Source: Natronobiforma cellulositropha
GTDB lineage: Archaea; Halobacteriota; Halobacteria; Halobacteriales; Natrialbaceae
Length of the DNA: 64,000 nt
Assembly (NCBI RefSeq): GCF_025629245.1
Contig: NZ_JANZXN010000015.1
Span: forward strand, 1 to 64,000
Direction: 5' to 3'
The translations under genes and the position numbers were made by a program. Each line of letters opens with the position of its first letter. The stretch's first letter is position 1. This document shows positions 1 through 64,000 of this stretch, one piece after another. The notes beneath the pieces were generated by a model, which saw only the letters and a list, made by a program, of their open reading frames with translations, searched no databases and had not been told where the DNA came from.

Positions 1-114
1 CAACCAAACCTCGGGGCGGTTCGCACCGAGGGAACAGGTAGGTTGCAAACCGTAATATCCCAACGTTCGGGAATCCTCGCCCTTTAGGGCGGGGAGGATG
101 TCAAACGCTGAACA
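1..114 (+). mobile_element. Right end of an IS200/IS605-type (TnpB) element, body outside window
   Basis: A stem-loop (CGCCC, loop TTTA, GGGCG) at about 87-102 is followed by GGGGAGGATGTCA. The same 13 bases end the complete TnpB element near 49553 and a third copy at 17747-17759 on the other strand. In this IS family the right end also forms the 3' part of the omega RNA that guides TnpB. No tnpB coding is visible in the first 80 bases, so the gene, if still there, lies to the left of the window. The assignment rests on the shared terminus; the exact end is uncertain by a base or two. Confidence 0.65.
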
Positions 115-296
115 GGCACAATCCCACGCCCGTTAGGACGCGGATACGCGCCGTCAATAGAGTGGTCCCGTTCGGCACCTCCCTGCGGAGTCCTCGGCTC
201 CCCAGCCGCTGGCCCGAGGGCACTCGAGCGCGACTGTGTTCTTTCGACCGCTAGTAAGGCAGGACTAATATAGGTCGACTACATAGGTTTCGATCG
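115..296. promoter_or_regulatory. Intergenic with likely promoter of the J-domain gene
   Basis: No gene is visible in this stretch. ACTAATATAGG at 264-274 is a plausible archaeal TATA box 23-33 bases before the ATG at 297, which would give a leaderless or nearly leaderless transcript. Confidence 0.4.
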
Positions 297-965
297 ATGG
301 CCGTGGCAGACGAGCGACGTGAAGGGTGTGACGGGTGTGGACGCGTCGTCTCACTCGAGGACCTGACGACGGTCTCCATGCCCGACGGCGACTCGCTGGC
401 GTGTTGTCCAGCCTGTGAGCCACACGCTCGGAAGGCCGCGAAGAAGTTAGCCTCGCTCGAGCGCCACACCGAACCCTGCGACGGCTGTACCGACGAGTTC
501 CCCCAGTCGGAACTCGAGGACGTCGTCCTCACCGACGGGACGGTGATTACGTGCTGTCGGACGTGTTTGCGCGACGTGCCAGGATACAGCGACGGCGAGA
601 CCGACACGTCGGTCACCGCATCCTCGAGCGACGACGAGACGACGGAGCTGGCGACGCCGCGGAACCTCTGCAGTCAGTGTCACGAGTGGACCGACGTCGA
701 ACTGTTTCACGTGACGACGATCGACGGGCGGACCGAGGAGATGTGTCCCGACTGTAAGGACCTCGCCGAACAGAAGGGTGTCGTCACCGACGTCAAGATG
801 CGCAAGGCCGAAGCCTGGGAGATTCTGGGTCTCGAGGCAGGAGCCGCCGACGCCGAGATCAGGAAGGCGTTTCTCCAGCAGATCAAGCGCGCTCACCCCG
901 ACCGCAAGAGCGGCAGTCGCTCGGCGTTCAAACTCGTCAAAGAGGCCTACGACCGACTCAAGTGA
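297..965 (+). CDS. J-domain protein with three N-terminal zinc ribbons
   Basis: This 222-residue protein carries three pairs of CxxC knuckles (C11/C14 with C37/C40; then CDGC with CRTC; then CSQC with CPDC), a short Ser/Thr/acidic linker, and a C-terminal J domain from about residue 165. The J domain has the HPD signature (AHPDR) that in DnaJ proteins stimulates DnaK ATPase. The order is the reverse of DnaJ, where J comes first. It is probably a specialised co-chaperone or a protein that couples a zinc-bound partner to DnaK; the partner cannot be read from the sequence. It is transcribed towards the TIR gene at 1044. The ATG at 297 fits the TATA-like site just upstream. Confidence 0.8.
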   Translation: MAVADERREGCDGCGRVVSLEDLTTVSMPDGDSLACCPACEPHARKAAKKLASLERHTEPCDGCTDEFPQSELEDVVLTDGTVITCCRTCLRDVPGYSDGETDTSVTASSSDDETTELATPRNLCSQCHEWTDVELFHVTTIDGRTEEMCPDCKDLAEQKGVVTDVKMRKAEAWEILGLEAGAADAEIRKAFLQQIKRAHPDRKSGSRSAFKLVKEAYDRLK

Positions 966-1043
966 GCGGGGCTGTCGTCGCCCGGTGGCCGCTCGAGCGA
1001 GCGTCCCGACCACCGGCTGACCTGTCGTAACGATCCGTACGAG

Positions 1044-1649
1044 CTAGCCGTCTTCTCGGCGGACGAACCCGATCGTCGCCGGGTCGAAGTAGTACGTCGA
1101 CCGACAGACCTCACAGGCGGCTTCGAGCAGCTGGCCGTGCTGGTGGCGCTTCCACAGCTTCGTCTGGCCCTCCTCGAGTTCGAGCGTCACCGGGTGGCCA
1201 CAGTCGGGGATCGTACACGGGAAGCGAATGTACCAGTTGGGGACCGAGAGCGCACCCAGCGGGGCGAGCTCCGCCCGCAGGCGACACAGCAGGTTGAACA
1301 CGGTGAAGACGAGGTTGTCGCGGTCGAGCGTGACGCCCTCGACGTCGCTGATGAACCCACCCCGGAGCGACTCGTGTTCGTACATCGGGAGGACGGGTAT
1401 GCCCTTCGCGAGCGCGTAGCCGATCTCCTGGTTGATCCAGCGGTTCGACGCCGCCCGTTCGGTCAACACGGCGACGACGACGTCGCTGTTGGCGAGCCTG
1501 CCCTCGAGTCGCTTGCGCCTGCGTCCCGACTCGACCTCCTCGAGGGCGATGTGGACGCCGAAGGGGAAGTTCTTGACCGTCGAGAACAGTTCCTGGACGA
1601 GTTCGAGGTCCTCGGGTGCGTGTGAGACGAACACCTGTTCTCCGGTCAT
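1044..1649 (-). CDS. TIR-domain protein with C-terminal zinc-ribbon-like region
   Basis: The protein has 201 residues. Residues 4-120 look like a TIR domain: it opens with VFVSHAPED, has the SDVVVAVLTERA strand, and has W71-INQE75-IGYA, where the Glu occupies the position of the catalytic Glu of TIR NADases. The C-terminal 60 residues contain CTIPDCGH and CEVC, which looks like a zinc site. Prokaryotic TIR proteins are often NAD-cleaving defence effectors or signal generators, but no defence gene lies beside this one; neighbours are housekeeping genes (tpiA). It may therefore be a conserved stand-alone protein. A TATA-like stretch lies about 27-40 bases upstream. Function is inferred from motifs only. 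Confidence 0.75.
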   Translation of the reverse strand: MTGEQVFVSHAPEDLELVQELFSTVKNFPFGVHIALEEVESGRRRKRLEGRLANSDVVVAVLTERAASNRWINQEIGYALAKGIPVLPMYEHESLRGGFISDVEGVTLDRDNLVFTVFNLLCRLRAELAPLGALSVPNWYIRFPCTIPDCGHPVTLELEEGQTKLWKRHQHGQLLEAACEVCRSTYYFDPATIGFVRREDG

Positions 1650-1777
1650 AAGGGTATCCTACAGAAGCTGAGTGGGTAAATCATAATCAATGTACCTAAT
1701 GATCTCCCCGATTGCCGCTACCCGGCCGTCGACTGCTCGGCCGACTCGAGCGTCCGGAGGTCGTGGTCGAACACGTC

Positions 1778-2422
1778 TCAGAGACCCTCGACGAGTCCCT
1801 CGAGCGCCGCCCGTGGGTCGTCGGCCTTCGCGACGCCGCTGGCGAGTAAGACTCCCTCAGACCCGAGTTCGCGTGCTGAGCGCACGTCCTCGCCGGTCGA
1901 GATGCCGGCACCACAGAGCACGCCGACATCGGGGTCGACTGCGCCTGCAGCGTCGACGGCGTCCTCGACGATGTAGGGATCGGCCTGACTCACGGGCGTC
2001 CCGCTACCGATCAGGGCGGGCGGCTCGACGGCGACGGCGTCGGGACCGAGCGCGGCGGCCGCACCCACCTGCGCGGGATTGTTCGCACAGACGATCGTCT
2101 CGAGACCGGCACGGGTCGCCGCCTCGAGCGAGCCGTCGATGTCTGCCAGACGCAGGCGTCGCTCGGAGTGGTTGATGAGTGTGCCGACCGCGCCGGCGTC
2201 GGCGACGGACTCGGCGAGGGTGTGGCCGGTGTTGCTCCCGTACTCGATCGGGTCGACGTGCTGGGCCCACGTCTCGACGCCGGTTTCGGCGACCGCCTCC
2301 AGGTGTACCGCCTGGGCGGCGACGGCGATTCGAGCGTCGGTCTCCTCGTCGACCGCTGCGGCCGCTTCGGCGACCGCGACGGGATCACAGGGGTACGTCT
2401 TCAGGTTGACCAGGACGAACAT
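1778..2422 (-). CDS. tpiA: Triosephosphate isomerase
   Basis: The protein has 214 residues, the short archaeal form of the TIM barrel. It interconverts dihydroxyacetone phosphate and glyceraldehyde 3-phosphate in the cytoplasm. It opens with [10 protein letters not shown], holding the Asn and Lys of the active site, and has NHSERR (active-site His) and the phosphate-binding GAGIS and GVLLASGV segments near the C terminus. The start at 2422 is preferred over an in-frame ATG 21 bases further upstream because archaeal TpiA proteins begin at this strand and because CATATTTCAAACG (2442-2456, minus strand) gives a promoter at leaderless spacing. The catalytic Glu is in [11 protein letters not shown]. 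Confidence 0.95.
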
Positions 2423-2545
2423 CAGTCGATACGCCCGCACCACGTTTGAAATATGTTTCGAGTCACGTCACCGCTTCCCGGCCGCTTCTGTTCACAACGA
2501 AAGATACAGAACGGTCCGAATCGACGTGGTACCAAGTGACAACTG

Positions 2546-4252
2546 GTGCAGGTCAGCTACATCCACGCGAATCCACGAACGGGTCACGAGTCGTACCTGT
2601 TGAAGTTCGCGGACGACGTCTCGGGACAGACGGCCTGCTTCTTGGTCGATTCGGGCGACGGCGTCGACGTCGACGACCTCCTCGGAGAAGACGAGTATCT
2701 CGCCGCCGTCTTGCTCACTCACGCTCACCTCGACCACTACCGGACGCTCGGCGCGAACGTCAGAGACGGCGCGCCGGTGTACACCTCACCGGCGACCGCC
2801 CGCCTCCTCGAGACCGTCGTCGGCGAGAACGCCGAGCGCTACGACCTCGCCGCCCCCTCGCGCGCGCTCGAGGCGCTCGAACCGATCGACGGCTGGGTCG
2901 ACGTGGTCCCCGACGTCGAGGTCCGTCCCGTCCCGGCCGGCCACACCCCCGGTGGTGTCGGCTTCGTGATCCGGTTTCAGGACGGCACTGATACCCACCA
3001 CGTACTCGCGAGCGGCGACATCTCGCTCCACCGGGCGGGGGGCTATCCGGCGTTCACGACGACGCTTCCCTGTACGGTCGACGCGATGTTTCTCAACGTG
3101 GCGACGGCCGACGAGTACGTGACCGAACTGACCGACTCCGTCGCGACGATTCTCTCGCGCGCCCACGCTGGCTCGACCGTGCTGGTGACGGTCAGCGGCC
3201 TGACCGGTCTCGAGTACACAGAGATCCTCGCTGCACTCGGTGCGGAGTACCCCGACGTCGAACCGATCACGCTGGTCGGCCACGTCGCGAAGCTCTACGA
3301 CGACCTCGAGTACGACCACGACGCCGTCGAGACGGTTCCGGTGTTCGACGACCCCGCCGAGGTCGTCGACCGCGGCGGCGTCATCCTCGCCGGTCCCGAG
3401 GTTCCCGTCGACGGCAGTTCGAAACAGCTGTTCGAACAGCTCCGTGACGACCCGGGTGCGACGCTTGTCCAGGTGACCGGCGGGGCGAGTTCGCCGGTCG
3501 ACCGGGCGACGTGTACGGTCTATCAGTACGCACCCGTCGACCATCCGACCCGGGCCGAACTCGAGCGCGTCATCGACGAACTCGCACCGATACAGCTCGT
3601 CATCGAACACCAACAGCCCGGCAGTACCTCGTTCCGGAGCAACGAGAACAGCTTCGTCTGGGAACACAGCGATCAGGTCGAGTACGTCATCTACGACGGG
3701 GACTGGCGACGCCCGCCGTGGATGACCGACGAGGGCGAACGCCTCGTCACCCAGCACAACCCACGGGCCGCCTACGGCCCGCTCACCAGCGGCGAGTACG
3801 ACGAGGACGCCATGCCCGCCATCGGCCGGACGGCGTCGGCCGACGTCGAAGCCGAAGGAATCTCACTCGAGCGACTCGAAGAGCGTCTCGGGTCGATTTC
3901 CGGCGGCGACAGGCCGTCGACACCGGACGAGAGCCAGCCAGAACCCGACACCCCTCCGGTTGCCACTGGTGGAGACGCCGACGACGCCGTCGAGCCAGCC
4001 GCGAACGCGACGCTCACGGACGTCTGTGAACGCCTCGAGGCACTCGAGACCCGTCTCGGCGGGCCGACGCTCCGCGCACGGGTCGTCGACGCGGGCGACG
4101 GCGTGGCGCTCTTACGCCTCGTCGAACCCGACGCGCTCGAGACCCTGGCGCTCGAGCACGGGGAGACGGTGTCGGTATCGCTTGCCTCCGGGACCGGTGC
4201 CGGCCGCTCGACAGCGTCCGATCGTGACGACGAGAACACCGACGACAGCTGA
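2546..4252 (+). CDS. MBL-fold metallo-hydrolase, beta-CASP-like, with acidic tail
   Basis: The protein has 568 residues and a GTG start. The metallo-beta-lactamase core shows THAHLDH (the HxHxDH metal motif, about residue 59), AGHTPGG and SGDIS, all with metal ligands. A following segment (TVLVTVSGLTG) resembles the region after the core in the beta-CASP nucleases of the CPSF/RNase J kind. After about residue 430 there is an acidic, low-complexity linker and a small C-terminal domain containing DVCERLEALETRL. It could be an RNA or DNA nuclease or another hydrolase; the substrate is unknown. It is divergent from tpiA, with about 120 bases between them. Confidence 0.75.
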   Translation: MQVSYIHANPRTGHESYLLKFADDVSGQTACFLVDSGDGVDVDDLLGEDEYLAAVLLTHAHLDHYRTLGANVRDGAPVYTSPATARLLETVVGENAERYDLAAPSRALEALEPIDGWVDVVPDVEVRPVPAGHTPGGVGFVIRFQDGTDTHHVLASGDISLHRAGGYPAFTTTLPCTVDAMFLNVATADEYVTELTDSVATILSRAHAGSTVLVTVSGLTGLEYTEILAALGAEYPDVEPITLVGHVAKLYDDLEYDHDAVETVPVFDDPAEVVDRGGVILAGPEVPVDGSSKQLFEQLRDDPGATLVQVTGGASSPVDRATCTVYQYAPVDHPTRAELERVIDELAPIQLVIEHQQPGSTSFRSNENSFVWEHSDQVEYVIYDGDWRRPPWMTDEGERLVTQHNPRAAYGPLTSGEYDEDAMPAIGRTASADVEAEGISLERLEERLGSISGGDRPSTPDESQPEPDTPPVATGGDADDAVEPAANATLTDVCERLEALETRLGGPTLRARVVDAGDGVALLRLVEPDALETLALEHGETVSVSLASGTGAGRSTASDRDDENTDDS

Positions 4253-4298
4253 CGATCCGCACAACGGGGAGCCGGAACCGACGAGAAGGGCGGTTCGC

Positions 4299-4841
4299 TC
4301 AGTCTTTCCGCTTGACGACGTCGCCGAGCGTGTAACTGCCGGTCGACGCCCCGCCGCTCCACTCGGTGTCCTCTGGATTCCCACCCTCGCCGGTGAGCGA
4401 GATGTCGAGGTACCGCTCGAGTTTCGACTGGACACGGTCGCTCGGGAGCGTCTCGCCGCGTTCGAGTTTGCGGATCAGACTCGCCTTCTCGTTGAGTTCG
4501 TTCGCCAGTTCCGACTGGCTGAGTCCCTCCTGTTCGCGGGCGCGTCGGATCCGGTCGTCGTAGTCGGTGACGATTTCGTCCATATCGTCGAACATATCCC
4601 GACGCCGGGAGCTACTCCCACCCGCCGACGAGCTACTCGCCGTGGGTGTGTTCGAACTCGAGCCACCCGACGACCCGGAACTCGAGGTCGAGTACTTCGT
4701 GGACGTGCTCGAACTCGCCGACGGTGATCGTATCTCGGTGCCGAAGTCGGTACAGTTCGAACAGACATCCAACTTCGCGCCCTCGACCTTGATGGTCTTT
4801 GGGGACGACGTCTCGGCGCCACACATCTCGCACTGAACCAT
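4299..4841 (-). CDS. Multiprotein bridging factor (MBF1-type) transcription factor
   Basis: The protein has 180 residues. The N-terminal zinc ribbon (MVQCEMCG...VCSNC) is followed by a Ser-rich linker and a Cro/C1-type helix-turn-helix from about residue 95 (GLSQSELANELNEKASLIRK). This order is that of archaeal MBF1, which binds basal transcription machinery and influences stress responses. The start at 4841 is chosen because the zinc ribbon begins there; an open frame continues upstream but has no such homology. A separate lipid-synthesis operon starts 47 bases upstream on the same strand. Confidence 0.92.
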   Translation of the reverse strand: MVQCEMCGAETSSPKTIKVEGAKLDVCSNCTDFGTEIRSPSASSSTSTKYSTSSSGSSGGSSSNTPTASSSSAGGSSSRRRDMFDDMDEIVTDYDDRIRRAREQEGLSQSELANELNEKASLIRKLERGETLPSDRVQSKLERYLDISLTGEGGNPEDTEWSGGASTGSYTLGDVVKRKD

Positions 4842-4887
4842 GCGCGAACGTATAGCGCGGCGCGTGATAAAGGATGCGGCGAGGGCT

Positions 4888-5499
4888 TCACTCGAGCGCG
4901 CGCCAGGCGTAATAAAACCGCTGGAGTGCGGTGAGGTGGCCGACGACGGCGAGGAAGACGAGCAGCCAGCCGACGAGACCGAAGCCGGCGAACTCGCCCC
5001 CGACGGGGTAGGCCAGGAAGCCGACGACGCCGATGATCGCCAGGCGGTCGGCACGGCCGACGAGACCGCCGTAGACCCGGTCGAGACCGACCGCCTGCGC
5101 CTGTGTGCCGAGGTAGGAGGTCATCACGACGCCGGTGACGGCGGCGAACCCGAGGAGGTAGTGGTCGATGCCGGCGGCGAGACCCGCGATGACGACGATG
5201 TCGGCGTAGCGGTCGAGGACGTGGTCGAGGAGGTCGCCGCCGGGTGAGGCGACGCCTTGTTCGCGCGCGAGCGCGCCGTCGACGATGTCGAGCCAGCCGT
5301 TCAGGAAGACGAGCGCCGCTGCGGCGACGTACCAGAGTTGGTCCTCGACGCCGCCGAGGTAGAACGCGACGGCGGCCGCGATAGCCATCCCGAACGCGAG
5401 GACGCTGACGGCGTTCGGCCCGAGTCCCGCCTTATCGAATCCCTTCACGAACGGGCGGAGGAAGCCCGAGACGTAGGGCCTGAGGGCGTCGAGCGTCAC
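4888..5499 (-). CDS. CDP-alcohol phosphatidyltransferase family membrane protein
   Basis: The protein has 203 residues with about six membrane segments. The family signature is complete: D71-x2-D74-G75-x2-A78-R79, then G88-x3-D92-x3-D96. These enzymes join a CDP-lipid (in archaea CDP-archaeol) to a polar alcohol such as glycerol phosphate, serine or inositol phosphate. Which alcohol is used cannot be told, although an archaetidylinositol- or archaetidylglycerol-phosphate synthase is likely. It starts at a GTG that overlaps the stop of the upstream AK6-type kinase by four bases (GTGA), so translation is probably coupled. Confidence 0.88.
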   Translation of the reverse strand: MTLDALRPYVSGFLRPFVKGFDKAGLGPNAVSVLAFGMAIAAAVAFYLGGVEDQLWYVAAAALVFLNGWLDIVDGALAREQGVASPGGDLLDHVLDRYADIVVIAGLAAGIDHYLLGFAAVTGVVMTSYLGTQAQAVGLDRVYGGLVGRADRLAIIGVVGFLAYPVGGEFAGFGLVGWLLVFLAVVGHLTALQRFYYAWRALE

Positions 5500-6032
5500 G
5501 CCAGGTACCCCACGTAGTCGACGGTTCCCGCGCTCGGGTCGCGTTCGCCCCGACAGATCGCCGCCAGTTCGTCGGCGACGCTCTCGGGCGAGCGCTCGGT
5601 CGTCTCGAGTTCGTACACCGACTCGCGGCCGTGGCGCTCGAGCGCCTCGACGAGGATTACGTCGAGCGCCTCGCTCTCTGCGTTCTCGCGCGCTTTCGTC
5701 GCCGACTCACCGCGCTCGCGTAGCCGGGACTCGAGCGTCTCCGGCGCACAGCGCAGGACGGCCACCCGGTCGACCGCGAGGTGGTGAGCGAGGTGGGAGT
5801 CGAACAGCGCGTCGTCGACCCCCTCGAGTCGGTCGGCGAGCGCGTCGAGGTCGGCGACGACGCTGTCGCGTTCCTCGTCGACGGCGGTGTACAGGTCTTC
5901 GTCGGCGATCAGGTCGTTACAGTGGACCACCTCGAGGTCGAACGGGTGGTCGTCGTCGGCCGCGCGGGCGGCGAGGAGGCGCGTCGCGGTGGTCTTTCCC
6001 GCACCCGGTGTGCCGGTGACGGCCACGCGCAC
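5496..6032 (-). CDS. AK6/Fap7-type adenylate kinase family protein
   Basis: The protein has 178 residues and opens VRVAVTGTPGAGKTT, with a P-loop at residues 7-14. The short length and the TGTPGAGK form fit the AK6/Fap7 family, an ATPase/adenylate kinase that helps mature the small ribosomal subunit in archaea and eukaryotes. The GTG start at 6032 shares its G with the TAG stop of hisC (TAGTG), and the gene's own stop overlaps the next start. hisC, this gene and the lipid gene therefore form one coupled operon. An open frame runs on upstream inside hisC but is antisense-free shadow coding. Confidence 0.88.
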   Translation of the reverse strand: MRVAVTGTPGAGKTTATRLLAARAADDDHPFDLEVVHCNDLIADEDLYTAVDEERDSVVADLDALADRLEGVDDALFDSHLAHHLAVDRVAVLRCAPETLESRLRERGESATKARENAESEALDVILVEALERHGRESVYELETTERSPESVADELAAICRGERDPSAGTVDYVGYLA

Positions 6033-7153
6033 TACTCGGTCACCTCGCGCGGTGTCCGCCCGTCGGCGGTGTGGTCCTCGAGGACGGCGTTGAGCGTCTC
6101 GACGGCGCGTTCGGTCTCGGCGTCGGTGCCGCAGGTGATCCGAATGCACTCGGGGAGACCGAAACTCGTACAGTCTCTGACGATGACGCCGCGTTCTTGC
6201 ATCTCTTCGGCGACCGCACTCGCCTCGCCGACCTCGAGGAGCACGAAGTTCCCCTCGCTGGGCCAGCCGTGCGCCTCGGCGTGTTCGGTGATGTACTCGC
6301 GGGCGGCCGTCGTCGTCTCGACGGTCCGCTCGACGTGTTCGGTGTCCTCGAGTGCGGCCAGACCGGCACGGCAGGTGAGTTCGCCCGCCGCGAACGGGGT
6401 GTTCACGCGGGTGTAGGCACTGGCCCACGCGCTCGGGACCACGGCGTAGCCGAGTCGCAAGCCCGCGAGACCGTACGCCTTCGAGAACGTGCGCAACACC
6501 GCCACGTCCTCGCGTGGGTCGTCACCCTCGAGCAGCGCCAGCGCGCTGTCGACGCTCGCGAACTCGCCGTAGGCTTCGTCGACGACGACGAGCGTCTCCT
6601 CGTCGGTTTTGGCGGCCAGGCGTTCGATCTCGGAGAGCGCCATCGTCGACCCCGAAGGGTTGTGCGGACTGGTCACCCAGACGATTCGCTCGCCGTCGTA
6701 GCTCTCGAGGATCGCGTCGGCGTGCTGGGCGAAGTCGTCGCCCTTCGAGAGGTCGTAGGTGGCGACGTCGCCGTGGTGAAAGCGCGCGCTCATCCCGTAG
6801 TAGGCGAATCCCGGCGTCGGGACCAGGACACTGTCACCCGGTTCGAGCATCGCCCGGTGGAGGTAATCGATCGCCCCGTCGCCGCCGTTGGCGAGCCAGA
6901 CCTGGTCGGGGGTTACGTTCCAGCGGTCTGCGAGCGCGTCCGTCAGGTCCGCGTGCGCGGCCTTCGGGTAGGAACTGACTCCGGCGGCCCCCTCGCGGAT
7001 GGCGACGATAGCGGCGGGTGCCGGGCCGTGGGGATTCTCGTTCGACGCGAGTTTGACGAACTCGTCGGGGTCGCGCTCGAGTTCGCGCGCGACTTCCTCG
7101 ATTCCCCGACCCGCCTCGTATGCGACGTGGTCGGACAGGTCGCGTGGGTTCAT
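6032..7153 (-). CDS. hisC: Histidinol-phosphate aminotransferase
   Basis: The protein has 373 residues, a class I/II PLP aminotransferase. It carries out the transamination of histidinol phosphate in histidine synthesis. Visible marks are ASNENPHGP near the N terminus, TSPHNPSG (PLP-contact Asn), VVDEAYGEF, the Schiff-base Lys in TFSKAYGLAGLRLGY and the C-terminal IRITCGT with the substrate-binding Arg. The start at 7153 is used because the open frame upstream of it has no family similarity, and CTTAAG (near 7180, minus strand) gives a promoter at leaderless distance. Confidence 0.94.
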   Translation of the reverse strand: MNPRDLSDHVAYEAGRGIEEVARELERDPDEFVKLASNENPHGPAPAAIVAIREGAAGVSSYPKAAHADLTDALADRWNVTPDQVWLANGGDGAIDYLHRAMLEPGDSVLVPTPGFAYYGMSARFHHGDVATYDLSKGDDFAQHADAILESYDGERIVWVTSPHNPSGSTMALSEIERLAAKTDEETLVVVDEAYGEFASVDSALALLEGDDPREDVAVLRTFSKAYGLAGLRLGYAVVPSAWASAYTRVNTPFAAGELTCRAGLAALEDTEHVERTVETTTAAREYITEHAEAHGWPSEGNFVLLEVGEASAVAEEMQERGVIVRDCTSFGLPECIRITCGTDAETERAVETLNAVLEDHTADGRTPREVTE

Positions 7154-7300
7154 ACGCCAACGGTTCTCCCGACGGGTCTTAAGGATACGCACCTCGAGAC
7201 CGGTGCGCTCGCCCGCACGCGAGGGCGGCCGCCGGCCGACATCGCCTACGGCGCACCGACGCAGCCTTCGCCACACTCGTCAAGAATAGTATGCGAATCT

Positions 7301-7315
7301 CCATAAAGTTTACAC
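7301..7315 (+). promoter_or_regulatory. Shared 15-base promoter-like element, copy 1
   Basis: CCATAAAGTTTACAC lies 57 bases before the ATG of the first HEAT-repeat gene. The identical 15 bases occur at 8484-8498, 60 bases before the ATG of its paralog. It may be the BRE/TATA region or a regulator site common to both. Confidence 0.55.
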
Positions 7316-7372
7316 GGGTGGTTCGTGCAGATAGTATATCCGAGGCGGCCGGGTGCGGCCGAGGAGGTTACC

Positions 7373-8461
7373 ATGAGCAACCAGGAACCACTGGAGGCGA
7401 TCCGAGACGGGCTACGGAGTGACGACATCGAAAAACGGCGCGGGACTCTCCGCGCACTCTACCGAGAGGCGTCGAAAGCCGACGAGTTCGAGGCGTTCGA
7501 GCCGTTCGTCGACGACGTAATCGCGTTGCTCGAGGACGACCCCTCGATCCAGCAGGGAGCGATCTACACCCTGCACCGACTCGAGCGGCTCGAACCCGAG
7601 CACGTCACCACCTACAGCGAATCGATCGAAGCGAGCGACGAAGACGTCACCCCGGGTGTCATCGACGTCTTCTACGCAATCTCCGAGGACGAGCCAGAAC
7701 TCGTCGCCCCGGCGACCCCGTCGCTGGTCGACTTTCTGCTCACCGAGCACACGCTGAAGGACGACGAGGTCGAGATCGACGACGACGACGAGCGGGCGGA
7801 GACCAAACGCGCCATCGTCGAACACGAGTCCCGGGAGGCGCTGCAGTTTCACTTAGAGCGTCGGTACAAGGCGGTCACGGCACTGAAACACATCTCCGGG
7901 ACCAGCGGCGACGCCATCCTGCCCGTCGCCGACGACCTCGTCGAGGTCGGCAAACGCGACCTGCGGGTGCGAAACAACGTCCTCGAGATCCTCACCGCCC
8001 TCGCGGAAGACTACCCCGACGAGTGTACCGAGGCGATCGACCTCTCGGTCGCCGTGTTAGCGACGACGACCGATCCCAAACTGCGGACGAACGCCGTGTT
8101 TCTGCTGGCGATGATCGCCGACGCCCACCTCGAGCGGGTGGCCGACGCGGTCGACCCTCACCACGAGACGCTCTTCGAGATGCTCGACTCCGAGCACAAG
8201 CTGGAACAGAACGCAGCGGTCGGTCTCCTCTCGTACGTCGCCGAGTTCGACCCGTCGGCCGTCGAGCCGGCGACCGAGACGCTCATCGATCTCCTCGAGC
8301 ACCCGCTCGAGAGCATCCGTGGAAACGCTATCTGGACGCTCGAGTACGTCGGTGACGAGGCGGCTGCCGGTCCCATCGAGACGGTGGCCGAAGAGGACCC
8401 CGACGAGGGCGTCAGACAGCTCGCGGCGGAGGCGAGCGCGTCGTTCTCGCAGTCGTCCTGA
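7373..8461 (+). CDS. HEAT-repeat protein, paralog 1
   Basis: The protein has 362 acidic residues made mainly of paired helices of HEAT/ARM type; repeats such as LRTNAVFLLAMIAD and IRGNAIWTLEYVGD are visible in the C-terminal half. No catalytic motif is seen, so a scaffold or adaptor role is likely. The ATG at 7373 is preferred to an upstream in-frame start because it has a good ribosome site (GAGGAGGT) just before it. The next gene is a tandem paralog of nearly equal length, most alike in the last 130 residues, and the two share an upstream element. Confidence 0.82.
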   Translation: MSNQEPLEAIRDGLRSDDIEKRRGTLRALYREASKADEFEAFEPFVDDVIALLEDDPSIQQGAIYTLHRLERLEPEHVTTYSESIEASDEDVTPGVIDVFYAISEDEPELVAPATPSLVDFLLTEHTLKDDEVEIDDDDERAETKRAIVEHESREALQFHLERRYKAVTALKHISGTSGDAILPVADDLVEVGKRDLRVRNNVLEILTALAEDYPDECTEAIDLSVAVLATTTDPKLRTNAVFLLAMIADAHLERVADAVDPHHETLFEMLDSEHKLEQNAAVGLLSYVAEFDPSAVEPATETLIDLLEHPLESIRGNAIWTLEYVGDEAAAGPIETVAEEDPDEGVRQLAAEASASFSQSS

Positions 8462-8483
8462 CGATTATCTCGCGCGCGTTCAC

Positions 8484-8498
8484 CCATAAAGTTTACAC
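8484..8498 (+). promoter_or_regulatory. Shared 15-base promoter-like element, copy 2
   Basis: CCATAAAGTTTACAC is identical to 7301-7315 and sits 60 bases before the second HEAT-repeat gene. A second, independent promoter inside the pair suggests the duplication carried its control region. Confidence 0.55.
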
Positions 8499-8558
8499 CG
8501 CCGCTTCACTCATCTGGTGACACTCAATGAGACGTGAGCACACACTGGAGGGATACCG

Positions 8559-9653
8559 ATGAGCGAGAGTGTATCGTTCGACTCGATCAGAGAGGGACTG
8601 CGCAGTGACGACTTCGACGACCAGCAGGAAGCGCTCTACGAGCTGTTCGAGGCGGCGACGGAGGCGGAAGACTGGAGCCAGTTCGAGCCGCTGGTCGAGG
8701 ACCTCGAGAGCGTCCTCGACGCCGACCCGTACGTACGAGAGGGGGCGATCAACGCGCTGTACCGCCTCGACGTCCTCTCCGTCGACCACGTCCAGCGCCT
8801 CGACGAGATCGTCCAGGGCGACGACTCACGGCTCGGCTTTCGCACCGTCGACGTACTCTTCGAGCGTTCGAAACAGGAGCCCGAAGCGGTCGTCCCTATC
8901 GCCTCGTCGATGATCGACTTCCTGGTCATCCGCGACTGGCTGGCCGAAGACGCCAGCGACGAGACGCCGGGGTCGGAACTGCGCGAGGAAGACGGCGTCG
9001 AGATCGTCGAACACAGTTCGCCGCGCGGGAAGCAACTCCACGCCGCCCGCCGGTTCAAAGCCGACACGCTGCTCTCGACGGTCGCCGAACGCGAGCCAGC
9101 CGCACTCGTCCCGAAGATCGACGAGTTCGTCGCTACCGCCGGCCGTGACGACTACGACGACCTCCGGTCGCGCATCCTCGAGACAGCGACACTCGTCGCG
9201 GAGACACACGCCGAGGAGTGTGAAGCCGCCATAGAGCCTGCGGCTGACGTCGTCGCCACCACGGAGAACGCGAAGATCCGAACCAAGGCGACCTACCTCC
9301 TCGCGATGGTCGCCGAGGCCCACCTCGAGACCGTCGCCGAGACCGTCGAACCCCACCTCGAGACGCTCTTCGAGATGCTCGAGTCGGTCTACTCCGACGA
9401 GCAGAACGCCGCGATCAGCCTCCTCTCGTACGTCGCCGAAGTGCGCCCCGAGGAGGTCGACGCCGCCAGAGACCAGATCGTCACCTTACTCGACCACCAC
9501 ATCGAAGGGGTCCGCGGGAGTGCGATCTGGACGCTCGAGTACATCGGTGACGAGTCGGTCGTCGCCGATCTGGATGCCGTCGCCGAGAGCGACCCGAACG
9601 AGGACATTCGCGACCTCGCGGCGGAGGCGAGCGCCTCGCTCACTGCCGACTGA
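8559..9653 (+). CDS. HEAT-repeat protein, paralog 2
   Basis: The protein has 364 residues with the same layout as the gene before it. It opens FDSIREGLRSDDFDD, matching EAIRDGLRSDDIEK of paralog 1, and ends in the shared repeats LLSYVAEV and RGSAIWTLEYIGDES. The middle, around residues 130-160, differs most (a charged insert EEDGVEIVEHSSPRG against an Asp-rich stretch in paralog 1). The role is unknown; HEAT proteins usually bind other proteins. It is convergent with the DNA ligase gene, with only 7 bases between the stops. Confidence 0.82.
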   Translation: MSESVSFDSIREGLRSDDFDDQQEALYELFEAATEAEDWSQFEPLVEDLESVLDADPYVREGAINALYRLDVLSVDHVQRLDEIVQGDDSRLGFRTVDVLFERSKQEPEAVVPIASSMIDFLVIRDWLAEDASDETPGSELREEDGVEIVEHSSPRGKQLHAARRFKADTLLSTVAEREPAALVPKIDEFVATAGRDDYDDLRSRILETATLVAETHAEECEAAIEPAADVVATTENAKIRTKATYLLAMVAEAHLETVAETVEPHLETLFEMLESVYSDEQNAAISLLSYVAEVRPEEVDAARDQIVTLLDHHIEGVRGSAIWTLEYIGDESVVADLDAVAESDPNEDIRDLAAEASASLTAD

Positions 9654-9660
9654 CCGCCGA

Positions 9661-11331
9661 CTACGAGGCGTCGAACAGGCGCTCGAGACGCTCGAGGCAG
9701 TCACTATCTTCCGGATCCTTGTCGCTCCGCACGCCGACGAACCGTGGGAACCTGAGCGCGTATCCGGAGGTGTACGTCGGTGAGACCTGAATCTCTTCGT
9801 AGCCGACTTCGAAGACGACCGCCGGCTCGAGCGTCACCGTCTGCCCGTCCTGGGCCCGTACGTGTGGCTCGAGCAGGTCCGTGAGATCGGCGAGCGTCTC
9901 GTCTGTGATGCCGGTCGCGACCTTGCCGACCGTCTCGTAGCCGTCGTCGGTGCGCACCGAGAGTTCGAACGTGCCGAGGAACGTCGCCCGCCGCCCTTCG
10001 CCCCACTCCGCCCCGGTGACGACGAGGTCGAGCGTCTCGACGTCGGGTTTGTGTTTTCGCCAGTGTCTCCCGCGCCGCCCCGGCGAGTACGTCGAGTTCG
10101 GATCTTTCAGCATGATGCCCTCGTGGCCCGCCTCGAGTGCGGCGGCATCGATCGACTCGATTTCGTCGGGGTCGTCGCTCAGGACGAGCGCCGAGACCCC
10201 CTCGGGCGGCTGGTCCTCGTGGTCGCGAAGGAGCGACTCGAGTCGTGCGTGGCGCTCGGTGAGCGGCGCTTCGAGGAGGTCCTCGCCGTCGGCGTGCAGA
10301 CAGTCGAAGAAGACCGGCGAGACGGGGACCGCTGTGCGCGCCGCCTCGACGTCGTGCTTGCGCCGGAACCGACGCAACACCGCCTGGAACGGGAGCGGAT
10401 CGCCCGCCTCGTCGACGGCGACCACCTCGCCGTCGAGGATCGCCGGCCGCTCGAGGTGTGCCTCGGCGAACTCGACGACTTCGGGGAGGGCAGCCGTCAC
10501 GTCCTCCATGTTCCGCGAGAACACCCACGCCCGCTCGCCGTCGTAGTGGAGCGCGATTCTGGCCCCGTCGTACTTCCACTCGACGGCCGTACGCTCCCAG
10601 TCTGTGAGCGCGTCGGTGACGGTGCCCGTCTGGGCGAGCATCGCCTGTACCGGCCGGCCGACCGAGAGCGTCATCGACTCGAGACCCTCGAGACCCGACT
10701 CGCGGGAGACGGCGGCGACGCGCCCGTAGTCGTTCGAGACCTGTAGCGCGCGCTCGACCTCGTCGGTGGGTACGTCGAACGCCTCACCGATGGCGTCTCT
10801 GACGGTTCCCTCGCCGACGCCGATGCGCATCTCAGAGAGGACGAGTCGGGCCAGATAGCGCGCCTCGTCGCTCGAACAGCGGTTGAACAGCGAGAACAGC
10901 AGGTCGATTTTTCGGTCCTGGCTGCCGTCGCCGTCGGTCTCGGCCAGGTCGGCCAGCGTCTCGGAGACCGCACTGACGGTCAACTCGTCGGGTCCGCCGC
11001 CGGTGAACGCGCCGAGTCCCTGCTGGCCGCCGAACTCGTAGCCCGCGGCGACGGCACCGATCTCGCCGACGCTCGCCAGCGTCTCTTCGACGTCGGCCGC
11101 GCTCACGTTCTGGCCCGCCGCCCGCGCGATCGCTTCGTAACACGTCCGCGGACCCACGTCGAGCGTGGTCGACTCCCAGGCCGGAAACACCCGCCCCTGG
11201 ACGAACCGGGCGAGGACTTCGAGGTCGTCGCCGCCCTCGCGAAACAGGTCGGTGACGAGCGCCGTCACCTCGAGGTCTGCGCTCTCGGCTTCGATCTCCT
11301 TCGCGCGCGTTGCGAACTCGGCGAACTCCAT
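9661..11331 (-). CDS. lig: ATP-dependent DNA ligase
   Basis: The protein has 556 residues, the normal length for the archaeal replicative ligase that seals Okazaki fragments. Residues 1-220 form the DNA-binding domain. The adenylation domain has the motif I Lys at K253 (EWKYDGARIA), motif III (VFSRNMED), motif IV (EGIMLKD) and motif V (HWRKHKPDVETLDLVV). An OB-fold domain follows. The start at 11331 matches the family N terminus. A TTAA-containing TATA-like site lies about 23-32 bases upstream on the minus strand. Confidence 0.97.
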   Translation of the reverse strand: MEFAEFATRAKEIEAESADLEVTALVTDLFREGGDDLEVLARFVQGRVFPAWESTTLDVGPRTCYEAIARAAGQNVSAADVEETLASVGEIGAVAAGYEFGGQQGLGAFTGGGPDELTVSAVSETLADLAETDGDGSQDRKIDLLFSLFNRCSSDEARYLARLVLSEMRIGVGEGTVRDAIGEAFDVPTDEVERALQVSNDYGRVAAVSRESGLEGLESMTLSVGRPVQAMLAQTGTVTDALTDWERTAVEWKYDGARIALHYDGERAWVFSRNMEDVTAALPEVVEFAEAHLERPAILDGEVVAVDEAGDPLPFQAVLRRFRRKHDVEAARTAVPVSPVFFDCLHADGEDLLEAPLTERHARLESLLRDHEDQPPEGVSALVLSDDPDEIESIDAAALEAGHEGIMLKDPNSTYSPGRRGRHWRKHKPDVETLDLVVTGAEWGEGRRATFLGTFELSVRTDDGYETVGKVATGITDETLADLTDLLEPHVRAQDGQTVTLEPAVVFEVGYEEIQVSPTYTSGYALRFPRFVGVRSDKDPEDSDCLERLERLFDAS

Positions 11332-11358
11332 CGGCCTGGGGTAGGCGGCCGCCGGTGG

Positions 11359-11754
11359 TTAAGCGTGTGGACTCTCGCCGCTGATGGTCGCCACGTCGTT
11401 CTCGATCTCGTCGACGCCGAGGGTCGTGATCCGGTAGTAGGTGATCCGGCCGTCCGCGCCGTCGGGCGTCGGCGCTTTCGCGAGCAGGTTCGCCTCGAGC
11501 AGCGCCCGCAGGTGGTGGTGGAGACCGTTCGCGTCGAGACCGGTCGCCGAGACGAGTTGCGTCCGTGGCAGACGCTCGCGTTCGTAGAGGAGGTAGAGAA
11601 TACTGTAGCGAACCGGGTCCGCGAGCGCTTTCTTCCGCTGGACGTGTGCCTCGAGCGAGTCGACCGTCTCACCGAAGAGCCGTTGGTCGACGTAGCGCTC
11701 GAGCGCGCCGTCCTCGGCGTCCGACGGGATCGTGGGTGGGGTTTCTGCGGCCAT
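11359..11754 (-). CDS. ArsR-like winged-helix regulator
   Basis: The protein has 131 residues. A winged helix is visible in LADPVRYSILYLLYERERLPRTQL followed by GLDANGLHHHLRALLEANLL, a form typical of ArsR/SmtB-like archaeal regulators. No metal-binding Cys cluster is seen, so it is probably not a metal sensor of the classic type. The start at 11754 (MAAETPP) is one of two possible; an ATG 30 bases upstream is also in frame. It lies 28 bases upstream of the ligase gene on the same strand and is divergent from the gene at 11870. Confidence 0.75.
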   Translation of the reverse strand: MAAETPPTIPSDAEDGALERYVDQRLFGETVDSLEAHVQRKKALADPVRYSILYLLYERERLPRTQLVSATGLDANGLHHHLRALLEANLLAKAPTPDGADGRITYYRITTLGVDEIENDVATISGESPHA

Positions 11755-11869
11755 CTCGAGTCGAGGTTCGCGCGCCAGCCACATTAGCGTAGTGGTTCTT
11801 AACTTAATTCGCGTACCACTCACGCGACCAGCGGAACACGTATGTATCGGCTGTGAATCACTGAATACA

Positions 11870-12601
11870 ATGACCGATCGCCGCTTCGGACTCGAGTACA
11901 ACGGCCGCCCCATCTTCGAGTACGTCGAAGCGAACGCCCCCTCGCCACCCGCGCTGTCGGCGACCGACGACGTTTTCGTCTACGTGATGGGACCGTACAC
12001 GGCGTTCGACGCGAGTTACGCCTACGAGGATGCCGACGAACTCGACTCGCCCTTTTTCGCCGATCCGTTGTTCGACCCGGACCGGCACGTCACCGAGGAT
12101 GGCCGGGGTGACTACCGGCTGGCGCTCGAGGAGTTCTGCGCCGACCTCCGGGCGGCACTCGGCGTTCGGGCGTTCGTCGCGACCGACGTCGGGATTCCCA
12201 CGAAGCGCCAGGTCGACCGGGAGGGACTCGACGAACCGGGGATGACGCCGCTCGACCAGTCCGTCGAGTTCGCGGCGGTCAGCGACGCCGTCCTGTTCGT
12301 CTTCACCGCTGCTGGGCTGACCACCGGCGTCGGCAGCGAAGTCGGCGCGGTCCTCGGCGAGTTCAACCTCCGGTGGAACGACCCGGCGGACGAGCGCAAA
12401 CCGCGCGAACGGCTTCGACTGTTCGTCGGCCCGAGTTTCTCGAGCGCCAGCATCGGTGAGATTACGCCCGCCTACGGCGTCGACTGCATCGAGTTCGACT
12501 CCCGCACAGACCTACACAGAAAGAGTCAGCAGTTTCTCGTCAACGTCGAACGCGGGACGCGGCGCCACGGCTGGCCGGTCTACGATCCGCCAGAAGGGTG
12601 A
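11870..12601 (+). CDS. Nucleoside-deoxyribosyltransferase-like haloarchaeal protein, unknown function
   Basis: The protein has 243 residues. I do not recognise a named family. The layout resembles the nucleoside 2-deoxyribosyltransferase/TIR-like fold: a strand ending in GPYT (41-44), FVATDVG, then SDAVLFVFTAAG with D139, followed by GVGSEVGAVLGE with E157 where those enzymes carry the catalytic Glu. The protein at 16359-17159 shows the same order of features, though the two are distant. A nucleotide, nucleoside or NAD-related substrate is possible but not shown. The ATG at 11870 gives a protein beginning MTDRRFG; an open frame runs upstream through the promoter region and is not used. Confidence 0.6.
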   Translation: MTDRRFGLEYNGRPIFEYVEANAPSPPALSATDDVFVYVMGPYTAFDASYAYEDADELDSPFFADPLFDPDRHVTEDGRGDYRLALEEFCADLRAALGVRAFVATDVGIPTKRQVDREGLDEPGMTPLDQSVEFAAVSDAVLFVFTAAGLTTGVGSEVGAVLGEFNLRWNDPADERKPRERLRLFVGPSFSSASIGEITPAYGVDCIEFDSRTDLHRKSQQFLVNVERGTRRHGWPVYDPPEG

Positions 12602-12609
12602 CTTCCGCT

Positions 12610-12795
12610 TCAGTTCAGCACCGACGAGAGCAGCAGGTAGGCGACGTAGAGGAGGATCCCGAGGACGAGGACGCCGACGATCATCTGGAGCATCCAGGTG
12701 ACGATGCCGAAGACGATGGCGACCACCTCGAGGATCACCCAGAGTGCAACGAGTGCGAGCACGGCCAGTCCCCCGAGTCGGACGAGTGAGTCCAT
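12610..12795 (-). CDS. Small two-helix membrane protein
   Basis: The protein has 61 residues. Two hydrophobic segments (about 8-33 and 35-58) fill almost the entire sequence. No motif points to a function. It is convergent with the 11870 gene, 8 bases from its stop. Small membrane proteins of this type are common and often conserved in haloarchaea; the ATG, length and lack of rare features make it a credible gene. Confidence 0.6.
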   Translation of the reverse strand: MDSLVRLGGLAVLALVALWVILEVVAIVFGIVTWMLQMIVGVLVLGILLYVAYLLLSSVLN

Positions 12796-12875
12796 ACGTC
12801 GTCTTGACCTCTCGAGCTATTGAAGGTTTTCCTTCTCCGGTCCTCGCTCGAGACGGCCACCTGCGAGCGGGCGAC

Positions 12876-13229
12876 TCAGTCGCTCGGCATCGCCGGCCGG
12901 GCGCTCGAGGCGACGATCCGAGAGACGTAGGGCCGCAACGCGCCGTAGCGCTCGCCGGTGTCGACCAGGTTACGCTCGACGTCGTGAGTGAGCGCACCTG
13001 CGTCGGCGAGTTTTGGGATGTGGATGTGGTAGAGCCGACAGTAGGTGTCGACGACGGCGTCGTCTGGTAGTTCGGTGATCGGACGGCCGTGCGCTCGAGT
13101 GGCGACGCCTTTGCTCAGATCGTTCAGCGTCATCGGCCGCTCGTCGTCCAGCAGGATCGAGAGGACGAGTCGGCGGTGGTGGTCACGACACAACTCGAAC
13201 GCGACGGTTTGCAACGACTCCTCGCTCAT
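12876..13229 (-). CDS. Haloarchaeal winged-helix-like protein (DUF7344-like)
   Basis: The protein has 117 residues. The segment ELCRDHHRRLVLSILLDDERPMTLNDLSKGV followed by LYHIHIPKLADAG looks like the haloarchaeal helix-turn-helix domain often called DUF7344; the family name is from memory. A DNA-binding regulator is likely, its target unknown. The start at 13229 is preferred over an upstream Met because it begins MSEESLQ. A TATA-like ACTTTATAAGC at 13284-13294 lies 55-65 bases upstream on the minus strand, leaving a short leader. Confidence 0.7.
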   Translation of the reverse strand: MSEESLQTVAFELCRDHHRRLVLSILLDDERPMTLNDLSKGVATRAHGRPITELPDDAVVDTYCRLYHIHIPKLADAGALTHDVERNLVDTGERYGALRPYVSRIVASSARPAMPSD

Positions 13230-13314
13230 TGTACTCGTACTGAGGCGCTTCGCCCGCATAGCGCCGGGCCATGTATGTACAGTACTTTATAAGCACCTCG
13301 GACATCCGACCGGG

Positions 13315-13983
13315 TTACGGCCGGCGGTCGTCGGTCTCCGGCGAAGTGACCACGAGTGTGTGCGCGATCAACGAGTGAAAGCCCCGCTGGAGGCGCTGAG
13401 AGAGCGACTGCTGGCTAATCCCTAGCTCGGACGCGACGTCCGTCAGCGAGACCGACGGTGAGGTGAAGTACTCGCGTTTCCAGGCGGTGACCAGCGCGTC
13501 GTGTTGCTTGGGTGTGAGACCGTACTGGCTCCCCGTCTGCGGCCGTGCGAGTTCGTGAAACTGCGTCAGTCGGAACGGGATGTCGTTGTCCGCACAGTAG
13601 GTCCGGAACGCGTCGAAACGCTCGCGGTCGTCGAAGCGCATCTTCAGCTCCCACCAGTCGGACTGGCCGCTCGCCTCGAGAATCGTCGCCCCGACCTCCG
13701 CGTAGGCGTAGACGATGGTCTCGATGTTCTCGGTCCAGCTCGCCCGGTAGAGCGTCGCCTGCTCGAAGTCGTCGAGTCGGCGGCAGTCGCTGATCGATGG
13801 ATCGTCTCTCGCCGCGGTCTCGAACGCTCGCTGGTCTTCCCCCGCAACCCAGAAGTACGGCGTCAACACCTCGTCGGTGGCGACGACGCGCTCGATTTCG
13901 ACCGTCGTCTCCGGTACCTGTTGGAGCGTCTCGTACAGCGCGAACACCTCCGCTGGTACCTGAAACTCCCCGTAGAGGCTCAT
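13315..13983 (-). CDS. Bat-type HTH-10 transcriptional regulator
   Basis: The protein has 222 residues. The C terminus carries the HTH-10 domain known from the bacteriorhodopsin activator Bat: GLTPKQHDALVTAWKREYF, then SLTDVASELGISQQSLSQRL, the recognition helix. The N-terminal 150 residues form a sensor-like domain with no recognised ligand motif. Such proteins are abundant one-domain-plus-sensor regulators in haloarchaea. The start at 13983 (MSLYGEF) is chosen; the frame runs on for 14 more codons. It is divergent from the glutamate-cysteine-ligase-like gene. Confidence 0.8.
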   Translation of the reverse strand: MSLYGEFQVPAEVFALYETLQQVPETTVEIERVVATDEVLTPYFWVAGEDQRAFETAARDDPSISDCRRLDDFEQATLYRASWTENIETIVYAYAEVGATILEASGQSDWWELKMRFDDRERFDAFRTYCADNDIPFRLTQFHELARPQTGSQYGLTPKQHDALVTAWKREYFTSPSVSLTDVASELGISQQSLSQRLQRGFHSLIAHTLVVTSPETDDRRP

Positions 13984-14135
13984 GAGGTCCCGAAGCGAGC
14001 GGAGGTCAAAAGCGCCGCGGAACACCTGTGACCGTCCGACACACTCCCTCTCTGCCGATCGATGTGGCGGTGGCCCGCGACGGCTACGAGTGTCGGGGGT
14101 CTAAGTCCGTCCGCCGGTCACTGGCGGGTAGACAG

Positions 14136-15698
14136 ATGACTGGCGCGGACCTGAGCGACAGAATCGGAGCCGTCCTCGCGGTCGACACCGAGGCGAACAG
14201 ACGACGCGTCGCCGCCGATGCCGAGATCATCGAGCGCGAACTCGAGTCGGGCACCTTCGACAACCCGCAGGCGATCGTCGGCCTGGAGTACGAGTTCTAC
14301 GCGGTCGACACCGAGACTGCAGCCCTCCAGCGCGTCCCTCGTCGGCTCCTCGAGTTGATCGGCTTCGAGAAGGAACTCGGCCTGCACAACGCCGAGATGA
14401 CGACCAGTCCACAGCCGTTGAACGAACACGGCCTGCGTGCCCAGGAGGCGGAGGTCTGTGCCCGCTTGCAGGCGGCGCTCGAGGTCACCCGCATCGAGGG
14501 GATGCGCCTCGTCAGCGACGGCGCGTTCACTATCCCACCCGCCGGCGAGACGGCCACGCGCTACCTCACCGACAGCGTCGAGCGAACCGTCCCCGTCGAC
14601 GGCGACGAGCGCCCGGTCAGGCTCGCGACGAACATGAGCGACGCCGCGCGCTACCACGCGATGGCGAACACCGACACTGGCGTCGGGGCGAGGCTCGAAA
14701 TCGACGCGCCGAACGTCTCGCTCGCGGCCGACACCGTCATGCCCGAGAGCCTCATCACCTCGATTCAGCCCCACTACCAGGTCCCCCACGCAGAGGACCT
14801 CCCCGCCTACTTCACCTACGCGCTACGGGTCGCCGGACCGCTGCTCGCACTCGGCGTCAACGCTCCGTTCTTCCCACCGGACCTCTACGACGAGGGAGTC
14901 AGTGCCGACGAGGTCCTGGGGGAGGCGTGGATGGACCACCGAATCAGCATCTTCGAGGGCGTGCTCAACGCCTCCGGCGACGGCGACGGCAAAGTCCGCT
15001 TCCCGCGCGACCTCGAGTCGGTGAGCGAGGCAGTCGAGCGTATCGCCACCGACGACGACCTCGTCCCGATGCCCGCCGACTCCGGCGGCCGGTTCGACGA
15101 CGAGTTCGCTCACTTCCGGCGGAAACACGGCACCTACTGGCGCTGGGTTCGACCGGTCTTCGACGGTGCGACCCGCTCGGCGGCCAACGCCCGGATCGAG
15201 TTCCGCCCGCTCTCGGCCCAGCCAACCGTCCGCGATACCGTCGCCTTCCAGGCCGCACTCGCCGGACTCCTCGAGAGTCTGCCTCGCCTCTCACACCCCG
15301 TCGCCGACCTCCCGTGGGAGCGCGCCCGCGAGAACTTCTACGCAGCCGCCCGCGACGGTCTCGCGGCCGACCTCGCCTGGATCACGGGCGACGGCGCGGA
15401 GACGGACGACACCGACGCGCTCTACGACGACCTCCTCACCCACGCCGCCGAGGGTCTCTCGAGTCGCGGTTTCGGCGACGACGCGGTCGCGCGCTACCTC
15501 TACCCGCTCCGGCGACGGGTCAGACAGCGGACCACGCCAGCACGGTGGAAACACGGCCGGGCCACCGCCGCCCTCGACGAGGGGGCGACACTCGCGGACG
15601 CGATCACCGAGACCCAGCGCGCCTACGTCTCGCGGCAGGCCGAGACGCTGCTCGAGGGCAGTTTCGCCGACTGGCTCGAGACCGACGAGCCGGTGTGA
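14136..15698 (+). CDS. Glutamate-cysteine ligase-like (GCS2-type) enzyme
   Basis: The protein has 520 residues. GLEYEFYAVD near residue 48 looks like the metal-binding E-x-E of the glutamine-synthetase-like GCS2 fold, and LHNAEMTTSP, NARIEFRPLSAQPTVRD match other conserved blocks of that family. Haloarchaea use gamma-glutamylcysteine instead of glutathione, so this could make that thiol, but related enzymes of unknown substrate exist. The start at 14136 (MTGADLSD) is used because the preceding 36 codons lie in the divergent promoter region. Confidence 0.65.
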   Translation: MTGADLSDRIGAVLAVDTEANRRRVAADAEIIERELESGTFDNPQAIVGLEYEFYAVDTETAALQRVPRRLLELIGFEKELGLHNAEMTTSPQPLNEHGLRAQEAEVCARLQAALEVTRIEGMRLVSDGAFTIPPAGETATRYLTDSVERTVPVDGDERPVRLATNMSDAARYHAMANTDTGVGARLEIDAPNVSLAADTVMPESLITSIQPHYQVPHAEDLPAYFTYALRVAGPLLALGVNAPFFPPDLYDEGVSADEVLGEAWMDHRISIFEGVLNASGDGDGKVRFPRDLESVSEAVERIATDDDLVPMPADSGGRFDDEFAHFRRKHGTYWRWVRPVFDGATRSAANARIEFRPLSAQPTVRDTVAFQAALAGLLESLPRLSHPVADLPWERARENFYAAARDGLAADLAWITGDGAETDDTDALYDDLLTHAAEGLSSRGFGDDAVARYLYPLRRRVRQRTTPARWKHGRATAALDEGATLADAITETQRAYVSRQAETLLEGSFADWLETDEPV

Positions 15699-15749
15699 TG
15701 GGGCGTCGTCCCGCTGGACCGGCACGACGCGTGACCCGAATAGACCCTG

Positions 15750-15911
15750 CTACCGCAGGTCGCGCGCCTCGTTCTGGCTGAGATAACAGCCACAGGAGGC
15801 TTTAATCGTGAACGGACCGGTGGCGGTCATCCCGACCACCACGCTCTCACAGTGGGGACAGCGCGGCGGATTCCACTCCTCGCCACCCCACTGGCCGACG
15901 TCCTCGCTCAT
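15750..15911 (-). CDS. Small zinc-finger protein, 53 residues
   Basis: An ATG at 15911 reads to a TAG at 15750 and encodes 53 residues: CPHC (18-21) and CGC (40-42) give three or four Cys plus His as a likely zinc site, with Trp-rich N terminus (QWGGEEW). Codon use has the high third-position GC of neighbours. Small CPxCG-type zinc proteins are a well-known haloarchaeal group with regulatory roles. It is convergent with the 14136 gene and ends 52 bases from its stop. Confidence 0.7.
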   Translation of the reverse strand: MSEDVGQWGGEEWNPPRCPHCESVVVGMTATGPFTIKASCGCYLSQNEARDLR

Positions 15912-16029
15912 CGGTGTTCCTCCAGAGACGTCGCTCGAGTGACGGCGTTACCACTCCGTGAATCGTCGTTTCGCGGGCTGTACAGCGTGTTTGCGAGCCT
16001 TTTAAGGTCGCGTGGTTGGTACTGAGTCA

Positions 16030-16380
16030 TGGCTGCTTAACCCTCTCGGGTTGGAAGCCACGCCTCGGGTGCTGGTATCACCCGGGGCACGTTCTTCGAG
16101 CGTGCCCCAACCGGTGTGCGGCGGGCGCAGCTTCCACGGGTGAGTTTCACGAAGAGATACATATAATTTCTGGAAATGGGTGCTGGCAATGTGGCCGAAC
16201 GCGAGTTCGACACGGAACCCGATCGAAAAACCGCCGGGTGCGGAGTTCGAACCGGCTGAACCACGGGTCGACGGTCGACTGGCCACCCCAGTACTCCGCT
16301 ACGCGGCGGCCGATATCCCGAGGCAGTTCACACGAATGCAAGGAGGAAGCCCACGAGTTCACTCGTGGGAGGAATCCGAC
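16030..16380 (+). mobile_element. Non-autonomous IS200/IS605-like element (MITE)
   Basis: The stretch holds no gene but is rich in stem-loops: AACCC-TCTC-GGGTT (16039-16052), CGGGTG-7 bases-CACCCG (16066-16084), GGGGCACG-9 bases-CGTGCCCC (16084-16108), and at the right end CCCACGAG-TTCA-CTCGTGGG (16350-16369). The right-end hairpin has the same TTCA loop and GGAAxCCC...GGGAGGA frame as the complete TnpB element's right end (49521-49548), with a different but paired stem. This fits a PATE/MITE moved by a Y1 transposase supplied elsewhere. Boundaries are approximate; no direct repeats are expected in this family. Confidence 0.55.
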
Positions 16381-17159
16381 TGTTGTTCCCAGCCTGGTCT
16401 GGGGGACCCTGGAAGCTCGTCCGTCGAGTCGAGTAACTCCTCCTCAGTTGTCCAGGGATAACACCGGCCGTGGAGTTCGAAGAGGCGAAAGTCGTTCAAG
16501 TGAACCCAGCTGTACGACGGAACGTCGATTTGTTGGTCCGCTAGTTCGCTAATCACAGCGTCGACAGTGATATCGATACCAGCGTGTTCTGCACGGTCGA
16601 CGAGCGCCTCGAGCGCGACAGTTTTCGTCTCCTCGTCGATGTCTGTGGCAGCGATGATCTGTGCTCCTGCAGCGAGCACGTCACGCTCAGTAGTGAGATT
16701 CCCCTCTCTCTCCCAGTGGTAGGCACGAGGGAAGGCGTACGCTTTCTCGAAGTACTCAGTTTCACCGAGTTTGCCGAGTTCGTTGACCTCGCCGCCTGCA
16801 TCCTGTTCGAAGATGGCGGCGACGTAATCACAGAGGGTTGCCATGATGTGGAATTTTACGCGGAATTCGGGGAGGCGCGAAATGTTGATGTCGGCGAGAT
16901 CGCCGATGAGAAACGCGTACGTTCCATAGCGGCGGTTTAATCGATCGCTGACCGCCCGTACGCGTCGGAGATACGGATCACGATAGCTTCCGAGGACGAG
17001 ATAGGCAGTCTGGTCGCGGTCGTAGATTGCTGGCGTCTCACTGTTTGCCCACGACAGAATCTGGGTCGCTTCGGTGGATCCGACATCGAGACCGCGTAAC
17101 GCCCGCTGCACGGTAGCCATGATCTCGCCTGCGTTTGGCGGAACGGATGGGCCACTCAT
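16359..17159 (-). CDS. Nucleoside-deoxyribosyltransferase-like protein, C terminus overwritten by IS end
   Basis: The protein has 266 residues and no name I recognise. LVLGSYRD (54-61), FLIGDLAD (83-90), LCDYVAAIFEQDAGGEVNELG (110-129, with D111 and E127) follow the order of the nucleoside deoxyribosyltransferase-like fold, as in the 11870 gene. The last codons (S-H-E-stop) read through the right-end hairpin of the element at 16030-16380, so the original C terminus has been replaced. An ATG 39 bases upstream is an alternative start. It diverges from a regulator at 17275, and the 115 bases between them hold three evenly spaced palindromes. Base composition is less GC-rich than neighbours, a hint of transfer. 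Confidence 0.6.
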   Translation of the reverse strand: MSGPSVPPNAGEIMATVQRALRGLDVGSTEATQILSWANSETPAIYDRDQTAYLVLGSYRDPYLRRVRAVSDRLNRRYGTYAFLIGDLADINISRLPEFRVKFHIMATLCDYVAAIFEQDAGGEVNELGKLGETEYFEKAYAFPRAYHWEREGNLTTERDVLAAGAQIIAATDIDEETKTVALEALVDRAEHAGIDITVDAVISELADQQIDVPSYSWVHLNDFRLFELHGRCYPWTTEEELLDSTDELPGSPRPGWEQQSDSSHE

Positions 17160-17173
17160 ACCGTCGTACACAA

Positions 17174-17236
17174 TTGACCTGGTGATAGGTACTTCCAATT
17201 GACTCAGTCAAATAGCGATTTTATTGACCTAGTTAA
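17174..17236. promoter_or_regulatory. Three 13-base palindromic operators at 25-base spacing
   Basis: TTGACCTGGTGAT (17174), TTGACTCAGTCAA (17199) and TTGACCTAGTTAA (17224) start exactly 25 bases apart. The middle copy is a perfect inverted repeat around one base; the others are imperfect. They occupy the divergent promoter region between 16359-17159 and 17275-17739, and are probably bound by the winged-helix protein encoded at 17275. Confidence 0.65.
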
Positions 17237-17274
17237 CCCAAACCATTATGCAGCTGAGAAGGCTGTGTTGAACT

Positions 17275-17739
17275 ATGAGCTACACATCTCCGGGGGGATT
17301 CGATGATCCGTTTGCAGAGCAGCGAAGAGTGCGTGAGCTGCTTTCGCAGGAGACTAGACATCTCATCATCCAGTTGGTTCTCGGCCATCCGGCTCACCTC
17401 GTGTCGCTGGCCGAACTCGACTACATGATCCCGAAGAACGAGGCCGCCATCCTCGACCAGCTCGAGAAGCTACAGGAAGCGGGTGTCCTCGATGTCTACG
17501 TTCACGAACCGAATGCGTCGACGCGGAACCTTCCCTCGAAATTCTGGGGACCGACTGAACACGGTATCGAGATCCTCTACGAACACAACTTCCTTCGGGG
17601 CGTCCCGATAGCACGCGCAGTCTACGAGGAGACGCAAAAATCTGAGCGAGTGGTGCGCCACGAGGGTGCACCGCGGCCGGACCTTCCTGAGGCCGTCACT
17701 GAAGCCCTCGAGTTCGATGAGCCCGAGTCCGAGACCTGA
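17275..17739 (+). CDS. Winged-helix DNA-binding protein
   Basis: The protein has 154 residues. A winged helix runs from about residue 24: ETRHLIIQLVLGHPAHLVSLAELDYMI, then AAILDQLEKLQEAGVL, and a wing ending PSKFWGPTEHGIEIL. This form is common in PadR/ArsR-like haloarchaeal regulators. It is divergent from the 16359 gene and the site trio between them suggests it controls both. Its stop is 7 bases from an IS right end at 17747, so the downstream region has been hit by a mobile element. Confidence 0.7.
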   Translation: MSYTSPGGFDDPFAEQRRVRELLSQETRHLIIQLVLGHPAHLVSLAELDYMIPKNEAAILDQLEKLQEAGVLDVYVHEPNASTRNLPSKFWGPTEHGIEILYEHNFLRGVPIARAVYEETQKSERVVRHEGAPRPDLPEAVTEALEFDEPESET

Positions 17740-17746
17740 CGCTCTG

Positions 17747-17776
17747 TGACATCCTCCCCGCGCTGACGCGCGAGAT
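17747..17776 (-). mobile_element. Right end of an IS200/IS605-type element, minus orientation
   Basis: Read on the minus strand, a CGCGC-GTCA-GCGCG stem-loop is followed by GGGGAGGATGTCA (TGACATCCTCCCC on plus, 17747-17759). The same terminus is found at the window's left end and in the complete element near 49553. No tnpB coding follows to the right, so only the end seems to remain. Confidence 0.6.
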
Positions 17777-17793
17777 TTTGCGCCTATCTTGGC

Positions 17794-18036
17794 ATGGGTC
17801 TCGAACCACCGGCGGCCTACCGGCTGCTCGGACCCGGACAGTACGACTTCACGATCACGTACCTCCACGTCGAGCTGTACCCGGAGTACTTCGATACGAA
17901 CGCCGACATCCCCGGCTACGAGTACGACTTCGTGCCGGGCACCGACGCCCTCGCGAACGCACCCGACTCACTCGAGCGAACCGAGACGACGGCGTCGGTC
18001 TACGGCCGCGTCCGTGACGCCCGCTGTCGGCGCTGA
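17794..18036 (+). pseudogene. Possible gene remnant beside the IS end
   Basis: An 80-residue open frame (from MGLEPPAAYRLL, ending in RCRR) lies between the IS end and cofD. It has reasonable codon use and a segment TITYLHVELYPEYFDTNAD that looks like real protein, but no family is recognised and the start abuts the IS end. It may be the 3' part of a gene whose front was removed. Confidence 0.3.
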
Positions 18037-18116
18037 CGAACTCCCGGCGGTGTTCGACCGAAACCGACAGACGCAGGCCGCAAGTGATTAAGTGCCCCCG
18101 GTGAGAGGGTGAAGAC

Positions 18117-19109
18117 ATGGTAACGTTTCTCTCCGGAGGCACCGGCACGCCGAAGTTGCTGGACGGTGCCGCCGTCGCGTTCTCACCGGAGGAGACGACG
18201 GTCGTCGCGAATACGGGAGACGACGTCGAACTCGGGGGGTTGTTCGTCTCGCCGGACATCGACACGCTCCTCTTTCAGGGTGGGGACGTCCTCGACAGAG
18301 AGCGCTGGTGGGGGATCAACAACGACACCCACCGCACGAACGAGGCGCTGATGGACGTCGCCGAGGCGGCCGGACTCGAGACCGGCCCGCAGTACCTCGC
18401 GGACGACGCCCAGACGAGCGGCCGGTGGCTCTCGCGCTGGCGGCGCTTCTCTGGCGTCGCCGAGTTCATGACCATCGGCGACCGCGACCGCGCCGTCCAC
18501 ATCACCCGGACGAGCCTCCTCGACGGGGGCGGGACGCTCTCGGAGGTGACCGCGACGCTCGCGCGCGCGTTCGGTCTCGAGTACGAACTCCTCCCGATGA
18601 GCGACGACCCGGTCGCGACGCTGGTCCACACCGACGAGGGGGTGATGCACTTCCAGGAGTTCTGGATCGACCGCCGCGCCGAACCCGCCGTCGAGACCGT
18701 CGAGTTCCGTGGCTCGACGGGTGCCCAGCCCGCGCCGGGCGTGCTCGAGGCGCTCGAGGACGTGGTCGTCGTCGGTCCCTCGAACCCGGTGACGAGCATC
18801 GGCCCGATTCTCTCGCTGCCGGGGGTCGCAGACGCCCTCGCCGAGACGACCGTCGTCGTGGTCTCGCCCTTTATCGGTGACGAGACCTTCTCGGGACCCG
18901 CGGCGAAACTCATGGACGTCGTCGGGGCCGAGGCGAGTTCGGCGGGTCTCGTCACCGCGTTCCCCTTCGCCGACGCCTTCGTCATCGACAAGGGAGACGA
19001 CGTGACGTTCTCCCAGCCGACGGTGCGGACCGACATCACCATCGACTCGCCCGAGGACGCAGAACGGGTCGTCCGCGCCGTCGAGATGGCCATCGAGAAG
19101 GTCACCTGA
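18117..19109 (+). CDS. cofD: 2-phospho-L-lactate transferase (F420 synthesis)
   Basis: The protein has 330 residues. CofD transfers the lactyl (or enolpyruvyl) phosphate unit to FO to give coenzyme F420-0, the hydride carrier of archaea. The family marks are clear: [12 protein letters not shown] at the N terminus, [26 protein letters not shown]-like segment, [16 protein letters not shown] (about 220) and VVVSPFIGD. It is the first gene of a tightly packed four-gene operon; its TGA overlaps the next ATG by one base. GAGAGGGTG before the ATG is a likely ribosome site. Confidence 0.96.
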
Positions 19110-19870
19110 TGTTCTCGCCACCGCTCGTCCTCGCGAGTCTCAGCGGCAACTCGGACGCCGCGTGGGCCCGCGCCGGGAGCGCCTCCGCGGGTGGTGCCAT
19201 CCTCGGGGGCGTCGCCCTCGACGCACCCGCCAGAGACGCCGCCCGTGACCTCGTCGCCCGCGGGCGCGAGGAGTTTCTCCCCGCCGATCCGCTCGCGTTC
19301 CTCGAGCGAGAACTCGCCGTACTCGAGGATTGCCCGATCAGCGCGGGCGTCAACGTCCGCTCGAGTACGGTCGGTCCGGTCGTCGAGGCGGCGCGGCTCT
19401 GTCGTGACCGGGAGACTCTCCTCGAGATCAACGCCCACTGTCGCCAGCCCGAACTCCGTGCCGTCGGCTGTGGAGAGACGCTGCTGAGCGATGAGGCGCG
19501 TCTCTCCGAGTACGTCGAGCGGGCCGCAGCCACCGGCGCGACCGTCGGCGTCAAGGTACGCGCGGAGGTCCCCGGTGTCGACCTCCCGGCGCTCGCGGGC
19601 ACGCTCGCGGCAGCGGGGGCGACGTACATTCACGTCGACGCGATGGACAGCGAGGCGGTCGTCGGCGAGGTCGCCGCCGCGAGCGATCTGTACCTGATCG
19701 CCAACAACGGCGTGCGCGACGAGGCGACGATCCGCGAGTACCTCGATTACGGTGCCGACGCCGTCAGTGTCGGTCGTCCGAGCGAGGACCCGGCGGCACT
19801 CGCGCGAATTCGCCGAGCGCTCGAGTCAGTCCTCGACTCCTCGGCCGCTGCCCGCGAACCTCAACGCTAA
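19109..19870 (+). CDS. tRNA-dihydrouridine synthase-like TIM-barrel protein
   Basis: The protein has 253 residues, shorter than a classic Dus (about 320). Flavin-barrel features are seen: NAHCRQPEL with a Cys in the catalytic-loop position, VGVKVRAEV, YIHVDAMDS, LIANNGVRD and GADAVSVGRPSED. It resembles the methanogen MJ0144 group, usually labelled tRNA-dihydrouridine synthase without proof. Its place in an operon with cofD and CitG-like and DUF447 genes points to a cofactor pathway at least as strongly as to tRNA. Start overlaps the cofD stop (TGATG). Confidence 0.75.
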   Translation: MFSPPLVLASLSGNSDAAWARAGSASAGGAILGGVALDAPARDAARDLVARGREEFLPADPLAFLERELAVLEDCPISAGVNVRSSTVGPVVEAARLCRDRETLLEINAHCRQPELRAVGCGETLLSDEARLSEYVERAAATGATVGVKVRAEVPGVDLPALAGTLAAAGATYIHVDAMDSEAVVGEVAAASDLYLIANNGVRDEATIREYLDYGADAVSVGRPSEDPAALARIRRALESVLDSSAAAREPQR

Positions 19871-19897
19871 GGTGTCGGCCGAAGCATCTCGAGACAC

Positions 19898-20743
19898 ATG
19901 CGAACCCCCGCTCAGAACGCGGAACTGGCGCTCTTACTCGAGGTGTGTGGGACGCCGAAGCCGGGCAACGTCGACAGGGACAGAGACCTCGACGACCTCC
20001 GGTTCGAACACTTCCTCGCCGGTGCCGTCGGTGCACAGAACGGTCTCCGGCTGGCTGAGAACGGTGCGGCGGTCGGAACCGCCTTCGAGCGCGCCGTCGC
20101 AGGTATGGCTCGCCAGCGCGGCGGAAACACCCAGTTCGGCGCGCTCTTGCTCCTGACGCCGCTGGTCTGTGCCTCGCGGACGGACCTCTCACAGCCGGTC
20201 GTCGAGTCGGTCGTCGAAGAGACGACCGTCGCCGACGCCGCCGACTTCTACCGCGCGTTCGACCACGTCGAGGTCTTCGTCTCCGAGCCACCGGCGGACC
20301 TCGACGCACTCGACGTCCGCCGGGGCAGCGACGCGATTCCCGCCCTCGAGTCGCGCGGGCTGACGCTACTCGAGGTGCTCGCCGGCGGGGTGCCGGGCGA
20401 CGACGTGGCCCGCGAGTGGGTCACCGGCTTCGAACGCTCGTTTCGCGCCGCTGAACGGCTCGCTACGAGCGAGGGACCGGTCCAGCGCCGGGCCGCGGAG
20501 ACGTTCCTCTCGCTGCTGGCGGAACGACCCGACACGCTCGTCGCCAAACGCCACGGCGAAGCCGTCGCCGCCGAGGTGACCGAGCGCGCGGCCGCACTCG
20601 AGGACGCGCTCGCCGACGACCCGGCCGCCGTCGACGCCTTCGCCGACGAACTCGTCTCCCAGGGGATCAACCCGGGGACGACGGCGGACGTGACGGCCGC
20701 CGGACTCTACATCGCCCTCGAGCGGGAGGCGCTCGAGGTATGA
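19898..20743 (+). CDS. Triphosphoribosyl-dephospho-CoA synthase (CitG)-like protein
   Basis: The protein has 281 residues. TPKPGNVDRDRD near residue 19 is the conserved N-terminal motif of CitG/MdcB, and NTQFGALLLLTPL and GGVPGDDVAREWV fit the helical fold. In bacteria the family makes the citrate-lyase prosthetic group, which haloarchaea lack, so another ribosylation or phosphoribosyl transfer in cofactor synthesis is likely. Related archaeal and methylotroph genes sit in methanopterin-type clusters, as recalled. Its stop overlaps the DUF447 start by four bases (ATGA). Confidence 0.82.
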   Translation: MRTPAQNAELALLLEVCGTPKPGNVDRDRDLDDLRFEHFLAGAVGAQNGLRLAENGAAVGTAFERAVAGMARQRGGNTQFGALLLLTPLVCASRTDLSQPVVESVVEETTVADAADFYRAFDHVEVFVSEPPADLDALDVRRGSDAIPALESRGLTLLEVLAGGVPGDDVAREWVTGFERSFRAAERLATSEGPVQRRAAETFLSLLAERPDTLVAKRHGEAVAAEVTERAAALEDALADDPAAVDAFADELVSQGINPGTTADVTAAGLYIALEREALEV

Positions 20744-21372
20744 GCGACGGGACGGAGGCGTGGCCCGTCGACCTCTGTGGCGTCACCGAGACGGTGGTGG
20801 CGACGCGCGGGCCGACCGGCCGCTGGAACCTCGCGGCGCTGGGGCTGTTCGCCGAGGACGCGGCGGACGAACCGGCGAACGGTCCCGCCGTCACCGCGAC
20901 GACCTGGGGCCGGACCCGCACCCGGGGGAATTTCGAGCGCGAGGGCGAGGGCTACGTCCAGTTCACCGCCGACCCGCTCGCGTTCGTCGAGACCGCGCTC
21001 ACGGTCTGGGAACTCGAGTGCGAGACCGACGAACGGCCACTGATCGACTCGGCGACCGCCTGGGTCCGTGTCCGCGCCGAGCGGGCCGACACCGGAACGG
21101 ACGACGGCACCGAGTGGGTCCGCTGGCGGCTCGCCCCGCTCGAGTCGGGCGTCCTCGAGCGGACGGTGCCGACGCTCACCCGCGCCAGCGGTGCCGTCGT
21201 CGAGGCGAGCGTGGCCGCCTCGCGGCTGGGTGTCGCCGGGTTCGACGACCGCGACCTCGAGCGTCGCCTCGAGTGGTGTCGCGAGGTCGTCGAGCGGACG
21301 GGCTGTGAACGAGAGCGGGCGGCGCTCGAACGGGTGCTCACAGCAGCGGCGGAGCGGCGGTCGGAGCGGTAG
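20740..21372 (+). CDS. DUF447 family protein
   Basis: The protein has 210 residues. The opening VTETVVATRGPTGRWNLAALGLF and the central TWGRTRTRGNFEREGEGYVQFT are typical of DUF447, a flavin-reductase-like split barrel. SLE-rich helices make up the C-terminal half, with RLGVAGFDDRDLERRLEWCREVVE. The function is undetermined; linkage to cofD and the CitG-like gene points to F420 or pterin-type cofactor synthesis. It ends the operon and is convergent with the phospholipase D-like gene, 47 bases away. Confidence 0.85.
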   Translation: MSDGTEAWPVDLCGVTETVVATRGPTGRWNLAALGLFAEDAADEPANGPAVTATTWGRTRTRGNFEREGEGYVQFTADPLAFVETALTVWELECETDERPLIDSATAWVRVRAERADTGTDDGTEWVRWRLAPLESGVLERTVPTLTRASGAVVEASVAASRLGVAGFDDRDLERRLEWCREVVERTGCERERAALERVLTAAAERRSER

Positions 21373-21419
21373 ATGCTCGCTGGCTGGTCGGCTGTGGGAC
21401 GGACGCAGGAGAGCCGGGA

Positions 21420-22076
21420 TCAGACGAATCGGAACAGCCCCGAGAAGACGAGGACGAGAAACAGGACGGGCATCACCCTGAGCGCGACGTTCCGCATCGG
21501 GAGCAAGCGCGCTTTGTTCGACCAGTTGACGAACGAACTGCCGACCTGGACCGGGGCGAAGACGTCGCGTCGGCGCAGCGGCGCGGAGGTCTCGACGAGG
21601 TGTTCGGCCCACTCGAGAAACGGCTTCAGGTCGGGGTGGTCGACGGTCTCGCGGCGCATCTCGAGACCGAGTTCGACGTTGTACTCGAAGGCGACCTGGG
21701 TGATGTTCGCCGAGCCGATGATACACAGCGGCTCGGGACCGTCGCGGAGGTAGAGCTTCGCGTGTAGACCGCGTGGCTGTTTGTAGATGCGGACCTGGTC
21801 GCCCGCGTCGAGCGCCCAGAGGTCGTAGGCGATGCGCGAGGAGAACTGATCGGAGGCGGGCCCGACGACGACCCGAAGCTGGTTCTCCGGCGAGCGCTCG
21901 AGAAACGAGACGACGTCGTCACGGATCGACCGGTAGCCCTGGTAGGTGAAGTAGCCGCTGACGAGATAGATCGTGCCGTCGCCGGCGAAGAGGTCGGCGA
22001 GTGAGTCGAGGACGCGGCGCTCACCGTCGTTCGTACCGAGCAGGTCGACGGTCTGTACCGCCTCGAGATCGGTCAT
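21420..22076 (-). CDS. Phospholipase D-like protein with C-terminal membrane anchor
   Basis: The protein has 218 residues. A single HKD motif is visible in LHAKLYLRDG...IGSANIT, the catalytic signature of the PLD superfamily; since one site needs two HKD motifs, it probably acts as a dimer. The C-terminal 22 residues (RVMPVLFLVLVFSGLF) form a membrane helix. Substrate may be a phospholipid or nucleic acid; single-HKD enzymes with this N-terminal YLVSGYFTYQGYRSI segment resemble nuclease types. The start at 22076 is the Met of MTDLEAV. An EEP-family gene lies 60 bases upstream on the same strand. Confidence 0.78.
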   Translation of the reverse strand: MTDLEAVQTVDLLGTNDGERRVLDSLADLFAGDGTIYLVSGYFTYQGYRSIRDDVVSFLERSPENQLRVVVGPASDQFSSRIAYDLWALDAGDQVRIYKQPRGLHAKLYLRDGPEPLCIIGSANITQVAFEYNVELGLEMRRETVDHPDLKPFLEWAEHLVETSAPLRRRDVFAPVQVGSSFVNWSNKARLLPMRNVALRVMPVLFLVLVFSGLFRFV

Positions 22077-22136
22077 CGTGGCTTCTCTGGTGGGGGAGCT
22101 ATTGAACGCCCCTGTTCGCTCGTTTGCCACCGTCTC

Positions 22137-22913
22137 TCACCCGGTCTCGAGGACGATCGGCCGGTGATCTGAGAGCTGTACGTCGAGGACGTCACAGCGC
22201 TCGACGGGCAGCTCCGGCGAACAGAAGAAGAGGTCGAGCGTCCGCGAGGAGACGAGCAAGTCGTCGAGCGGCCGTGACGGAATGGTCTCGCCGGGGACCT
22301 GGGCCTCGAGACCCGCCGTCTCCGCGAAGCCGCCGACGCCGTCGCTCCCGTCGAAGCTGTTGAAGTCACCGGTGACGATGACCTCCCGTCCGTCGGCACG
22401 CGTCTCGACCAGTTCGGCGAGTTCGCGAAGCTGTCGACGCCTGCTCCGGGCACCGAGCGAGAGGTGGACGACGAACAGTACCGTCTCGCTCGTCAACTCG
22501 ACCTCGAGCACCAGGCGCTTCCGTCCGGCCGAGAGGTAGTGCGTTCGCGTCGTTCGATCCGACCGGTACAACACCGCGTTTCCGAGGTGGCCGAAGAACG
22601 GGAGCGAGGGGACGACACCCGCCTCGCCGTACTTGTTGGCGACGCGCCCGCCGTAGGCCAGTCCGCGCTCGGTGAGCCGTTCACGCAGCGTCTCGAACTG
22701 GCCGTCGGTGACCGTCCGGTGTGAACCCTGGTCGACCTCGAGCAGCGAGACCACGTCCGGGCGTTCGCGCTCGATGAGGGCACAGAGGCGCTCGAGCGAG
22801 CGGCGTTCGACGGCGGTGTCTCCGAGAACGGAGCCGACCGGTGGCGGGACGTATCCCCAGAGCACGTTCTCGTAGCCGAGCAGGTAGCCGGCGTTACAGG
22901 TGAGCAGTTTCAT
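22137..22913 (-). CDS. Endonuclease/exonuclease/phosphatase (EEP) family protein
   Basis: The protein has 258 residues. The EEP fold is shown by MKLLTCNAGYLL (Asn of the metal site), DVVSLLEVDQGSHR (Glu metal ligand), VIVTGDFNSF (GDFN) and the C-terminal LSDHRPIVLE (SDH). Members hydrolyse phosphodiester bonds in DNA, RNA or lipid head groups. The substrate is unknown. It shares orientation with the PLD-like gene, and both would cut phosphodiesters, which may indicate a common job such as repair or lipid turnover. Confidence 0.85.
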   Translation of the reverse strand: MKLLTCNAGYLLGYENVLWGYVPPPVGSVLGDTAVERRSLERLCALIERERPDVVSLLEVDQGSHRTVTDGQFETLRERLTERGLAYGGRVANKYGEAGVVPSLPFFGHLGNAVLYRSDRTTRTHYLSAGRKRLVLEVELTSETVLFVVHLSLGARSRRRQLRELAELVETRADGREVIVTGDFNSFDGSDGVGGFAETAGLEAQVPGETIPSRPLDDLLVSSRTLDLFFCSPELPVERCDVLDVQLSDHRPIVLETG

Positions 22914-23057
22914 GGCAACGGCGGACGCGTCCGCTTCGTTCAGGTGAGCAGGAACTCCCGAGAGATAACGATGTTGCTCGAGACTGTCACCAGTTCACAC
23001 GGCTCCGTCCCGTCCAGCGTCGTCGCCAGCGAGCGTCGGAGCCTCTCCAGTTCGAGT

Positions 23058-24056
23058 TCAGTCGGCCGGATCCGGCGTCTCGGGTGTGTGGCCGGCGTCC
23101 GACTGTTCCTCGCTGATCGGCTCGTCGTTCTCGGCTTTCGCCATGAGTTCGGAGAACTTCTCGGAGTTCTCCTCGAGCCACGCCATCGTCTCGCTGTCCG
23201 GCGTCTCGTCACGCTGTTCGATGAGGAAGGTCGTGACGACGACGGTTTTGACCCACGGTTTGACGACGCCCGTGTGAACGACGGCGACCATGCCGGCGAC
23301 GAACACCCACGAGATGATCTGGAGCGATCCGGGGAGGAAGTCGATCGCGACGGCGACGGGCGCGAGCATCGAGAGCAGGACGAACGAGAGTACGTACATC
23401 CCCAGCACGATCAGGAGGGTCGACCCGAGAACCATCTTCCAGGTCTTCCCGTAGAGCACGAGTCCGTCGCGGGCCGACCGCCAGCGGTTCTCGTTTCGGT
23501 CGACGAACATGTACGCCAGGATCGCGTTGTCGAGGTACCGCGCTGCGAGCACGATGGACTTCTGGACGATCGTGATCAACGTCTGCAGCTGCTGGGGGAT
23601 CGGCAGCGGAATCATCGCCTCGACTCGAGCGACCGAGTTGTTGAACTGCTTGATCACCGCGTCGACGAGCATACTGACCGCCCACAGCCCGGTGGCCGAC
23701 ACGAAGTAGTCTCCGACCTGTTTCATCCCGTACTTGATCTGGTTGTCGGGCACCTCACCCTTGTCGACGATGTGTGCAATCACGGCGATGTGGCCCGTCT
23801 TCACCATGTACAGGAAGTGTTGCTGTATCAGTCGCCAGACGTACGCGAAGGAGGCGAGTCCGAAGAGCATCACTCCCGCGACGATGAGCAGTCCGAGTCC
23901 TCCACCACCCATGAAGAACGTGATCCCCAGCCACGTGATGAGGCTGAGGTACACGACGCCGATCAGTGCGAACGCGACTCCGATTCCGAACTGCAAGAGC
24001 ACGTACGGCATCGTCTGCCGGTACACACTCGTCGCCTCTCTGAAGTGTAAGACCAT
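23058..24056 (-). CDS. Polytopic membrane protein of unknown function
   Basis: The protein has 332 residues. Roughly six hydrophobic segments are seen (about 17-43, 46-80, 120-140, 205-235, 240-265), with conserved-looking stretches such as WRLIQQHFLYMVKTGHIAVI and YLDNAILAYMFVDRNENRW between them, and a charged C-terminal tail of about 55 residues. No named family is recognised. ATTTAAAT at 24081-24088 lies 25-32 bases upstream, giving a leaderless start. The gap 22914-23057 before the next gene downstream holds nothing I can identify. Confidence 0.7.
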   Translation of the reverse strand: MVLHFREATSVYRQTMPYVLLQFGIGVAFALIGVVYLSLITWLGITFFMGGGGLGLLIVAGVMLFGLASFAYVWRLIQQHFLYMVKTGHIAVIAHIVDKGEVPDNQIKYGMKQVGDYFVSATGLWAVSMLVDAVIKQFNNSVARVEAMIPLPIPQQLQTLITIVQKSIVLAARYLDNAILAYMFVDRNENRWRSARDGLVLYGKTWKMVLGSTLLIVLGMYVLSFVLLSMLAPVAVAIDFLPGSLQIISWVFVAGMVAVVHTGVVKPWVKTVVVTTFLIEQRDETPDSETMAWLEENSEKFSELMAKAENDEPISEEQSDAGHTPETPDPAD

Positions 24057-24338
24057 CGTTTCGGATTGCTAACCACTCCTATTTAAATGTGGCTTTTCCA
24101 ATTCTTATTTTCACCACTAACTCGGTGCAATAGTGGCGGTTCTCCCGTTCGACCGGTCGTGAACCCGACGTGTGGGCGATCTGAGCGGGGACACCGCCGT
24201 ACTGACGACGACCCATCTCGTCCGGCAGGCCGAACGCCGTGAAGGGGTATTCGATGGGATGTGTCCGAAGCAAGCGGGCTTTCCCGTCCACCGGTGAAAA
24301 TGGTGTGTTATAAGAGTCTCTAGAAAGAACCCGCCCCT
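24057..24338. promoter_or_regulatory. Divergent promoter region
   Basis: No convincing gene lies here. ATTTAAAT (24081-24088, minus) serves the membrane protein and TTATAAGA (24308-24315, plus) serves the S17e gene; both are at leaderless spacing. The middle of the region has no structure I recognise. Confidence 0.6.
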
Positions 24339-24530
24339 ATGGCAATCAAACCCGCCTACGTCAAGAAGACCGGGAACCTCCTGTTAGAGCAGTACCCGGA
24401 CGCGTTCACGACCGACTTCGAACAGAACAAAGACAGCGTTACGAAGCTGACCAACATCGAGTCGAAGGGCGTCCGCAACCGCATCGCAGGTTACGTCACC
24501 CACAAGAAAGGCTCGCAGGTTCCGGCGTAA
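24339..24530 (+). CDS. rps17e: 30S ribosomal protein S17e
   Basis: The protein has 63 residues, the usual size of the archaeal S17e protein of the small ribosomal subunit, present in archaea and eukaryotes only. MAIKPAYVKKTGNLLLEQYPDAFTTDFE and the VRNRIAGYVTHK stretch are characteristic. It starts 24 bases after TTATAAGA, so the mRNA is probably leaderless. It appears to be a single-gene unit; the next gene begins 157 bases downstream. Confidence 0.96.
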   Translation: MAIKPAYVKKTGNLLLEQYPDAFTTDFEQNKDSVTKLTNIESKGVRNRIAGYVTHKKGSQVPA

Positions 24531-24687
24531 GACCGATATTTTGCTCTCGGAGCGACCCGCTCGAGCGGTCGCGCCGGCTGACAGCCGTCACCACACCGTC
24601 GCAACCCGACTGCCGTCTCCACTTCCCACTTCGCACACCGGCAACCCCGTCGGCGACCTGAACCCATAGAAGGCTCGCCGCGAAGGG

Positions 24688-25677
24688 ATGGGTATGGATA
24701 CGCGACCACTGGGGACGACCGGCTGGAACGTGACGGAAATCGGTCTCGGCACCTGGAACGTCGGCTCCGACTGGGGCGAGGTGAGCGAGGCAGAGGGCAA
24801 GGCCGCGATTCGCGCCGCACTCGAGGCGGGCATCGACTTCCTCGACACGGCCGACGTCTACGGCGACGGCCGGAGCGAGCGTCTGATCGCCGAGGTACTC
24901 GCCGAGAGCGAGGCCGACCCGGTCGTCGCGACGAAGGCGGGCCGCCGTCTCGACCCGCACACGACCGCGGGCTACAGCCGGGAGAACCTCGAGCGCTTCG
25001 TCGACCGCAGCCGTGAGAACCTCCAGACCGAGACGCTCGACCTCCTCCAGCTCCACTGTCCGCCGACGGACGCCTACTACCGGCCGTCGGTGTTCGAGGC
25101 GCTCGAGGGGCTGGTCGACGACGGCAAGATCGCCCACTACGGCGTCAGCGTCGAGCGCGCCGAGGAGGGGCTGAAAGCCATCGAGTATCCCGGCGTCGAG
25201 ACGGTCCAGATCATCGCCAACCCGTTCCGCCAGCGGCCCACGGAGCTGTTCTTCGAGGAGGCCGCCCGCCGCGATATCGGCGTCATCGTCCGCGTGCCGC
25301 TCGCCTCCGGACTCCTGACCGGCGCGCTCGACGCGGAGACGACCTTCCCCGAGGACGACCACCGCAACTACAACCGCGACGGCGACGCCTTCGACGTCGG
25401 CGAGACCTTCGCGGGCGTCCCCTTCGAGGTCGGACTCGAGGCGGTCGACGCGCTCGAGCGGGCCGTCCCCGACGAGTGGTCGCTGGCGCAGTTCACCCTC
25501 CGGTGGATTCTCGACCACGACGCTGTCTCGACGGTGATCCCCGGCTCGACGAACCCCGAACACGTCGCGGCGAACGTCGAGGCGTCGTCGCTCCGTTCGC
25601 TGACCGACCAGGAGCGCGCGGCGGTCCGGGACGTCTACGACGAGTACGTCCGCGAGCACGTCCACCACCGCTGGTGA
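24688..25677 (+). CDS. Aldo/keto reductase family protein
   Basis: The protein has 329 residues. The AKR barrel shows LGLGTWNVG, FLDTADVYGDGRSE (Asp and Tyr of the catalytic tetrad), VVATKAGRRL (Lys) and LQLHCPPTD (His), with VIPGSTNPEHV (NADP-binding loop) near the end. It likely reduces a sugar-type or other carbonyl with NADPH. An ATG two codons later (24694) is also possible. A second, clearly different AKR is encoded at 61365. No partner gene suggests a substrate. Confidence 0.88.
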   Translation: MGMDTRPLGTTGWNVTEIGLGTWNVGSDWGEVSEAEGKAAIRAALEAGIDFLDTADVYGDGRSERLIAEVLAESEADPVVATKAGRRLDPHTTAGYSRENLERFVDRSRENLQTETLDLLQLHCPPTDAYYRPSVFEALEGLVDDGKIAHYGVSVERAEEGLKAIEYPGVETVQIIANPFRQRPTELFFEEAARRDIGVIVRVPLASGLLTGALDAETTFPEDDHRNYNRDGDAFDVGETFAGVPFEVGLEAVDALERAVPDEWSLAQFTLRWILDHDAVSTVIPGSTNPEHVAANVEASSLRSLTDQERAAVRDVYDEYVREHVHHRW

Positions 25678-25821
25678 GGCTCACGCACTCACGCCGTGGC
25701 TGAGTCCTGCGTCCTCGCCCGACGTTCGTGTCCCAGAGCGGCCAGCACGTCAAACGTTCCTGATAGACAATGTGAAACAAAACCCAAACGCCTTTGCGCC
25801 ACCGATGCTGAGTCCTCGCCA

Positions 25822-26856
25822 ATGACTGTACGAGTCGGTATACTCGGTGCGACCGGTGCCGTCGGACAGCGACTGATTCAGCTCCTCGAGCCACACCCGG
25901 ACTTCGAAATCGCCGCGCTCACGGCGAGCGACGCCAGTGCGGGCGAAGCCTACCGCGACGTCGCGAAGTGGCGCGTCGATACGCCCATCCCGGACGCCGT
26001 CGCCGAGATGACCGTCGGCGCGACCGAACCCGACGCGGTTCCGAACGACGTCGATCTGCTCTTCTCCTCGCTGCCCTCGAGCGTCGGCGCGGCGGTCGAA
26101 CCCGACTTCTGTGAGGCGGGCTACGTCGTCTCTTCGAACTCCTCGAACTCGCGGATGGCCGCTGACGTGCCGCTGATCATCCCCGAAGTGAACGCCGACC
26201 ACCTCGACGTACTCGAGGTCCAGCGCGACGACCGGGGCTGGGACGGCGCGCTCGTGAAGAACCCGAACTGCTCGACGATCACGTTCGTGCCGACGCTCGC
26301 CGCCCTCACCGAGTACGGTCTCGAGCGCGTCCACGTCGCGACGCTCCAGGCCGTCTCCGGGGCGGGCTACGACGGCGTCACCTCGATGGAGATCATCGAC
26401 AACGCCATCCCCCACATCGGGGGCGAAGAGGACAAACTCGAGACCGAGTCGAAACGCCTCCTCGGGACGTTCGACGGCGCGGAGATCACCCAGCACGAGA
26501 TGGAGGTCGCAGCCTCCTGTAACCGCATCGCGACGCTCGACGGCCACCTCGAGAACGTCTGGGTCGAGACCGACGAGGACCTCTCACCCGAGGCGGCGAA
26601 GGCAGCGATGGCTGACTATCCCGCGCTCGACCTGCGCTCCTCGCCCGACCCGCTCATCCACGTCTTCGACGACCTCGACCGCCCACAGCCGCGTCTCGAC
26701 CGCACCCTCGGCGACGGCATGGCGGTCTCCGCTGGCGGCCACCGCGAGTCGACGTTCGGTCTCCAGTACAACTGCCTCTCGCACAACACCATCCGTGGCG
26801 CGGCGGGCGCGAGCGTCCTCAACGGCGAACTGCTGCTCGAGAACGGCTACCTCTAG
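25822..26856 (+). CDS. asd: Aspartate-semialdehyde dehydrogenase
   Basis: The protein has 344 residues. It reduces aspartyl phosphate to the semialdehyde for lysine (diaminopimelate), threonine and methionine synthesis. The NADP site GILGATGAVGQRL is at the N terminus; the catalytic Cys is in KNPNCSTITFVPTLA; QAVSGAGYDG and the late GHRESTFGLQYNCLS also fit. This is the archaeal/fungal type. The start at 25822 is taken because the 42 codons before it in the same frame lie in a promoter region and show no family similarity. Confidence 0.95.
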   Translation: MTVRVGILGATGAVGQRLIQLLEPHPDFEIAALTASDASAGEAYRDVAKWRVDTPIPDAVAEMTVGATEPDAVPNDVDLLFSSLPSSVGAAVEPDFCEAGYVVSSNSSNSRMAADVPLIIPEVNADHLDVLEVQRDDRGWDGALVKNPNCSTITFVPTLAALTEYGLERVHVATLQAVSGAGYDGVTSMEIIDNAIPHIGGEEDKLETESKRLLGTFDGAEITQHEMEVAASCNRIATLDGHLENVWVETDEDLSPEAAKAAMADYPALDLRSSPDPLIHVFDDLDRPQPRLDRTLGDGMAVSAGGHRESTFGLQYNCLSHNTIRGAAGASVLNGELLLENGYL

Positions 26857-26961
26857 ACCCTCGAGTACACGGCCGACGGTTTTTCGACGGACATCCCCCG
26901 AGAGAGGTCCGCCCTCGAGACCGCAGGCGACGGTCTCCCGACGGGCGGAGCCTGGATGGGA

Positions 26962-28461
26962 TCAGTCGGCCGCGACCGCTTCGGGGCGGTACGACCGGCT
27001 AACCACCTTCCAGCGGCCGCTCGAGAACCGGGCGTAGACGACGGCGGCGGGAACGAGCGTCTCGAGGACGAGCGCGACGTAGAGCGCGCCGATTCCGAGG
27101 GCGGGAATCGGTCCCACGAGTGGGAGGGTGAGTGCCGTCGTGCCGAGGTAAGCGACCGGGAGCGCGAAGCCGTAGAGGCCGACGACGCGCGCGTAGAACG
27201 GCCACCGGGTGTCGCCGCTGGCGTTGAGCGGGCCCGAGGCACCGCCGTTGATCCCGTTGAAGATCACGCTGAGCGTCGCGACCTGGACGAAGACGGTCGT
27301 GAGCGCGAGTGCCTCCCCCGGTTCGACGAAGACGCCCGCGATGGGTTCGGCGAAGACGAACACGAAAGCGGCGATCACGAGGTAACACGCCAGCGTGATC
27401 CGGAGGACGTCGTCGCCGTAGGCTTCGGCTTCGCGTTCGTCCCCGCGGCCGAGTTCCTGGCCGACGAGGCTGCTCGAGGCGAGGCTGAGCCCCCAGTTGG
27501 GAGTGTCCATCATGCCGCGGATCCGCTGGGCGACGACGAAGGCGGCGACGACCTCGGGACCGAAGACGGCGATGACGGCGAGCAGCGGGAACTGGGCGGT
27601 CGACCAGGTGAGGTGAGTGAAGACGATGGGGGTCGAAATCTCGAGGAGGTCGCGCGTGAGCCGACGGTCGAGGTAGGGTCCCGAGAGCGAGATCGTGACC
27701 GGGAAGCGGCCGACGACGGGGAGGCTGCCACCGAGGAAGCCGTAGGCGAACAGGCCGGTGACGAGAACGTTCGCGAGCACGGAGCCGACCGCCGCGCCGG
27801 TGACACCCCAGCCGAGACCGAAGATGAAGACGGCGTTGAAGCCGATGTTGGCGACGGCACCGCTCGCGCGGACGACCATCGCGGTGTAGGAGTCGTCGAC
27901 GCCGACGAGGGTACGGCTCCCGATCAGGTTGAGACCGATGAAGACCGTCGCGACGCTCATCACCTGGAGGTAGGTCCCCCCGTGGGTGCGCATCTCGGGG
28001 TCACTCGTGACGAGACCGATCAGTTCGTGCGGAAAGAGCAAGAAGACGACCGTCAGCGGGAGCGTCACCAGGGTAGTGACCCAGACGCTCTGTTTGATAA
28101 CGAGGTCGAGTTCGTCGTAGCGCTCAGCACCGAAGCGCTGTGAGACGAGTGCAATCGTCCCGCCGGCGATACCGCCACCGAGCGTGCCCGCGAGCAGCGC
28201 GAACGGCGTCGCGATACCGACGCCCGCCACCGCGCCCGAGCCGAGGACCACCCCGACCATCGCCAGGTCCGCGACCTCCTTCGAGTTCGCCGCGATGCCG
28301 GTGACGATCCGTGGCCAGGCGAGCCTCGTCGTCCGCTCGGCGCGTCCCGCGTCGACCAGTCCGAGGCGAGCGAGGGCCGACCCGACCAGCCACAGTATCC
28401 CTTCGACGGGGTTTTTGAGGAGTCGGGCGAGCGAGCGGCGGGCGTATGGAGGTACTTTCAT
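26962..28461 (-). CDS. MATE family efflux transporter
   Basis: The protein has 499 residues with about twelve membrane segments. Typical MATE features are seen in the two pseudo-symmetric halves: TPFALLAGTLGGGIAGGTIALVSQRFGA and LASSSLVGQELGRGDEREAEAYG, each with the conserved Q...G pattern after the fifth turn. These transporters expel drugs or metabolites using ion gradients, probably sodium or protons. The start at 28461 (MKVPPYARR) gives an N-terminal basic tail before the first helix. It is divergent from the GGR-type reductase, with 150 bases between. Confidence 0.9.
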   Translation of the reverse strand: MKVPPYARRSLARLLKNPVEGILWLVGSALARLGLVDAGRAERTTRLAWPRIVTGIAANSKEVADLAMVGVVLGSGAVAGVGIATPFALLAGTLGGGIAGGTIALVSQRFGAERYDELDLVIKQSVWVTTLVTLPLTVVFLLFPHELIGLVTSDPEMRTHGGTYLQVMSVATVFIGLNLIGSRTLVGVDDSYTAMVVRASGAVANIGFNAVFIFGLGWGVTGAAVGSVLANVLVTGLFAYGFLGGSLPVVGRFPVTISLSGPYLDRRLTRDLLEISTPIVFTHLTWSTAQFPLLAVIAVFGPEVVAAFVVAQRIRGMMDTPNWGLSLASSSLVGQELGRGDEREAEAYGDDVLRITLACYLVIAAFVFVFAEPIAGVFVEPGEALALTTVFVQVATLSVIFNGINGGASGPLNASGDTRWPFYARVVGLYGFALPVAYLGTTALTLPLVGPIPALGIGALYVALVLETLVPAAVVYARFSSGRWKVVSRSYRPEAVAAD

Positions 28462-28611
28462 CGAGGGAGGTCGTCACGTCCGTGAGTACCACTCCACAGC
28501 CGCGGCCGCGATAGCTATTTCGATTCGAAACCACATTCGGCTGAAAGAGAACGTCACGCGAGACCGACCGGATCAGGCAGTTTAAGAGGGGTCACTGTGA
28601 CCCAACGGAGT

Positions 28612-29994
28612 ATGAGCAGCGAACGCGTTGACGTTGCGGTCGTCGGCGGTGGTCCCGCAGGCGCGTGTGCGGCCGAGCAGGCGGCCGCCCACGGCGCAGA
28701 CGTGGTGTGTTTCGAGCAGGGGGTTCCCCGCGAAGACCGCGACGGTCTCGGGCCGGACTCGACCGACGCGGCGGGGATGCTCGACTACTGGATCGACATC
28801 ATGGACTTCGAGTACGAGGAGATTCCCGACGAGGTCGTCCTCCAGGAACTCGAGACCGTCGACTTCGTGGGTCCGGAGTCGAAGACCGAACTCACCTCGA
28901 CCGGAATCGAGGCGCGCTATCCCAAACTCGGCTACACGTTCCACCGCGCGCGCATGGACGACTGGCTCTACGAGCGAGCGCGCGACGCCGGCGCGGAGAT
29001 CCGCGTCGGCACTAGCGTCCGTGACCTCGAGAGTGACCTCTCCGGATCGGCGCCGACGCACACGCTCTCCCTCTCGAGCGGCGACGAGGTCACCGCCCGC
29101 TACGTGATCCTCGCCGACGGGCCACAGCGTCGAGTCACCCTCGACGCGCTCGATCAGTTCATGCCCGCCGGAGAGAGCGTCTCCGAGTACCTCTCGCCGC
29201 CGACGGCGAACCACATCGCCTACCAGGAGTACCGCGAGTTCCCCGAGGAACTGTTCGAGACCGACCGGCTCACGTTCTGGTGGGGCTACATGCCCGGCGA
29301 GACCGCCTACCCGTGGGTGTTTCCCAACGACGGCACCGTCGCCCGCGTCGGACTCACGATGCCCATCGGGATGACGCTCGAGGACGTCGCCCACCCCGAG
29401 TCGTACAAACTGCTCAAGCCGAGCGACGACCGGATTCCCTCCGGTGGCGAGTACATCCGCCGACTGCTCGAACTCGAGTACGGCGACGAGTACGACGTCG
29501 AGACGGACTTCCCGCTGGTCGAAGACCGCGGGAAGTCGAGCGGCACCGAGACCTACCCCATCTCGTCGACGCGGCCGATCGAGTCGCCCGTACGCGCCGG
29601 GATCGCCGTCGCTGGCGGGGCGATGGGGACGACCTCCGCGTTCCACGAGGGCGGCTACCACGTCGCCGTCCGCACCGGAAAGATCGCTGGCCGACTCGCC
29701 GCCACCGACGGTCTCGACCACTACAACGAGGTCTGGAAGCGCGCGATCGGTGACGAGATCCTGCGTAACGTCACCTTCGCCGACTTAGTCGCCGACTACG
29801 AACCCGACGACTGGGACCGCGTCTTCGGGACGATCTCGAGTATCACCGGCTCCGGCTCTGCGAGCGCGCTCTTCGGGCAGAAGTACGCCTCCGGACTCAA
29901 GGCGACGAAGATCCTCACCGCCTACCAGCGCCGGAAGTTCTCCTACCGCGACGGCCGCTACGTCCAGTTGCGCGAGGACGAGTACGCGATCTGA
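28612..29994 (+). CDS. Geranylgeranyl-reductase family FAD oxidoreductase
   Basis: The protein has 460 residues. The FAD-binding GGGPAGACAAEQAA fold is at the N terminus, with VILADGPQRRV and IAVAGGAMGTTSAFHEGGYH as the second flavin-contact region. It resembles the archaeal family that saturates isoprenoid chains of archaeol lipids or the menaquinone side chain. Which chain it reduces is not shown by the sequence. The start at 28612 (MSSERVD) is preferred over a GTG five codons earlier. Confidence 0.82.
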   Translation: MSSERVDVAVVGGGPAGACAAEQAAAHGADVVCFEQGVPREDRDGLGPDSTDAAGMLDYWIDIMDFEYEEIPDEVVLQELETVDFVGPESKTELTSTGIEARYPKLGYTFHRARMDDWLYERARDAGAEIRVGTSVRDLESDLSGSAPTHTLSLSSGDEVTARYVILADGPQRRVTLDALDQFMPAGESVSEYLSPPTANHIAYQEYREFPEELFETDRLTFWWGYMPGETAYPWVFPNDGTVARVGLTMPIGMTLEDVAHPESYKLLKPSDDRIPSGGEYIRRLLELEYGDEYDVETDFPLVEDRGKSSGTETYPISSTRPIESPVRAGIAVAGGAMGTTSAFHEGGYHVAVRTGKIAGRLAATDGLDHYNEVWKRAIGDEILRNVTFADLVADYEPDDWDRVFGTISSITGSGSASALFGQKYASGLKATKILTAYQRRKFSYRDGRYVQLREDEYAI

Positions 29995-30339
29995 TCGGGG
30001 TCGGCGACGAGAAAGCGTTTTGAGGCTCGAGCACCGATTCCGGGTGCGTGCCTTTAGTCCCCGTCCGAGTCTACCCACACGGGTGCGATGACCACACGGC
30101 GAACCCGGGCGCGCGACATAAAAGCCGGAGTTCACCCGAACTTCGCAACGCCCGGCACGAGGGTTAGCCGACCGACGCGGCACGCCGCCACGGGATGAGG
30201 TCGGACGTTAGTGTTCCGGGTGACAGCGACACATTCTGAGACGCGTCTCGAGTTCGATACCGACGCGGTCGATGAACTCGTCTACTGCTTCCCTGCCACG
30301 CGACGGGTCTTCGCGGGTGTCGCCCCCCGCACAGCGTGG
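29995..30339. other. Long intergenic region without recognised feature
   Basis: About 340 bases separate the reductase and the small membrane protein gene. Short open frames on both strands have no start, codon or family support. GACATAAAAGCC (30116-30127) is TATA-like on the plus strand. Nothing resembling a tRNA, RNase P RNA or SRP RNA was seen. Confidence 0.4.
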
Positions 30340-30558
30340 TCACTGCGCGACGATCATCCGATACCGCAACACCAGGTAGACGATCACGAGACCGAACACC
30401 CCCGCATAGAGCGTCGCCCCGCCGGACAGCGCGTAGGCGAGTGCGAGGACGTTGAAGCCGATGCCGAACAGGTAGACGAAGCGGAGCGGACTCGAGCCTC
30501 CGGCTGACTCCGCCTCGCTCACTTCGTCCCCTGCGCGCTCGTCGCTACGCTCGTTCAT
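30340..30558 (-). CDS. Small membrane protein with charged N terminus
   Basis: The protein has 72 residues. The first 25 are acidic and Ser/Gly-rich (MNERSDERAGDE...), followed by two membrane segments (FVYLFGIGFNVLALAYAL and LYAGVFGLVIVYLVL). No motif or family is recognised. Its plausible codon use and clear hydrophobic pattern support it over the overlapping frame on the other strand at 30211-30507. Confidence 0.6.
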   Translation of the reverse strand: MNERSDERAGDEVSEAESAGGSSPLRFVYLFGIGFNVLALAYALSGGATLYAGVFGLVIVYLVLRYRMIVAQ

Positions 30559-30782
30559 CCGTGAGTCGCGCCCGGACGGTCGTGGTCGCGGGCCGCGGTA
30601 GGCGTACTCGAGGCGGGACGACTGTATCGCACAGACATACTAGCCCTCGCCGGCCGGGGCGAATACGTATTGTGGTTCGCTCGAAGACGCGAGCGTGTCC
30701 ACGGCGGGGGTTTAGGTCGGTCGCCGTCGTCCGTCCACTCGATGCATCGCCTCTGGAGTGCCCCGCAAACGCCTACTCGAGA

Positions 30783-30869
30783 TGTCTGAGAAAGTCCTGT
30801 TCGGGCTGTTGCTCGCCCTCCTCGTCGTCCTGATGTTCCTCACCGGCATCGCGCTCATCGCCACGTGAC
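30783..30869 (+). CDS. 28-residue single-helix membrane microprotein
   Basis: ATG at 30783 to TGA at 30869 encodes MSEKVLFGLLLALLVVLMFL and eight more residues, an almost perfect membrane helix with a short charged start. It lies in a region otherwise free of genes. Codon use (CTC, CTG, GTC, ATC) matches genuine haloarchaeal membrane genes. No homologue can be named; it could be a subunit-like microprotein or a chance frame. Confidence 0.4.
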
Positions 30870-30901
30870 CGACGCCGGTACCACCACGCGCGTCGCTCGC
30901 G

Positions 30902-31240
30902 TCAGGTGACGGCCGCGTAGGTGAGGACGAATCCGAAGTAGACCACGACGATGACACAGAGCGCGTAGAGTTTGTACCGGCGGAGTGCCTGCGCGTCCGC
31001 GGCGACGGCGACCTCGTAAGCTTCCCACTCGCCTGCACCGAGACGCTCGGGGTGTTCGAGTCCGCGGTGGAGCGCCAGATACCGCTCGTCGCTGAACGGA
31101 CGCCCGCAGTAGCGACAGGTGCAGTTCGCGCGTTCCCGGGTCGTCGAGTAGTCCGTCGTGGATGGCTCGAGCGGGCCGCTCGCGGCTGGCTGTCCACCGT
31201 CGGTGCGGTCGGTCGAGGCGGGCCGGTTGCGCTCGCTCAT
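30902..31240 (-). CDS. C2H2-type zinc finger membrane protein
   Basis: The protein has 112 residues. After a Ser/Thr-rich, disordered-looking N terminus comes a classic C2H2 finger (CRYCGRPFSDERYLALHRGLEH, shown here in part: C-x2-C, then H-x4-H), followed at the C terminus by one membrane helix (LYALCVIVVVYFGFVLTY). The finger probably faces the cytoplasm. Its start overlaps the stop of the next upstream gene by four bases (ATGA), so the two are co-translated. Role unknown. Confidence 0.72.
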   Translation of the reverse strand: MSERNRPASTDRTDGGQPAASGPLEPSTTDYSTTRERANCTCRYCGRPFSDERYLALHRGLEHPERLGAGEWEAYEVAVAADAQALRRYKLYALCVIVVVYFGFVLTYAAVT

Positions 31241-31467
31241 CGGTCCGAATCGGTCGCCTGGAACGCGAGGGCGGTGACGTAGGTGACGGCGAACAGGAGT
31301 GCCGCGAGCGTCACGAGGAGTCCGTAGACGACGGCCAGTGCGAAGAGGTCCCAGCCCCAGGGGCGGTCGATGGCGAACCAGAGCGCGAAGAACACCAGGA
31401 TGGCGAGCGGAACGAGGTTCCCCGAGATGTCGCGTACCGACCGCCGGGAGAGTCCGAGCGAGACCAT
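31237..31467 (-). CDS. Small two-helix membrane protein (DUF6684-like)
   Basis: The protein has 76 residues: a short basic N terminus, then helices at NLVPLAILVFFALWFAI and LFALAVVYGLLVTLAALLFAVTYVTALAF. It resembles a haloarchaeal family I recall as DUF6684; the name is from memory. Its four-base overlap with the zinc-finger membrane protein gene makes a two-gene operon. In haloarchaea such pairs often lie near cytochrome oxidase genes, but none is present here. Confidence 0.65.
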   Translation of the reverse strand: MVSLGLSRRSVRDISGNLVPLAILVFFALWFAIDRPWGWDLFALAVVYGLLVTLAALLFAVTYVTALAFQATDSDR

Positions 31468-31578
31468 CGCTCGGAGTCCACCACGGGCGCCGGCATAATG
31501 GTATCACGTGGCAGGTCCGCTTCGACGGGCGACCGGACGGCGAGAGGGGTTGCGGCAATCCGTGCAATTGCGGAGATA

Positions 31579-31595
31579 TTATAAAAATATTTATG
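31579..31595 (+). promoter_or_regulatory. AT-rich TATA-box region of the lipoprotein gene
   Basis: TTATAAAAATATTTATG is the most AT-rich tract in the neighbourhood and ends 22 bases before the ATG at 31618. This spacing fits an archaeal TATA box with a leaderless transcript. Confidence 0.65.
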
Positions 31596-31617
31596 TGATA
31601 CAGTGGTGCACACAGGT

Positions 31618-32331
31618 ATGAAACGACGCGCCGTGCTCGCTGCTGTTGGAGCGCTTCCGGTCGCTGTTTCCGGCTGTCTGAGTGGGGACACACCCGAGAA
31701 CGACTCCTCGAGTGGTGCCGGCGACGAGCCGTCGTCCAGACGCGAATACGACACCTGTGAGGCCGTCGCCGTCGAGTACGACGAACTCCCGGACCCCATC
31801 ACGGCGGAGGTCGACGCGGCTTTCGACGACGGTTCGTACGAGACCAGCGAGTCACTGCTGTACGAGGAGGCCGTCGACAACGGCATGCCGCTGTGGCGGG
31901 AGGGGACGCCGTATCACCATCGCGTCGACCGCGACGGCGAGACGGCCGAACTGTCGTTCACCGAGTGGAGCGCCTACGCCTCGAGCGAGACGCTCGAGTT
32001 ACACAACGAGGGCGGCGACACGGTGTCTGCGTCGGTGACTGTGACGAACGAAGCCACGGAGACGATCCTCGAGACGGGCGGCATCTCGCTCAGTCCCGGC
32101 GATGTACACACCGAACCGGTCACGAGCGAGTTCGGCCGTTACGAGGTCGATATCGCGGCCGAAAACGGTACCGAGGCGAGCGACGTGTGGGTGATCGAAC
32201 CCGACCCGTCGGGCGCTCGAGAGACGCTCGAGGTGACAATTACGGGTCAAGCGGTCGACTTCGAACTGGTCGAAGAGCCACCGGAGAACGACGCGCCGTC
32301 CTGTGCCGAGCAGTGGAATGGCAGCGCCTGA
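31618..32331 (+). CDS. Secreted lipoprotein of unknown function
   Basis: The protein has 237 residues. The N terminus MKRRAVLAAVGALPVAVSGC is a signal peptide with twin Arg (KRRAVLA) and a lipobox (VSGC), typical of haloarchaeal Tat-exported lipoproteins. The mature part starts with a Ser/Gly/Asp-rich spacer and continues with an acidic beta-rich domain (SASVTVTNEATETILE...). Four Cys besides the lipobox (e.g. YDTCEAVAVEY, DAPSCAEQW) could form a disulfide. The Met at 31618 is used since it opens the signal peptide. Function is not evident. Confidence 0.8.
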   Translation: MKRRAVLAAVGALPVAVSGCLSGDTPENDSSSGAGDEPSSRREYDTCEAVAVEYDELPDPITAEVDAAFDDGSYETSESLLYEEAVDNGMPLWREGTPYHHRVDRDGETAELSFTEWSAYASSETLELHNEGGDTVSASVTVTNEATETILETGGISLSPGDVHTEPVTSEFGRYEVDIAAENGTEASDVWVIEPDPSGARETLEVTITGQAVDFELVEEPPENDAPSCAEQWNGSA

Positions 32332-32416
32332 GCCGGGCTGGCAGCTGAAACGGAGGTGACCCGTCGACGGATCGTATCAGAATTTTTGAGTGGGTCACCG
32401 CGGATCTGTATCAGTA

Positions 32417-32426
32417 GGATTTATCC
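32417..32426 (+). promoter_or_regulatory. TATA-like box of thyA
   Basis: GGATTTATCC lies 23-32 bases before the ATG at 32449, the normal distance for a leaderless haloarchaeal gene. Confidence 0.5.
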
Positions 32427-32448
32427 CTTCGTTACCAAATGAGTGCCA

Positions 32449-33465
32449 ATGCGTGAGTACCTGGACCTCGTCGACGCCGTCCTCTCGAGCGGCGTCTACA
32501 AGCCCAACCGAACCGGTGTCGACACGATTGCGGCCTTCAGCGAACACTACGAGGTCGACCTCGCGGACGGCTATCCACTGCTGACGACCAAGCGGATGGA
32601 CGGCTTTCGCTGGAACTCGATGATCCACGAACTGTGCTGGTACCTCTCCGGCGCGGAACACATCCGCGAGTTGCGCGAGGAGACGAAAATCTGGAACGCC
32701 TGGGCCGACGAGGAGGGCCACCTCGACACCGCCTACGGCCGGTTCTGGCGGCGCTACCCGGTTCCGACCGCCGAGTCACGGCTACCGGGTGAGTCCTGGC
32801 CGGACGCGGATAGCCGGTGGGTGAACGAGGAGGCTGACGGCCGGCTGACGTTCGACCAACTCGAGTACGTGATCGAGACGCTCACCGACGATCCCCACTC
32901 GCGTCGCCTCGTCGTCAACGCCTGGCACCCGGCGAACGCCACCTGCTCGACGCTCCCGCCGTGTCACTTCTCGTTCGTCTTCTCCGTCCAGGGCGGGCGT
33001 CTCCACTGTCACCTGACCCAGCGATCCGGTGACGTAGCGCTCGGCATTCCGTTCAACATCGCCGCCTACGCGCTGCTCACGACCGTCATCGCTCAGCAGG
33101 TCGGTCTCGAGCCAGGACGGTTCGCCCACACCGTCGTCGACGCCCACGTCTACTGCGGGCGCGGCGAGCGCGGCGCGTGGTACGCGGAGCACCTCGAGCC
33201 GCTCCAAGAGCGTCTCGCGGCGGTCGAGACGCCCGCGGAGTATCTCGCGGTGCGCGAGTGGCTCGAGACCGAAGCCCCGCCGGAAGCCGAGGGCGAAGAC
33301 GGGTTCGACCACGTGCCGAACCTCCTCGAGCAGTGTTCGCGCGAGCCACTCGAGCGCCCAACGCTCGCGGTGGCCGACGTCCCCATCGACGAGTTGCGCT
33401 ACGACGACGTCGAACTGGTGGGCTACGAGTCACACGGCGGCCTGCGCTTCTCGGTGGCCGAATGA
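32449..33465 (+). CDS. thyA: Thymidylate synthase
   Basis: The protein has 338 residues, a ThyA-type enzyme that methylates dUMP to dTMP with methylene-tetrahydrofolate. The catalytic Cys is in STLPPCHFSFVF, preceded by the phosphate-contact RR (HSRRLVVNAWHP) and followed by QRSGDVALGIPFN (folate and uracil contacts). The start at 32449 (MREYLDL) is two codons after a GTG. Its stop overlaps the folA start (ATGA), so the two enzymes, which recycle each other's folate, are translated together. Confidence 0.96.
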   Translation: MREYLDLVDAVLSSGVYKPNRTGVDTIAAFSEHYEVDLADGYPLLTTKRMDGFRWNSMIHELCWYLSGAEHIRELREETKIWNAWADEEGHLDTAYGRFWRRYPVPTAESRLPGESWPDADSRWVNEEADGRLTFDQLEYVIETLTDDPHSRRLVVNAWHPANATCSTLPPCHFSFVFSVQGGRLHCHLTQRSGDVALGIPFNIAAYALLTTVIAQQVGLEPGRFAHTVVDAHVYCGRGERGAWYAEHLEPLQERLAAVETPAEYLAVREWLETEAPPEAEGEDGFDHVPNLLEQCSREPLERPTLAVADVPIDELRYDDVELVGYESHGGLRFSVAE

Positions 33466-34004
33466 GCGCGAGCGACCTCGAGACGACCCTCGAACTGGTC
33501 GCCATCGCCGCCGTCGCGCGAAACGGGATCATCGGCGCGGATGGCGAGATGCCCTGGCACATCCCCGCGGACCTGCGTCACTTCATGCGCGAGACGACCG
33601 GCCACCCCGTGGTGATAGGACGGATCACCTACGAGAGCATCGTCGCGGGACTCGGCGAACCGCTTCCCGAGCGGACCTCCATCGTGCTCACGGGGCAGGA
33701 TCCGGCCGCCCTCCCGCAGGCCGACGCGTCGCGCGTCGTCGTCGTATCCGGACTCGAGGACGCGCTCCGGGCGGCCGAGCGCGCCGCAGACGAGCGCCAC
33801 GACGGCACCGGCCGGGCGTTCGTCGCGGGCGGGGCGACGGTGTACGAGCAGTTCCTGCCAGCCACGGATCGGCTCCTCCTGACGGAAGTCGACGCGACAC
33901 CCGAGGGCGACACCACCTTTCCGGCCTGGGAGCGCGACGAGTGGCGCGAGGTCAGCCGTGACGACCGCGACGGCTTCGCGTTTCTCGAGTACGTCCGTCG
34001 GTGA
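33462..34004 (+). CDS. folA: Dihydrofolate reductase
   Basis: The protein has 180 residues. It regenerates tetrahydrofolate from the dihydrofolate made by ThyA. Visible marks are IAAVARNGIIGADGEMPWHIPADLRHF with the WH and the substrate-binding Asp (D37), VVIGRITYESI (NADPH site) and FVAGGATVYEQFLP. The ATG at 33462 overlaps the thyA stop. The thyA-folA pair is a common haloarchaeal arrangement. Confidence 0.95.
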   Translation: MSASDLETTLELVAIAAVARNGIIGADGEMPWHIPADLRHFMRETTGHPVVIGRITYESIVAGLGEPLPERTSIVLTGQDPAALPQADASRVVVVSGLEDALRAAERAADERHDGTGRAFVAGGATVYEQFLPATDRLLLTEVDATPEGDTTFPAWERDEWREVSRDDRDGFAFLEYVRR

Positions 34005-34052
34005 CGGGCCACCCCGGCGGGGCTTTTTATCGCGACGCCCGTAGTGGTTCAT

Positions 34053-36230
34053 ATGGAACCTCCAACTCAGCGCAATCGGCTCGCTGACGAGCACAGTCCG
34101 TATCTGCGCCAGCACGCCGACAACCCGGTCAACTGGCAGCCGTGGGACGAGGCGGCGCTCGAGACCGCCCGCGAGCGCGACGTGCCCATCTTCCTCTCGA
34201 TCGGTTACTCGGCGTGTCACTGGTGTCACGTCATGGAAGAAGAGAGCTTCGACGACGAGGAGGTCGCCGCGCTGTTGAACGAGCACTTCGTCCCGATCAA
34301 GGTCGACCGCGAGGAGCGCCCCGACGTCGACAGCATCTACATGACCGTCTGTCAGCTCGTCACCGGCGGTGGCGGCTGGCCGCTCTCTGCGTGGCTCACC
34401 CCCGAGGGGAAGCCCTTCTACGTCGGCACCTACTTCCCGAAGCGACCGATGCGCGGCGCACCGGGCTTTCTCGACCTGCTCGAGAACATCCGGGACTCCT
34501 GGGAGAACGACCGTGAGGAGATGGAAAACCGCGCCGACCAGTGGACGGACGCCGCACGAAGTCAGCTCGAGGAGACACCGGACACCGGCCAACCGATCCG
34601 GCTGGAGTCGGGACCTGCGGTCCCGGAGCCGCCGGGCAGCGACCTCGTCGAGTCGGCCGCCAGCTACGCCCTGCGGGGGGCCGACCGCGAGTACGGCGGC
34701 TTCGGCTCCGACGGCCCGAAGTTCCCCCAGCCAGCGCGTCTCGACGCACTGTTTCGCGCCTTCGACCGGACCGGCCGGGAGACCTACCTCGAGGTCGCCT
34801 GCGAGGCGCTCGACGCGATGGCGGCCGGTGGTCTCTACGACCACGTCGGCGGCGGCTTCCACCGCTACTGCGTCGACCGAAGCTGGACGGTACCACACTT
34901 CGAGAAGATGGCCTACGACAACGCCGAGATTCCGCGCGCCTTCCTCGCGGGCTACCAGCTGACTGGCGAGGAGCGCTACGCGACCGTCGTCCGCGAGACG
35001 CTCACCTTCCTCGAGCGAGAACTGACGCACCCCGACGGCGGCTTCTACAGCACCCTCGACGCCGAGAGCGAGACCGAGGCTGGCGAGCGCGAAGAGGGGG
35101 CGTTCTACACCTGGACGCCCGCGCAGGTCGCAGACGCACTCGCAGACGAGACCGATGCGGACCTCTTCTGTCGGCGCTACGGCGTCACCGAGGCGGGCAA
35201 CTTCGAGGGAGCGACCGTGTTGACCCTGTGCGAGTCGCTCGAGGACCTCGCCGACGCCGTCGACGAAGAACCCGAGGCGGTCGACGCACGGCTCGAGTCG
35301 GCCCGCCAGACGCTCTTTCTCGAGCGCGAGAACCGCCCTCGCCCGCCGCGCGACGAGAAGGTCCTCGCGGGCTGGAACGGCCTGCTGATCGCGACGTTCG
35401 CCGAGGCGGGCATCGTCCTCGACGCTCCCGAGTACACCGAGCGCGCCGTCGACGCCCTCGCGTTCGTCCGTGAACAGTGCTGGGACGACGAGACCGAGCG
35501 GCTCTCGAGGCGGTACAAAGACGACGAGAGCGGTGAGACCGCGGTCGGCATCGACGGCTACCTCGAGGACTACGCCTTCCTCGCGCGCGGCGCGCTGACC
35601 TGCTACGAGGCGACCGGCGACCTCGCTCACCTCGAGTTCGCCCTCGACCTGGCGCGGACCATCGAGACCGAGTTCTGGGACGAGACGCGCGGGACGCTCT
35701 ACTTCACGCCCGAGAGCGGCGAGTCGCTCGTCACGCGCCCGCAGGAACTCACCGACCGCTCGACGCCCTCCGCTGCGGGCGTCGCCGTCGAGGTGTTGCT
35801 CGCGCTCGACCACCTCGCGACGGACGACTTCGAATCGATCGCCGCGACCGTCCTCGAGACGCACGCGAACCGCCTCGAGGCGAACCCGCTCGAGCACGTC
35901 ACGCTCTGTCTCGCCGCCGACCGCCTGGCGACGGGCGCACTCGAGGTAACCGTCGCCGCAGACGAGGTGCCACCAGCGTGGCTCACACACCTCGGCGAGC
36001 GCTACCTCCCGGATCGGCTCATCAGCCGCCGGCCGCCCACCGAGGCTGGTCTCGACGCCTGGCTCGAGCGACTGGACCTCGAGAAAGCGCCAGCGATCTG
36101 GGCCGACCGCGAGGCGCGCGACGGCGAGCCGACGGCGTACGTCTGTCGCTCGTTCACCTGTTCACCGCCGGTTCACGACGTCGAGGACGCACTCGAGTGG
36201 CTCGCATCGGAGCCGGCGGAGAATCTGTAG
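34053..36230 (+). CDS. DUF255 thioredoxin-domain protein (YyaL/SPATA20 type)
   Basis: The protein has 725 residues. The first 165 are a DUF255 thioredoxin-like domain: NRLADEHSPYLRQHADNPVNW and the redox motif ACHWCHVM. The rest forms an (alpha/alpha)-barrel like that of six-hairpin glycosidases (FPQPARLDALFRAF, GGGFHRYCVDRSW, DEKVLAGWNGLLI). Bacterial, archaeal and animal relatives are long and uncharacterised, possibly acting on carbohydrate. CTTTTTATCG (34023-34032) is a TATA-like box 21-30 bases before the ATG at 34053. A small thioredoxin gene lies convergent just after it. Confidence 0.9.
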   Translation: MEPPTQRNRLADEHSPYLRQHADNPVNWQPWDEAALETARERDVPIFLSIGYSACHWCHVMEEESFDDEEVAALLNEHFVPIKVDREERPDVDSIYMTVCQLVTGGGGWPLSAWLTPEGKPFYVGTYFPKRPMRGAPGFLDLLENIRDSWENDREEMENRADQWTDAARSQLEETPDTGQPIRLESGPAVPEPPGSDLVESAASYALRGADREYGGFGSDGPKFPQPARLDALFRAFDRTGRETYLEVACEALDAMAAGGLYDHVGGGFHRYCVDRSWTVPHFEKMAYDNAEIPRAFLAGYQLTGEERYATVVRETLTFLERELTHPDGGFYSTLDAESETEAGEREEGAFYTWTPAQVADALADETDADLFCRRYGVTEAGNFEGATVLTLCESLEDLADAVDEEPEAVDARLESARQTLFLERENRPRPPRDEKVLAGWNGLLIATFAEAGIVLDAPEYTERAVDALAFVREQCWDDETERLSRRYKDDESGETAVGIDGYLEDYAFLARGALTCYEATGDLAHLEFALDLARTIETEFWDETRGTLYFTPESGESLVTRPQELTDRSTPSAAGVAVEVLLALDHLATDDFESIAATVLETHANRLEANPLEHVTLCLAADRLATGALEVTVAADEVPPAWLTHLGERYLPDRLISRRPPTEAGLDAWLERLDLEKAPAIWADREARDGEPTAYVCRSFTCSPPVHDVEDALEWLASEPAENL

Positions 36231-36239
36231 AGGGGAAGT

Positions 36240-36608
36240 CTACTCGAGTTCGCGCTCGAGCTGGTCTGCGAGCCAGACGGCAGGCGGCAGCGCCTCTTTC
36301 TCGACGAATCGGGTGACCTCGTCGCCGTCTCGCTCGACGACGATGGTCGGGATGTACTCGATACCGTACTCCTCGACACCGGGTCCCTGTTTCTCCTCGT
36401 CCAGTGCGATCTCCTCGATGCGTTCGTCGGGGATGTCGGCGGCCGCGAGCGCCGCGCCGAAGTCGGGTAAGAGCGCGCGACAGTCCTTACACCAGTCGCC
36501 TGCCCACACCTTGTAGGTCAGGTCGTCGTGTGCGGCGAGCGTGTCGACGGTGTCCTCGTAGGAGGCTTCGTCCCAGGTCGGCGTCGGCCGCATCGTCTCG
36601 AGACTCAT
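36240..36608 (-). CDS. Thioredoxin family protein
   Basis: The protein has 122 residues. The thioredoxin fold has WAGDWCKDCRALLPDF with the redox pair CxxC, and the cis-Pro in YIPTIVVERDG. It differs from a standard thioredoxin in having CKDC instead of CGPC. It would reduce or shuffle disulfides in the cytoplasm. It is convergent with the DUF255 gene (9 bases between stops), which also has a thioredoxin-like domain. Confidence 0.88.
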   Translation of the reverse strand: MSLETMRPTPTWDEASYEDTVDTLAAHDDLTYKVWAGDWCKDCRALLPDFGAALAAADIPDERIEEIALDEEKQGPGVEEYGIEYIPTIVVERDGDEVTRFVEKEALPPAVWLADQLERELE

Positions 36609-36717
36609 AGCCGGGCGTTGGCTCCCGCGTGGCTTAATCGCCTCGTTTGTGCGAGCGATCCGGCACGACCTGCACGCTCCAGTAGGCGTTTACGTTTCGG
36701 CTGCCAACACCTCACCA

Positions 36718-37704
36718 ATGAGAGGAAGCATCCTGGAGACGATCGGCTCACCGCTCGTCCAGGTGAACTCGCCGGAGGGTGCGACCGTCGCCGCCAAACT
36801 CGAGTCGTTCAACCCCGGCGGCTCGGCGAAGGACCGGCCGGCGCTGGCGATGGTCCTCGCCGCCGAGCGCGAGGGCGTACTCGAGCCTGGCGACCGGATC
36901 GTCGAACCGACGAGCGGGAACACGGGGATCGGCCTGGCGCTCGTCTGTGCGGCGCGCGGCTACGACCTGACGGTGGTCATGCCCGCCTCGAAGTCGAGAG
37001 AGCGCCGACAGCTGATGGCTGCCTACGGCGCAGAGATCGACCTCGTCGAGGGGAACATGGAGGCGGCGCGCGAGCGCGCCGACGAGATCGAAGCCGAGGG
37101 TGGCGTTCAGCTGGGTCAGTTCGAGAACCCGGCGAATCCGGACGCCCACTACCACACCACCGGCGAGGAGATCGTCGAACAGGTCGGCGAGCGAACCGTC
37201 GACGCCTTCGTCGCGGGCGTCGGTACCGGCGGGACGCTCACCGGCGTCGGCCGCAGGCTCCGCGAGGAGTTCCCCGACCTCGAGATCGTCGCGGTCGAAC
37301 CCGCGCGCAATCCGGTGCTCTCGACGGGCGAACCCGGCGAAGACGAGTTCCAGGGGATGGGACCGGGCTTCGTCAGTGACAACCTGGATACTGACCTGAT
37401 CGACCGCGTCGAGACGGTCAGACTCGAGGACGCAGAGACCGAGTGTCGCCGGCTCGCGCGCGAGGAGGGCGTCCTCGTCGGCCAGTCGAGTGGCGCGACG
37501 AGTCTGGTCTCCCAGCAGGTCGCTCGAGCGATCGCAACTCCCGACCGTGAGTGCCCAGAGGTGCCGCCACACGTCACCGGCGCGCTCGGTGGCGGCGACG
37601 TCCAGACCGAGACCGACGGCGGAAGCGTCGAGGACTGCCCGCTCGTCGTCACGGTCTTCTGGGACAGCGGCGAGCGCTACCTCTCGACGGGACTGTTCGA
37701 CTAA
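36718..37704 (+). CDS. cysK: Cysteine synthase family PLP enzyme
   Basis: The protein has 328 residues. The PLP Lys is in FNPGGSAKDRPA, the substrate loop is EPTSGNTGIGLA and the phosphate loop is GVGTGGTLTGVG; all fit O-acetylserine or O-phosphoserine sulfhydrylases and cystathionine beta-synthase relatives. It begins MRGSILETIGSPLVQV, the standard start of the family. Whether the substrate is O-acetylserine or another activated serine is unknown. It is convergent with the hydrolase gene, overlapping by four bases at the stops. Confidence 0.88.
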   Translation: MRGSILETIGSPLVQVNSPEGATVAAKLESFNPGGSAKDRPALAMVLAAEREGVLEPGDRIVEPTSGNTGIGLALVCAARGYDLTVVMPASKSRERRQLMAAYGAEIDLVEGNMEAARERADEIEAEGGVQLGQFENPANPDAHYHTTGEEIVEQVGERTVDAFVAGVGTGGTLTGVGRRLREEFPDLEIVAVEPARNPVLSTGEPGEDEFQGMGPGFVSDNLDTDLIDRVETVRLEDAETECRRLAREEGVLVGQSSGATSLVSQQVARAIATPDRECPEVPPHVTGALGGGDVQTETDGGSVEDCPLVVTVFWDSGERYLSTGLFD

Positions 37705-38567
37705 TCCGCCTCGAGAAACGCGTTGAACACCGACGAGAACCGCTCTGGACACTCCCGCGGCGGCCAGTGGCCGCAGTCGTCGATGATCTCGAGCCGTGCG
37801 TTCGCCAGTCGCTCGGCGGCGCGTTCCGACCAGCGAGCCGGGAACAGGCGGTCGTCCCGGCCGTGGACCAGCAGGGTGGGTGTCTCGAGTGCTTCGAGGT
37901 CGTCGCTGTAGTCGGTCAGCGCCGAGCCGTCGGCGGCGAGTTCGTTGCGCTGGAACGCCTCGAAGGCGCGACCGGCACCGGGACGGCGGGCGCGTTCGTA
38001 GACGTCGTCGACGAAGCTACTCGAGAGTGCGTCGACGTTGGCGACGACGTTCCCGAGACCGATCCGGGTCGCCTCTCGTGAGGTGCCGAGGGTCGCCCAG
38101 CCGAGGGCGTTCGCGCCGGGAACGTGTGCGAGCGTCCGCCAGAGCGACCCGGCGGGAATCTCGCTCCCGAGACCGTAGCTGTCGACGAGTGCGAGTTTCG
38201 AGACGCGGTCTGGCTGCTCGAGCGCGAAGCCGAGCGCCGCCGCCCCACCCATCGAGATGCCCGCGACCGTGAGTCCATTGGCACGTTCGTTCAACCCGAC
38301 CGCGTCGAGAAAGCGCTCGAGCGTCCGGACGTGGCTCGCACTCGCGTGGGTGTAGCCGCGGTCGTCGCTGTCGCCGTAGCCGGGCCAGTCGAGCGCGTAG
38401 ACGCGGTGGTCGTCGGCGAGGTCGGCGAGGACGTAGCGCCAGGAGAGCGTCGCGTCGTCGACACCGCCGCCGTGGAGTAAGACGACGGGCGGGCCGTCGG
38501 TTCCGGCGCGTCGGTAGGAGAGCCGTCGGCCATCGACCGTCACCGCACCGGTGCCACCGACGCTCAC
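37701..38567 (-). CDS. Alpha/beta hydrolase
   Basis: The protein has 288 residues. The fold shows VVLLHGGG (oxyanion loop), the nucleophile Ser in AGISMGGAAAL (GxSxG), Asp in LLVHGRDDRLFP and His in DDCGHWPPRE, which completes the triad. The substrate is unknown. It begins with a GTG that overlaps the stop of the upstream gene (38564-38567, GTGA), so the two are translated together. Confidence 0.88.
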   Translation of the reverse strand: MSVGGTGAVTVDGRRLSYRRAGTDGPPVVLLHGGGVDDATLSWRYVLADLADDHRVYALDWPGYGDSDDRGYTHASASHVRTLERFLDAVGLNERANGLTVAGISMGGAAALGFALEQPDRVSKLALVDSYGLGSEIPAGSLWRTLAHVPGANALGWATLGTSREATRIGLGNVVANVDALSSSFVDDVYERARRPGAGRAFEAFQRNELAADGSALTDYSDDLEALETPTLLVHGRDDRLFPARWSERAAERLANARLEIIDDCGHWPPRECPERFSSVFNAFLEAD

Positions 38568-39121
38568 GGCGAGAACTCACCCGGGGTGAGCCTGACGACG
38601 AGCGTCTCCTCGACGTCTCGCAGGTCGTACTCGGGAACCTCGCCGTCGACCCGGCGGACGTAGAGCGGTTCGACGAGTCGCGGCGGTCTCGTGACCGCCG
38701 GCGCGGATGCGGGTGGGTCGTCGGAGACCTCGCTCGCGTCGCCGTCGTCTCCAACGGTGGCCGGCGGGGGTCCGTCGTCGTCGCTCGCCGACTCGAGTCC
38801 GTAGATTTTGAGGTGCTCGCCGGTGTCTGCGGGTTCACAGTCGCCGTTTCGGAGCGCGGTAGCGAGGTCGCGAGAGAGCCACTCCTCGTCGCTGACGCTC
38901 GGCTCCTGGACCAGCGCCTCGTCGACGAACCGGACCAGGTACCACTGGAGGTCGTTGAGAAACGAGACCGCCCCACCGATGCTGACGGTTCTGACCGCCA
39001 GCGCGTTCTCGAAGGGACGCTCTAAGTCGTAGGTCGCCAGCGCGTCTCGAGAGGTCTCTCTCGAGAGCAGTTCGTAGCCGAGGTCGACCTCCGGCGACCC
39101 GAGGAGACAGACGCGTGTCAC
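38564..39121 (-). CDS. Haloarchaeal DUF5804-like protein
   Basis: The protein has 185 residues from a GTG at 39121 (VTRVCLLGSPEV). The first 110 residues look conserved (RPFENALAVRTVSIGGAVSFLNDLQWYLVRFVDEALV); an Asp/Ser/Ala-rich linker (SASDDDGPPPATVG) follows, then a beta-rich C terminus (LVEPLYVRRVDG). I recall such proteins as DUF5804, function unknown. The open frame continues upstream but is out of line with the start. It heads an operon with the alpha/beta hydrolase and follows thiI by 46 bases. Confidence 0.68.
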   Translation of the reverse strand: MTRVCLLGSPEVDLGYELLSRETSRDALATYDLERPFENALAVRTVSIGGAVSFLNDLQWYLVRFVDEALVQEPSVSDEEWLSRDLATALRNGDCEPADTGEHLKIYGLESASDDDGPPPATVGDDGDASEVSDDPPASAPAVTRPPRLVEPLYVRRVDGEVPEYDLRDVEETLVVRLTPGEFSP

Positions 39122-39167
39122 TGCCCCTACGTGGGAGCGTCTGTGTAATGTGGGTTTCGCCTCCGTC

Positions 39168-40346
39168 TCAGGGCTCGACGAGCGTCGCGTTCGCCGCGGC
39201 GGTCTCGGCGCGTGCGAAGAGGTCGTCGGGTTCGACCTCGAGGAGACGCTCGAGTTGGCCGTTGGTCTCGGCGCGGTCGGGGGCGACGCGGTTACAGCCT
39301 GCGTTGATCGTCGAGTCGGCGTAGGTGCCGATTTCGCGGGCGCGGGCAACGATGTCCTGTTTGTCCCAGGCCAGCAGCGGGCGGTGGATGGGGAGGGTGG
39401 TGGCGCGAGAGGTGACGGCGAAGTTCTGGCCGGTCTGGCTCGACTTCTGGCCGATGGCCTCGCCGGTGACGATGCCGGAGGCGCCGGTGTGGGTCGCGAT
39501 GTGTTCGGCGATCCGATAGAAGAAACGCCGCAGCGAGAGCATCCGCCCTTCCTCCATCGTCTCGGCCAAGAGTGAGACGGTGTCACCGCCGGGAACGCGG
39601 TAGACGCGCATGTCTTCGCCGGGGGCGTAGCGCGTCAGCGACGAGACGGTCTCCATCGCGCGCGCCTCGTGGTCGGGACCGCCGTAGTCGCCGAGGTCGA
39701 CGTAGACGGGGATGACGCGACTGCCCCGGCGCATCAGTTCGTAGGCAGCGACGGGCGAGTCGATGCCGCCGCTGACCAGCGCGACCATCGGAGCCTGAGA
39801 CGTGAGCGGGAGACCGCCGGGACCCGACTGCGACTCGAGGTAGACGAACGCCTCTTCGGCGTGGACCTCGACGCCGAAGGTGTAGTCCGGGTCGTCCAGG
39901 TCGACTGCGGGTTCGAACGACGTCTCGACGGTCTCCCAGATGGCCGTCCCGCCCTCGCGGGCGAGGTCGTGGCTGGTGAACGGGAGTTGTTTGTGCGCCC
40001 GGCGGGCGTCGACGGCGAAGGTGCCGCCGTCGTAGTGGGCGCGGGCACTCTCCTCGAGCGCCTCGAGAATCGTCTCGAGCGTCGGGTCGACGGTCAGAGA
40101 AGCGCTCGCGGAGACGACGCCGAAGGCGTCTGCGGCGGCGGCCGTCGCGGCGTCGACGTGTTCGGATTCCGTGTGGACGAGCGGCCGGTTCCAGCGTTGC
40201 TCGACGCTTCCGGGAATCGATCGGTCCTCGAGGAGGGCTTCGAGGTTCTCACAGAGGATGCCCTCCATGTACCGTTTGACGGTGGGACTCTTCGTGTTCA
40301 CGTCACCGTGACGGACGAGGACGGTGTCGGCTCCCGGCGGGTGCAT
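39168..40346 (-). CDS. thiI: tRNA 4-thiouridine synthase ThiI
   Basis: The protein has 392 residues. An NFLD/THUMP RNA-binding region precedes the PP-loop ATPase motif SGGIDSPVAAYEL near residue 195; GEAIGQKSSQT and GCNRVAPDR follow. ThiI adenylates uridine-8 of tRNA and passes on sulfur. No C-terminal rhodanese domain is present, as is usual in archaea; the Cys in AGCNRV may serve. The start is MHPPGADTVLVRHGDV, at the first in-frame Met before the THUMP part. Confidence 0.93.
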   Translation of the reverse strand: MHPPGADTVLVRHGDVNTKSPTVKRYMEGILCENLEALLEDRSIPGSVEQRWNRPLVHTESEHVDAATAAAADAFGVVSASASLTVDPTLETILEALEESARAHYDGGTFAVDARRAHKQLPFTSHDLAREGGTAIWETVETSFEPAVDLDDPDYTFGVEVHAEEAFVYLESQSGPGGLPLTSQAPMVALVSGGIDSPVAAYELMRRGSRVIPVYVDLGDYGGPDHEARAMETVSSLTRYAPGEDMRVYRVPGGDTVSLLAETMEEGRMLSLRRFFYRIAEHIATHTGASGIVTGEAIGQKSSQTGQNFAVTSRATTLPIHRPLLAWDKQDIVARAREIGTYADSTINAGCNRVAPDRAETNGQLERLLEVEPDDLFARAETAAANATLVEP

Positions 40347-40482
40347 GGGGTCGGTAGTCGGTTACTGCTATAAGGGGGTTACGAGCGTGGCGTCGGACCG
40401 GGCGGCGAGTGTAACCACTCGCGTATCGGAAACCGAATCGGAAGAAGCCACCTCGAGAACCGGAAGAGACAGACCCACCGGG

Positions 40483-40695
40483 TCAGAAGACGTACTCGTC
40501 GTCGTGGCCCATCAGACCGTCGTCTTCGAACCCCGGCGTGTCGTCCTGCATCGGTCCGCTGGTCTTGTAGGCCTTGATTCCCGTCGAGAGGAGGTCTTCG
40601 ACCGCCTCCTCGCGGTTGACGAACTCGCCGCGCTCGACCATCTGCGCAATCTGCATCTCGAGGTGCTCGGGGATATTGATCTCTATTTTCGGCAT
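40483..40695 (-). CDS. Ribbon-helix-helix (CopG-like) small protein
   Basis: The protein has 70 residues. MPKIEINIPEHLEMQIAQMV followed by GEFVNREEAVEDLLSTGI is the ribbon-helix-helix pattern, followed by an acidic tail. It may be a DNA-binding regulator; no toxin partner is adjacent. AAAGTTAAATA (40720-40730, minus strand) is a TATA box at leaderless spacing. The gap up to 40920 holds nothing else recognised. Confidence 0.78.
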   Translation of the reverse strand: MPKIEINIPEHLEMQIAQMVERGEFVNREEAVEDLLSTGIKAYKTSGPMQDDTPGFEDDGLMGHDDEYVF

Positions 40696-40920
40696 CTGAC
40701 TCGGGTTTCGGTGAGGGGGTATTTAACTTTGACGGGGATTCTGACGTGATGGAAAAGAAAAGTTACACGTGATGAAAAAGGATTTGTCGAACAGCCGCGG
40801 TCGACGCGGCGCTCGCGGCCGCTGGCTCACACCGAGACGGACGTTCACGGCGAGAGCCGTTCGAGAGCCGAGACGGACGGGGTGTCGTCGCGGCGGGCAT
40901 CGACTGGTTGGCCCGACGCG

Positions 40921-41220
40921 CTATCGGTTCCCCATGACGCTCTCGAAGGCGTCTTTGATCGTCGTGCCCGGCTGCGTGAACGAATCGAGCTTCTGTCGGA
41001 TCTTTCGCTGGTTGAAGTAGCTGGCGAACGCGAGGATCGTCGGGGGCCAGAGACCGACGAATAGCCCTCGCTGGCGGTCGCCGCGAACGAAGAAGTAGTA
41101 CCACGAGAGACCGACCGACGCCGCAGCGGCGAGAAACGCCGGGCCGAGTGCCTGTTCTGTGATCTCTTCTGCGGACTGTCCGGTGAGTTCCCGTTCTTCC
41201 ATCTGTTGTCTGGTCGCCAT
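40921..41220 (-). CDS. Small membrane-associated protein
   Basis: The protein has 99 residues. A polar, Gln/Glu-rich N terminus is followed by hydrophobic segments LGPAFLAAAASVGLSWYYFFV and GLFVGLWPPTILAFASYF, then a basic-amphipathic tail. No family is recognised. GGTATAACG (41254-41262, minus strand) could be its promoter. The overlapping frame on the minus strand (40845) lacks these features. Confidence 0.6.
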   Translation of the reverse strand: MATRQQMEERELTGQSAEEITEQALGPAFLAAAASVGLSWYYFFVRGDRQRGLFVGLWPPTILAFASYFNQRKIRQKLDSFTQPGTTIKDAFESVMGNR

Positions 41221-41542
41221 GCATTGGGTCGCTCACCGACCGTCCACTTCGTTATACCGGCGGTATCGAGCGGTATCGAACAGTTGGATCCAGACACGCA
41301 CTGTTTCATACCGTTACGGACGGTTTCTCCCTGCCTCCCGTCCCCCGAATGTCTCGTTTCTCACCCAGCGTTTCACTCGTGGTGATGGTGTGGCGCAGCG
41401 GACACTCTCGGGTGCTTTTCTGCGGTCTCCACCGTACCTCGTCGGCGCTCGAGCCACGGTCGCGACGCTCGGTTCGTCGGCTTCGATCGCTTCGAGAGTG
41501 AGATAGTTAGGCTGAAGGGGACCGGGACCTGAGTCGGCGTCA
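41221..41542. other. Intergenic region upstream of menF
   Basis: About 320 bases between divergent genes. Apart from a TATA-like GGTATAACG near 41254 (minus strand), nothing is recognised. Short frames on both strands have no support. Confidence 0.4.
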
Positions 41543-42880
41543 ATGGACCGAGCGTCGGGTGAGGGGTGGCTGACCGGCGGTGTTTCGCAACGACAGGACG
41601 CACTGGTCGGTCGGAGCCGCGAACTCGAGGGGGAAACCGCCGGGGACGTCGACCCGACGCCGGCGTCGCGAACACAGTGGGCCTCTCCCGACGGTCTCGA
41701 ACTCGTCGGCTACGGCGTCGCAGCCGCGTTCACCGCGAACGGGGTGGGTCGTCTCGCCCGCGTCCGCGACGACGCGACGGCGTACTTCGACGCGCTCGAC
41801 TACGAGGGACCGGATGACGGGCGGCCACGGGCGATCGGCGGTCTCTCGTTTCACGACGAGTACGAGCCATCGCCACCGTGGGACGGCTTCGCTGGCGCGT
41901 CGTTCGTCGTCCCTCGCGTACAGGTCACCCGGACGGACGGCGGGACGTGGCTGACGGCCGTCGGAACGGACGAGACCGATGTCACGGCAACGCTCGAGCA
42001 CTGGCGTGAGCGGCTGACGAGGGCGACGCCGGTCTCGGCCGACGGACCGCGCCCCGGCGTCCGCCTGACGCAGCAGCCGACGTCGAAGTCGGCGTGGACC
42101 GAACAGATCACCACCGCCCTCGAACGTATCGCCGCTGGCCATCTCGAGAAGGTCGTCCTGGCACAGACGCTCGAGGTAGCCCTCGAGACCGACCTCGACG
42201 TGGCCGCGACGCTCGCCCGACTCCGCGAGCGGTATCCGAACTGTTATCGCTTCTCGATCGAACGCGGTGACGATCCGTGCGTATTCTTCGGCGCACCGCC
42301 GGAGCGACTCGTCTCCGTAGACGGGACCGCCGTCACGACCGAGGCGCTCGCCGGATCGCTGCCCAGAGGCGAGACGGCGGCGGCGGACGACGCGCTGGTC
42401 GAGCGGATGCGCGAGAGCGACCGACTCAGCGAAGAACACGGACTCGTCGCCGACGCCATCCTCGAGCGACTCGACTCGCTCGCCGCCTCGATCACCGTCG
42501 GTGAGCGCGACGTACGCCGACTGGCGACGATCCAACACCTCGAGACACCGATCTACGCCCGTCTGGACGAAGACCGGCACGTCCTCGAACTCGTCGACGC
42601 GTTGCACCCGACGCCGGCGGTCGGTGGTCTGCCGAAACCGGCGGCGAGAGAAACGATCGACGCGCTCGAGCGCTTCGACCGGGGCTGGTACGCCGCGCCG
42701 GTCGGCTGGTTCGACGCCAACGGCGACGGGGAGTTCGCCGTCGGTATCCGGTCCGGACTCGTCGACGGGCGGACCGTGACGCTGTTCTCCGGCAACGGCA
42801 TCGTCGCCGACAGCGACCCGGCCGACGAGTGGGACGAGATTCAGCTCAAGTTCCGGCCGATCCTCGACGAACTGAGGTGA
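41543..42880 (+). CDS. menF: Isochorismate synthase
   Basis: The protein has 445 residues. It converts chorismate to isochorismate, the first step of menaquinone synthesis. The chorismate-binding domain shows HLEKVVLAQTLEVALE, TEALAGSLPRG (about 265) with EEHGLVADAI, and the late HPTPAVGGLPK, AAPVGWFDANGDGEFAVGIRSG stretch; all are typical of MenF/EntC. The N terminus is a less conserved substrate-side domain. menD starts five bases after its stop, so they form a two-gene operon. Confidence 0.94.
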   Translation: MDRASGEGWLTGGVSQRQDALVGRSRELEGETAGDVDPTPASRTQWASPDGLELVGYGVAAAFTANGVGRLARVRDDATAYFDALDYEGPDDGRPRAIGGLSFHDEYEPSPPWDGFAGASFVVPRVQVTRTDGGTWLTAVGTDETDVTATLEHWRERLTRATPVSADGPRPGVRLTQQPTSKSAWTEQITTALERIAAGHLEKVVLAQTLEVALETDLDVAATLARLRERYPNCYRFSIERGDDPCVFFGAPPERLVSVDGTAVTTEALAGSLPRGETAAADDALVERMRESDRLSEEHGLVADAILERLDSLAASITVGERDVRRLATIQHLETPIYARLDEDRHVLELVDALHPTPAVGGLPKPAARETIDALERFDRGWYAAPVGWFDANGDGEFAVGIRSGLVDGRTVTLFSGNGIVADSDPADEWDEIQLKFRPILDELR

Positions 42881-42885
42881 GTCGG

Positions 42886-44670
42886 ATGGCAGAGCCACCC
42901 GCCGTTCCGAACCGGAACACCCTGTGGGGGACGGTCCTCGCCGCCGAACTCGCCGCAGGCGGACTCGAGTCCGTCTGTATCGCACCGGGGAGCCGGTCGA
43001 CGCCGCTGACGGTCGCGTTCGACGCCCACCCCGACGTCACGGTGTTCTCCCACCTCGACGAACGGTCGGCGGCGTACTTCGCGCTCGGGCGTGCGCGTCG
43101 CACCGGTGAGCCGACGGCGCTCGTCTGCACGTCGGGAACGGCCGTCGCGAACTTCCACCCGGCCGTCATCGAAGCCGACGAGGCACGCGTCCCGCTGCTC
43201 GTGTTGAGCGCCGACCGCCCCGCAGAGTTGCGAGACAGCGGGGCGAACCAGACGGTCGACCAGGTCGACCTCTTCGGCTCGAGCGTTCGCTGGCACGCAG
43301 ACCTCCCGCTGCCGGAACCCGACGAGCGTACGCTCAGGATGGTACGGACGGCTGCCGCCAGGGCGCTGGCGGCCGCACGTGGCTCGACCGGCGCACCCGG
43401 GCCGGTCCACCTCAACTGCCCGTTCAGAAAGCCCCTCGAGCCGGTTCCGGTCCCCGGAGACGTCCCCGACGACCTCCTCGAGACACTCGCCGGACGTGGA
43501 CGTGATGGCCCGTTCGTCGAGACCCGTCTCGGACGGCGTCGGCTCGAGGAGACGGCGGTGAGCGCGGTGGCGAACGCACTCGCCGACGCCGACCGGCCGC
43601 TGCTCGTCGCCGGCCCGGCCACTCCTGGCTGTGTCGACGCCGTGACACTCACCGCGCTCGCGAACACGCTCGCGGCACCGCTCCTCGCCGACCCGCTCTC
43701 GGGGCTGCGCTTCGGACCCCACCTCACCGACGCCTCCATTTTTGGTGGCTACGACGCATACCTCGAGGGCGAGGCGTTCGAACCCGACGTGGTACTCCGC
43801 GTCGGGGCAGCCCCCACCTCGGCGCGGCTGATCGAGCACCTGCGCGACGCCGACTGCGAGCAGGTGCTCGTCGACCCGGCCGGTGGCTGGCGTGAGGCGA
43901 CGTTCACCGCGACCGACCTCGTCGTGGCCGATCCCTCCGCGCTGGCCGACGCACTGGTGGCCGAACTCGAGGGACGGACCACCGGGAGCGAGGCGGGGTG
44001 GCTCGAGCGCTTCGAGCGTGCCGAAGCCCACCACTGGTCGGTACTCGAGGCGGCACGGACGGACGAGCGCCTCGCGAACGACCCGTTCGAGGGGGCGATG
44101 CTCGCCTCGGTGCTCGCCGAGGCTCCCGACCCGGCGGCCGTCTTCGTCTCGAACAGCATGCCGATCCGGGACGCCGACCGCTTCGGGGAGCCACGCGAAG
44201 CGGCGCTGACCGTCCTCGCGAACCGGGGGGCGAGCGGTATCGACGGCGTGGTGAGTACCGCCCTCGGCGCGGGCAGCGCGAGCGCGGACCCACTCGTCTT
44301 CGTCACCGGTGACCTCGCGTTCTACCACGATTCGAACGGCCTGCTCGCGCTCGAGCGCTGTGGCGTCGACGCGACGGTCGTCCTCCTCGACAACGACGGC
44401 GGCGGCATCTTCCACATGCTCCCGATCGAGGACTACGACCCGCCGTTTACGGGACAGTTCAAGACCCCACACGGACTCGACTTCGGGGCGTTCGAGGACC
44501 TCTACGACCTCACGTTCGAACGCGTCACACCCGAGACGTTCGACGACGCCTACCGGCGCTCACTCGAGTCCACTGGGACGCAGGTCCTCCACGTCGAATT
44601 CGACGCCGCCGCGAGCCACCGACGCCGGGAGGAACTCGAGACCGAGAGTCGCCGCTGGCACTCGGCGTGA
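42886..44670 (+). CDS. menD: SEPHCHC synthase MenD
   Basis: The protein has 594 residues, a thiamine diphosphate enzyme that joins 2-oxoglutarate to isochorismate. Marks are TLWGTVLAAELAAGGLESVCIAPGSRSTPL, the thiamine-activating Glu in HLDERSAAYFALG, SADRPAELRDSGANQTVDQVDLFG and FHMLPIEDYDPPFTGQFKTPHGLDFG. The start at 42886 (MAEPPAVPN) is chosen; a longer frame overlaps menF. With menF it covers the first two committed steps of menaquinone, the haloarchaeal respiratory quinone. Confidence 0.96.
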   Translation: MAEPPAVPNRNTLWGTVLAAELAAGGLESVCIAPGSRSTPLTVAFDAHPDVTVFSHLDERSAAYFALGRARRTGEPTALVCTSGTAVANFHPAVIEADEARVPLLVLSADRPAELRDSGANQTVDQVDLFGSSVRWHADLPLPEPDERTLRMVRTAAARALAAARGSTGAPGPVHLNCPFRKPLEPVPVPGDVPDDLLETLAGRGRDGPFVETRLGRRRLEETAVSAVANALADADRPLLVAGPATPGCVDAVTLTALANTLAAPLLADPLSGLRFGPHLTDASIFGGYDAYLEGEAFEPDVVLRVGAAPTSARLIEHLRDADCEQVLVDPAGGWREATFTATDLVVADPSALADALVAELEGRTTGSEAGWLERFERAEAHHWSVLEAARTDERLANDPFEGAMLASVLAEAPDPAAVFVSNSMPIRDADRFGEPREAALTVLANRGASGIDGVVSTALGAGSASADPLVFVTGDLAFYHDSNGLLALERCGVDATVVLLDNDGGGIFHMLPIEDYDPPFTGQFKTPHGLDFGAFEDLYDLTFERVTPETFDDAYRRSLESTGTQVLHVEFDAAASHRRREELETESRRWHSA

Positions 44671-44710
44671 GCCGTCGTCGGAGTCTATCGACCGGTTCCG
44701 CGTTCGACCG

Positions 44711-45610
44711 TCAGCGACGCATCGCCGCCCAGAGACCGAGCGCGAACCCGAACGGCACCCAGAAGGCGGCGATTGCGAGCAGGCCGACGAACGAGAGCGG
44801 TTCGAGTGTCGTGACTCGAGGGAGCGCCAGCGGGACGAGGAGGCTCCAGGACCCGAAGGCCGCGCTCGCCGCCCGCGGCATCGTCAGCAGGTAGCCGACG
44901 AGTACGAGCGTACAGCCTGCTACCACGACGTTGACCGGCAACCAGAACTGTGGCGTGACGCTCGCGTACACTAACACCGGGTAGACGAGCGCCACACAGC
45001 AGACCAATACGAGCGCCGACCGCTCGAGCGGGCGAAACGGGGAGCCGACGTCGACCTCGTCGTCCCACTGGTGGACGGCGTAGCGAAACCCGCCGTCGGT
45101 CGAGGTGGTCCCACCGTCGCCAGCAGGCTCGCGTTCGCCTCCACCGTCGACGTCCGCCTCGAACCACGACGCCCGCTGCGTCCGGCTCCCCGCCCACGTC
45201 GCCCGCTCCCGGCGCTCGCGGTGTCGCGCGTGGTGGCTCGGGCCGCCGTCGGGGTCGCTCGCGGACCGACTGCCGGTCGCCGCCCGACTCCAGGCACCGT
45301 CGCTCGAGTCGGTGGCAGCCGTGCCGTCGCTCGAGTCGGTGGACGGCTCGGGTGAATCGTCCGGTGTCGACGACCAGCCGTCGCGCAGCCGGCAGTACGA
45401 CCGGTGGCCGAGGCGGTCGTAGCGCGCCCGCTCGGTCTCGTCACCGAGGACCGCCTCCGCGCTCGTCACCCGTTTGAACTGCTCTGTAGCGTCCGGGTCG
45501 TCGTTCCGGTCGGGGTGGGTCTCGAGGACGCGCTCGCGGTAGGCGGTCGTAATCTCCTCGGGAGTCGCGTCGGTGTCGACGTCGAGGATCTCGTAGTACG
45601 TCTCCCCCAT
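44711..45610 (-). CDS. Membrane-anchored J-domain protein
   Basis: The protein has 299 residues. The J domain is at the N terminus (YYEILDVDTDATPEEITTAYRERVLETHPDRNDDP, HPD present), then a long Ser/Gly/Asp disordered linker (80-190), then four hydrophobic segments. The layout fits a co-chaperone that recruits DnaK to the membrane. A second J-domain protein with a reversed domain order is at 297-965. No DnaK or GrpE gene lies in the window. It is convergent with menD, with 40 bases between. Confidence 0.85.
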   Translation of the reverse strand: MGETYYEILDVDTDATPEEITTAYRERVLETHPDRNDDPDATEQFKRVTSAEAVLGDETERARYDRLGHRSYCRLRDGWSSTPDDSPEPSTDSSDGTAATDSSDGAWSRAATGSRSASDPDGGPSHHARHRERRERATWAGSRTQRASWFEADVDGGGEREPAGDGGTTSTDGGFRYAVHQWDDEVDVGSPFRPLERSALVLVCCVALVYPVLVYASVTPQFWLPVNVVVAGCTLVLVGYLLTMPRAASAAFGSWSLLVPLALPRVTTLEPLSFVGLLAIAAFWVPFGFALGLWAAMRR

Positions 45611-45687
45611 CGCTCGAGCGTCGCTACGGCGGGGAGGCTATAAATCGTTCTGGGCGCGTGACTGTCTGTCGAGGCGTCGGACGCGGC

Positions 45688-46740
45688 TTACTGGTGGAGC
45701 GGGCGCTCGGTCATCTCCGCTCTGAGTTCGTCTAAGTGCGCTCGAGAGACGCCCTCTTCGAAGCGCTGGAGGACGGCGAACACCTCCGCTCGCGAAATCT
45801 TGACCTCACCCTCGCGGACGACGTCTTCGGGCCGCTCACGGAGTTCGCGGAGCGTCCCGACCGCCAGCAGGTAGGGAATCGCCCACGCCGAGAGGGTGTT
45901 CCCCTCGTGTTCGGGGACGACCTCGAGGTAGCGGTGGGCGCCGTCGAGGTAGCCCTCGGCACGTTTGGTGACGCGCTCGATGACGGTCGTCACCCCGTGG
46001 TGGTTGTCCTCGTCGGTGACGCTGTCGGCGTCGACGTTCTCCTCTTCGAGCCACTCGGCGGGGAGGTAGACGTTGTTCTCCTCGCGGTAGTCGGTCTGGA
46101 CGTCCTTCGCGATGTTGACCAGCTGTAACAGCAGGGCGAACGAGCGGGCGTTCGCACGGAGTTCGTCGGCGTGGTCGGGCGAGACACTCCGGGAGACGAG
46201 TCCCGTGATGAGCGTGCCGACGGTCCCGGCGGCGTACCAGCAGTACTCCTCGAGTTCTTCGAGCGTCTGGAGTCTGAGACCGCCCTCGTCGGCGTAGCGG
46301 TCGGTGAACATCGCCATCCCGCCGACGAGTTCGCGAACCGGCTCGCGCATGATCTCGCGGGGTTCGTCCTCGAGCGACTCGAACGTCCGCATGACGCGCG
46401 GCGTCTCGGCGACGACCTGCCAGTCTTCGCTGCGTTCGTCGGCCGGCGGAAGCCAGGGCTCGACGTCGGTGACGAACGCGTCGACGGGGAGGTCGTCGTC
46501 GGGGTCGAGCAACCGGTCGTACGTCTCGAGGAGGCGGGTCTGTTCCGCTGGAGGGATGTGGCCGGCGTCCTCGATCGTATCGGCGATACGACAGAGGAGG
46601 TAGCCGAGGCAGATGTGTCTCGCCATCGGCTCTTCGAGTCGGTCGATCGTGATCGAGAAGGTCCGCGAAACACCGTGTACAGCCTCGTAGCACCACTCGA
46701 GGTCAGCGTCGGTTGTGGGTGTGGAGTGGCCCGTAGTCAT
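45688..46740 (-). CDS. Squalene/phytoene synthase family protein
   Basis: The protein has 350 residues. The two Asp-rich prenyl-diphosphate motifs are seen: LCRIADTIED and NIAKDVQTDYREENNVYLP. The overall length and SRTFSITIDRL opening fit squalene synthase, which condenses two farnesyl diphosphates to squalene (an abundant haloarchaeal neutral lipid), though a phytoene synthase cannot be excluded from motifs alone. It is divergent from the acyl-CoA dehydrogenase gene with 135 bases between. Confidence 0.88.
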   Translation of the reverse strand: MTTGHSTPTTDADLEWCYEAVHGVSRTFSITIDRLEEPMARHICLGYLLCRIADTIEDAGHIPPAEQTRLLETYDRLLDPDDDLPVDAFVTDVEPWLPPADERSEDWQVVAETPRVMRTFESLEDEPREIMREPVRELVGGMAMFTDRYADEGGLRLQTLEELEEYCWYAAGTVGTLITGLVSRSVSPDHADELRANARSFALLLQLVNIAKDVQTDYREENNVYLPAEWLEEENVDADSVTDEDNHHGVTTVIERVTKRAEGYLDGAHRYLEVVPEHEGNTLSAWAIPYLLAVGTLRELRERPEDVVREGEVKISRAEVFAVLQRFEEGVSRAHLDELRAEMTERPLHQ

Positions 46741-46875
46741 CTACTTGTCGTCCCCCTTCGTTGGCATCCCGGAAAAACACCCCGGTCGCGGCGGGGTTCG
46801 TCCGTTCGGCCGTGTGCACGATCCGCACGCACCGCCGTGAGAAACAGTGATGGACTGGCGCGTGCGTGTGAGTGC

Positions 46876-47964
46876 ATGGACTTCGAGCCGACACCCGAAC
46901 AGGAAGGTGTCCGCGAGATGGTCGCCTCGTTCGTCGACAACGAGGTTGTCCCCCTCGCGAGCCAGATCGACGAGACCGACGAGTTCCCCCGCGAACTGGT
47001 CGCGGAGATGGCCGACCTCGGACTCATGGGTATGCCGTTTCCGGAGACCGACGGCGGCGCCGGTCTCGACCCGCACGCCTACGTCGTGGCGCTCGAGGAG
47101 ATCACCCGTGGCTCCGGTGGTCTCGCGACGGTCGTCGCCGCCCACGTCTCACTCGCCGGTGCGATGATCGACGAGTTCGGCGACGAGACGCAGCGAGAGA
47201 CCTACCTGCGGCCGCTCGCCGAAGGCGAAGACATCGGCGCGTTCGCCCTCTCGGAGGCCGGCGCGGGCAGCGACATCGCCGCGATGGAGACGACGGCGAC
47301 GCTCGAGGGTGAGACCTACGTCCTCGACGGCGGAAAGCTCTGGACCTCGAACGGGTCGGTCGCCGACACGGTGATCGTCTTCGCGACGACCGACCCGGAC
47401 GCCGGGCGGCGGGGGCTCTCCTCGTTCGTCGTCAGACCCGGCGAGGACGACGGCTTCGTCGTCGAAGGAACCGAGGAGAAACTCGGCGACAAGGGCTGTC
47501 CAACGGCGGAACTACGCTTCGACGACCTCCGAATTCCACGCGACCGCCGCCTCGGCGAGGAGGGCGAGGGCTTCCGACAGGCGCTCGAGACGCTCAACGG
47601 CGGCCGGATCACCATCGCCGCCCGTGGGGTCGGCATCGCTCAGGCGGCGTTCGACGCGGCGCGGACCTACGCGAGCGAGCGCGAACAGTTCGGCCGCCCG
47701 ATCGGCGAGTTCCAGGCGATCACGCACAAACTCGCGGACATGGAGACGAAGATCCAGGCGGCGAGGCTGCTCACCCACCGGGCGGCCGACAAGAAACGTC
47801 GCGGCGAGCCGTTCGTCACCGCGGCCGCACAGGCGAAACTCTTCGCGAGCGAGGTCTCTCGAGAGGTCGCCAACGAGGGCATCCAGATCCACGGCGGCTA
47901 CGGCTACCTAATTCAGCGAGAGAGTCCCGTCGTTTACGGCGTCCTCAGAACGCAAGCGTTCTGA
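46876..47964 (+). pseudogene. Acyl-CoA dehydrogenase, 5' part, cut by the TnpB element
   Basis: The first 344 codons are a normal acyl-CoA dehydrogenase: FALSEAGAGSDIAAMETTA, WTSNGSVADTVIVFA, RGVGIAQAAFDAAR, FASEVSREVANEGIQIHGGYGY. The reading frame then enters the mobile element at 47908 and stops after 18 foreign codons (47964). The lost C-terminal piece, including the catalytic Glu, reappears at 49555. The product would lack its active-site base and is presumably dead unless the element is excised. The gene is divergent from squalene synthase. Confidence 0.9.
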
Positions 47965-48031
47965 TGGGCATCGCAAACCTTCGGTTTGCTCAACGGGCGT
48001 GAATCGCGTAAGAATCGTTCCGCAACCGGCG

Positions 48032-48175
48032 TCAGTTGCCGTCCGGGGTCTCAACGGATGCGAAACCGGCGGCAATCAGTTCTTCATACGCCTCGGACAA
48101 ATCAAGGTCGTTCGCCTCCGCGTAATCCTTCACGTCTCCATGCGTTCCGTGGGAAATGTCTATTGCTGGTCTCAT
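48032..48175 (-). CDS. Ribbon-helix-helix-like small protein inside the TnpB element
   Basis: ATG at 48175 reads to TGA at 48032 and encodes 47 residues, [20 protein letters not shown] followed by [20 protein letters not shown]. The [24 protein letters not shown] pattern (a helix, a turn, a helix, Gly end) is that of a ribbon-helix-helix domain. It is divergent from tnpB, with 48 bases between the two starts, a position suited to a repressor of tnpB or of its own transcription. Similar small genes upstream of haloarchaeal tnpB are plausible but I cannot check them here. Confidence 0.6.
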
Positions 48176-48223
48176 ACGTCTCAGAAGACTTATTTGACGC
48201 AAGGACGTATAGATGTTGTGGCG

Positions 48224-49429
48224 ATGAAGCGCACCAACACCTTCGAAGTCGTGCCTCGGTCCGAACAGGACGAGGAGTTACTTCGCCGGCTGTTGGACGC
48301 TTCAGCCGCTCTCTGGAACGAAATCAACTACGAGCGCCGCCAACACTACGCCGACCCAGACGGCGATGTCTGGGAGATCAGCGAGTACCGCGGACGATAC
48401 GGCGGCACACTCGGCGCTTCGACGGTTCAGCAAATCGAACGTAAGAACCGCGAAGCGTGGCGGTCGTTCTTCGCACTCCAAAAGAAGGGCGAAGCCAACG
48501 GCACGCCCGGATTCTGGGGCAACGAACGCGAAGGGCGCGACCTTCGGACGTACATCCGAAACACGTCGTATTCGGTCGAATGGGGCGAATACTCACGCCT
48601 CGAACTCCTCGTCGGCAGCGACTTGAAAGAGGAGTACGGTCTCGGGGCGCGGGAACGGCTTCGCCTCGAAGTTCGGGGCGACCCGAACTGGAAAGAGTAC
48701 GACAAACAAGGACGGTTGGAACTGTACTACGACGAGACCGCACAGACGTTCAGGGCCTTTCAGCCAGTCACAATCGACAATTCTCGACTGGCACAACCAC
48801 TGGCTTCGGAAGAAGCCGCTCTGGACATCGGTGCGAACAACCTCGTCGCGTGCAGTACGACGACCGGCCAGCAGTATCTGTACGAAGGGCGCGGCCTGTT
48901 CGACCGCTTCCGCGAAACGACTCGCCGAATCGCCGAACTTCAATCGAAGCTTCGGGACGGCCGGTACAGCAGCAAGCAGATCCGAAGTCTGTACCGACGC
49001 CGAACGCGCCGCCGCGACCACGCACAGGACACGCTTTGCCGCGACCTCACCGAGCGCCTGTACGACGAGGGCGTTTCGACGGTGTACGTCGGGGACTTAA
49101 CCGACGTGCTCGAAACGTCGTGGTCCGTTCGAGCGAACGCGAAAACGCACAACTTCTGGGCGTTCCGGGCGTTCATCAATCGCCTCGCGTGTACCGCCGA
49201 GGAGTACGGTATGACGGTCGAAGTTCGGTCGGAAGCGTGGACTTCCCAAGAGTGTCCGAACTGCGGTTCGACCGACCGAACCACGCGCCACCGCGACTCG
49301 CTCACCTGCGCGTGCGGCTTCGACGGGCACGCGGACTTAACGGCGAGCGAGACGTTCCTGAGACGGCACAGCAGCGTAGTACGGCCGATGGCACGGCCCG
49401 TGCGCCTCAAGTGGGACGACCACGAATGA
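48224..49429 (+). CDS. tnpB: RNA-guided endonuclease TnpB-family protein, RuvC-II Glu replaced
   Basis: The protein has 401 residues. RuvC-I is [14 protein letters not shown] with D201; the zinc knuckle is ECPNCG...CAC (C344, C347, C362, C364); RuvC-III is [12 protein letters not shown] with D371. In the RuvC-II place, where active TnpB has a Glu before DL, this protein has VYVGDLTDV, with G290. That predicts loss of DNA cleavage unless a nearby acid substitutes. TnpB homologues bind omega RNA from the right end of the element. [11 protein letters not shown] is taken as the start; an upstream frame lies in the control region. Confidence 0.85.
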
Positions 49430-49460
49430 TCAGCGTCACCACACGCTTGTTCCAACGAGG

Positions 49461-49491
<31 letters not shown>

Positions 49492-49499
49492 ATCGGCAT

Positions 49500-49554
49500 A
49501 GCCGAGACCCCCAGCGTGAGGAACCCCCGGCGTTCACGCCGGGGAGGATGTCAT
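49500..49554 (+). ncRNA. Right end / likely omega-RNA 3' part of the TnpB element
   Basis: A strong stem-loop (CCCCCGGCG-TTCA-CGCCGGGG) sits 5' of GAGGATGTCA at the element's border. In characterised TnpB systems the omega RNA 3' end lies here and the guide is copied from the host sequence beyond it, which would be the acyl-CoA dehydrogenase 3' fragment. The RNA itself is inferred. Confidence 0.45.
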
Positions 49555-49665
49555 ACGACGGACTTCCCCGCCGAACGCTTCTACCGCGACGCGAAACTCA
49601 ACGAGATCTACGAGGGAACGAGCGAGGTGCTGCGCAACACCATCGGACACCGGCTGCTCGAGTGA
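49555..49665 (+). pseudogene. Acyl-CoA dehydrogenase, 3' fragment
   Basis: Thirty-six residues in frame to a TGA: TTDFPAERFYRDAKLNEIYE followed by GTSEVLRNTIGHRLLE. This is the standard acyl-CoA dehydrogenase C terminus, with the catalytic Glu in IYEGT. Placed directly after GGYGY of the 5' part it rebuilds an uninterrupted family sequence, GGYGYTTDFP, showing that the insertion is recent enough to have caused no other damage. Confidence 0.9.
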
Positions 49666-49823
49666 TCGGACATCCCCGACTGCTCCGAGCGGCTGGACGA
49701 CGACGGCCGGAGCCGTCAGTAGCTGCTCGAACCGTGGCACGCCACGCCCCTCCTCGTGCTACCGCATCTCGAATGCACCTGAATGTAAACATATTTTTAG
49801 CCCCGGTGAAACCGTCCGACCGC

Positions 49824-49991
49824 ATGCTGAATACGACCCACTTCAGTCGACGTGGAAGTGACACTGCAATCGCCGACGTTGCCCGCGAGCGCGGCCGCTC
49901 GCTCGAGGAACTGGTCCTCGACCTGCTCGAAGGGGAGTTCTCGGGCGTGATTCGCTCGCACAGCCGGGGTGAGGTGTATGGAGGACGCTGA
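49824..49991 (+). CDS. Possible small protein overlapping the MgtE start
   Basis: A 55-codon frame from ATG (MLNTTHFSRRGSDTAIADVA) to a TGA inside the start of the transporter gene. Helical-looking RERGRSLEELVLDLLEGEF and third-position GC after the tenth codon favour a real gene; overlap of 14 bases would couple it to the transporter. The first codons are less typical and no family is known. Confidence 0.4.
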   Translation: MLNTTHFSRRGSDTAIADVARERGRSLEELVLDLLEGEFSGVIRSHSRGEVYGGR

Positions 49992-51012
49992 GCCGACGGC
50001 GCTGCACGCCGACGAGGTTCGCGAAGTCACCGACGAGGAGTACGTCACCGTCACCGACGACACCTTCGTGGGCATGGCCGTCGACCAGTTCCGTGCCTAC
50101 GCCCCGAAAGACGGCGAGACGACCGTCTACTACCTCTACATCGTCGACGACGAGGACCGACTCGTCGGCGTCATGTCGCTGCGTGAGTTGCTGAACGCTC
50201 CCGAGGACACGCTGGTCTCTGAGCACATGGCGACGGACCTCATCACCCTGCGTGCGGGTGCGGACCCGGAGGTCGCCGCCAGCGAGATGAGCGACCTCGA
50301 CTTCCCGGCGCTCCCCGTCGTCGACGGCGAGGGCCGCCTCGTCGGTATCGTCCGCACCGAGGACATGCTCGACGTCGTCGAGGAGGAGGCGACCGAAGAC
50401 ATCATGAAGAGTGCGGGGTTCACCCTGATGGACGTCGAGGAGTCGCGCAGTTCGACCATCCTCGAGTCCTCGATTCCGCGCATCCTCCGCCTGCGCATGC
50501 CGTGGCTGCTCGTCGCGCTCGCGGGCGGTCTCCTCGCCGGGAGCGTCATCGAAGTCTACGAGGACACGCTCGAGGCGGTCGTCGCGCTCGCCTTCTTCGT
50601 CCCGGTCATCATGGACATGGGTGGCAACGTCGGGACGCAGGCGTCGACCATCTTCGTCCGTGGTCTCGCCCTCGGGCACATCGACGACAAGAACGCGATG
50701 CGCTACTTCGCTCGAGAGGGACTGATCGGCCTGCTCATCGGCTTACTCATCGGTGCCGTCGGTGCGAGCGCGGCCTACCTCTGGCAGCGAAACGAGCCGT
50801 ACGCGACCGAACTCGCGATGGTCGTCTTCATCGCGCTCGTCTCGGTCTGTGTCGTCGCCTCCGTCTTCGGCTACGTCATCCCGTGGGTGATGCACAAACT
50901 CGGCTTCGACCCGGCCGCCGCCTCCGACCCGCTGATCACCACCGTCAAAGACGTCTCGGCGCTGGTGATCTACTTCGGACTGGCTGCCATCCTGTTGGCT
51001 GAACTGCTCTAG
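49978..51012 (+). CDS. mgtE: MgtE-type divalent cation transporter with CBS pair
   Basis: The protein has 344 residues. Two CBS domains (about 20-75 and 80-135: LVGVMSLRELLNAPED, LVGIVRTEDMLDVV) precede five membrane segments. PVIMDMGGNVGTQASTIFVRGLALG is the conserved pore motif of MgtE magnesium channels, in which the CBS part closes the pore when cytoplasmic Mg2+ is high. It lacks the bacterial helical N domain. ATG at 49978 has a GAGGT ribosome site four bases upstream; a GTG three codons earlier is possible. Co-translation with the small frame at 49824 is likely. Confidence 0.9.
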   Translation: MEDAEPTALHADEVREVTDEEYVTVTDDTFVGMAVDQFRAYAPKDGETTVYYLYIVDDEDRLVGVMSLRELLNAPEDTLVSEHMATDLITLRAGADPEVAASEMSDLDFPALPVVDGEGRLVGIVRTEDMLDVVEEEATEDIMKSAGFTLMDVEESRSSTILESSIPRILRLRMPWLLVALAGGLLAGSVIEVYEDTLEAVVALAFFVPVIMDMGGNVGTQASTIFVRGLALGHIDDKNAMRYFAREGLIGLLIGLLIGAVGASAAYLWQRNEPYATELAMVVFIALVSVCVVASVFGYVIPWVMHKLGFDPAAASDPLITTVKDVSALVIYFGLAAILLAELL

Positions 51013-51034
51013 AACACCCCAGTTTTCGTTTCGC

Positions 51035-51313
51035 TCACTCCTCGAGTCGGTCGTTCATCCACCTCGCGTGCTCGCGTACGCGCTCTTCACCTGCGTCCGT
51101 CAGCGAGTAGACGTCGTAGATTCCCTCCGTACGTTTCTCGACGAACCCGGCGTCGACCAGCGCCGAGAGCGACCCGTAGAACGATTTGGGGTCGATTCGC
51201 TCGTCGTAGTGGGTCTCGAGCCGTGACTTCAACTGCTGGCCGTGACACTCACCCATCGCCGCGAGCAGCACACACAGGTCCCGTCGACGGCCGCTCTGGA
51301 GCCACTTGGTCAT
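51035..51313 (-). CDS. PadR-like winged-helix regulator
   Basis: The protein has 92 residues. RRDLCVLLAAMGECHGQQLK, then DPKSFYGSLSALVDAGFVEKR and YSLTDAGEERV form a PadR-type winged helix without the usual long C-terminal dimer helix. The start at 51313 (MTKWLQS) is the Met closest to the domain. It lies 50 bases after the metalloprotease gene on the same strand and may share its transcript. Confidence 0.78.
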   Translation of the reverse strand: MTKWLQSGRRRDLCVLLAAMGECHGQQLKSRLETHYDERIDPKSFYGSLSALVDAGFVEKRTEGIYDVYSLTDAGEERVREHARWMNDRLEE

Positions 51314-51363
51314 GGTGCGGTGTACGCCCCGCCCGTTCTCGAGCGTTGCGATCGGTGTGCCCG

Positions 51364-52284
51364 TCACGAATCCCGCAGGACTCGAGCGAGAGCGGCGAGG
51401 AGACCGCCACCGGTCGCCAGCGCGAGCAACAGCGGCGCACCGACTTCGATATGTGCGCCGGGACCGTTCGCGTCGAGTTCGTGGCGGAAGAGAAACCAGA
51501 AGCTCCCGGGGTCGCCGATGACGACGGTTCCTGCGCCGAAGACGAGGGCGTTGGCCAACAGCGCGAACAGACCGAGCGAGACGGCGACGAGCGTGAGCGC
51601 CCCACCGGTGACGAACGCACTCGCGAGACTCGCGAGTGCGGGTCGCCGACGCTCCGCCCGCGACCCGTAGATGGCGAAGCCCGCCTCGCTGCCCGCCGCA
51701 TCTCTCGCCGGAATCTCACCGACGCGGACGCTCGAGGGGTAGGCGAGGAGGCGGGCGGCCATCCAGCAGTCGCCGACCGATCCGGCGGCGTTCGCCGCGA
51801 GGGGAACGATCCACAGCGGCGAGGGGACGAGCGCCATGAGGGCGACGCCGACGGCCGAGATGACGACCAGTGGGGCGAGCAGGACGACGAGCAACTCGTT
51901 GCGTGCGTAGTCGGCGTCGCTGCGCGCGTAGGCGTACGGGAGGACGAAGTAACTCACACCGACGCCGTAGCTCGGACGGCCGCCGTAGTGGGCCATCGCG
52001 ACCCCGTGGAGCAACTCGTGGGGGATCACGACGCAGCCGACTAAGACGAGGAGGACCGCCACGCCGAGAAACGCCTCGAGCGGCGACACAACGGAGAAGG
52101 TGATCGGCTCGAGTGGGTCACCGACGATCACGGCGTAGATCAGCCCGAAGAGGTAGGCCGCGAGGAAGAAGCCGACGGTGGAAACGACGACCCAGGCGGC
52201 CGCGACCGGTCGCGTGAGCGTGAACACCTCGAGTAGCTCCGCGTGCTCACCCGGGTGGCCGTCGGTTCGCGTCACGACACCCAC
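51364..52284 (-). CDS. Membrane metalloprotease-like protein (DUF3267)
   Basis: The protein has 306 residues with about seven membrane segments. CVVIPHELLHGVAMAHYG carries HExxH (HELLH), the zinc site of intramembrane-type metalloproteases; DUF3267 proteins share this layout. A third ligand may lie in a later helix. The substrate is unknown, perhaps a membrane-bound regulator. It is followed on the same strand by the PadR-like gene. Confidence 0.8.
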   Translation of the reverse strand: MGVVTRTDGHPGEHAELLEVFTLTRPVAAAWVVVSTVGFFLAAYLFGLIYAVIVGDPLEPITFSVVSPLEAFLGVAVLLVLVGCVVIPHELLHGVAMAHYGGRPSYGVGVSYFVLPYAYARSDADYARNELLVVLLAPLVVISAVGVALMALVPSPLWIVPLAANAAGSVGDCWMAARLLAYPSSVRVGEIPARDAAGSEAGFAIYGSRAERRRPALASLASAFVTGGALTLVAVSLGLFALLANALVFGAGTVVIGDPGSFWFLFRHELDANGPGAHIEVGAPLLLALATGGGLLAALARVLRDS

Positions 52285-52408
52285 TCGAGAAGCCGCTCGC
52301 TTAGTGATATCGGTCCGTCGGTCGTGTCACGGATCCAACCTGGGCCTCGAATCACTCCCGCTGCGCCGAACCGACACCTTGGCTTTCCTCGCCGCGAAAG
52401 GGTCGCCC

Positions 52409-52693
52409 ATGACCGACACCAGCGGGACCGACCGCCGCGAAGCCGACGGGATCACCGCCACCTACGCCGAGACCGACCGCGAGCGCGTCCTCGCGTTCGA
52501 GCGTGAGGGGACGGCCGTCGAGGTCGCCCAGAACCGCGACGGCTACGCGATGGTCGCCGTTCGCGACGCCGTCGAGGGCGAACTCGAGCGCTACTACGGG
52601 CTCGACATGGCGCTCGACCACGTGGGCGAACTCCTCGGCGTCTCGCCCTCGTCGCTGCCGGTGCCCGACGCCGCGCGCGACATGGGGATGTAA
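52409..52693 (+). CDS. Small haloarchaeal protein of unknown function
   Basis: The protein has 94 residues: a polar start, then beta-rich DGITATYAETDRERVLAFER and EVAQNRDGYAMVAVRDAVEG, and a helical end containing DMALDHVGELLGVSPSSLPV. It reads like a small single-domain haloarchaeal protein. No family is named. It is followed 56 bases later by the UxaA cluster, on the same strand, but is probably separate. Confidence 0.6.
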   Translation: MTDTSGTDRREADGITATYAETDRERVLAFEREGTAVEVAQNRDGYAMVAVRDAVEGELERYYGLDMALDHVGELLGVSPSSLPVPDAARDMGM

Positions 52694-52749
52694 CAGTACC
52701 CGGACTCGCTGCCCGAACAGTTTTACTGGCGTCCCGGCCCTAGACGAGT

Positions 52750-53940
52750 ATGGACTCTTTCGATGGCTACCGCCGTCCGGACGGCCGCGTCGGCGTCAGG
52801 AACACCGTCGCAGTCGTGCCGCTCTCGGTCGCCGTCAGCGCCATCGCGACACAGATCGCACACACGGGACCGGACCGTGTCCACGCGACGCCACACCAGC
52901 TCTCGGCGGACGCTCCCGACCGCTCGCTCGAGCAGACGCGGCGGGTGCTCGAGGGCGTCGCGACGAACCCGAACGTCGCGGCGACGCTCGTCGTCGAACT
53001 CGGCACCGAGACGCTCGAGACCGACGCGCTCGCCGACGCCGTCGCCGCGACCGGCCGCCCGGTCGAGACGCTCTCGGTTCGCGAAGCCGGTGGCACACGG
53101 GCGGCACTCGAGCGCGGTGTCGACCTCGCGACGGACCTCGCAGACGAGACAGCCGACGCCCGCCGGGAGTCGGCCGACGTCGCCGAACTCGTCCTCGGCG
53201 TCGAGTGTGGCGGGAGTGACGCGACGAGCGGGCTGGCATCCAATCCGGCGGTGGGCCACGCCTGCGACCGACTCGTCGAGGCGGGCGGGACGGCGAGTTT
53301 CAGCGAGACCCCCGAGTTCATCGGGGCCGAACACATTCTCGCCGAGCGCTGTGCCGACGAGGCGGTCAGAGACCGCTTACTCGCCTACGTCGACCGGCGC
53401 GAGGCGACGGCCGAACTGATGGGCGCGGACCTCCGTGGGGCTCAGCCGACGCCGGGCAACCAGGAGGGCGGGCTGACCACTATCGAGGAGAAGAGCCTCG
53501 GTGCCATCTCGAAAGGCGGCACGACGCCGATCCGCGGCGTCGTCGGCTACGGCGAGCGCCTCCCCGTCGGCGGCGGACTCGTCCTGATGGACACCCCCGG
53601 CTACGACGTCGAGAGCGTCACCGGCAAGGTCGCCGGCGGCGCACAGGTGATCGTCTTCACCACCGGCCGTGGCAGCACCACCGGCAACCCCATCTCGCCC
53701 GTCGTCAAGGTCTGTGGCAACCCCCAGACCTGGGCGCGCATGGCCGCGAACATGGACGTCAACGCCAGCACCATCGTCGAGGGCGACTCGCTCGAGCGCG
53801 TCGGCGACCGGCTGTTCGAGACGATCCTCGAGACGGCGAGCGGCCAGCCAACCGCCGCCGAGATGCGCGGGCTCGAGGAGTTCGCGATCAACGAACTCCA
53901 GTCGAACGAACTGGGCTACTTCGAGGGGGAGCTATCGTGA
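52750..53940 (+). CDS. UxaA-family dehydratase, large subunit keeping the C-terminal motifs
   Basis: The protein has 396 residues of UxaA (altronate/galactarate dehydratase, sulfolactate sulfo-lyase) type. It keeps the second-half motifs VECGGSD (151-157), ETPEFIGAEHIL, TPGNQEGG (234-241), EEKSLG and FTTGRGSTTGN. It has lost the first-half ones: the Cys of the N-terminal TVGC site (here PLSVAVS), the HxxGC site (here ATPHQLS) and GLGCE (here ELGTE). The next but one gene shows the reverse pattern. SAF domain is absent and encoded by the next gene, whose GTG overlaps this stop (GTGA). The substrate is probably a sugar acid. Confidence 0.85.
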   Translation: MDSFDGYRRPDGRVGVRNTVAVVPLSVAVSAIATQIAHTGPDRVHATPHQLSADAPDRSLEQTRRVLEGVATNPNVAATLVVELGTETLETDALADAVAATGRPVETLSVREAGGTRAALERGVDLATDLADETADARRESADVAELVLGVECGGSDATSGLASNPAVGHACDRLVEAGGTASFSETPEFIGAEHILAERCADEAVRDRLLAYVDRREATAELMGADLRGAQPTPGNQEGGLTTIEEKSLGAISKGGTTPIRGVVGYGERLPVGGGLVLMDTPGYDVESVTGKVAGGAQVIVFTTGRGSTTGNPISPVVKVCGNPQTWARMAANMDVNASTIVEGDSLERVGDRLFETILETASGQPTAAEMRGLEEFAINELQSNELGYFEGELS

Positions 53941-54320
53941 CCGACAGGGACGCGGAGCCGGACCCCGGCGAACCCGAGGCGGCGGAGGGGGACGCAGCCA
54001 CGCGGGCGGCGATCAGCCTCGACCCGACCGACACCGTCGTGACGCTGCTCGAGGACGTGAGCGCTGGCGAGTGGCTCACACTCGAGGACGGCGAGGGCCG
54101 GCTCGAACTCCGAGAGGACGTTCCCTTCGGTCACAAGGTCGCTGTCGTCGGCCACGATTCCGGCGACGCGGTTCGGAAGTACGGCGAACCGATCGGTGTC
54201 GCGACGGACCCGATTCCGGCGGGCGCGTGGGTGCACACGCACAACTGCGATAGCGTCCGCGGGAAGGCGACCGCGACGGAGGCAGAGGCGGAGGCGGAGG
54301 CCGAGGGGGATTCGAAATGA
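53937..54320 (+). CDS. UxaA-type SAF-domain subunit
   Basis: The protein has 127 residues. After an acidic tail, DTVVTLLEDVSAGE, EDVPFGHKVAVVGHDSG and VRKYGEPIGVATDPIPAGAWVHTHNC match the SAF domain that forms the N terminus of one-chain UxaA enzymes. The C-terminal EAEAEAEAEG repeat is low complexity. In sulfolactate sulfo-lyase (SuyA) and some altronate dehydratases this part is also a separate subunit. It is linked to both neighbours by four-base overlaps (GTGA before, ATGA after). Confidence 0.85.
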   Translation: MTDRDAEPDPGEPEAAEGDAATRAAISLDPTDTVVTLLEDVSAGEWLTLEDGEGRLELREDVPFGHKVAVVGHDSGDAVRKYGEPIGVATDPIPAGAWVHTHNCDSVRGKATATEAEAEAEAEGDSK

Positions 54321-55444
54321 GTCGCCGTAATCCGGACGGGCCGCTCGAGAGCCGAGCGCCGTTCGATCGAGCGGCGACACCCCTCGCGGTTCGAAACCAC
54401 GTCCTCGTCCTGCCGTCGGTCATCTGCTCGCACGCGGTCGCCGACCGCATCGCCGAAGCGGTCGAGGGCTGTGTCGCGACGCCACACGACCACGGCTGTG
54501 CACAGATCGGCCGGGACAACGACCGTACCGAGCGGACGCTCGTCGCGATGGGTGCCCACCCGAACGTCGCTGGCTGCGTCGTCGTCGGTCTCGGCTGTGA
54601 ACACGTCCAGAGCAGCGCCGTCGCCGCCGCGCTCGAGGGGACCGTCCCGGTTCGCGAGCTCTCGATTCAGGGTGTCGGCGGGACGGACGCCTGTCTCGAG
54701 CGCGGCCGCGAGTACGCTGCCGAACTCAGAGCCGCCGCCGACGGGCGCGAGCCAGCCGCTGAGCCATCGCTCGGAGAGCTCACGGTCGGCGTCGTGAGCA
54801 CCGACCTGACCGAGGCGACGCTCGAGACCGCCGAACCGCTCGTCGGCGCGTTCGTCGAGCGCGTCCTCGACGCCGGTGGCCGGGTCGTCCTCGCCGGAAC
54901 GGAACGCCTCGCGGCCCACCCCGAGAGCGCCCGCGAGTGGACGGCGAGCGCCGACGGTGGCTCGCTCGACCTCGAGACCGTCCTCGAGCGCGAGCGGAGC
55001 GGACCGCCGAGAGCGCCCCGGATTCGCCACCGGGCGGATGGTCTCACCCCCGACGGCCTCGCGACCCTCTGGGGGTCGGCACCGATCGACGAGTTACTCG
55101 AGTACGGCACCCAGCCTGCCCCGGCGTCGCGTCTCGCGTTCGTCGACACCGCCTCGCGGTTCGAGGAGGCTACGACGGGTCTCGTCGCCGCTGGCTGTCA
55201 CCTCGTCGTCCACGTTACCGGCGACGGGATTCCGACCGGCCACCCGCTCGCACCCGTGGTGAAAGTCTGTGCGACCCCGGAGACGCTCGCGGCCGTCTCC
55301 GACGACATCGACGTCGACGCGCGGACGGCGACGGCCGACGACCTCACAGCGCGGGTGCTCGCCGTCGCGTCGGGAACACCCTCGCGGGCAGAAGTACACG
55401 GTGTGACGTCGTTCGCCATCGAGCGCGCTGGCCCGTCGCTCTGA
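54317..55444 (+). CDS. UxaA-family large paralog keeping the N-terminal motifs
   Basis: The protein has 375 residues. It keeps VLPSVICSHAV (C37), PHDHGCAQIG (59-64), HPNVAGCVVVGLGCE (81-95), which are the first-half Cys motifs of UxaA. It has lost CGGSD (here VVSTDLT), the TPGNxxGG/KSLG block (a Ser/Glu-rich stretch stands there) and only partly keeps the end (GCHLVVHVTGDGIPTGHP). It is thus the complement of the 52750 product, and the two may form one active site together. Its ATG overlaps the SAF gene's stop. The FAH gene converges on it. Confidence 0.82.
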   Translation: MSRRNPDGPLESRAPFDRAATPLAVRNHVLVLPSVICSHAVADRIAEAVEGCVATPHDHGCAQIGRDNDRTERTLVAMGAHPNVAGCVVVGLGCEHVQSSAVAAALEGTVPVRELSIQGVGGTDACLERGREYAAELRAAADGREPAAEPSLGELTVGVVSTDLTEATLETAEPLVGAFVERVLDAGGRVVLAGTERLAAHPESAREWTASADGGSLDLETVLERERSGPPRAPRIRHRADGLTPDGLATLWGSAPIDELLEYGTQPAPASRLAFVDTASRFEEATTGLVAAGCHLVVHVTGDGIPTGHPLAPVVKVCATPETLAAVSDDIDVDARTATADDLTARVLAVASGTPSRAEVHGVTSFAIERAGPSL

Positions 55445-55446
55445 GG

Positions 55447-56178
55447 TTACGGCGCGCGAACGTCGTGCTCGAGGACGCCGACACCCTCGACTTCGACCTC
55501 GACCGTATCGCCGTCGGCGAGGGGGCCGACGCCTGCCGGGGTGCCGGTCGAGATGAGGTCGCCCGGCTCGAGCGTCATGTAGGTCGTGATCTCCTCGATC
55601 AGTTCCTCGAGCGAGAAGATCCACTCGCTACGCGAGGAGGACTGGCGGGTCTCGCCGTTGACGCGGAGTTCCACAGCGGCGTCTGCGGGTACCTCGTCGG
55701 GTGTCGCGAGGACGGGACCGACCGGGGCGGCGTTGTCGAAGGCCTTTCCGCGCACCCAGTTCTGCTCGACGCGCTGGTCGTCGCGGTTCGAGATGTCGTT
55801 CAGGCAGGTAAAGCCCGCGACGACCGACTCGGCGTTCTCGGCGGCGACGTTTCGACACTGCTCGCCGATGACGATGGCGATCTCGGCTTCGAACTCGACG
55901 CGTTCTTTCCCGGCCGGGAGGGTGACGGTGTCGCCGTGGCCCGCCAGCGTGTTCGGTGGCTTCAGAAAGAGCAGCGGGCGGTCTGGGACCTCCATCCCCG
56001 ACTCCTCGGCGTGGTCTGCGTAGTTCAGGCCGACGCAGACGATCTTACTCGGCTCGGTCGGCGGGAGCACGTCGACCGCGTCGGGGTCGTAGCTCTCTCC
56101 GGCGAAGCTGAGTCCGTCGTCGGTCCACTCGCCGTGGCGAACTGTCCCTGCGGGGTCACGGAATCGAACGCGGCGCAT
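55447..56178 (-). CDS. Fumarylacetoacetate hydrolase (FAH) family protein
   Basis: The protein has 243 residues. The FAH core shows CVGLNYADHAEESG, LFLKPPNTLAG, the metal-binding EFEAEIAIVIG (E-x-E), GFTCLNDISNRD (Asp ligand) and GDLISTGTPAGVG. Relatives cleave 2,4-diketo-3-deoxy acids or hydrate/decarboxylate oxo-acids. Beside a UxaA system and an enolase-type dehydratase, a diketo-hydrolase of sugar-acid breakdown is the best guess. The start at 56178 (MRRVRFR) is the Met nearest the domain. Confidence 0.88.
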   Translation of the reverse strand: MRRVRFRDPAGTVRHGEWTDDGLSFAGESYDPDAVDVLPPTEPSKIVCVGLNYADHAEESGMEVPDRPLLFLKPPNTLAGHGDTVTLPAGKERVEFEAEIAIVIGEQCRNVAAENAESVVAGFTCLNDISNRDDQRVEQNWVRGKAFDNAAPVGPVLATPDEVPADAAVELRVNGETRQSSSRSEWIFSLEELIEEITTYMTLEPGDLISTGTPAGVGPLADGDTVEVEVEGVGVLEHDVRAP

Positions 56179-56275
56179 ACTCGCTCCGTTACCCGCCGCC
56201 GTCAAAACGCTTGTCGTTGGGGCAGTCTCGACTTCCACGGCCCTCGAAACCCCACGCCGTTATCCGCCGAGGGGA

Positions 56276-56285
56276 GCTTTATCCC
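56276..56285 (+). promoter_or_regulatory. TATA-like box of the enolase-superfamily gene
   Basis: GCTTTATCCC lies 22-31 bases before the ATG at 56307, giving a leaderless start. It indicates the enolase-oxidoreductase pair has its own promoter. Confidence 0.5.
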
Positions 56286-56306
56286 TCCGCATTCGGTTGT
56301 CGTGGT

Positions 56307-57482
56307 ATGGCTCCGACGATCACCCGCATCGAGAGCCGGGAGTTTCGCTACCCGCTCGAGGACGTTGGCACCGACGGTAACGGCTTCAACCTCGTCTACG
56401 ACCCCGGCGAGACGACCTGGCGGAAGCTGTTCGCCCTCTCGATTCACACCGACGCGGGCGTCACCGGCGAGTACGTCGGCGGCAACTCACCCGCTGCCGC
56501 CCAGATCAACACCTTCGCCGACTACCTGGTCGGGACGAACCCACTCGAGCGCGAGCGCCACTGGAGCGAGATCAAACGCGCCCTCAGAAAGTACGACCGC
56601 ATGGGCATGGGTCCGATCGACATCGCACTCTGGGACCTCGCCGGGAAGTACTACGACGCGCCGATTCACGAACTGCTCGGCACCTACCGGACGGCACTCC
56701 CCGCCTACGCCTCTACCTACCACGCCGACGACAACGGCGGTCTCGACTCGCCCGAGGCGTTCGCCGATTTCGCCGAGGCGTGTCTCGACCTGGGCTACCC
56801 CGGCTACAAGATCCACGGCTGGGGTGGGAGCGACGCCGCTCGAGACATCGGCCGCGAGGTCGAAACCGCGCGCGCCGTCGGCGAGCGCGTCGGCGACGAG
56901 ATGGACCTCATGTACGATCCGGCCTGCGAGTACGAGACGTTCGCCGACGCGCTGAAAGTCGGCCGGGAACTCGACGAGCAGGGCTTTCTCTGGTACGAAG
57001 ACCCCTACCGCGACGGCGGCATCTCCCAGCACGGCCACCGCAGACTCGCCTCGCTGCTCGAGACGCCGATCCTCCAGACCGAACACGTCCGCGGACTCGA
57101 GGCGCACGCGGACTTCGTCGCCGCCGAGGCGACCGACTTCGTCCGGGCCGACCCGGAGTACGACGCGGGGATCACCGGCGCGATGAAGATCGCACGGATG
57201 GCCGAGGCGTTCGGTCTCGACGTCGAGTTCCACGCACCGGGACCCGCCCAGCGCCACTGTATCGCGGCGACGCGCAACGCGAACTACTACGAACTCGCGC
57301 TGGTCCACCCCGACTGCGAGAACACCTCGCCGCCGGTCTACGCGGGTGGCTACTCGGATGCGATCGACGCGGTCGACGCGAACGGCCGTGTGCCCGTCCC
57401 CGACGGGCCGGGTCTCGGCGTCGAGTACGACTGGGAGTACATCGAGGCGAACGCGACCGGGTCGCTGCACGTCTACGAGTGA
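56307..57482 (+). CDS. Enolase-superfamily (mandelate racemase type) sugar-acid dehydratase
   Basis: The protein has 391 residues. A capping domain is followed by the barrel with GYKIHGWGG (base Lys and His), DLMYDPACEY (Asp metal ligand), LWYEDPYRDGG (Glu ligand), ILQTEHVRG (third ligand) and FHAPGPAQRHC (acid-base His). The metal ligands and Lys/His point to dehydration or racemisation of an acid sugar. Its neighbour is a Gfo/Idh oxidoreductase 10 bases downstream, and FAH and UxaA genes lie just upstream, which supports a sugar-acid pathway. Start is at MAPTITRIESR. Confidence 0.88.
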   Translation: MAPTITRIESREFRYPLEDVGTDGNGFNLVYDPGETTWRKLFALSIHTDAGVTGEYVGGNSPAAAQINTFADYLVGTNPLERERHWSEIKRALRKYDRMGMGPIDIALWDLAGKYYDAPIHELLGTYRTALPAYASTYHADDNGGLDSPEAFADFAEACLDLGYPGYKIHGWGGSDAARDIGREVETARAVGERVGDEMDLMYDPACEYETFADALKVGRELDEQGFLWYEDPYRDGGISQHGHRRLASLLETPILQTEHVRGLEAHADFVAAEATDFVRADPEYDAGITGAMKIARMAEAFGLDVEFHAPGPAQRHCIAATRNANYYELALVHPDCENTSPPVYAGGYSDAIDAVDANGRVPVPDGPGLGVEYDWEYIEANATGSLHVYE

Positions 57483-57491
57483 GGTGAACAC

Positions 57492-58589
57492 ATGACCTAC
57501 CGAGCAGGAATCATCGGCACCGGCGGCATCGCAGGCATGGGCATCCTCGGCATGCACGACGAGTCCGAGATCGGACGCTCGAAGATCGAGGCGAGTCACG
57601 CGGGCGGCTACCACGCCACCGACGGCATCGAGTTGGTGGCGGTCGCCGACGTCGACGAAGACACACTCGAGCGCTTCGGCGAGGCGTGGGAGATTCCACC
57701 GGATCGGCGCTACCTCGGCCACGAGGCGATGCTCGAGACCGAAGACCTGGACGTGGTGTCGGTCTGTACGCCGTCGTTTCTCCACCACGAACACGTGATC
57801 GACGCGGCGCGCTCTCCGGCGAGTCCGGACCTCATCTGGTGTGAGAAACCGATCGCCTCGCAGGTCAGCGCCGCGATGGAGATGGTCGCCGTCTGTGAGG
57901 AGACCGACACCGAACTGCTGGTCAACCACTCGTTTCGGTTCACCGAGAAGCTCAGACGCCTCCGCACGCTGATCCAGGACGAAGACATCCTCGGGGAGGT
58001 CCGCTCGGTGAGCACTCAGTTCCGCATGGAACTCCTGCGCAATTCGACACACCTCCTCGATACGCTGGTCTACCTCCTCGACGCTCGAGCGGCGACCGTC
58101 TCCGGCTACATCACCGGCGAGAACGAGGCGGTCGAGACGCTCGAGGCGGGCCAGCAGGTCGACGACGCTGGCGGCGGCGGCTTCGTCGTGATGGACGACG
58201 GCACGTTCGTAACCATCGACTGCACCCTCCCGCGAGCCATCTCCTCGATGGCGCTCACCTTCGTCGGGACGAAGGGCAAACTCTACACGAACAACGACGA
58301 CGGCGAGTGGCGCTACTGGCGACTCGTCGACGGCGAGCACGTCGAAGAACCCCTCCCCGGCATCGAGGGCGCGTGGACCTGGGAGGACGACTACCAGCGG
58401 GCGTTCGCCGCCGCCGCGGGCCACGTTGTCGACGTCCTCGAAGGTGAGGCAGAGAACGCCTCGAGCGGACGCGAGGCGACGCGCTCGCTCGAGATCATCG
58501 TCGGTCTCTACCTCTCTCACCACACCGGCGGCCAGGTCGAGATTCCGATGGCGCGCCCGCTGCGCGACGTGACAGTGACGTCTTGGTGA
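57492..58589 (+). CDS. Gfo/Idh/MocA family NAD(P) oxidoreductase
   Basis: The protein has 365 residues. The N-terminal Rossmann fold begins GIIGTGGIAGMG with AVADVDEDTLERFG, followed by SVCTPSFLHHEH and the catalytic Lys in WCEKPIA (EKP motif). The C-terminal domain has LLRNSTHLLDTLVYLL with a His in the catalytic position. Members oxidise or reduce a hydroxyl of a sugar, inositol or sugar acid. It follows the enolase-type gene by 10 bases and is probably in the same operon. Confidence 0.9.
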   Translation: MTYRAGIIGTGGIAGMGILGMHDESEIGRSKIEASHAGGYHATDGIELVAVADVDEDTLERFGEAWEIPPDRRYLGHEAMLETEDLDVVSVCTPSFLHHEHVIDAARSPASPDLIWCEKPIASQVSAAMEMVAVCEETDTELLVNHSFRFTEKLRRLRTLIQDEDILGEVRSVSTQFRMELLRNSTHLLDTLVYLLDARAATVSGYITGENEAVETLEAGQQVDDAGGGGFVVMDDGTFVTIDCTLPRAISSMALTFVGTKGKLYTNNDDGEWRYWRLVDGEHVEEPLPGIEGAWTWEDDYQRAFAAAAGHVVDVLEGEAENASSGREATRSLEIIVGLYLSHHTGGQVEIPMARPLRDVTVTSW

Positions 58590-58655
58590 CGGCGCGGCCG
58601 GCGACCGACACCCCACATCGACAGCACTACCAGGTTCTCTCGAGATGGATGGCTC

Positions 58656-58859
58656 ATGTCCTCGACACACCTCCTCCGGATCAGGCGAACGATCGTCGGG
58701 CTTCCCGTCATCGCCCTCGTCCTCGGCTTCGTCCTCGCGTTCGCCCTCGACGACAGCAGTGTCGTCTGGCTCGCGTTCTGGGTCGGTATCGCGATTACGG
58801 TCCTCGCCGTTCTCTGGCTGTTGGCCTCGATGGTCGACGCGCTCGAGTCCGCTCCCTGA
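58656..58859 (+). CDS. Small two-helix membrane protein
   Basis: The protein has 67 residues: a basic N terminus (MSSTHLLRIRRTI), then membrane helices VGLPVIALVLGFVLAFAL and VVWLAFWVGIAITVLAVLWLLASMV. No family is recognised. It lies 66 bases after the oxidoreductase and 78 bases before ThuA, so may belong to neither operon. A frame on the minus strand and a third one overlap it but are weaker. Confidence 0.65.
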   Translation: MSSTHLLRIRRTIVGLPVIALVLGFVLAFALDDSSVVWLAFWVGIAITVLAVLWLLASMVDALESAP

Positions 58860-58937
58860 GACCTTACTCGAGCGACCCGCCACCACCCACCTGCCGCGAG
58901 CGGTGTGATTATCGCTCCCGACTCCGTGGGTGGCCAC

Positions 58938-59621
58938 ATGTCGACCGACACACTCCACGTCGCGCTGGTTCTCGGCGGCCACCCCATCGACGTCCCGGCC
59001 ACGCTCGAGGCGTTCGATTCGATGGATGGAATCCGTGCGTACCCGCAGGATCTCCCCTCGTTCGTGGCGAACGACGGCGACGCCTGCGAGCGCTACGACG
59101 CCGCGGTGTTCTACAACTACCACGGCCACGGCTACTGCGTCGACCTCACCGAGGAGTTCGCACGGAAGGCTCGAGAGACGGTGTGCGAGATCACCGCCGG
59201 CGGTCTCGGCATCGTCGCCTTACACCACGGCGTGCTCGCCTTCCCCGAGATGGACGAGTGGACCGCCGTCTGCGGTCTCCCCGGCGACTCGAACAGCGAC
59301 TACCACTTCGACCAGCGCGTGCGGGTCGACCTGGCGAGTCCGGACCACCCCATCACGGCGGGACTCCCCTCGTTCGAGTACGTCGACGAGACCTACGAGA
59401 TGGACGAACCCGACGCCGACAGCACGCTCCTGCTCACCACCGACCACGAGCGGAGCGCGGACGCCATCGCGTGGACGCGCCAGTATCGCGACTCACGCGT
59501 GTTCTGTTACCAGTCAGGCCACGGCCGGTCGGCGCTCGAGCACGGCCAGGTCCGGACGGTCCTCGCCCGCGGCATCCGCTGGGCCGCCGGGGCCGATGGC
59601 GACGCCGTCACTGGAACGTGA
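58938..59621 (+). CDS. ThuA-like domain protein
   Basis: The protein has 227 residues. The glutamine-amidotransferase-like ThuA fold is suggested by VALVLGGHPIDVPATLEAF, FYNYHGHGYC, LGIVALHHGVLAFPEM and RVFCYQSGHGRSALEHGQVRTVLARGIRWA. ThuA proteins take part in sugar use (trehalose and related compounds) in bacteria, often next to Gfo/Idh genes, as here. The start at 58938 (MSTDTLH) is used in preference to an upstream GTG. Confidence 0.82.
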   Translation: MSTDTLHVALVLGGHPIDVPATLEAFDSMDGIRAYPQDLPSFVANDGDACERYDAAVFYNYHGHGYCVDLTEEFARKARETVCEITAGGLGIVALHHGVLAFPEMDEWTAVCGLPGDSNSDYHFDQRVRVDLASPDHPITAGLPSFEYVDETYEMDEPDADSTLLLTTDHERSADAIAWTRQYRDSRVFCYQSGHGRSALEHGQVRTVLARGIRWAAGADGDAVTGT

Positions 59622-59803
59622 GTCTGTTGTTAGCTAGGTGGTCGACGTACCGGACTCGCATCTGGCACCGGACTCGCGTCACGCCACTGTTCTCGCGTCC
59701 CCTCGGGCCCACAGATCGGGGGCGTGCCAGCCAGTCGCGCTCAGTCACGAAAACCGAAAGCGGGAACCCTAAGTACGCCCGCTCGAACCCTCACCTAGAT
59801 ACC

Positions 59804-61216
59804 GTGTCGTCGGAATTTCCGCGTCCGATCCGGACGCAGACGCGCTTTTCAGCGCTGCTGACAGCCACCGCCGTCGGCGTCTACGTGCTGTTGATCGTCG
59901 GCGCCACGACCTCACTCACCGACGCCGCCGCGGCGTGCTCGACCTGGCCGACCTGTCACACACCGACGGCGCTCAGCCAGACCGAACTCGCCATCGCCTG
60001 GGGCCACCGTCTCGCGGCCGTGGTCGTCGGCGCACTCGTCCTCGTCTCGGCCGCCGCCGCTCTCTTCGGCTCGACGACGCGCCGCGTCCGCCTCGCCCTC
60101 CTCGCCTCGCTCGCCCTCTACGCCGTCCAGGTCGCCGTCGGCGCGCTCACCGCCACGGTCGGTCCCGCCGCGCTCGTCCCCGGTCTCCACCTCGCGCTCG
60201 GTCTCGTCATCTTCACCGGCGTCGTCGCCGCCCTCGCCTGGGACCTCGAGATTGCGACTGGGAGCGACGACGACCGACTCGAGCGGACGCCGGAACCGCT
60301 CTCGGCCGAGGAGTCGCCGGAGCCACGGGTGATTCCAACAGCCCGCCTCGCCAGGGCGCGCCTGACCGCCTTCGCCTACTTCAAGATGATGAAGCCGCGG
60401 CTGATGTGGCTGCTCTGTCTCGTCGCCGCCGCCGGGATGGCGCTCGCCGCCGGCTCTGACCTCCGCGCCGAGACCATCGTCGCCACCCTCGGCGGCGGCG
60501 TCCTCGCTATCGGTGCCTCCGGAACCTTCAACCACGTCCTCGAGCGCGACGTCGACCAGCGAATGTCTCGCACCGCGGACCGCCCGCTCGCGACGGAGCT
60601 GGTCCCCGTCAGGAACGCGCTGATCTTCGGGCTGTTTCTGACCGCCGCCTCGATGACGGCGTTCCTGACGATCAACGCACTCGCCGCCGCGCTCGGTCTC
60701 GCGGCGATTCTCTTCTACAGCGTCGTCTACACGCTGTTGCTCAAACCACACACCGTACAGAACACGGTTCTCGGCGGGGCTGCAGGTGCGCTGCCCGCGC
60801 TCATCGGCTGGGCGGCCGTCACCAACGAGATCGGTCTCCCCGCGCTCGCACTCGCCGGCGTCATCTTCCTCTGGACGCCCGCCCACTTCTACAACCTCGC
60901 ACTCGCCTACCAGGACGACTACGCCCGCGGTGGCTTCCCGATGCTTCCGGTGGTGCGCGGGGAGACGGTGACGCGAAAACACATCGTCTACTACATCGGC
61001 GCGACGCTCGTCGGCACGATCGGTCTCGCCTGGATCACCGACCTCGGCGCGCTCTACGCCGCGACGGTCGCCCTCTTCGGCGGTCTCTTCCTCTGGGCGG
61101 CCGTGACGCTCCACTTCGAGCAGACCGAACGCGCCGCCTTCCGCTCGTTTCACGCCTCGAACGCCTTCCTCGGCGCGATCCTGATCGCCGTCCTGGTCGA
61201 CGCGCTCGTCCTCTAA
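59804..61216 (+). CDS. ctaB: CtaA-like/CtaB fusion: protoheme IX farnesyltransferase with heme-A-synthase-like half
   Basis: The protein has 470 residues from a GTG. Residues 1-150 form four helices with CSTWPTCH and WGHRLAAVVV, as in one half of heme A synthase (CtaA/COX15). From about residue 185 comes a UbiA-type prenyltransferase: KMMKPRLMWLLCLVAAA, TFNHVLERDVDQRMSRTADRPL (Asp-rich diphosphate site) and YQDDYARGG (second). It makes heme O for terminal oxidases. Fusions of this kind are known in haloarchaea. CCCTAAGTAC near 59767 is a weak TATA candidate. Confidence 0.9.
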   Translation: MSSEFPRPIRTQTRFSALLTATAVGVYVLLIVGATTSLTDAAAACSTWPTCHTPTALSQTELAIAWGHRLAAVVVGALVLVSAAAALFGSTTRRVRLALLASLALYAVQVAVGALTATVGPAALVPGLHLALGLVIFTGVVAALAWDLEIATGSDDDRLERTPEPLSAEESPEPRVIPTARLARARLTAFAYFKMMKPRLMWLLCLVAAAGMALAAGSDLRAETIVATLGGGVLAIGASGTFNHVLERDVDQRMSRTADRPLATELVPVRNALIFGLFLTAASMTAFLTINALAAALGLAAILFYSVVYTLLLKPHTVQNTVLGGAAGALPALIGWAAVTNEIGLPALALAGVIFLWTPAHFYNLALAYQDDYARGGFPMLPVVRGETVTRKHIVYYIGATLVGTIGLAWITDLGALYAATVALFGGLFLWAAVTLHFEQTERAAFRSFHASNAFLGAILIAVLVDALVL

Positions 61217-61364
61217 CGGACCTCTTTGAACGACACTGTTTCACCAGGTCATCGATTCCACACCGACGGGCCGCTCCGACCGGCGCGTGCCAGTGGTTCG
61301 AAAGCTGCCCCTGATTCTGCTCGCGATTGTACCCGAGAATCCGCCCCTCGAGTGAACTCCCTCG

Positions 61365-62357
61365 TTACTCGTCGGGGTGGCGCGCCGCTTCGATGCGGTC
61401 GAACTGCTCGTCGCTCAACTCGAGACCGACCGCGCCGACGTTCTCCTCGAGCTGGGCGGGCGTCCGGGCGCCGATAATCGGGATGCAGGTGAACGCCGAC
61501 TGCTCCATCAGCCAGCGCAGCGAGACCTGCGCGGGCGAGGCGTCGAGTTCGTCGGCGACGGCGTCGACGGCTTCGAGGACTGCCCACTCGCGCTCGCCGA
61601 CCGACAGGCCGCTCAGGCTGCCCCGGGAGCCATCGGGCGCGATGACCTCACTCGGATCGTTGCCCGCGCGCTCGTACTTGCCGGTGAGGAAGCCACCCTC
61701 GAGCGGCGAGTACGGACAGACGGCGAGGTCCTGGTCGGCACAGACTGCCAGATACTCGCTCACCTCCCCATAGTAGGCGGCGTTGACCCGCGGCTGGGTG
61801 ACATCGAAACGCGCCAGCCCCTCGACGTCGCTGGTCCAGAGCGCCTTGGTGAGCTGCCAGGCGGCCATGCTCGAGGCTCCGAGGTAGTTGACTTTCCCCT
61901 CGTCGACGAGACCGGTGAGGGTCTCGAGGGTCTCGCGGATGGGGGTGTCGTCGTCCCAGCGGTGGATGTAGTAGAGGTCGAGGTAGTCGGTGCCGAGGCG
62001 CTCTAAGGTGCCCTCGATCTGTGCGCGGATGTGCTTTCGTCCCAGGCCGGAGTCGTTCGGTCCGGGTTCGCCCCAGCCGTCGAAGGGGAAGTAGACCTTC
62101 GAGGCGATGACGAAGTCCTCGCGGTCGTAGTCTGCGAGCCACTCGCCGATGTACTCCTCGCTGGTTCCGTCCGGATCGCCGTAGACGTTGGCGGTGTCGA
62201 TGAAGTTGATGCCGTGGTCCCAGCAGGCATCGAGAATCTCGTGGGCTTCCTCGCGATTCGTCTCGACGACGTCGCCGGTCTGCTTGCCGAATCGCCAGGT
62301 TCCGTAACAGAGTCTCGAGACGGTCGTGCCCGTGTTTCCGAGGGTGACGTACTCCAT
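61365..62357 (-). CDS. Aldo/keto reductase
   Basis: The protein has 330 residues. MEYVTLGNTGTTVSRLCYGTW, INFIDTANVYGDPDGTSEE (Asp, Tyr), VIASKVYFPF (Lys) and LYYIHRWDD (His) form the catalytic tetrad of the AKR family, and IPIIGARTPAQLEENV is the NADP-binding loop. The KYERAGNDP segment near residue 210 is typical of the YajO/Gcy group. It is not a duplicate of the 24688 gene; the two are clearly different in sequence. It is the last gene before the CRISPR array. Confidence 0.88.
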   Translation of the reverse strand: MEYVTLGNTGTTVSRLCYGTWRFGKQTGDVVETNREEAHEILDACWDHGINFIDTANVYGDPDGTSEEYIGEWLADYDREDFVIASKVYFPFDGWGEPGPNDSGLGRKHIRAQIEGTLERLGTDYLDLYYIHRWDDDTPIRETLETLTGLVDEGKVNYLGASSMAAWQLTKALWTSDVEGLARFDVTQPRVNAAYYGEVSEYLAVCADQDLAVCPYSPLEGGFLTGKYERAGNDPSEVIAPDGSRGSLSGLSVGEREWAVLEAVDAVADELDASPAQVSLRWLMEQSAFTCIPIIGARTPAQLEENVGAVGLELSDEQFDRIEAARHPDE

Positions 62358-62402
62358 ACCACCCGTTCATCGACGGAGCGTAAAAACGAACTGGGAAGCG
62401 GC

Positions 62403-64000
62403 GATTCACCCCCACGAGGGTTCGTCTGAAACTCTAATCGATCTGTTAAATAATGGCGATAATGTCCCGCTTCAACCCCACAAGGGTTCGTCTGAAACAC
62501 GCGTACGCGTATGTGGGATAGTACCCCGACGGGTGCTTCAACCCCACAAGGGTTCGTCTGAAACTGGAAGCGAGATACTCCGACGGTGTAACAACATGCT
62601 TCAACCCCACAAGGGTTCGTCTGAAACGATGTCAACGGCGTTGCCACACTCGTCCTCCTCGATCGGCTTCAACCCCACAAGGGTTCGTCTGAAACTGGCG
62701 CACTAAGCGCCGCAACCGGCCGTGAGGATGGCTTCAACCCCACAAGGGTTCGTCTGAAACGTGGACGCTTCGGACGCACGAATCCTACGCCGAGCTTCAA
62801 CCCCACAAGGGTTCGTCTGAAACCCCGGCCGGATACCAGTCACCGAGAGGCTGGTGGCTTCAACCCCACAAGGGTTCGTCTGAAACAACAGTACGGCGCA
62901 TCCGACCTTTTACTCGCAGGACTGCTTCAACCCCACAAGGGTTCGTCTGAAACGGTGAACGCGATCCATCGCGTCACCGAACCCGCGGCGGCTTCAACCC
63001 CACAAGGGTTCGTCTGAAACCGGCCACGATCCGAAGTCCGTCGCTCCCCTCGTACGGGCTTCAACCCCACAAGGGTTCGTCTGAAACTCCCGATCTGGGT
63101 CGTATTCTCCTTCGATCGACGCTTCAACCCCACAAGGGTTCGTCTGAAACGATAACTCCTCCCCAGAGTCGATACCGACCACACAGAGCTTCAACCCCAC
63201 AAGGGTTCGTCTGAAACTCCCGCATCGAGTGCGTCGTAGACGTCCTGGACGCTTCAACCCCACAAGGGTTCGTCTGAAACGCGAGGCCTACGACTTCTTC
63301 GAGGCGAACTCCCAGGCTTCAACCCCACAAGGGTTCGTCTGAAACGCCGAATCATCGGCCACGATTGGTCCAAGAGGGTCGGCTTCAACCCCACAAGGGT
63401 TCGTCTGAAACCGCCGTACGGGGTGACGGACTGAGCCGATGGTGCGAGCTTCAACCCCACAAGGGTTCGTCTGAAACGCGGCCGAGTTGGCCGCACACGC
63501 CCCGCCCCGGATTCGCTTCAACCCCACAAGGGTTCGTCTGAAACCCTCATGTCGAACCCCGCCCGCAGCGGAGAGACGCAGGCTTCAACCCCACAAGGGT
63601 TCGTCTGAAACCTAGAGCCTTGGCACAGCGCGAGGTCCGCGTCCGATGCTTCAACCCCACAAGGGTTCGTCTGAAACAACCAGGCCGCGATGCAGGCAGC
63701 GGCTCAGATTTGGCTTCAACCCCACAAGGGTTCGTCTGAAACTCTACCGTGGTGAATCAGACACCAGTACCGTAGAACGCGCTTCAACCCCACAAGGGTT
63801 CGTCTGAAACTGTTTGCGACCGAGGACGCATCAGTTAAGTGGTTGGTGCTTCAACCCCACAAGGGTTCGTCTGAAACGATGGACGTTGCTCCGTGGTCGA
63901 GTGCATTCCAGCTTCAACCCCACAAGGGTTCGTCTGAAACGGCCGTGATTCCGGGATTCGTCGAACTCGTTGCCCGCTTCAACCCCACAAGGGTTCGTCT
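62403..64000 (-). CRISPR. CRISPR array, 25 repeats and 24 spacers, open at the window edge
   Basis: A 30-base repeat (on plus it begins GCTTCAACCCCAC and ends GGTTCGTCTGAAAC) occurs 25 times from 62403 to the window end; the last copy (63976) is cut at 25 bases. Spacers are 33 to 38 bases. The complement, beginning GTTTCAGACGAACCC and ending TTGAAGC, matches the haloarchaeal type I-B repeat (Haloferax), so transcription is on the minus strand and the leader lies beyond the right edge. The left-most repeat (62403-62432) has three changes (positions 2, 7, 14), as is usual at the leader-distal end. No cas gene is in the window. Confidence 0.97.

Follow-up and report, generated by a model that had tools for sequence, protein, structure and literature searches.

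Predicted operators at 25-bp spacing between a winged-helix regulator gene and a divergent gene with an NDT/TIR-like fold in Natronobiforma cellulositropha

Organization of the Locus

The window analyzed in this study is a stretch of 64,000 nucleotides from Natronobiforma cellulositropha (contig NZ_JANZXN010000015.1, positions 1 to 64,000). It contains a winged-helix regulator gene and a divergently oriented gene, here called the partner, which is currently annotated as hypothetical. Three 13-bp sites are placed between both genes (Table 1), with centers at 17180, 17205, and 17230 and thus in steps of exactly 25 bp. The 13-mers share 8, 10, and 10 of 13 positions in pairwise comparisons. An earlier note on this DNA had described three sites at this spacing, one being a perfect palindrome and two being degenerate; coordinates and spacing were borne out and the dyads indeed differ in this way (6/6 versus twice 4/6).

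Table 1. Features of the divergent locus. Positions refer to the window; clade names (A to E) are similarity-based labels coined in this analysis.
Feature	Position	Strand	Characteristics
Divergent partner, 266 aa, DNPH1/NDT/TIR-like fold	16359-17159	-	Model m4b65fb974ae2, pLDDT 84.8
Operator site 1, TTGACCTGGTGAT	17174-17186	+	Predicted; weak; dyad 4/6; clade A relatives have an equivalent at 25 bp from site 2
BRE/TATA-like element of divergent gene, GGAAGTACCTATCA	17183-17196	-	Putative; weak consensus match; clade A1 block 17187-17198, 1.72 bits
Operator site 2, TTGACTCAGTCAA	17199-17211	+	Predicted; perfect palindrome, dyad 6/6; kept in relatives
Operator site 3, TTGACCTAGTTAA	17224-17236	+	Predicted; dyad 4/6; kept in relatives
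BRE/TATA-like element of regulator promoter, CCCAAACCATTATG	17237-17250	+	Putative; hardly varies in clade A1, mean of 1.90 bits
Winged-helix (ArsR/MarR-type) regulator, 154 aa	17275-17739	+	Model mf3983dc274a4, pLDDT 89.4

In a combined score for equal period and dyad symmetry, the array reaches 42, while dinucleotide shuffles average 26.9 and peak at 33 (0 out of 400 reach 42) and the best other 135-nt stretch of the window scores 40. Lone 13-mers with two mismatches occur frequently across the window (8 versus 3.8 expected), and it is therefore the array, rather than each site, that exceeds chance. This abundance could speak for chance repeats, but the array scores above all shuffles and the paired sites are widely conserved (see below). 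A stem acting at the RNA level conflicts with the location of the strong sites upstream of both putative transcript starts. We regard chance repeats or an RNA-level stem as extremely improbable.

The Regulator and Its Divergent Partner

The AlphaFold2 model of the regulator has a winged-helix fold with a recognition helix (approximately residues 56-68) and C-terminal helices. Its closest solved relative is 3u1d from Halomicrobium mukohataei (Z-score of 17.8, 24% identity over 139 residues), which is also found in a profile search with an E-value of 1.6e-14, followed by members of the ArsR/MarR proteins (Z-scores of about 9-10.5). 3u1d is the best structural match by far, the ArsR/MarR proteins come next, and no Lrp/AsnC protein is present among the structural matches listed, nor is there an Lrp/AsnC match in Pfam. 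The regulator has no Pfam match and its homologues stay under the cut-offs for HTH_5, HTH_20, and MarR_2; it is classed here as ArsR/MarR-type by its predicted fold and not as a Pfam member. Neither of both window proteins is matched in NCBIfam, leaving the regulator without a curated family match, and PADLOC gives a single weak match for it (PDC-M05A, 18.4 bits). The entry title of 3u1d gives the fold alone, and this protein is not known to regulate a divergent NDT/TIR-like gene.

The model of the partner has a Rossmann-like fold that aligns to solved members of the NDT/DNPH1/TIR proteins, with DNPH1 as best match (Z-score of 10.7, 125 residues, 2.6 Å), followed by TIR-STING (10.0) and 2-deoxyribosyltransferase (9.7). 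Foldseek alone returned nothing for this model at E ≤ 0.001. The partner shares its predicted fold with DNPH1, nucleoside 2-deoxyribosyltransferase, and TIR proteins and has a motif E118-x3-GG-x3-E127 (E118, G122, G123, and E127) that is invariant across 61 partner homologues. It differs from these proteins by a low identity in the structural alignments and by its lack of sequence matches in Pfam, NCBIfam, PHROGs, PADLOC, or PDB sequences. From the fold, it is a reasonable inference that the partner is a nucleotide or nucleoside N-glycosidase.

Promoter Geometry

The haloarchaeal promoter consensus consists of TTWT and CGAAA, and leaderless mRNAs make up 72% in Haloferax volcanii (PMC4983044). 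We infer the TATA/BRE elements and the leaderless starts at this locus from that consensus. CCCAAACCATTATG starts right after site 3, and its TTAT occupies positions -29 to -26 from the regulator ATG, from which the regulator mRNA is likely leaderless. On the opposite strand, GGAAGTACCTATCA spans -37 to -24 from the partner ATG and adjoins site 2. Relative to the partner, site 1 (-27 to -15) lies over the putative TATA-like element and site 2 (-52 to -40) adjoins the putative BRE-like element, while site 3 occupies -51 to -39 relative to the regulator gene, immediately 5' of its putative BRE-like element. The layout in the window has its symmetry center at 17217.

Conservation of the Gene Pair and the Paired Sites

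Relatives of the regulator were found in 283 and relatives of the partner in 240 of the 391 haloarchaeal genomes sampled. The divergent partner is present for 124 out of 150 regulator homologues listed. The gap between both start codons has a mode of 115 nt, with one clade having 121 nt and another 100 nt.

The repeats, whose absence from homologous loci would have counted against operators, are present there at 24-25 bp. A motif-based lag test was performed on 51 non-redundant distant loci of clades B to E, allowing at most one mismatch per site, and palindrome pairs 24-25 bp apart were found in 25 of them versus approximately 0.24 expected. These CCAN3TGG pairs are spaced at 24 bp in 14 loci and at 25 bp in 11 loci (0.12 expected for each, with a maximum of two in shuffles). 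In clade A, the core ACTnAGT repeats at 25 bp in five out of seven loci versus 0.04 expected. Column conservation gives blocks that coincide with the sites and with the two TATA/BRE-like elements. An autocorrelation using palindromes only was noisy, in contrast to the decisive motif-based test.

The pair at 17199 and 17224 is the deeply kept unit, which corrects the three-site reading of the earlier note. The site at 17174 is backed in the clade of the window, and some other clades support it as a half site or weak site only. With a symmetric matrix, the percentile of site 1 is high in clades A2, B, and E and poor in clades C and D, an ambiguous result; for clade A1, the automatic anchor of this test picked the pair of sites 1 and 2 in some loci. 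The loci of clade E have diverged, and clear pairs are limited to some of them. Loci without a partner do not have the site pair, and in several of them the homology starts at the TATA-like element; one such locus (L243) retains site 3 alone.

Clade D is organized differently. Both sites fall within the partner promoter, one near -10 and the other across the BRE, and off the regulator promoter, with the spacing still being 25 bp. In clade D loci L165-L185, a further conserved AACTTAGggAAGT-like dyad was seen between site 3 and the regulator TATA.

A spacing of 24-25 bp represents about 2.3-2.4 helical turns, placing neighboring sites approximately 103 degrees (24 bp) or 137 degrees (25 bp) off phase; the earlier remark on the window, that the period does not fit an integral number of turns, is true family-wide. 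The spacing may have no role of its own if each site is set against its own BRE and the distance between both promoters dictates the rest. Such an origin suits most clades and agrees with the symmetry of the window layout around 17217 and with a nearly constant site-BRE distance from clade A to clade C, but 24-25 bp is kept at gaps of 100, 115, and 121 nt, the clade D sites leave the regulator-promoter position, and the third site of clade A is again 25 bp off. We therefore consider it rather unlikely. The main argument comes from clade D, which keeps 25 bp off the regulator promoter and points to a spacing set by the protein-DNA complex.

Operator Words and Recognition Helices

Clade A, to which the window belongs, has the operator word TTGACTnAGTCAA, while the other clades have AACCAN3TGGTT. 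In the tree, clade A is found on a single branch (support 100/100, length 0.51), on which the switch of the operator word falls. Clades B and D each contain one long-branched misfit and clade E is split in two nearby groups. The recognition helix reads KNE(A/G)AILDQL in clade A, KSQAAIKDQL in clade B, and KSKAAI (e.g., KSKAAIGDQL) or KSKKTV in clades C and D. The differences in helix and word agree, with few independent changes, and this pattern fits a putative co-evolution of regulator and operator. In clade C loci, including L033:829-1944 (-), the regulator has a C-terminal extension of about 200 residues for which no Pfam match reaches the cut-off.

A different regulator might bind the sites, with the winged-helix gene as a mere target, and candidates such as a DUF7344 or a Bat/HTH_10 protein are indeed encoded nearby, at 3-4 kb. 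The sites travel with the gene pair across genera and families, however, and their word changes with the winged-helix clade, which makes binding by another protein improbable.

Beyond the locus, a whole-genome search for a regulon using the exact motif with one mismatch gave no enrichment over the reversed control: TTGACYNRGTCAA with at most one mismatch occurs at 11 places versus 16 for the reversed pattern. This locus is the only place in the genome where two listed sites occur together.

A Model for the Array

We propose, with a probability of roughly three in four, that the winged-helix protein from 17275 uses the three sites as autoregulatory operators and through them governs its own expression as well as that of the divergent NDT/TIR-fold gene. 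This is in line with the earlier view of operators in a divergent promoter forming a self-contained cassette of a regulator and an enzyme-like gene, a reading that the analysis supports; the graded binding and the wrapping also raised in the note would be possible additions. Each of the 13-bp dyads would be bound by one dimer, most strongly the perfect one at 17199, and neighboring dimers, 24-25 bp apart, would assist one another around the DNA. Occupancy of the sites at 17199 and 17174 would enclose the TATA/BRE of the partner and silence this gene until a signal frees the regulator. Occupancy of the site at 17224, beside the BRE of the regulator gene, would set the regulator level, either by activation or by repression. 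Cooperativity between off-phase dimers, as proposed here, is unusual.

The direction of control is less certain than the operators themselves, with repression of the partner as the probable outcome. The clade D layout, with both sites on the partner promoter, is by its site positions a repressor layout, and because these sites cover that promoter, partner repression would be the shared function. Alternatively, the layout could be that of an activator: dimers at 17199 and 17224 would each contact TFB/TBP at the neighboring BRE and turn on the two genes together, in the manner of GvpE at its two UAS elements, with site 1 being accessory or serving as a shut-off at high levels. In clades A, B, and C, both strong sites directly precede the putative BREs, and such a BRE-adjacent placement is known for GvpE (PMC4390858) and for Ptr2, LysM, and Ss-LrpB (PMC2995911). 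Activation is nevertheless difficult to reconcile with clade D, whose sites span the start, TATA, and BRE of the partner but lie far from the regulator TATA, and with site 1 over the partner TATA region in the window; we see it as possible but doubtful. Either set of alternatives, on the direction of control or on what causes the spacing, is compatible with autoregulatory operators.

Two characterized archaeal systems have a comparable organization. Ss-LrpB of Sulfolobus solfataricus has three sites in its own control region, including a BRE-adjacent site, with reported cooperative binding of dimers and a concentration-dependent switch (PMC2995911). The present locus likewise has an archaeal regulator with three predicted sites in its own control region, one of them BRE-adjacent, but Ss-LrpB belongs to the Lrp family, whereas here we find an ArsR/MarR-like model, a divergent region, and a dedicated partner. 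The in-phase spacing of Lrp sites, with two or three helical turns (PMC2995911), is also not found here. The leucine-zipper-like GvpE acts on 20-nt UAS elements that overlap centrally between the divergent gvpA and gvpD promoters (PMC4390858). Both cases concern divergent haloarchaeal promoters, each with a regulator element abutting the BRE, but the overlapping UAS contrast with the separate 13-bp dyads and the winged-helix regulator of this locus. By analogy, the locus may work like either system, although we file it in neither protein family. This kind of layout is thus known, while the regulator family is uncharacterized and the conserved off-phase spacing is the unusual feature.

The predicted operators offer a direct experimental handle on a widespread gene pair whose two window proteins lack Pfam or NCBIfam matches. 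The operator words of the clades form a natural series to be compared with the recognition helices, and the array offers a way to test for cooperation between dimers on archaeal promoters when their spacing departs from the helical repeat. A more speculative picture, to which we assign a low probability, is that of an undescribed haloarchaeal module, widespread and common on plasmids, in which dimers about 100-140 degrees off phase on a 24-25 bp array would silence a TIR/NDT-like nucleotide-cleaving effector until stress or infection, as part of a regulated toxin or defense unit with an unusual operator bound cooperatively off phase.

Distribution and Surroundings of the Pair

Matching records of haloarchaeal plasmids were found for both the regulator (113) and the partner (89), and further copies are chromosomal. 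Close members of clade A are spread over several families, suggesting horizontal movement. No relative of the pair was found in phage records and viral contigs, and a viral cassette was rejected on this evidence. Rfam and PHROGs searches gave no match, and a literature search by locus tag for the copy of Halobacterium NRC-1 found nothing on that copy.

In one genome (G355), the pair occurs twice on a single contig in almost identical form, at C2:11162-12517 and C2:580362-581628 (L069 and L085). In the window, hairpins or IS200/IS605-like ends coincide with or closely follow the stop codon of each of the two genes (16340-16375 and 17749-17775). Compared with close homologues, the partner frame is longer by six residues, which reach into the left hairpin. 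The right-hand end-like sequence (17749-17775) is repeated at many places in the genome, and the ACATCCTCCCC end-like sequence occurs again, with three mismatches, at 78-101 (-). Past the regulator, an 80-aa open reading frame (17794-18036, +), possibly a gene remnant, overlaps DNA with a 91% identical 54-nt copy on a different contig, at C3:1291-1344.
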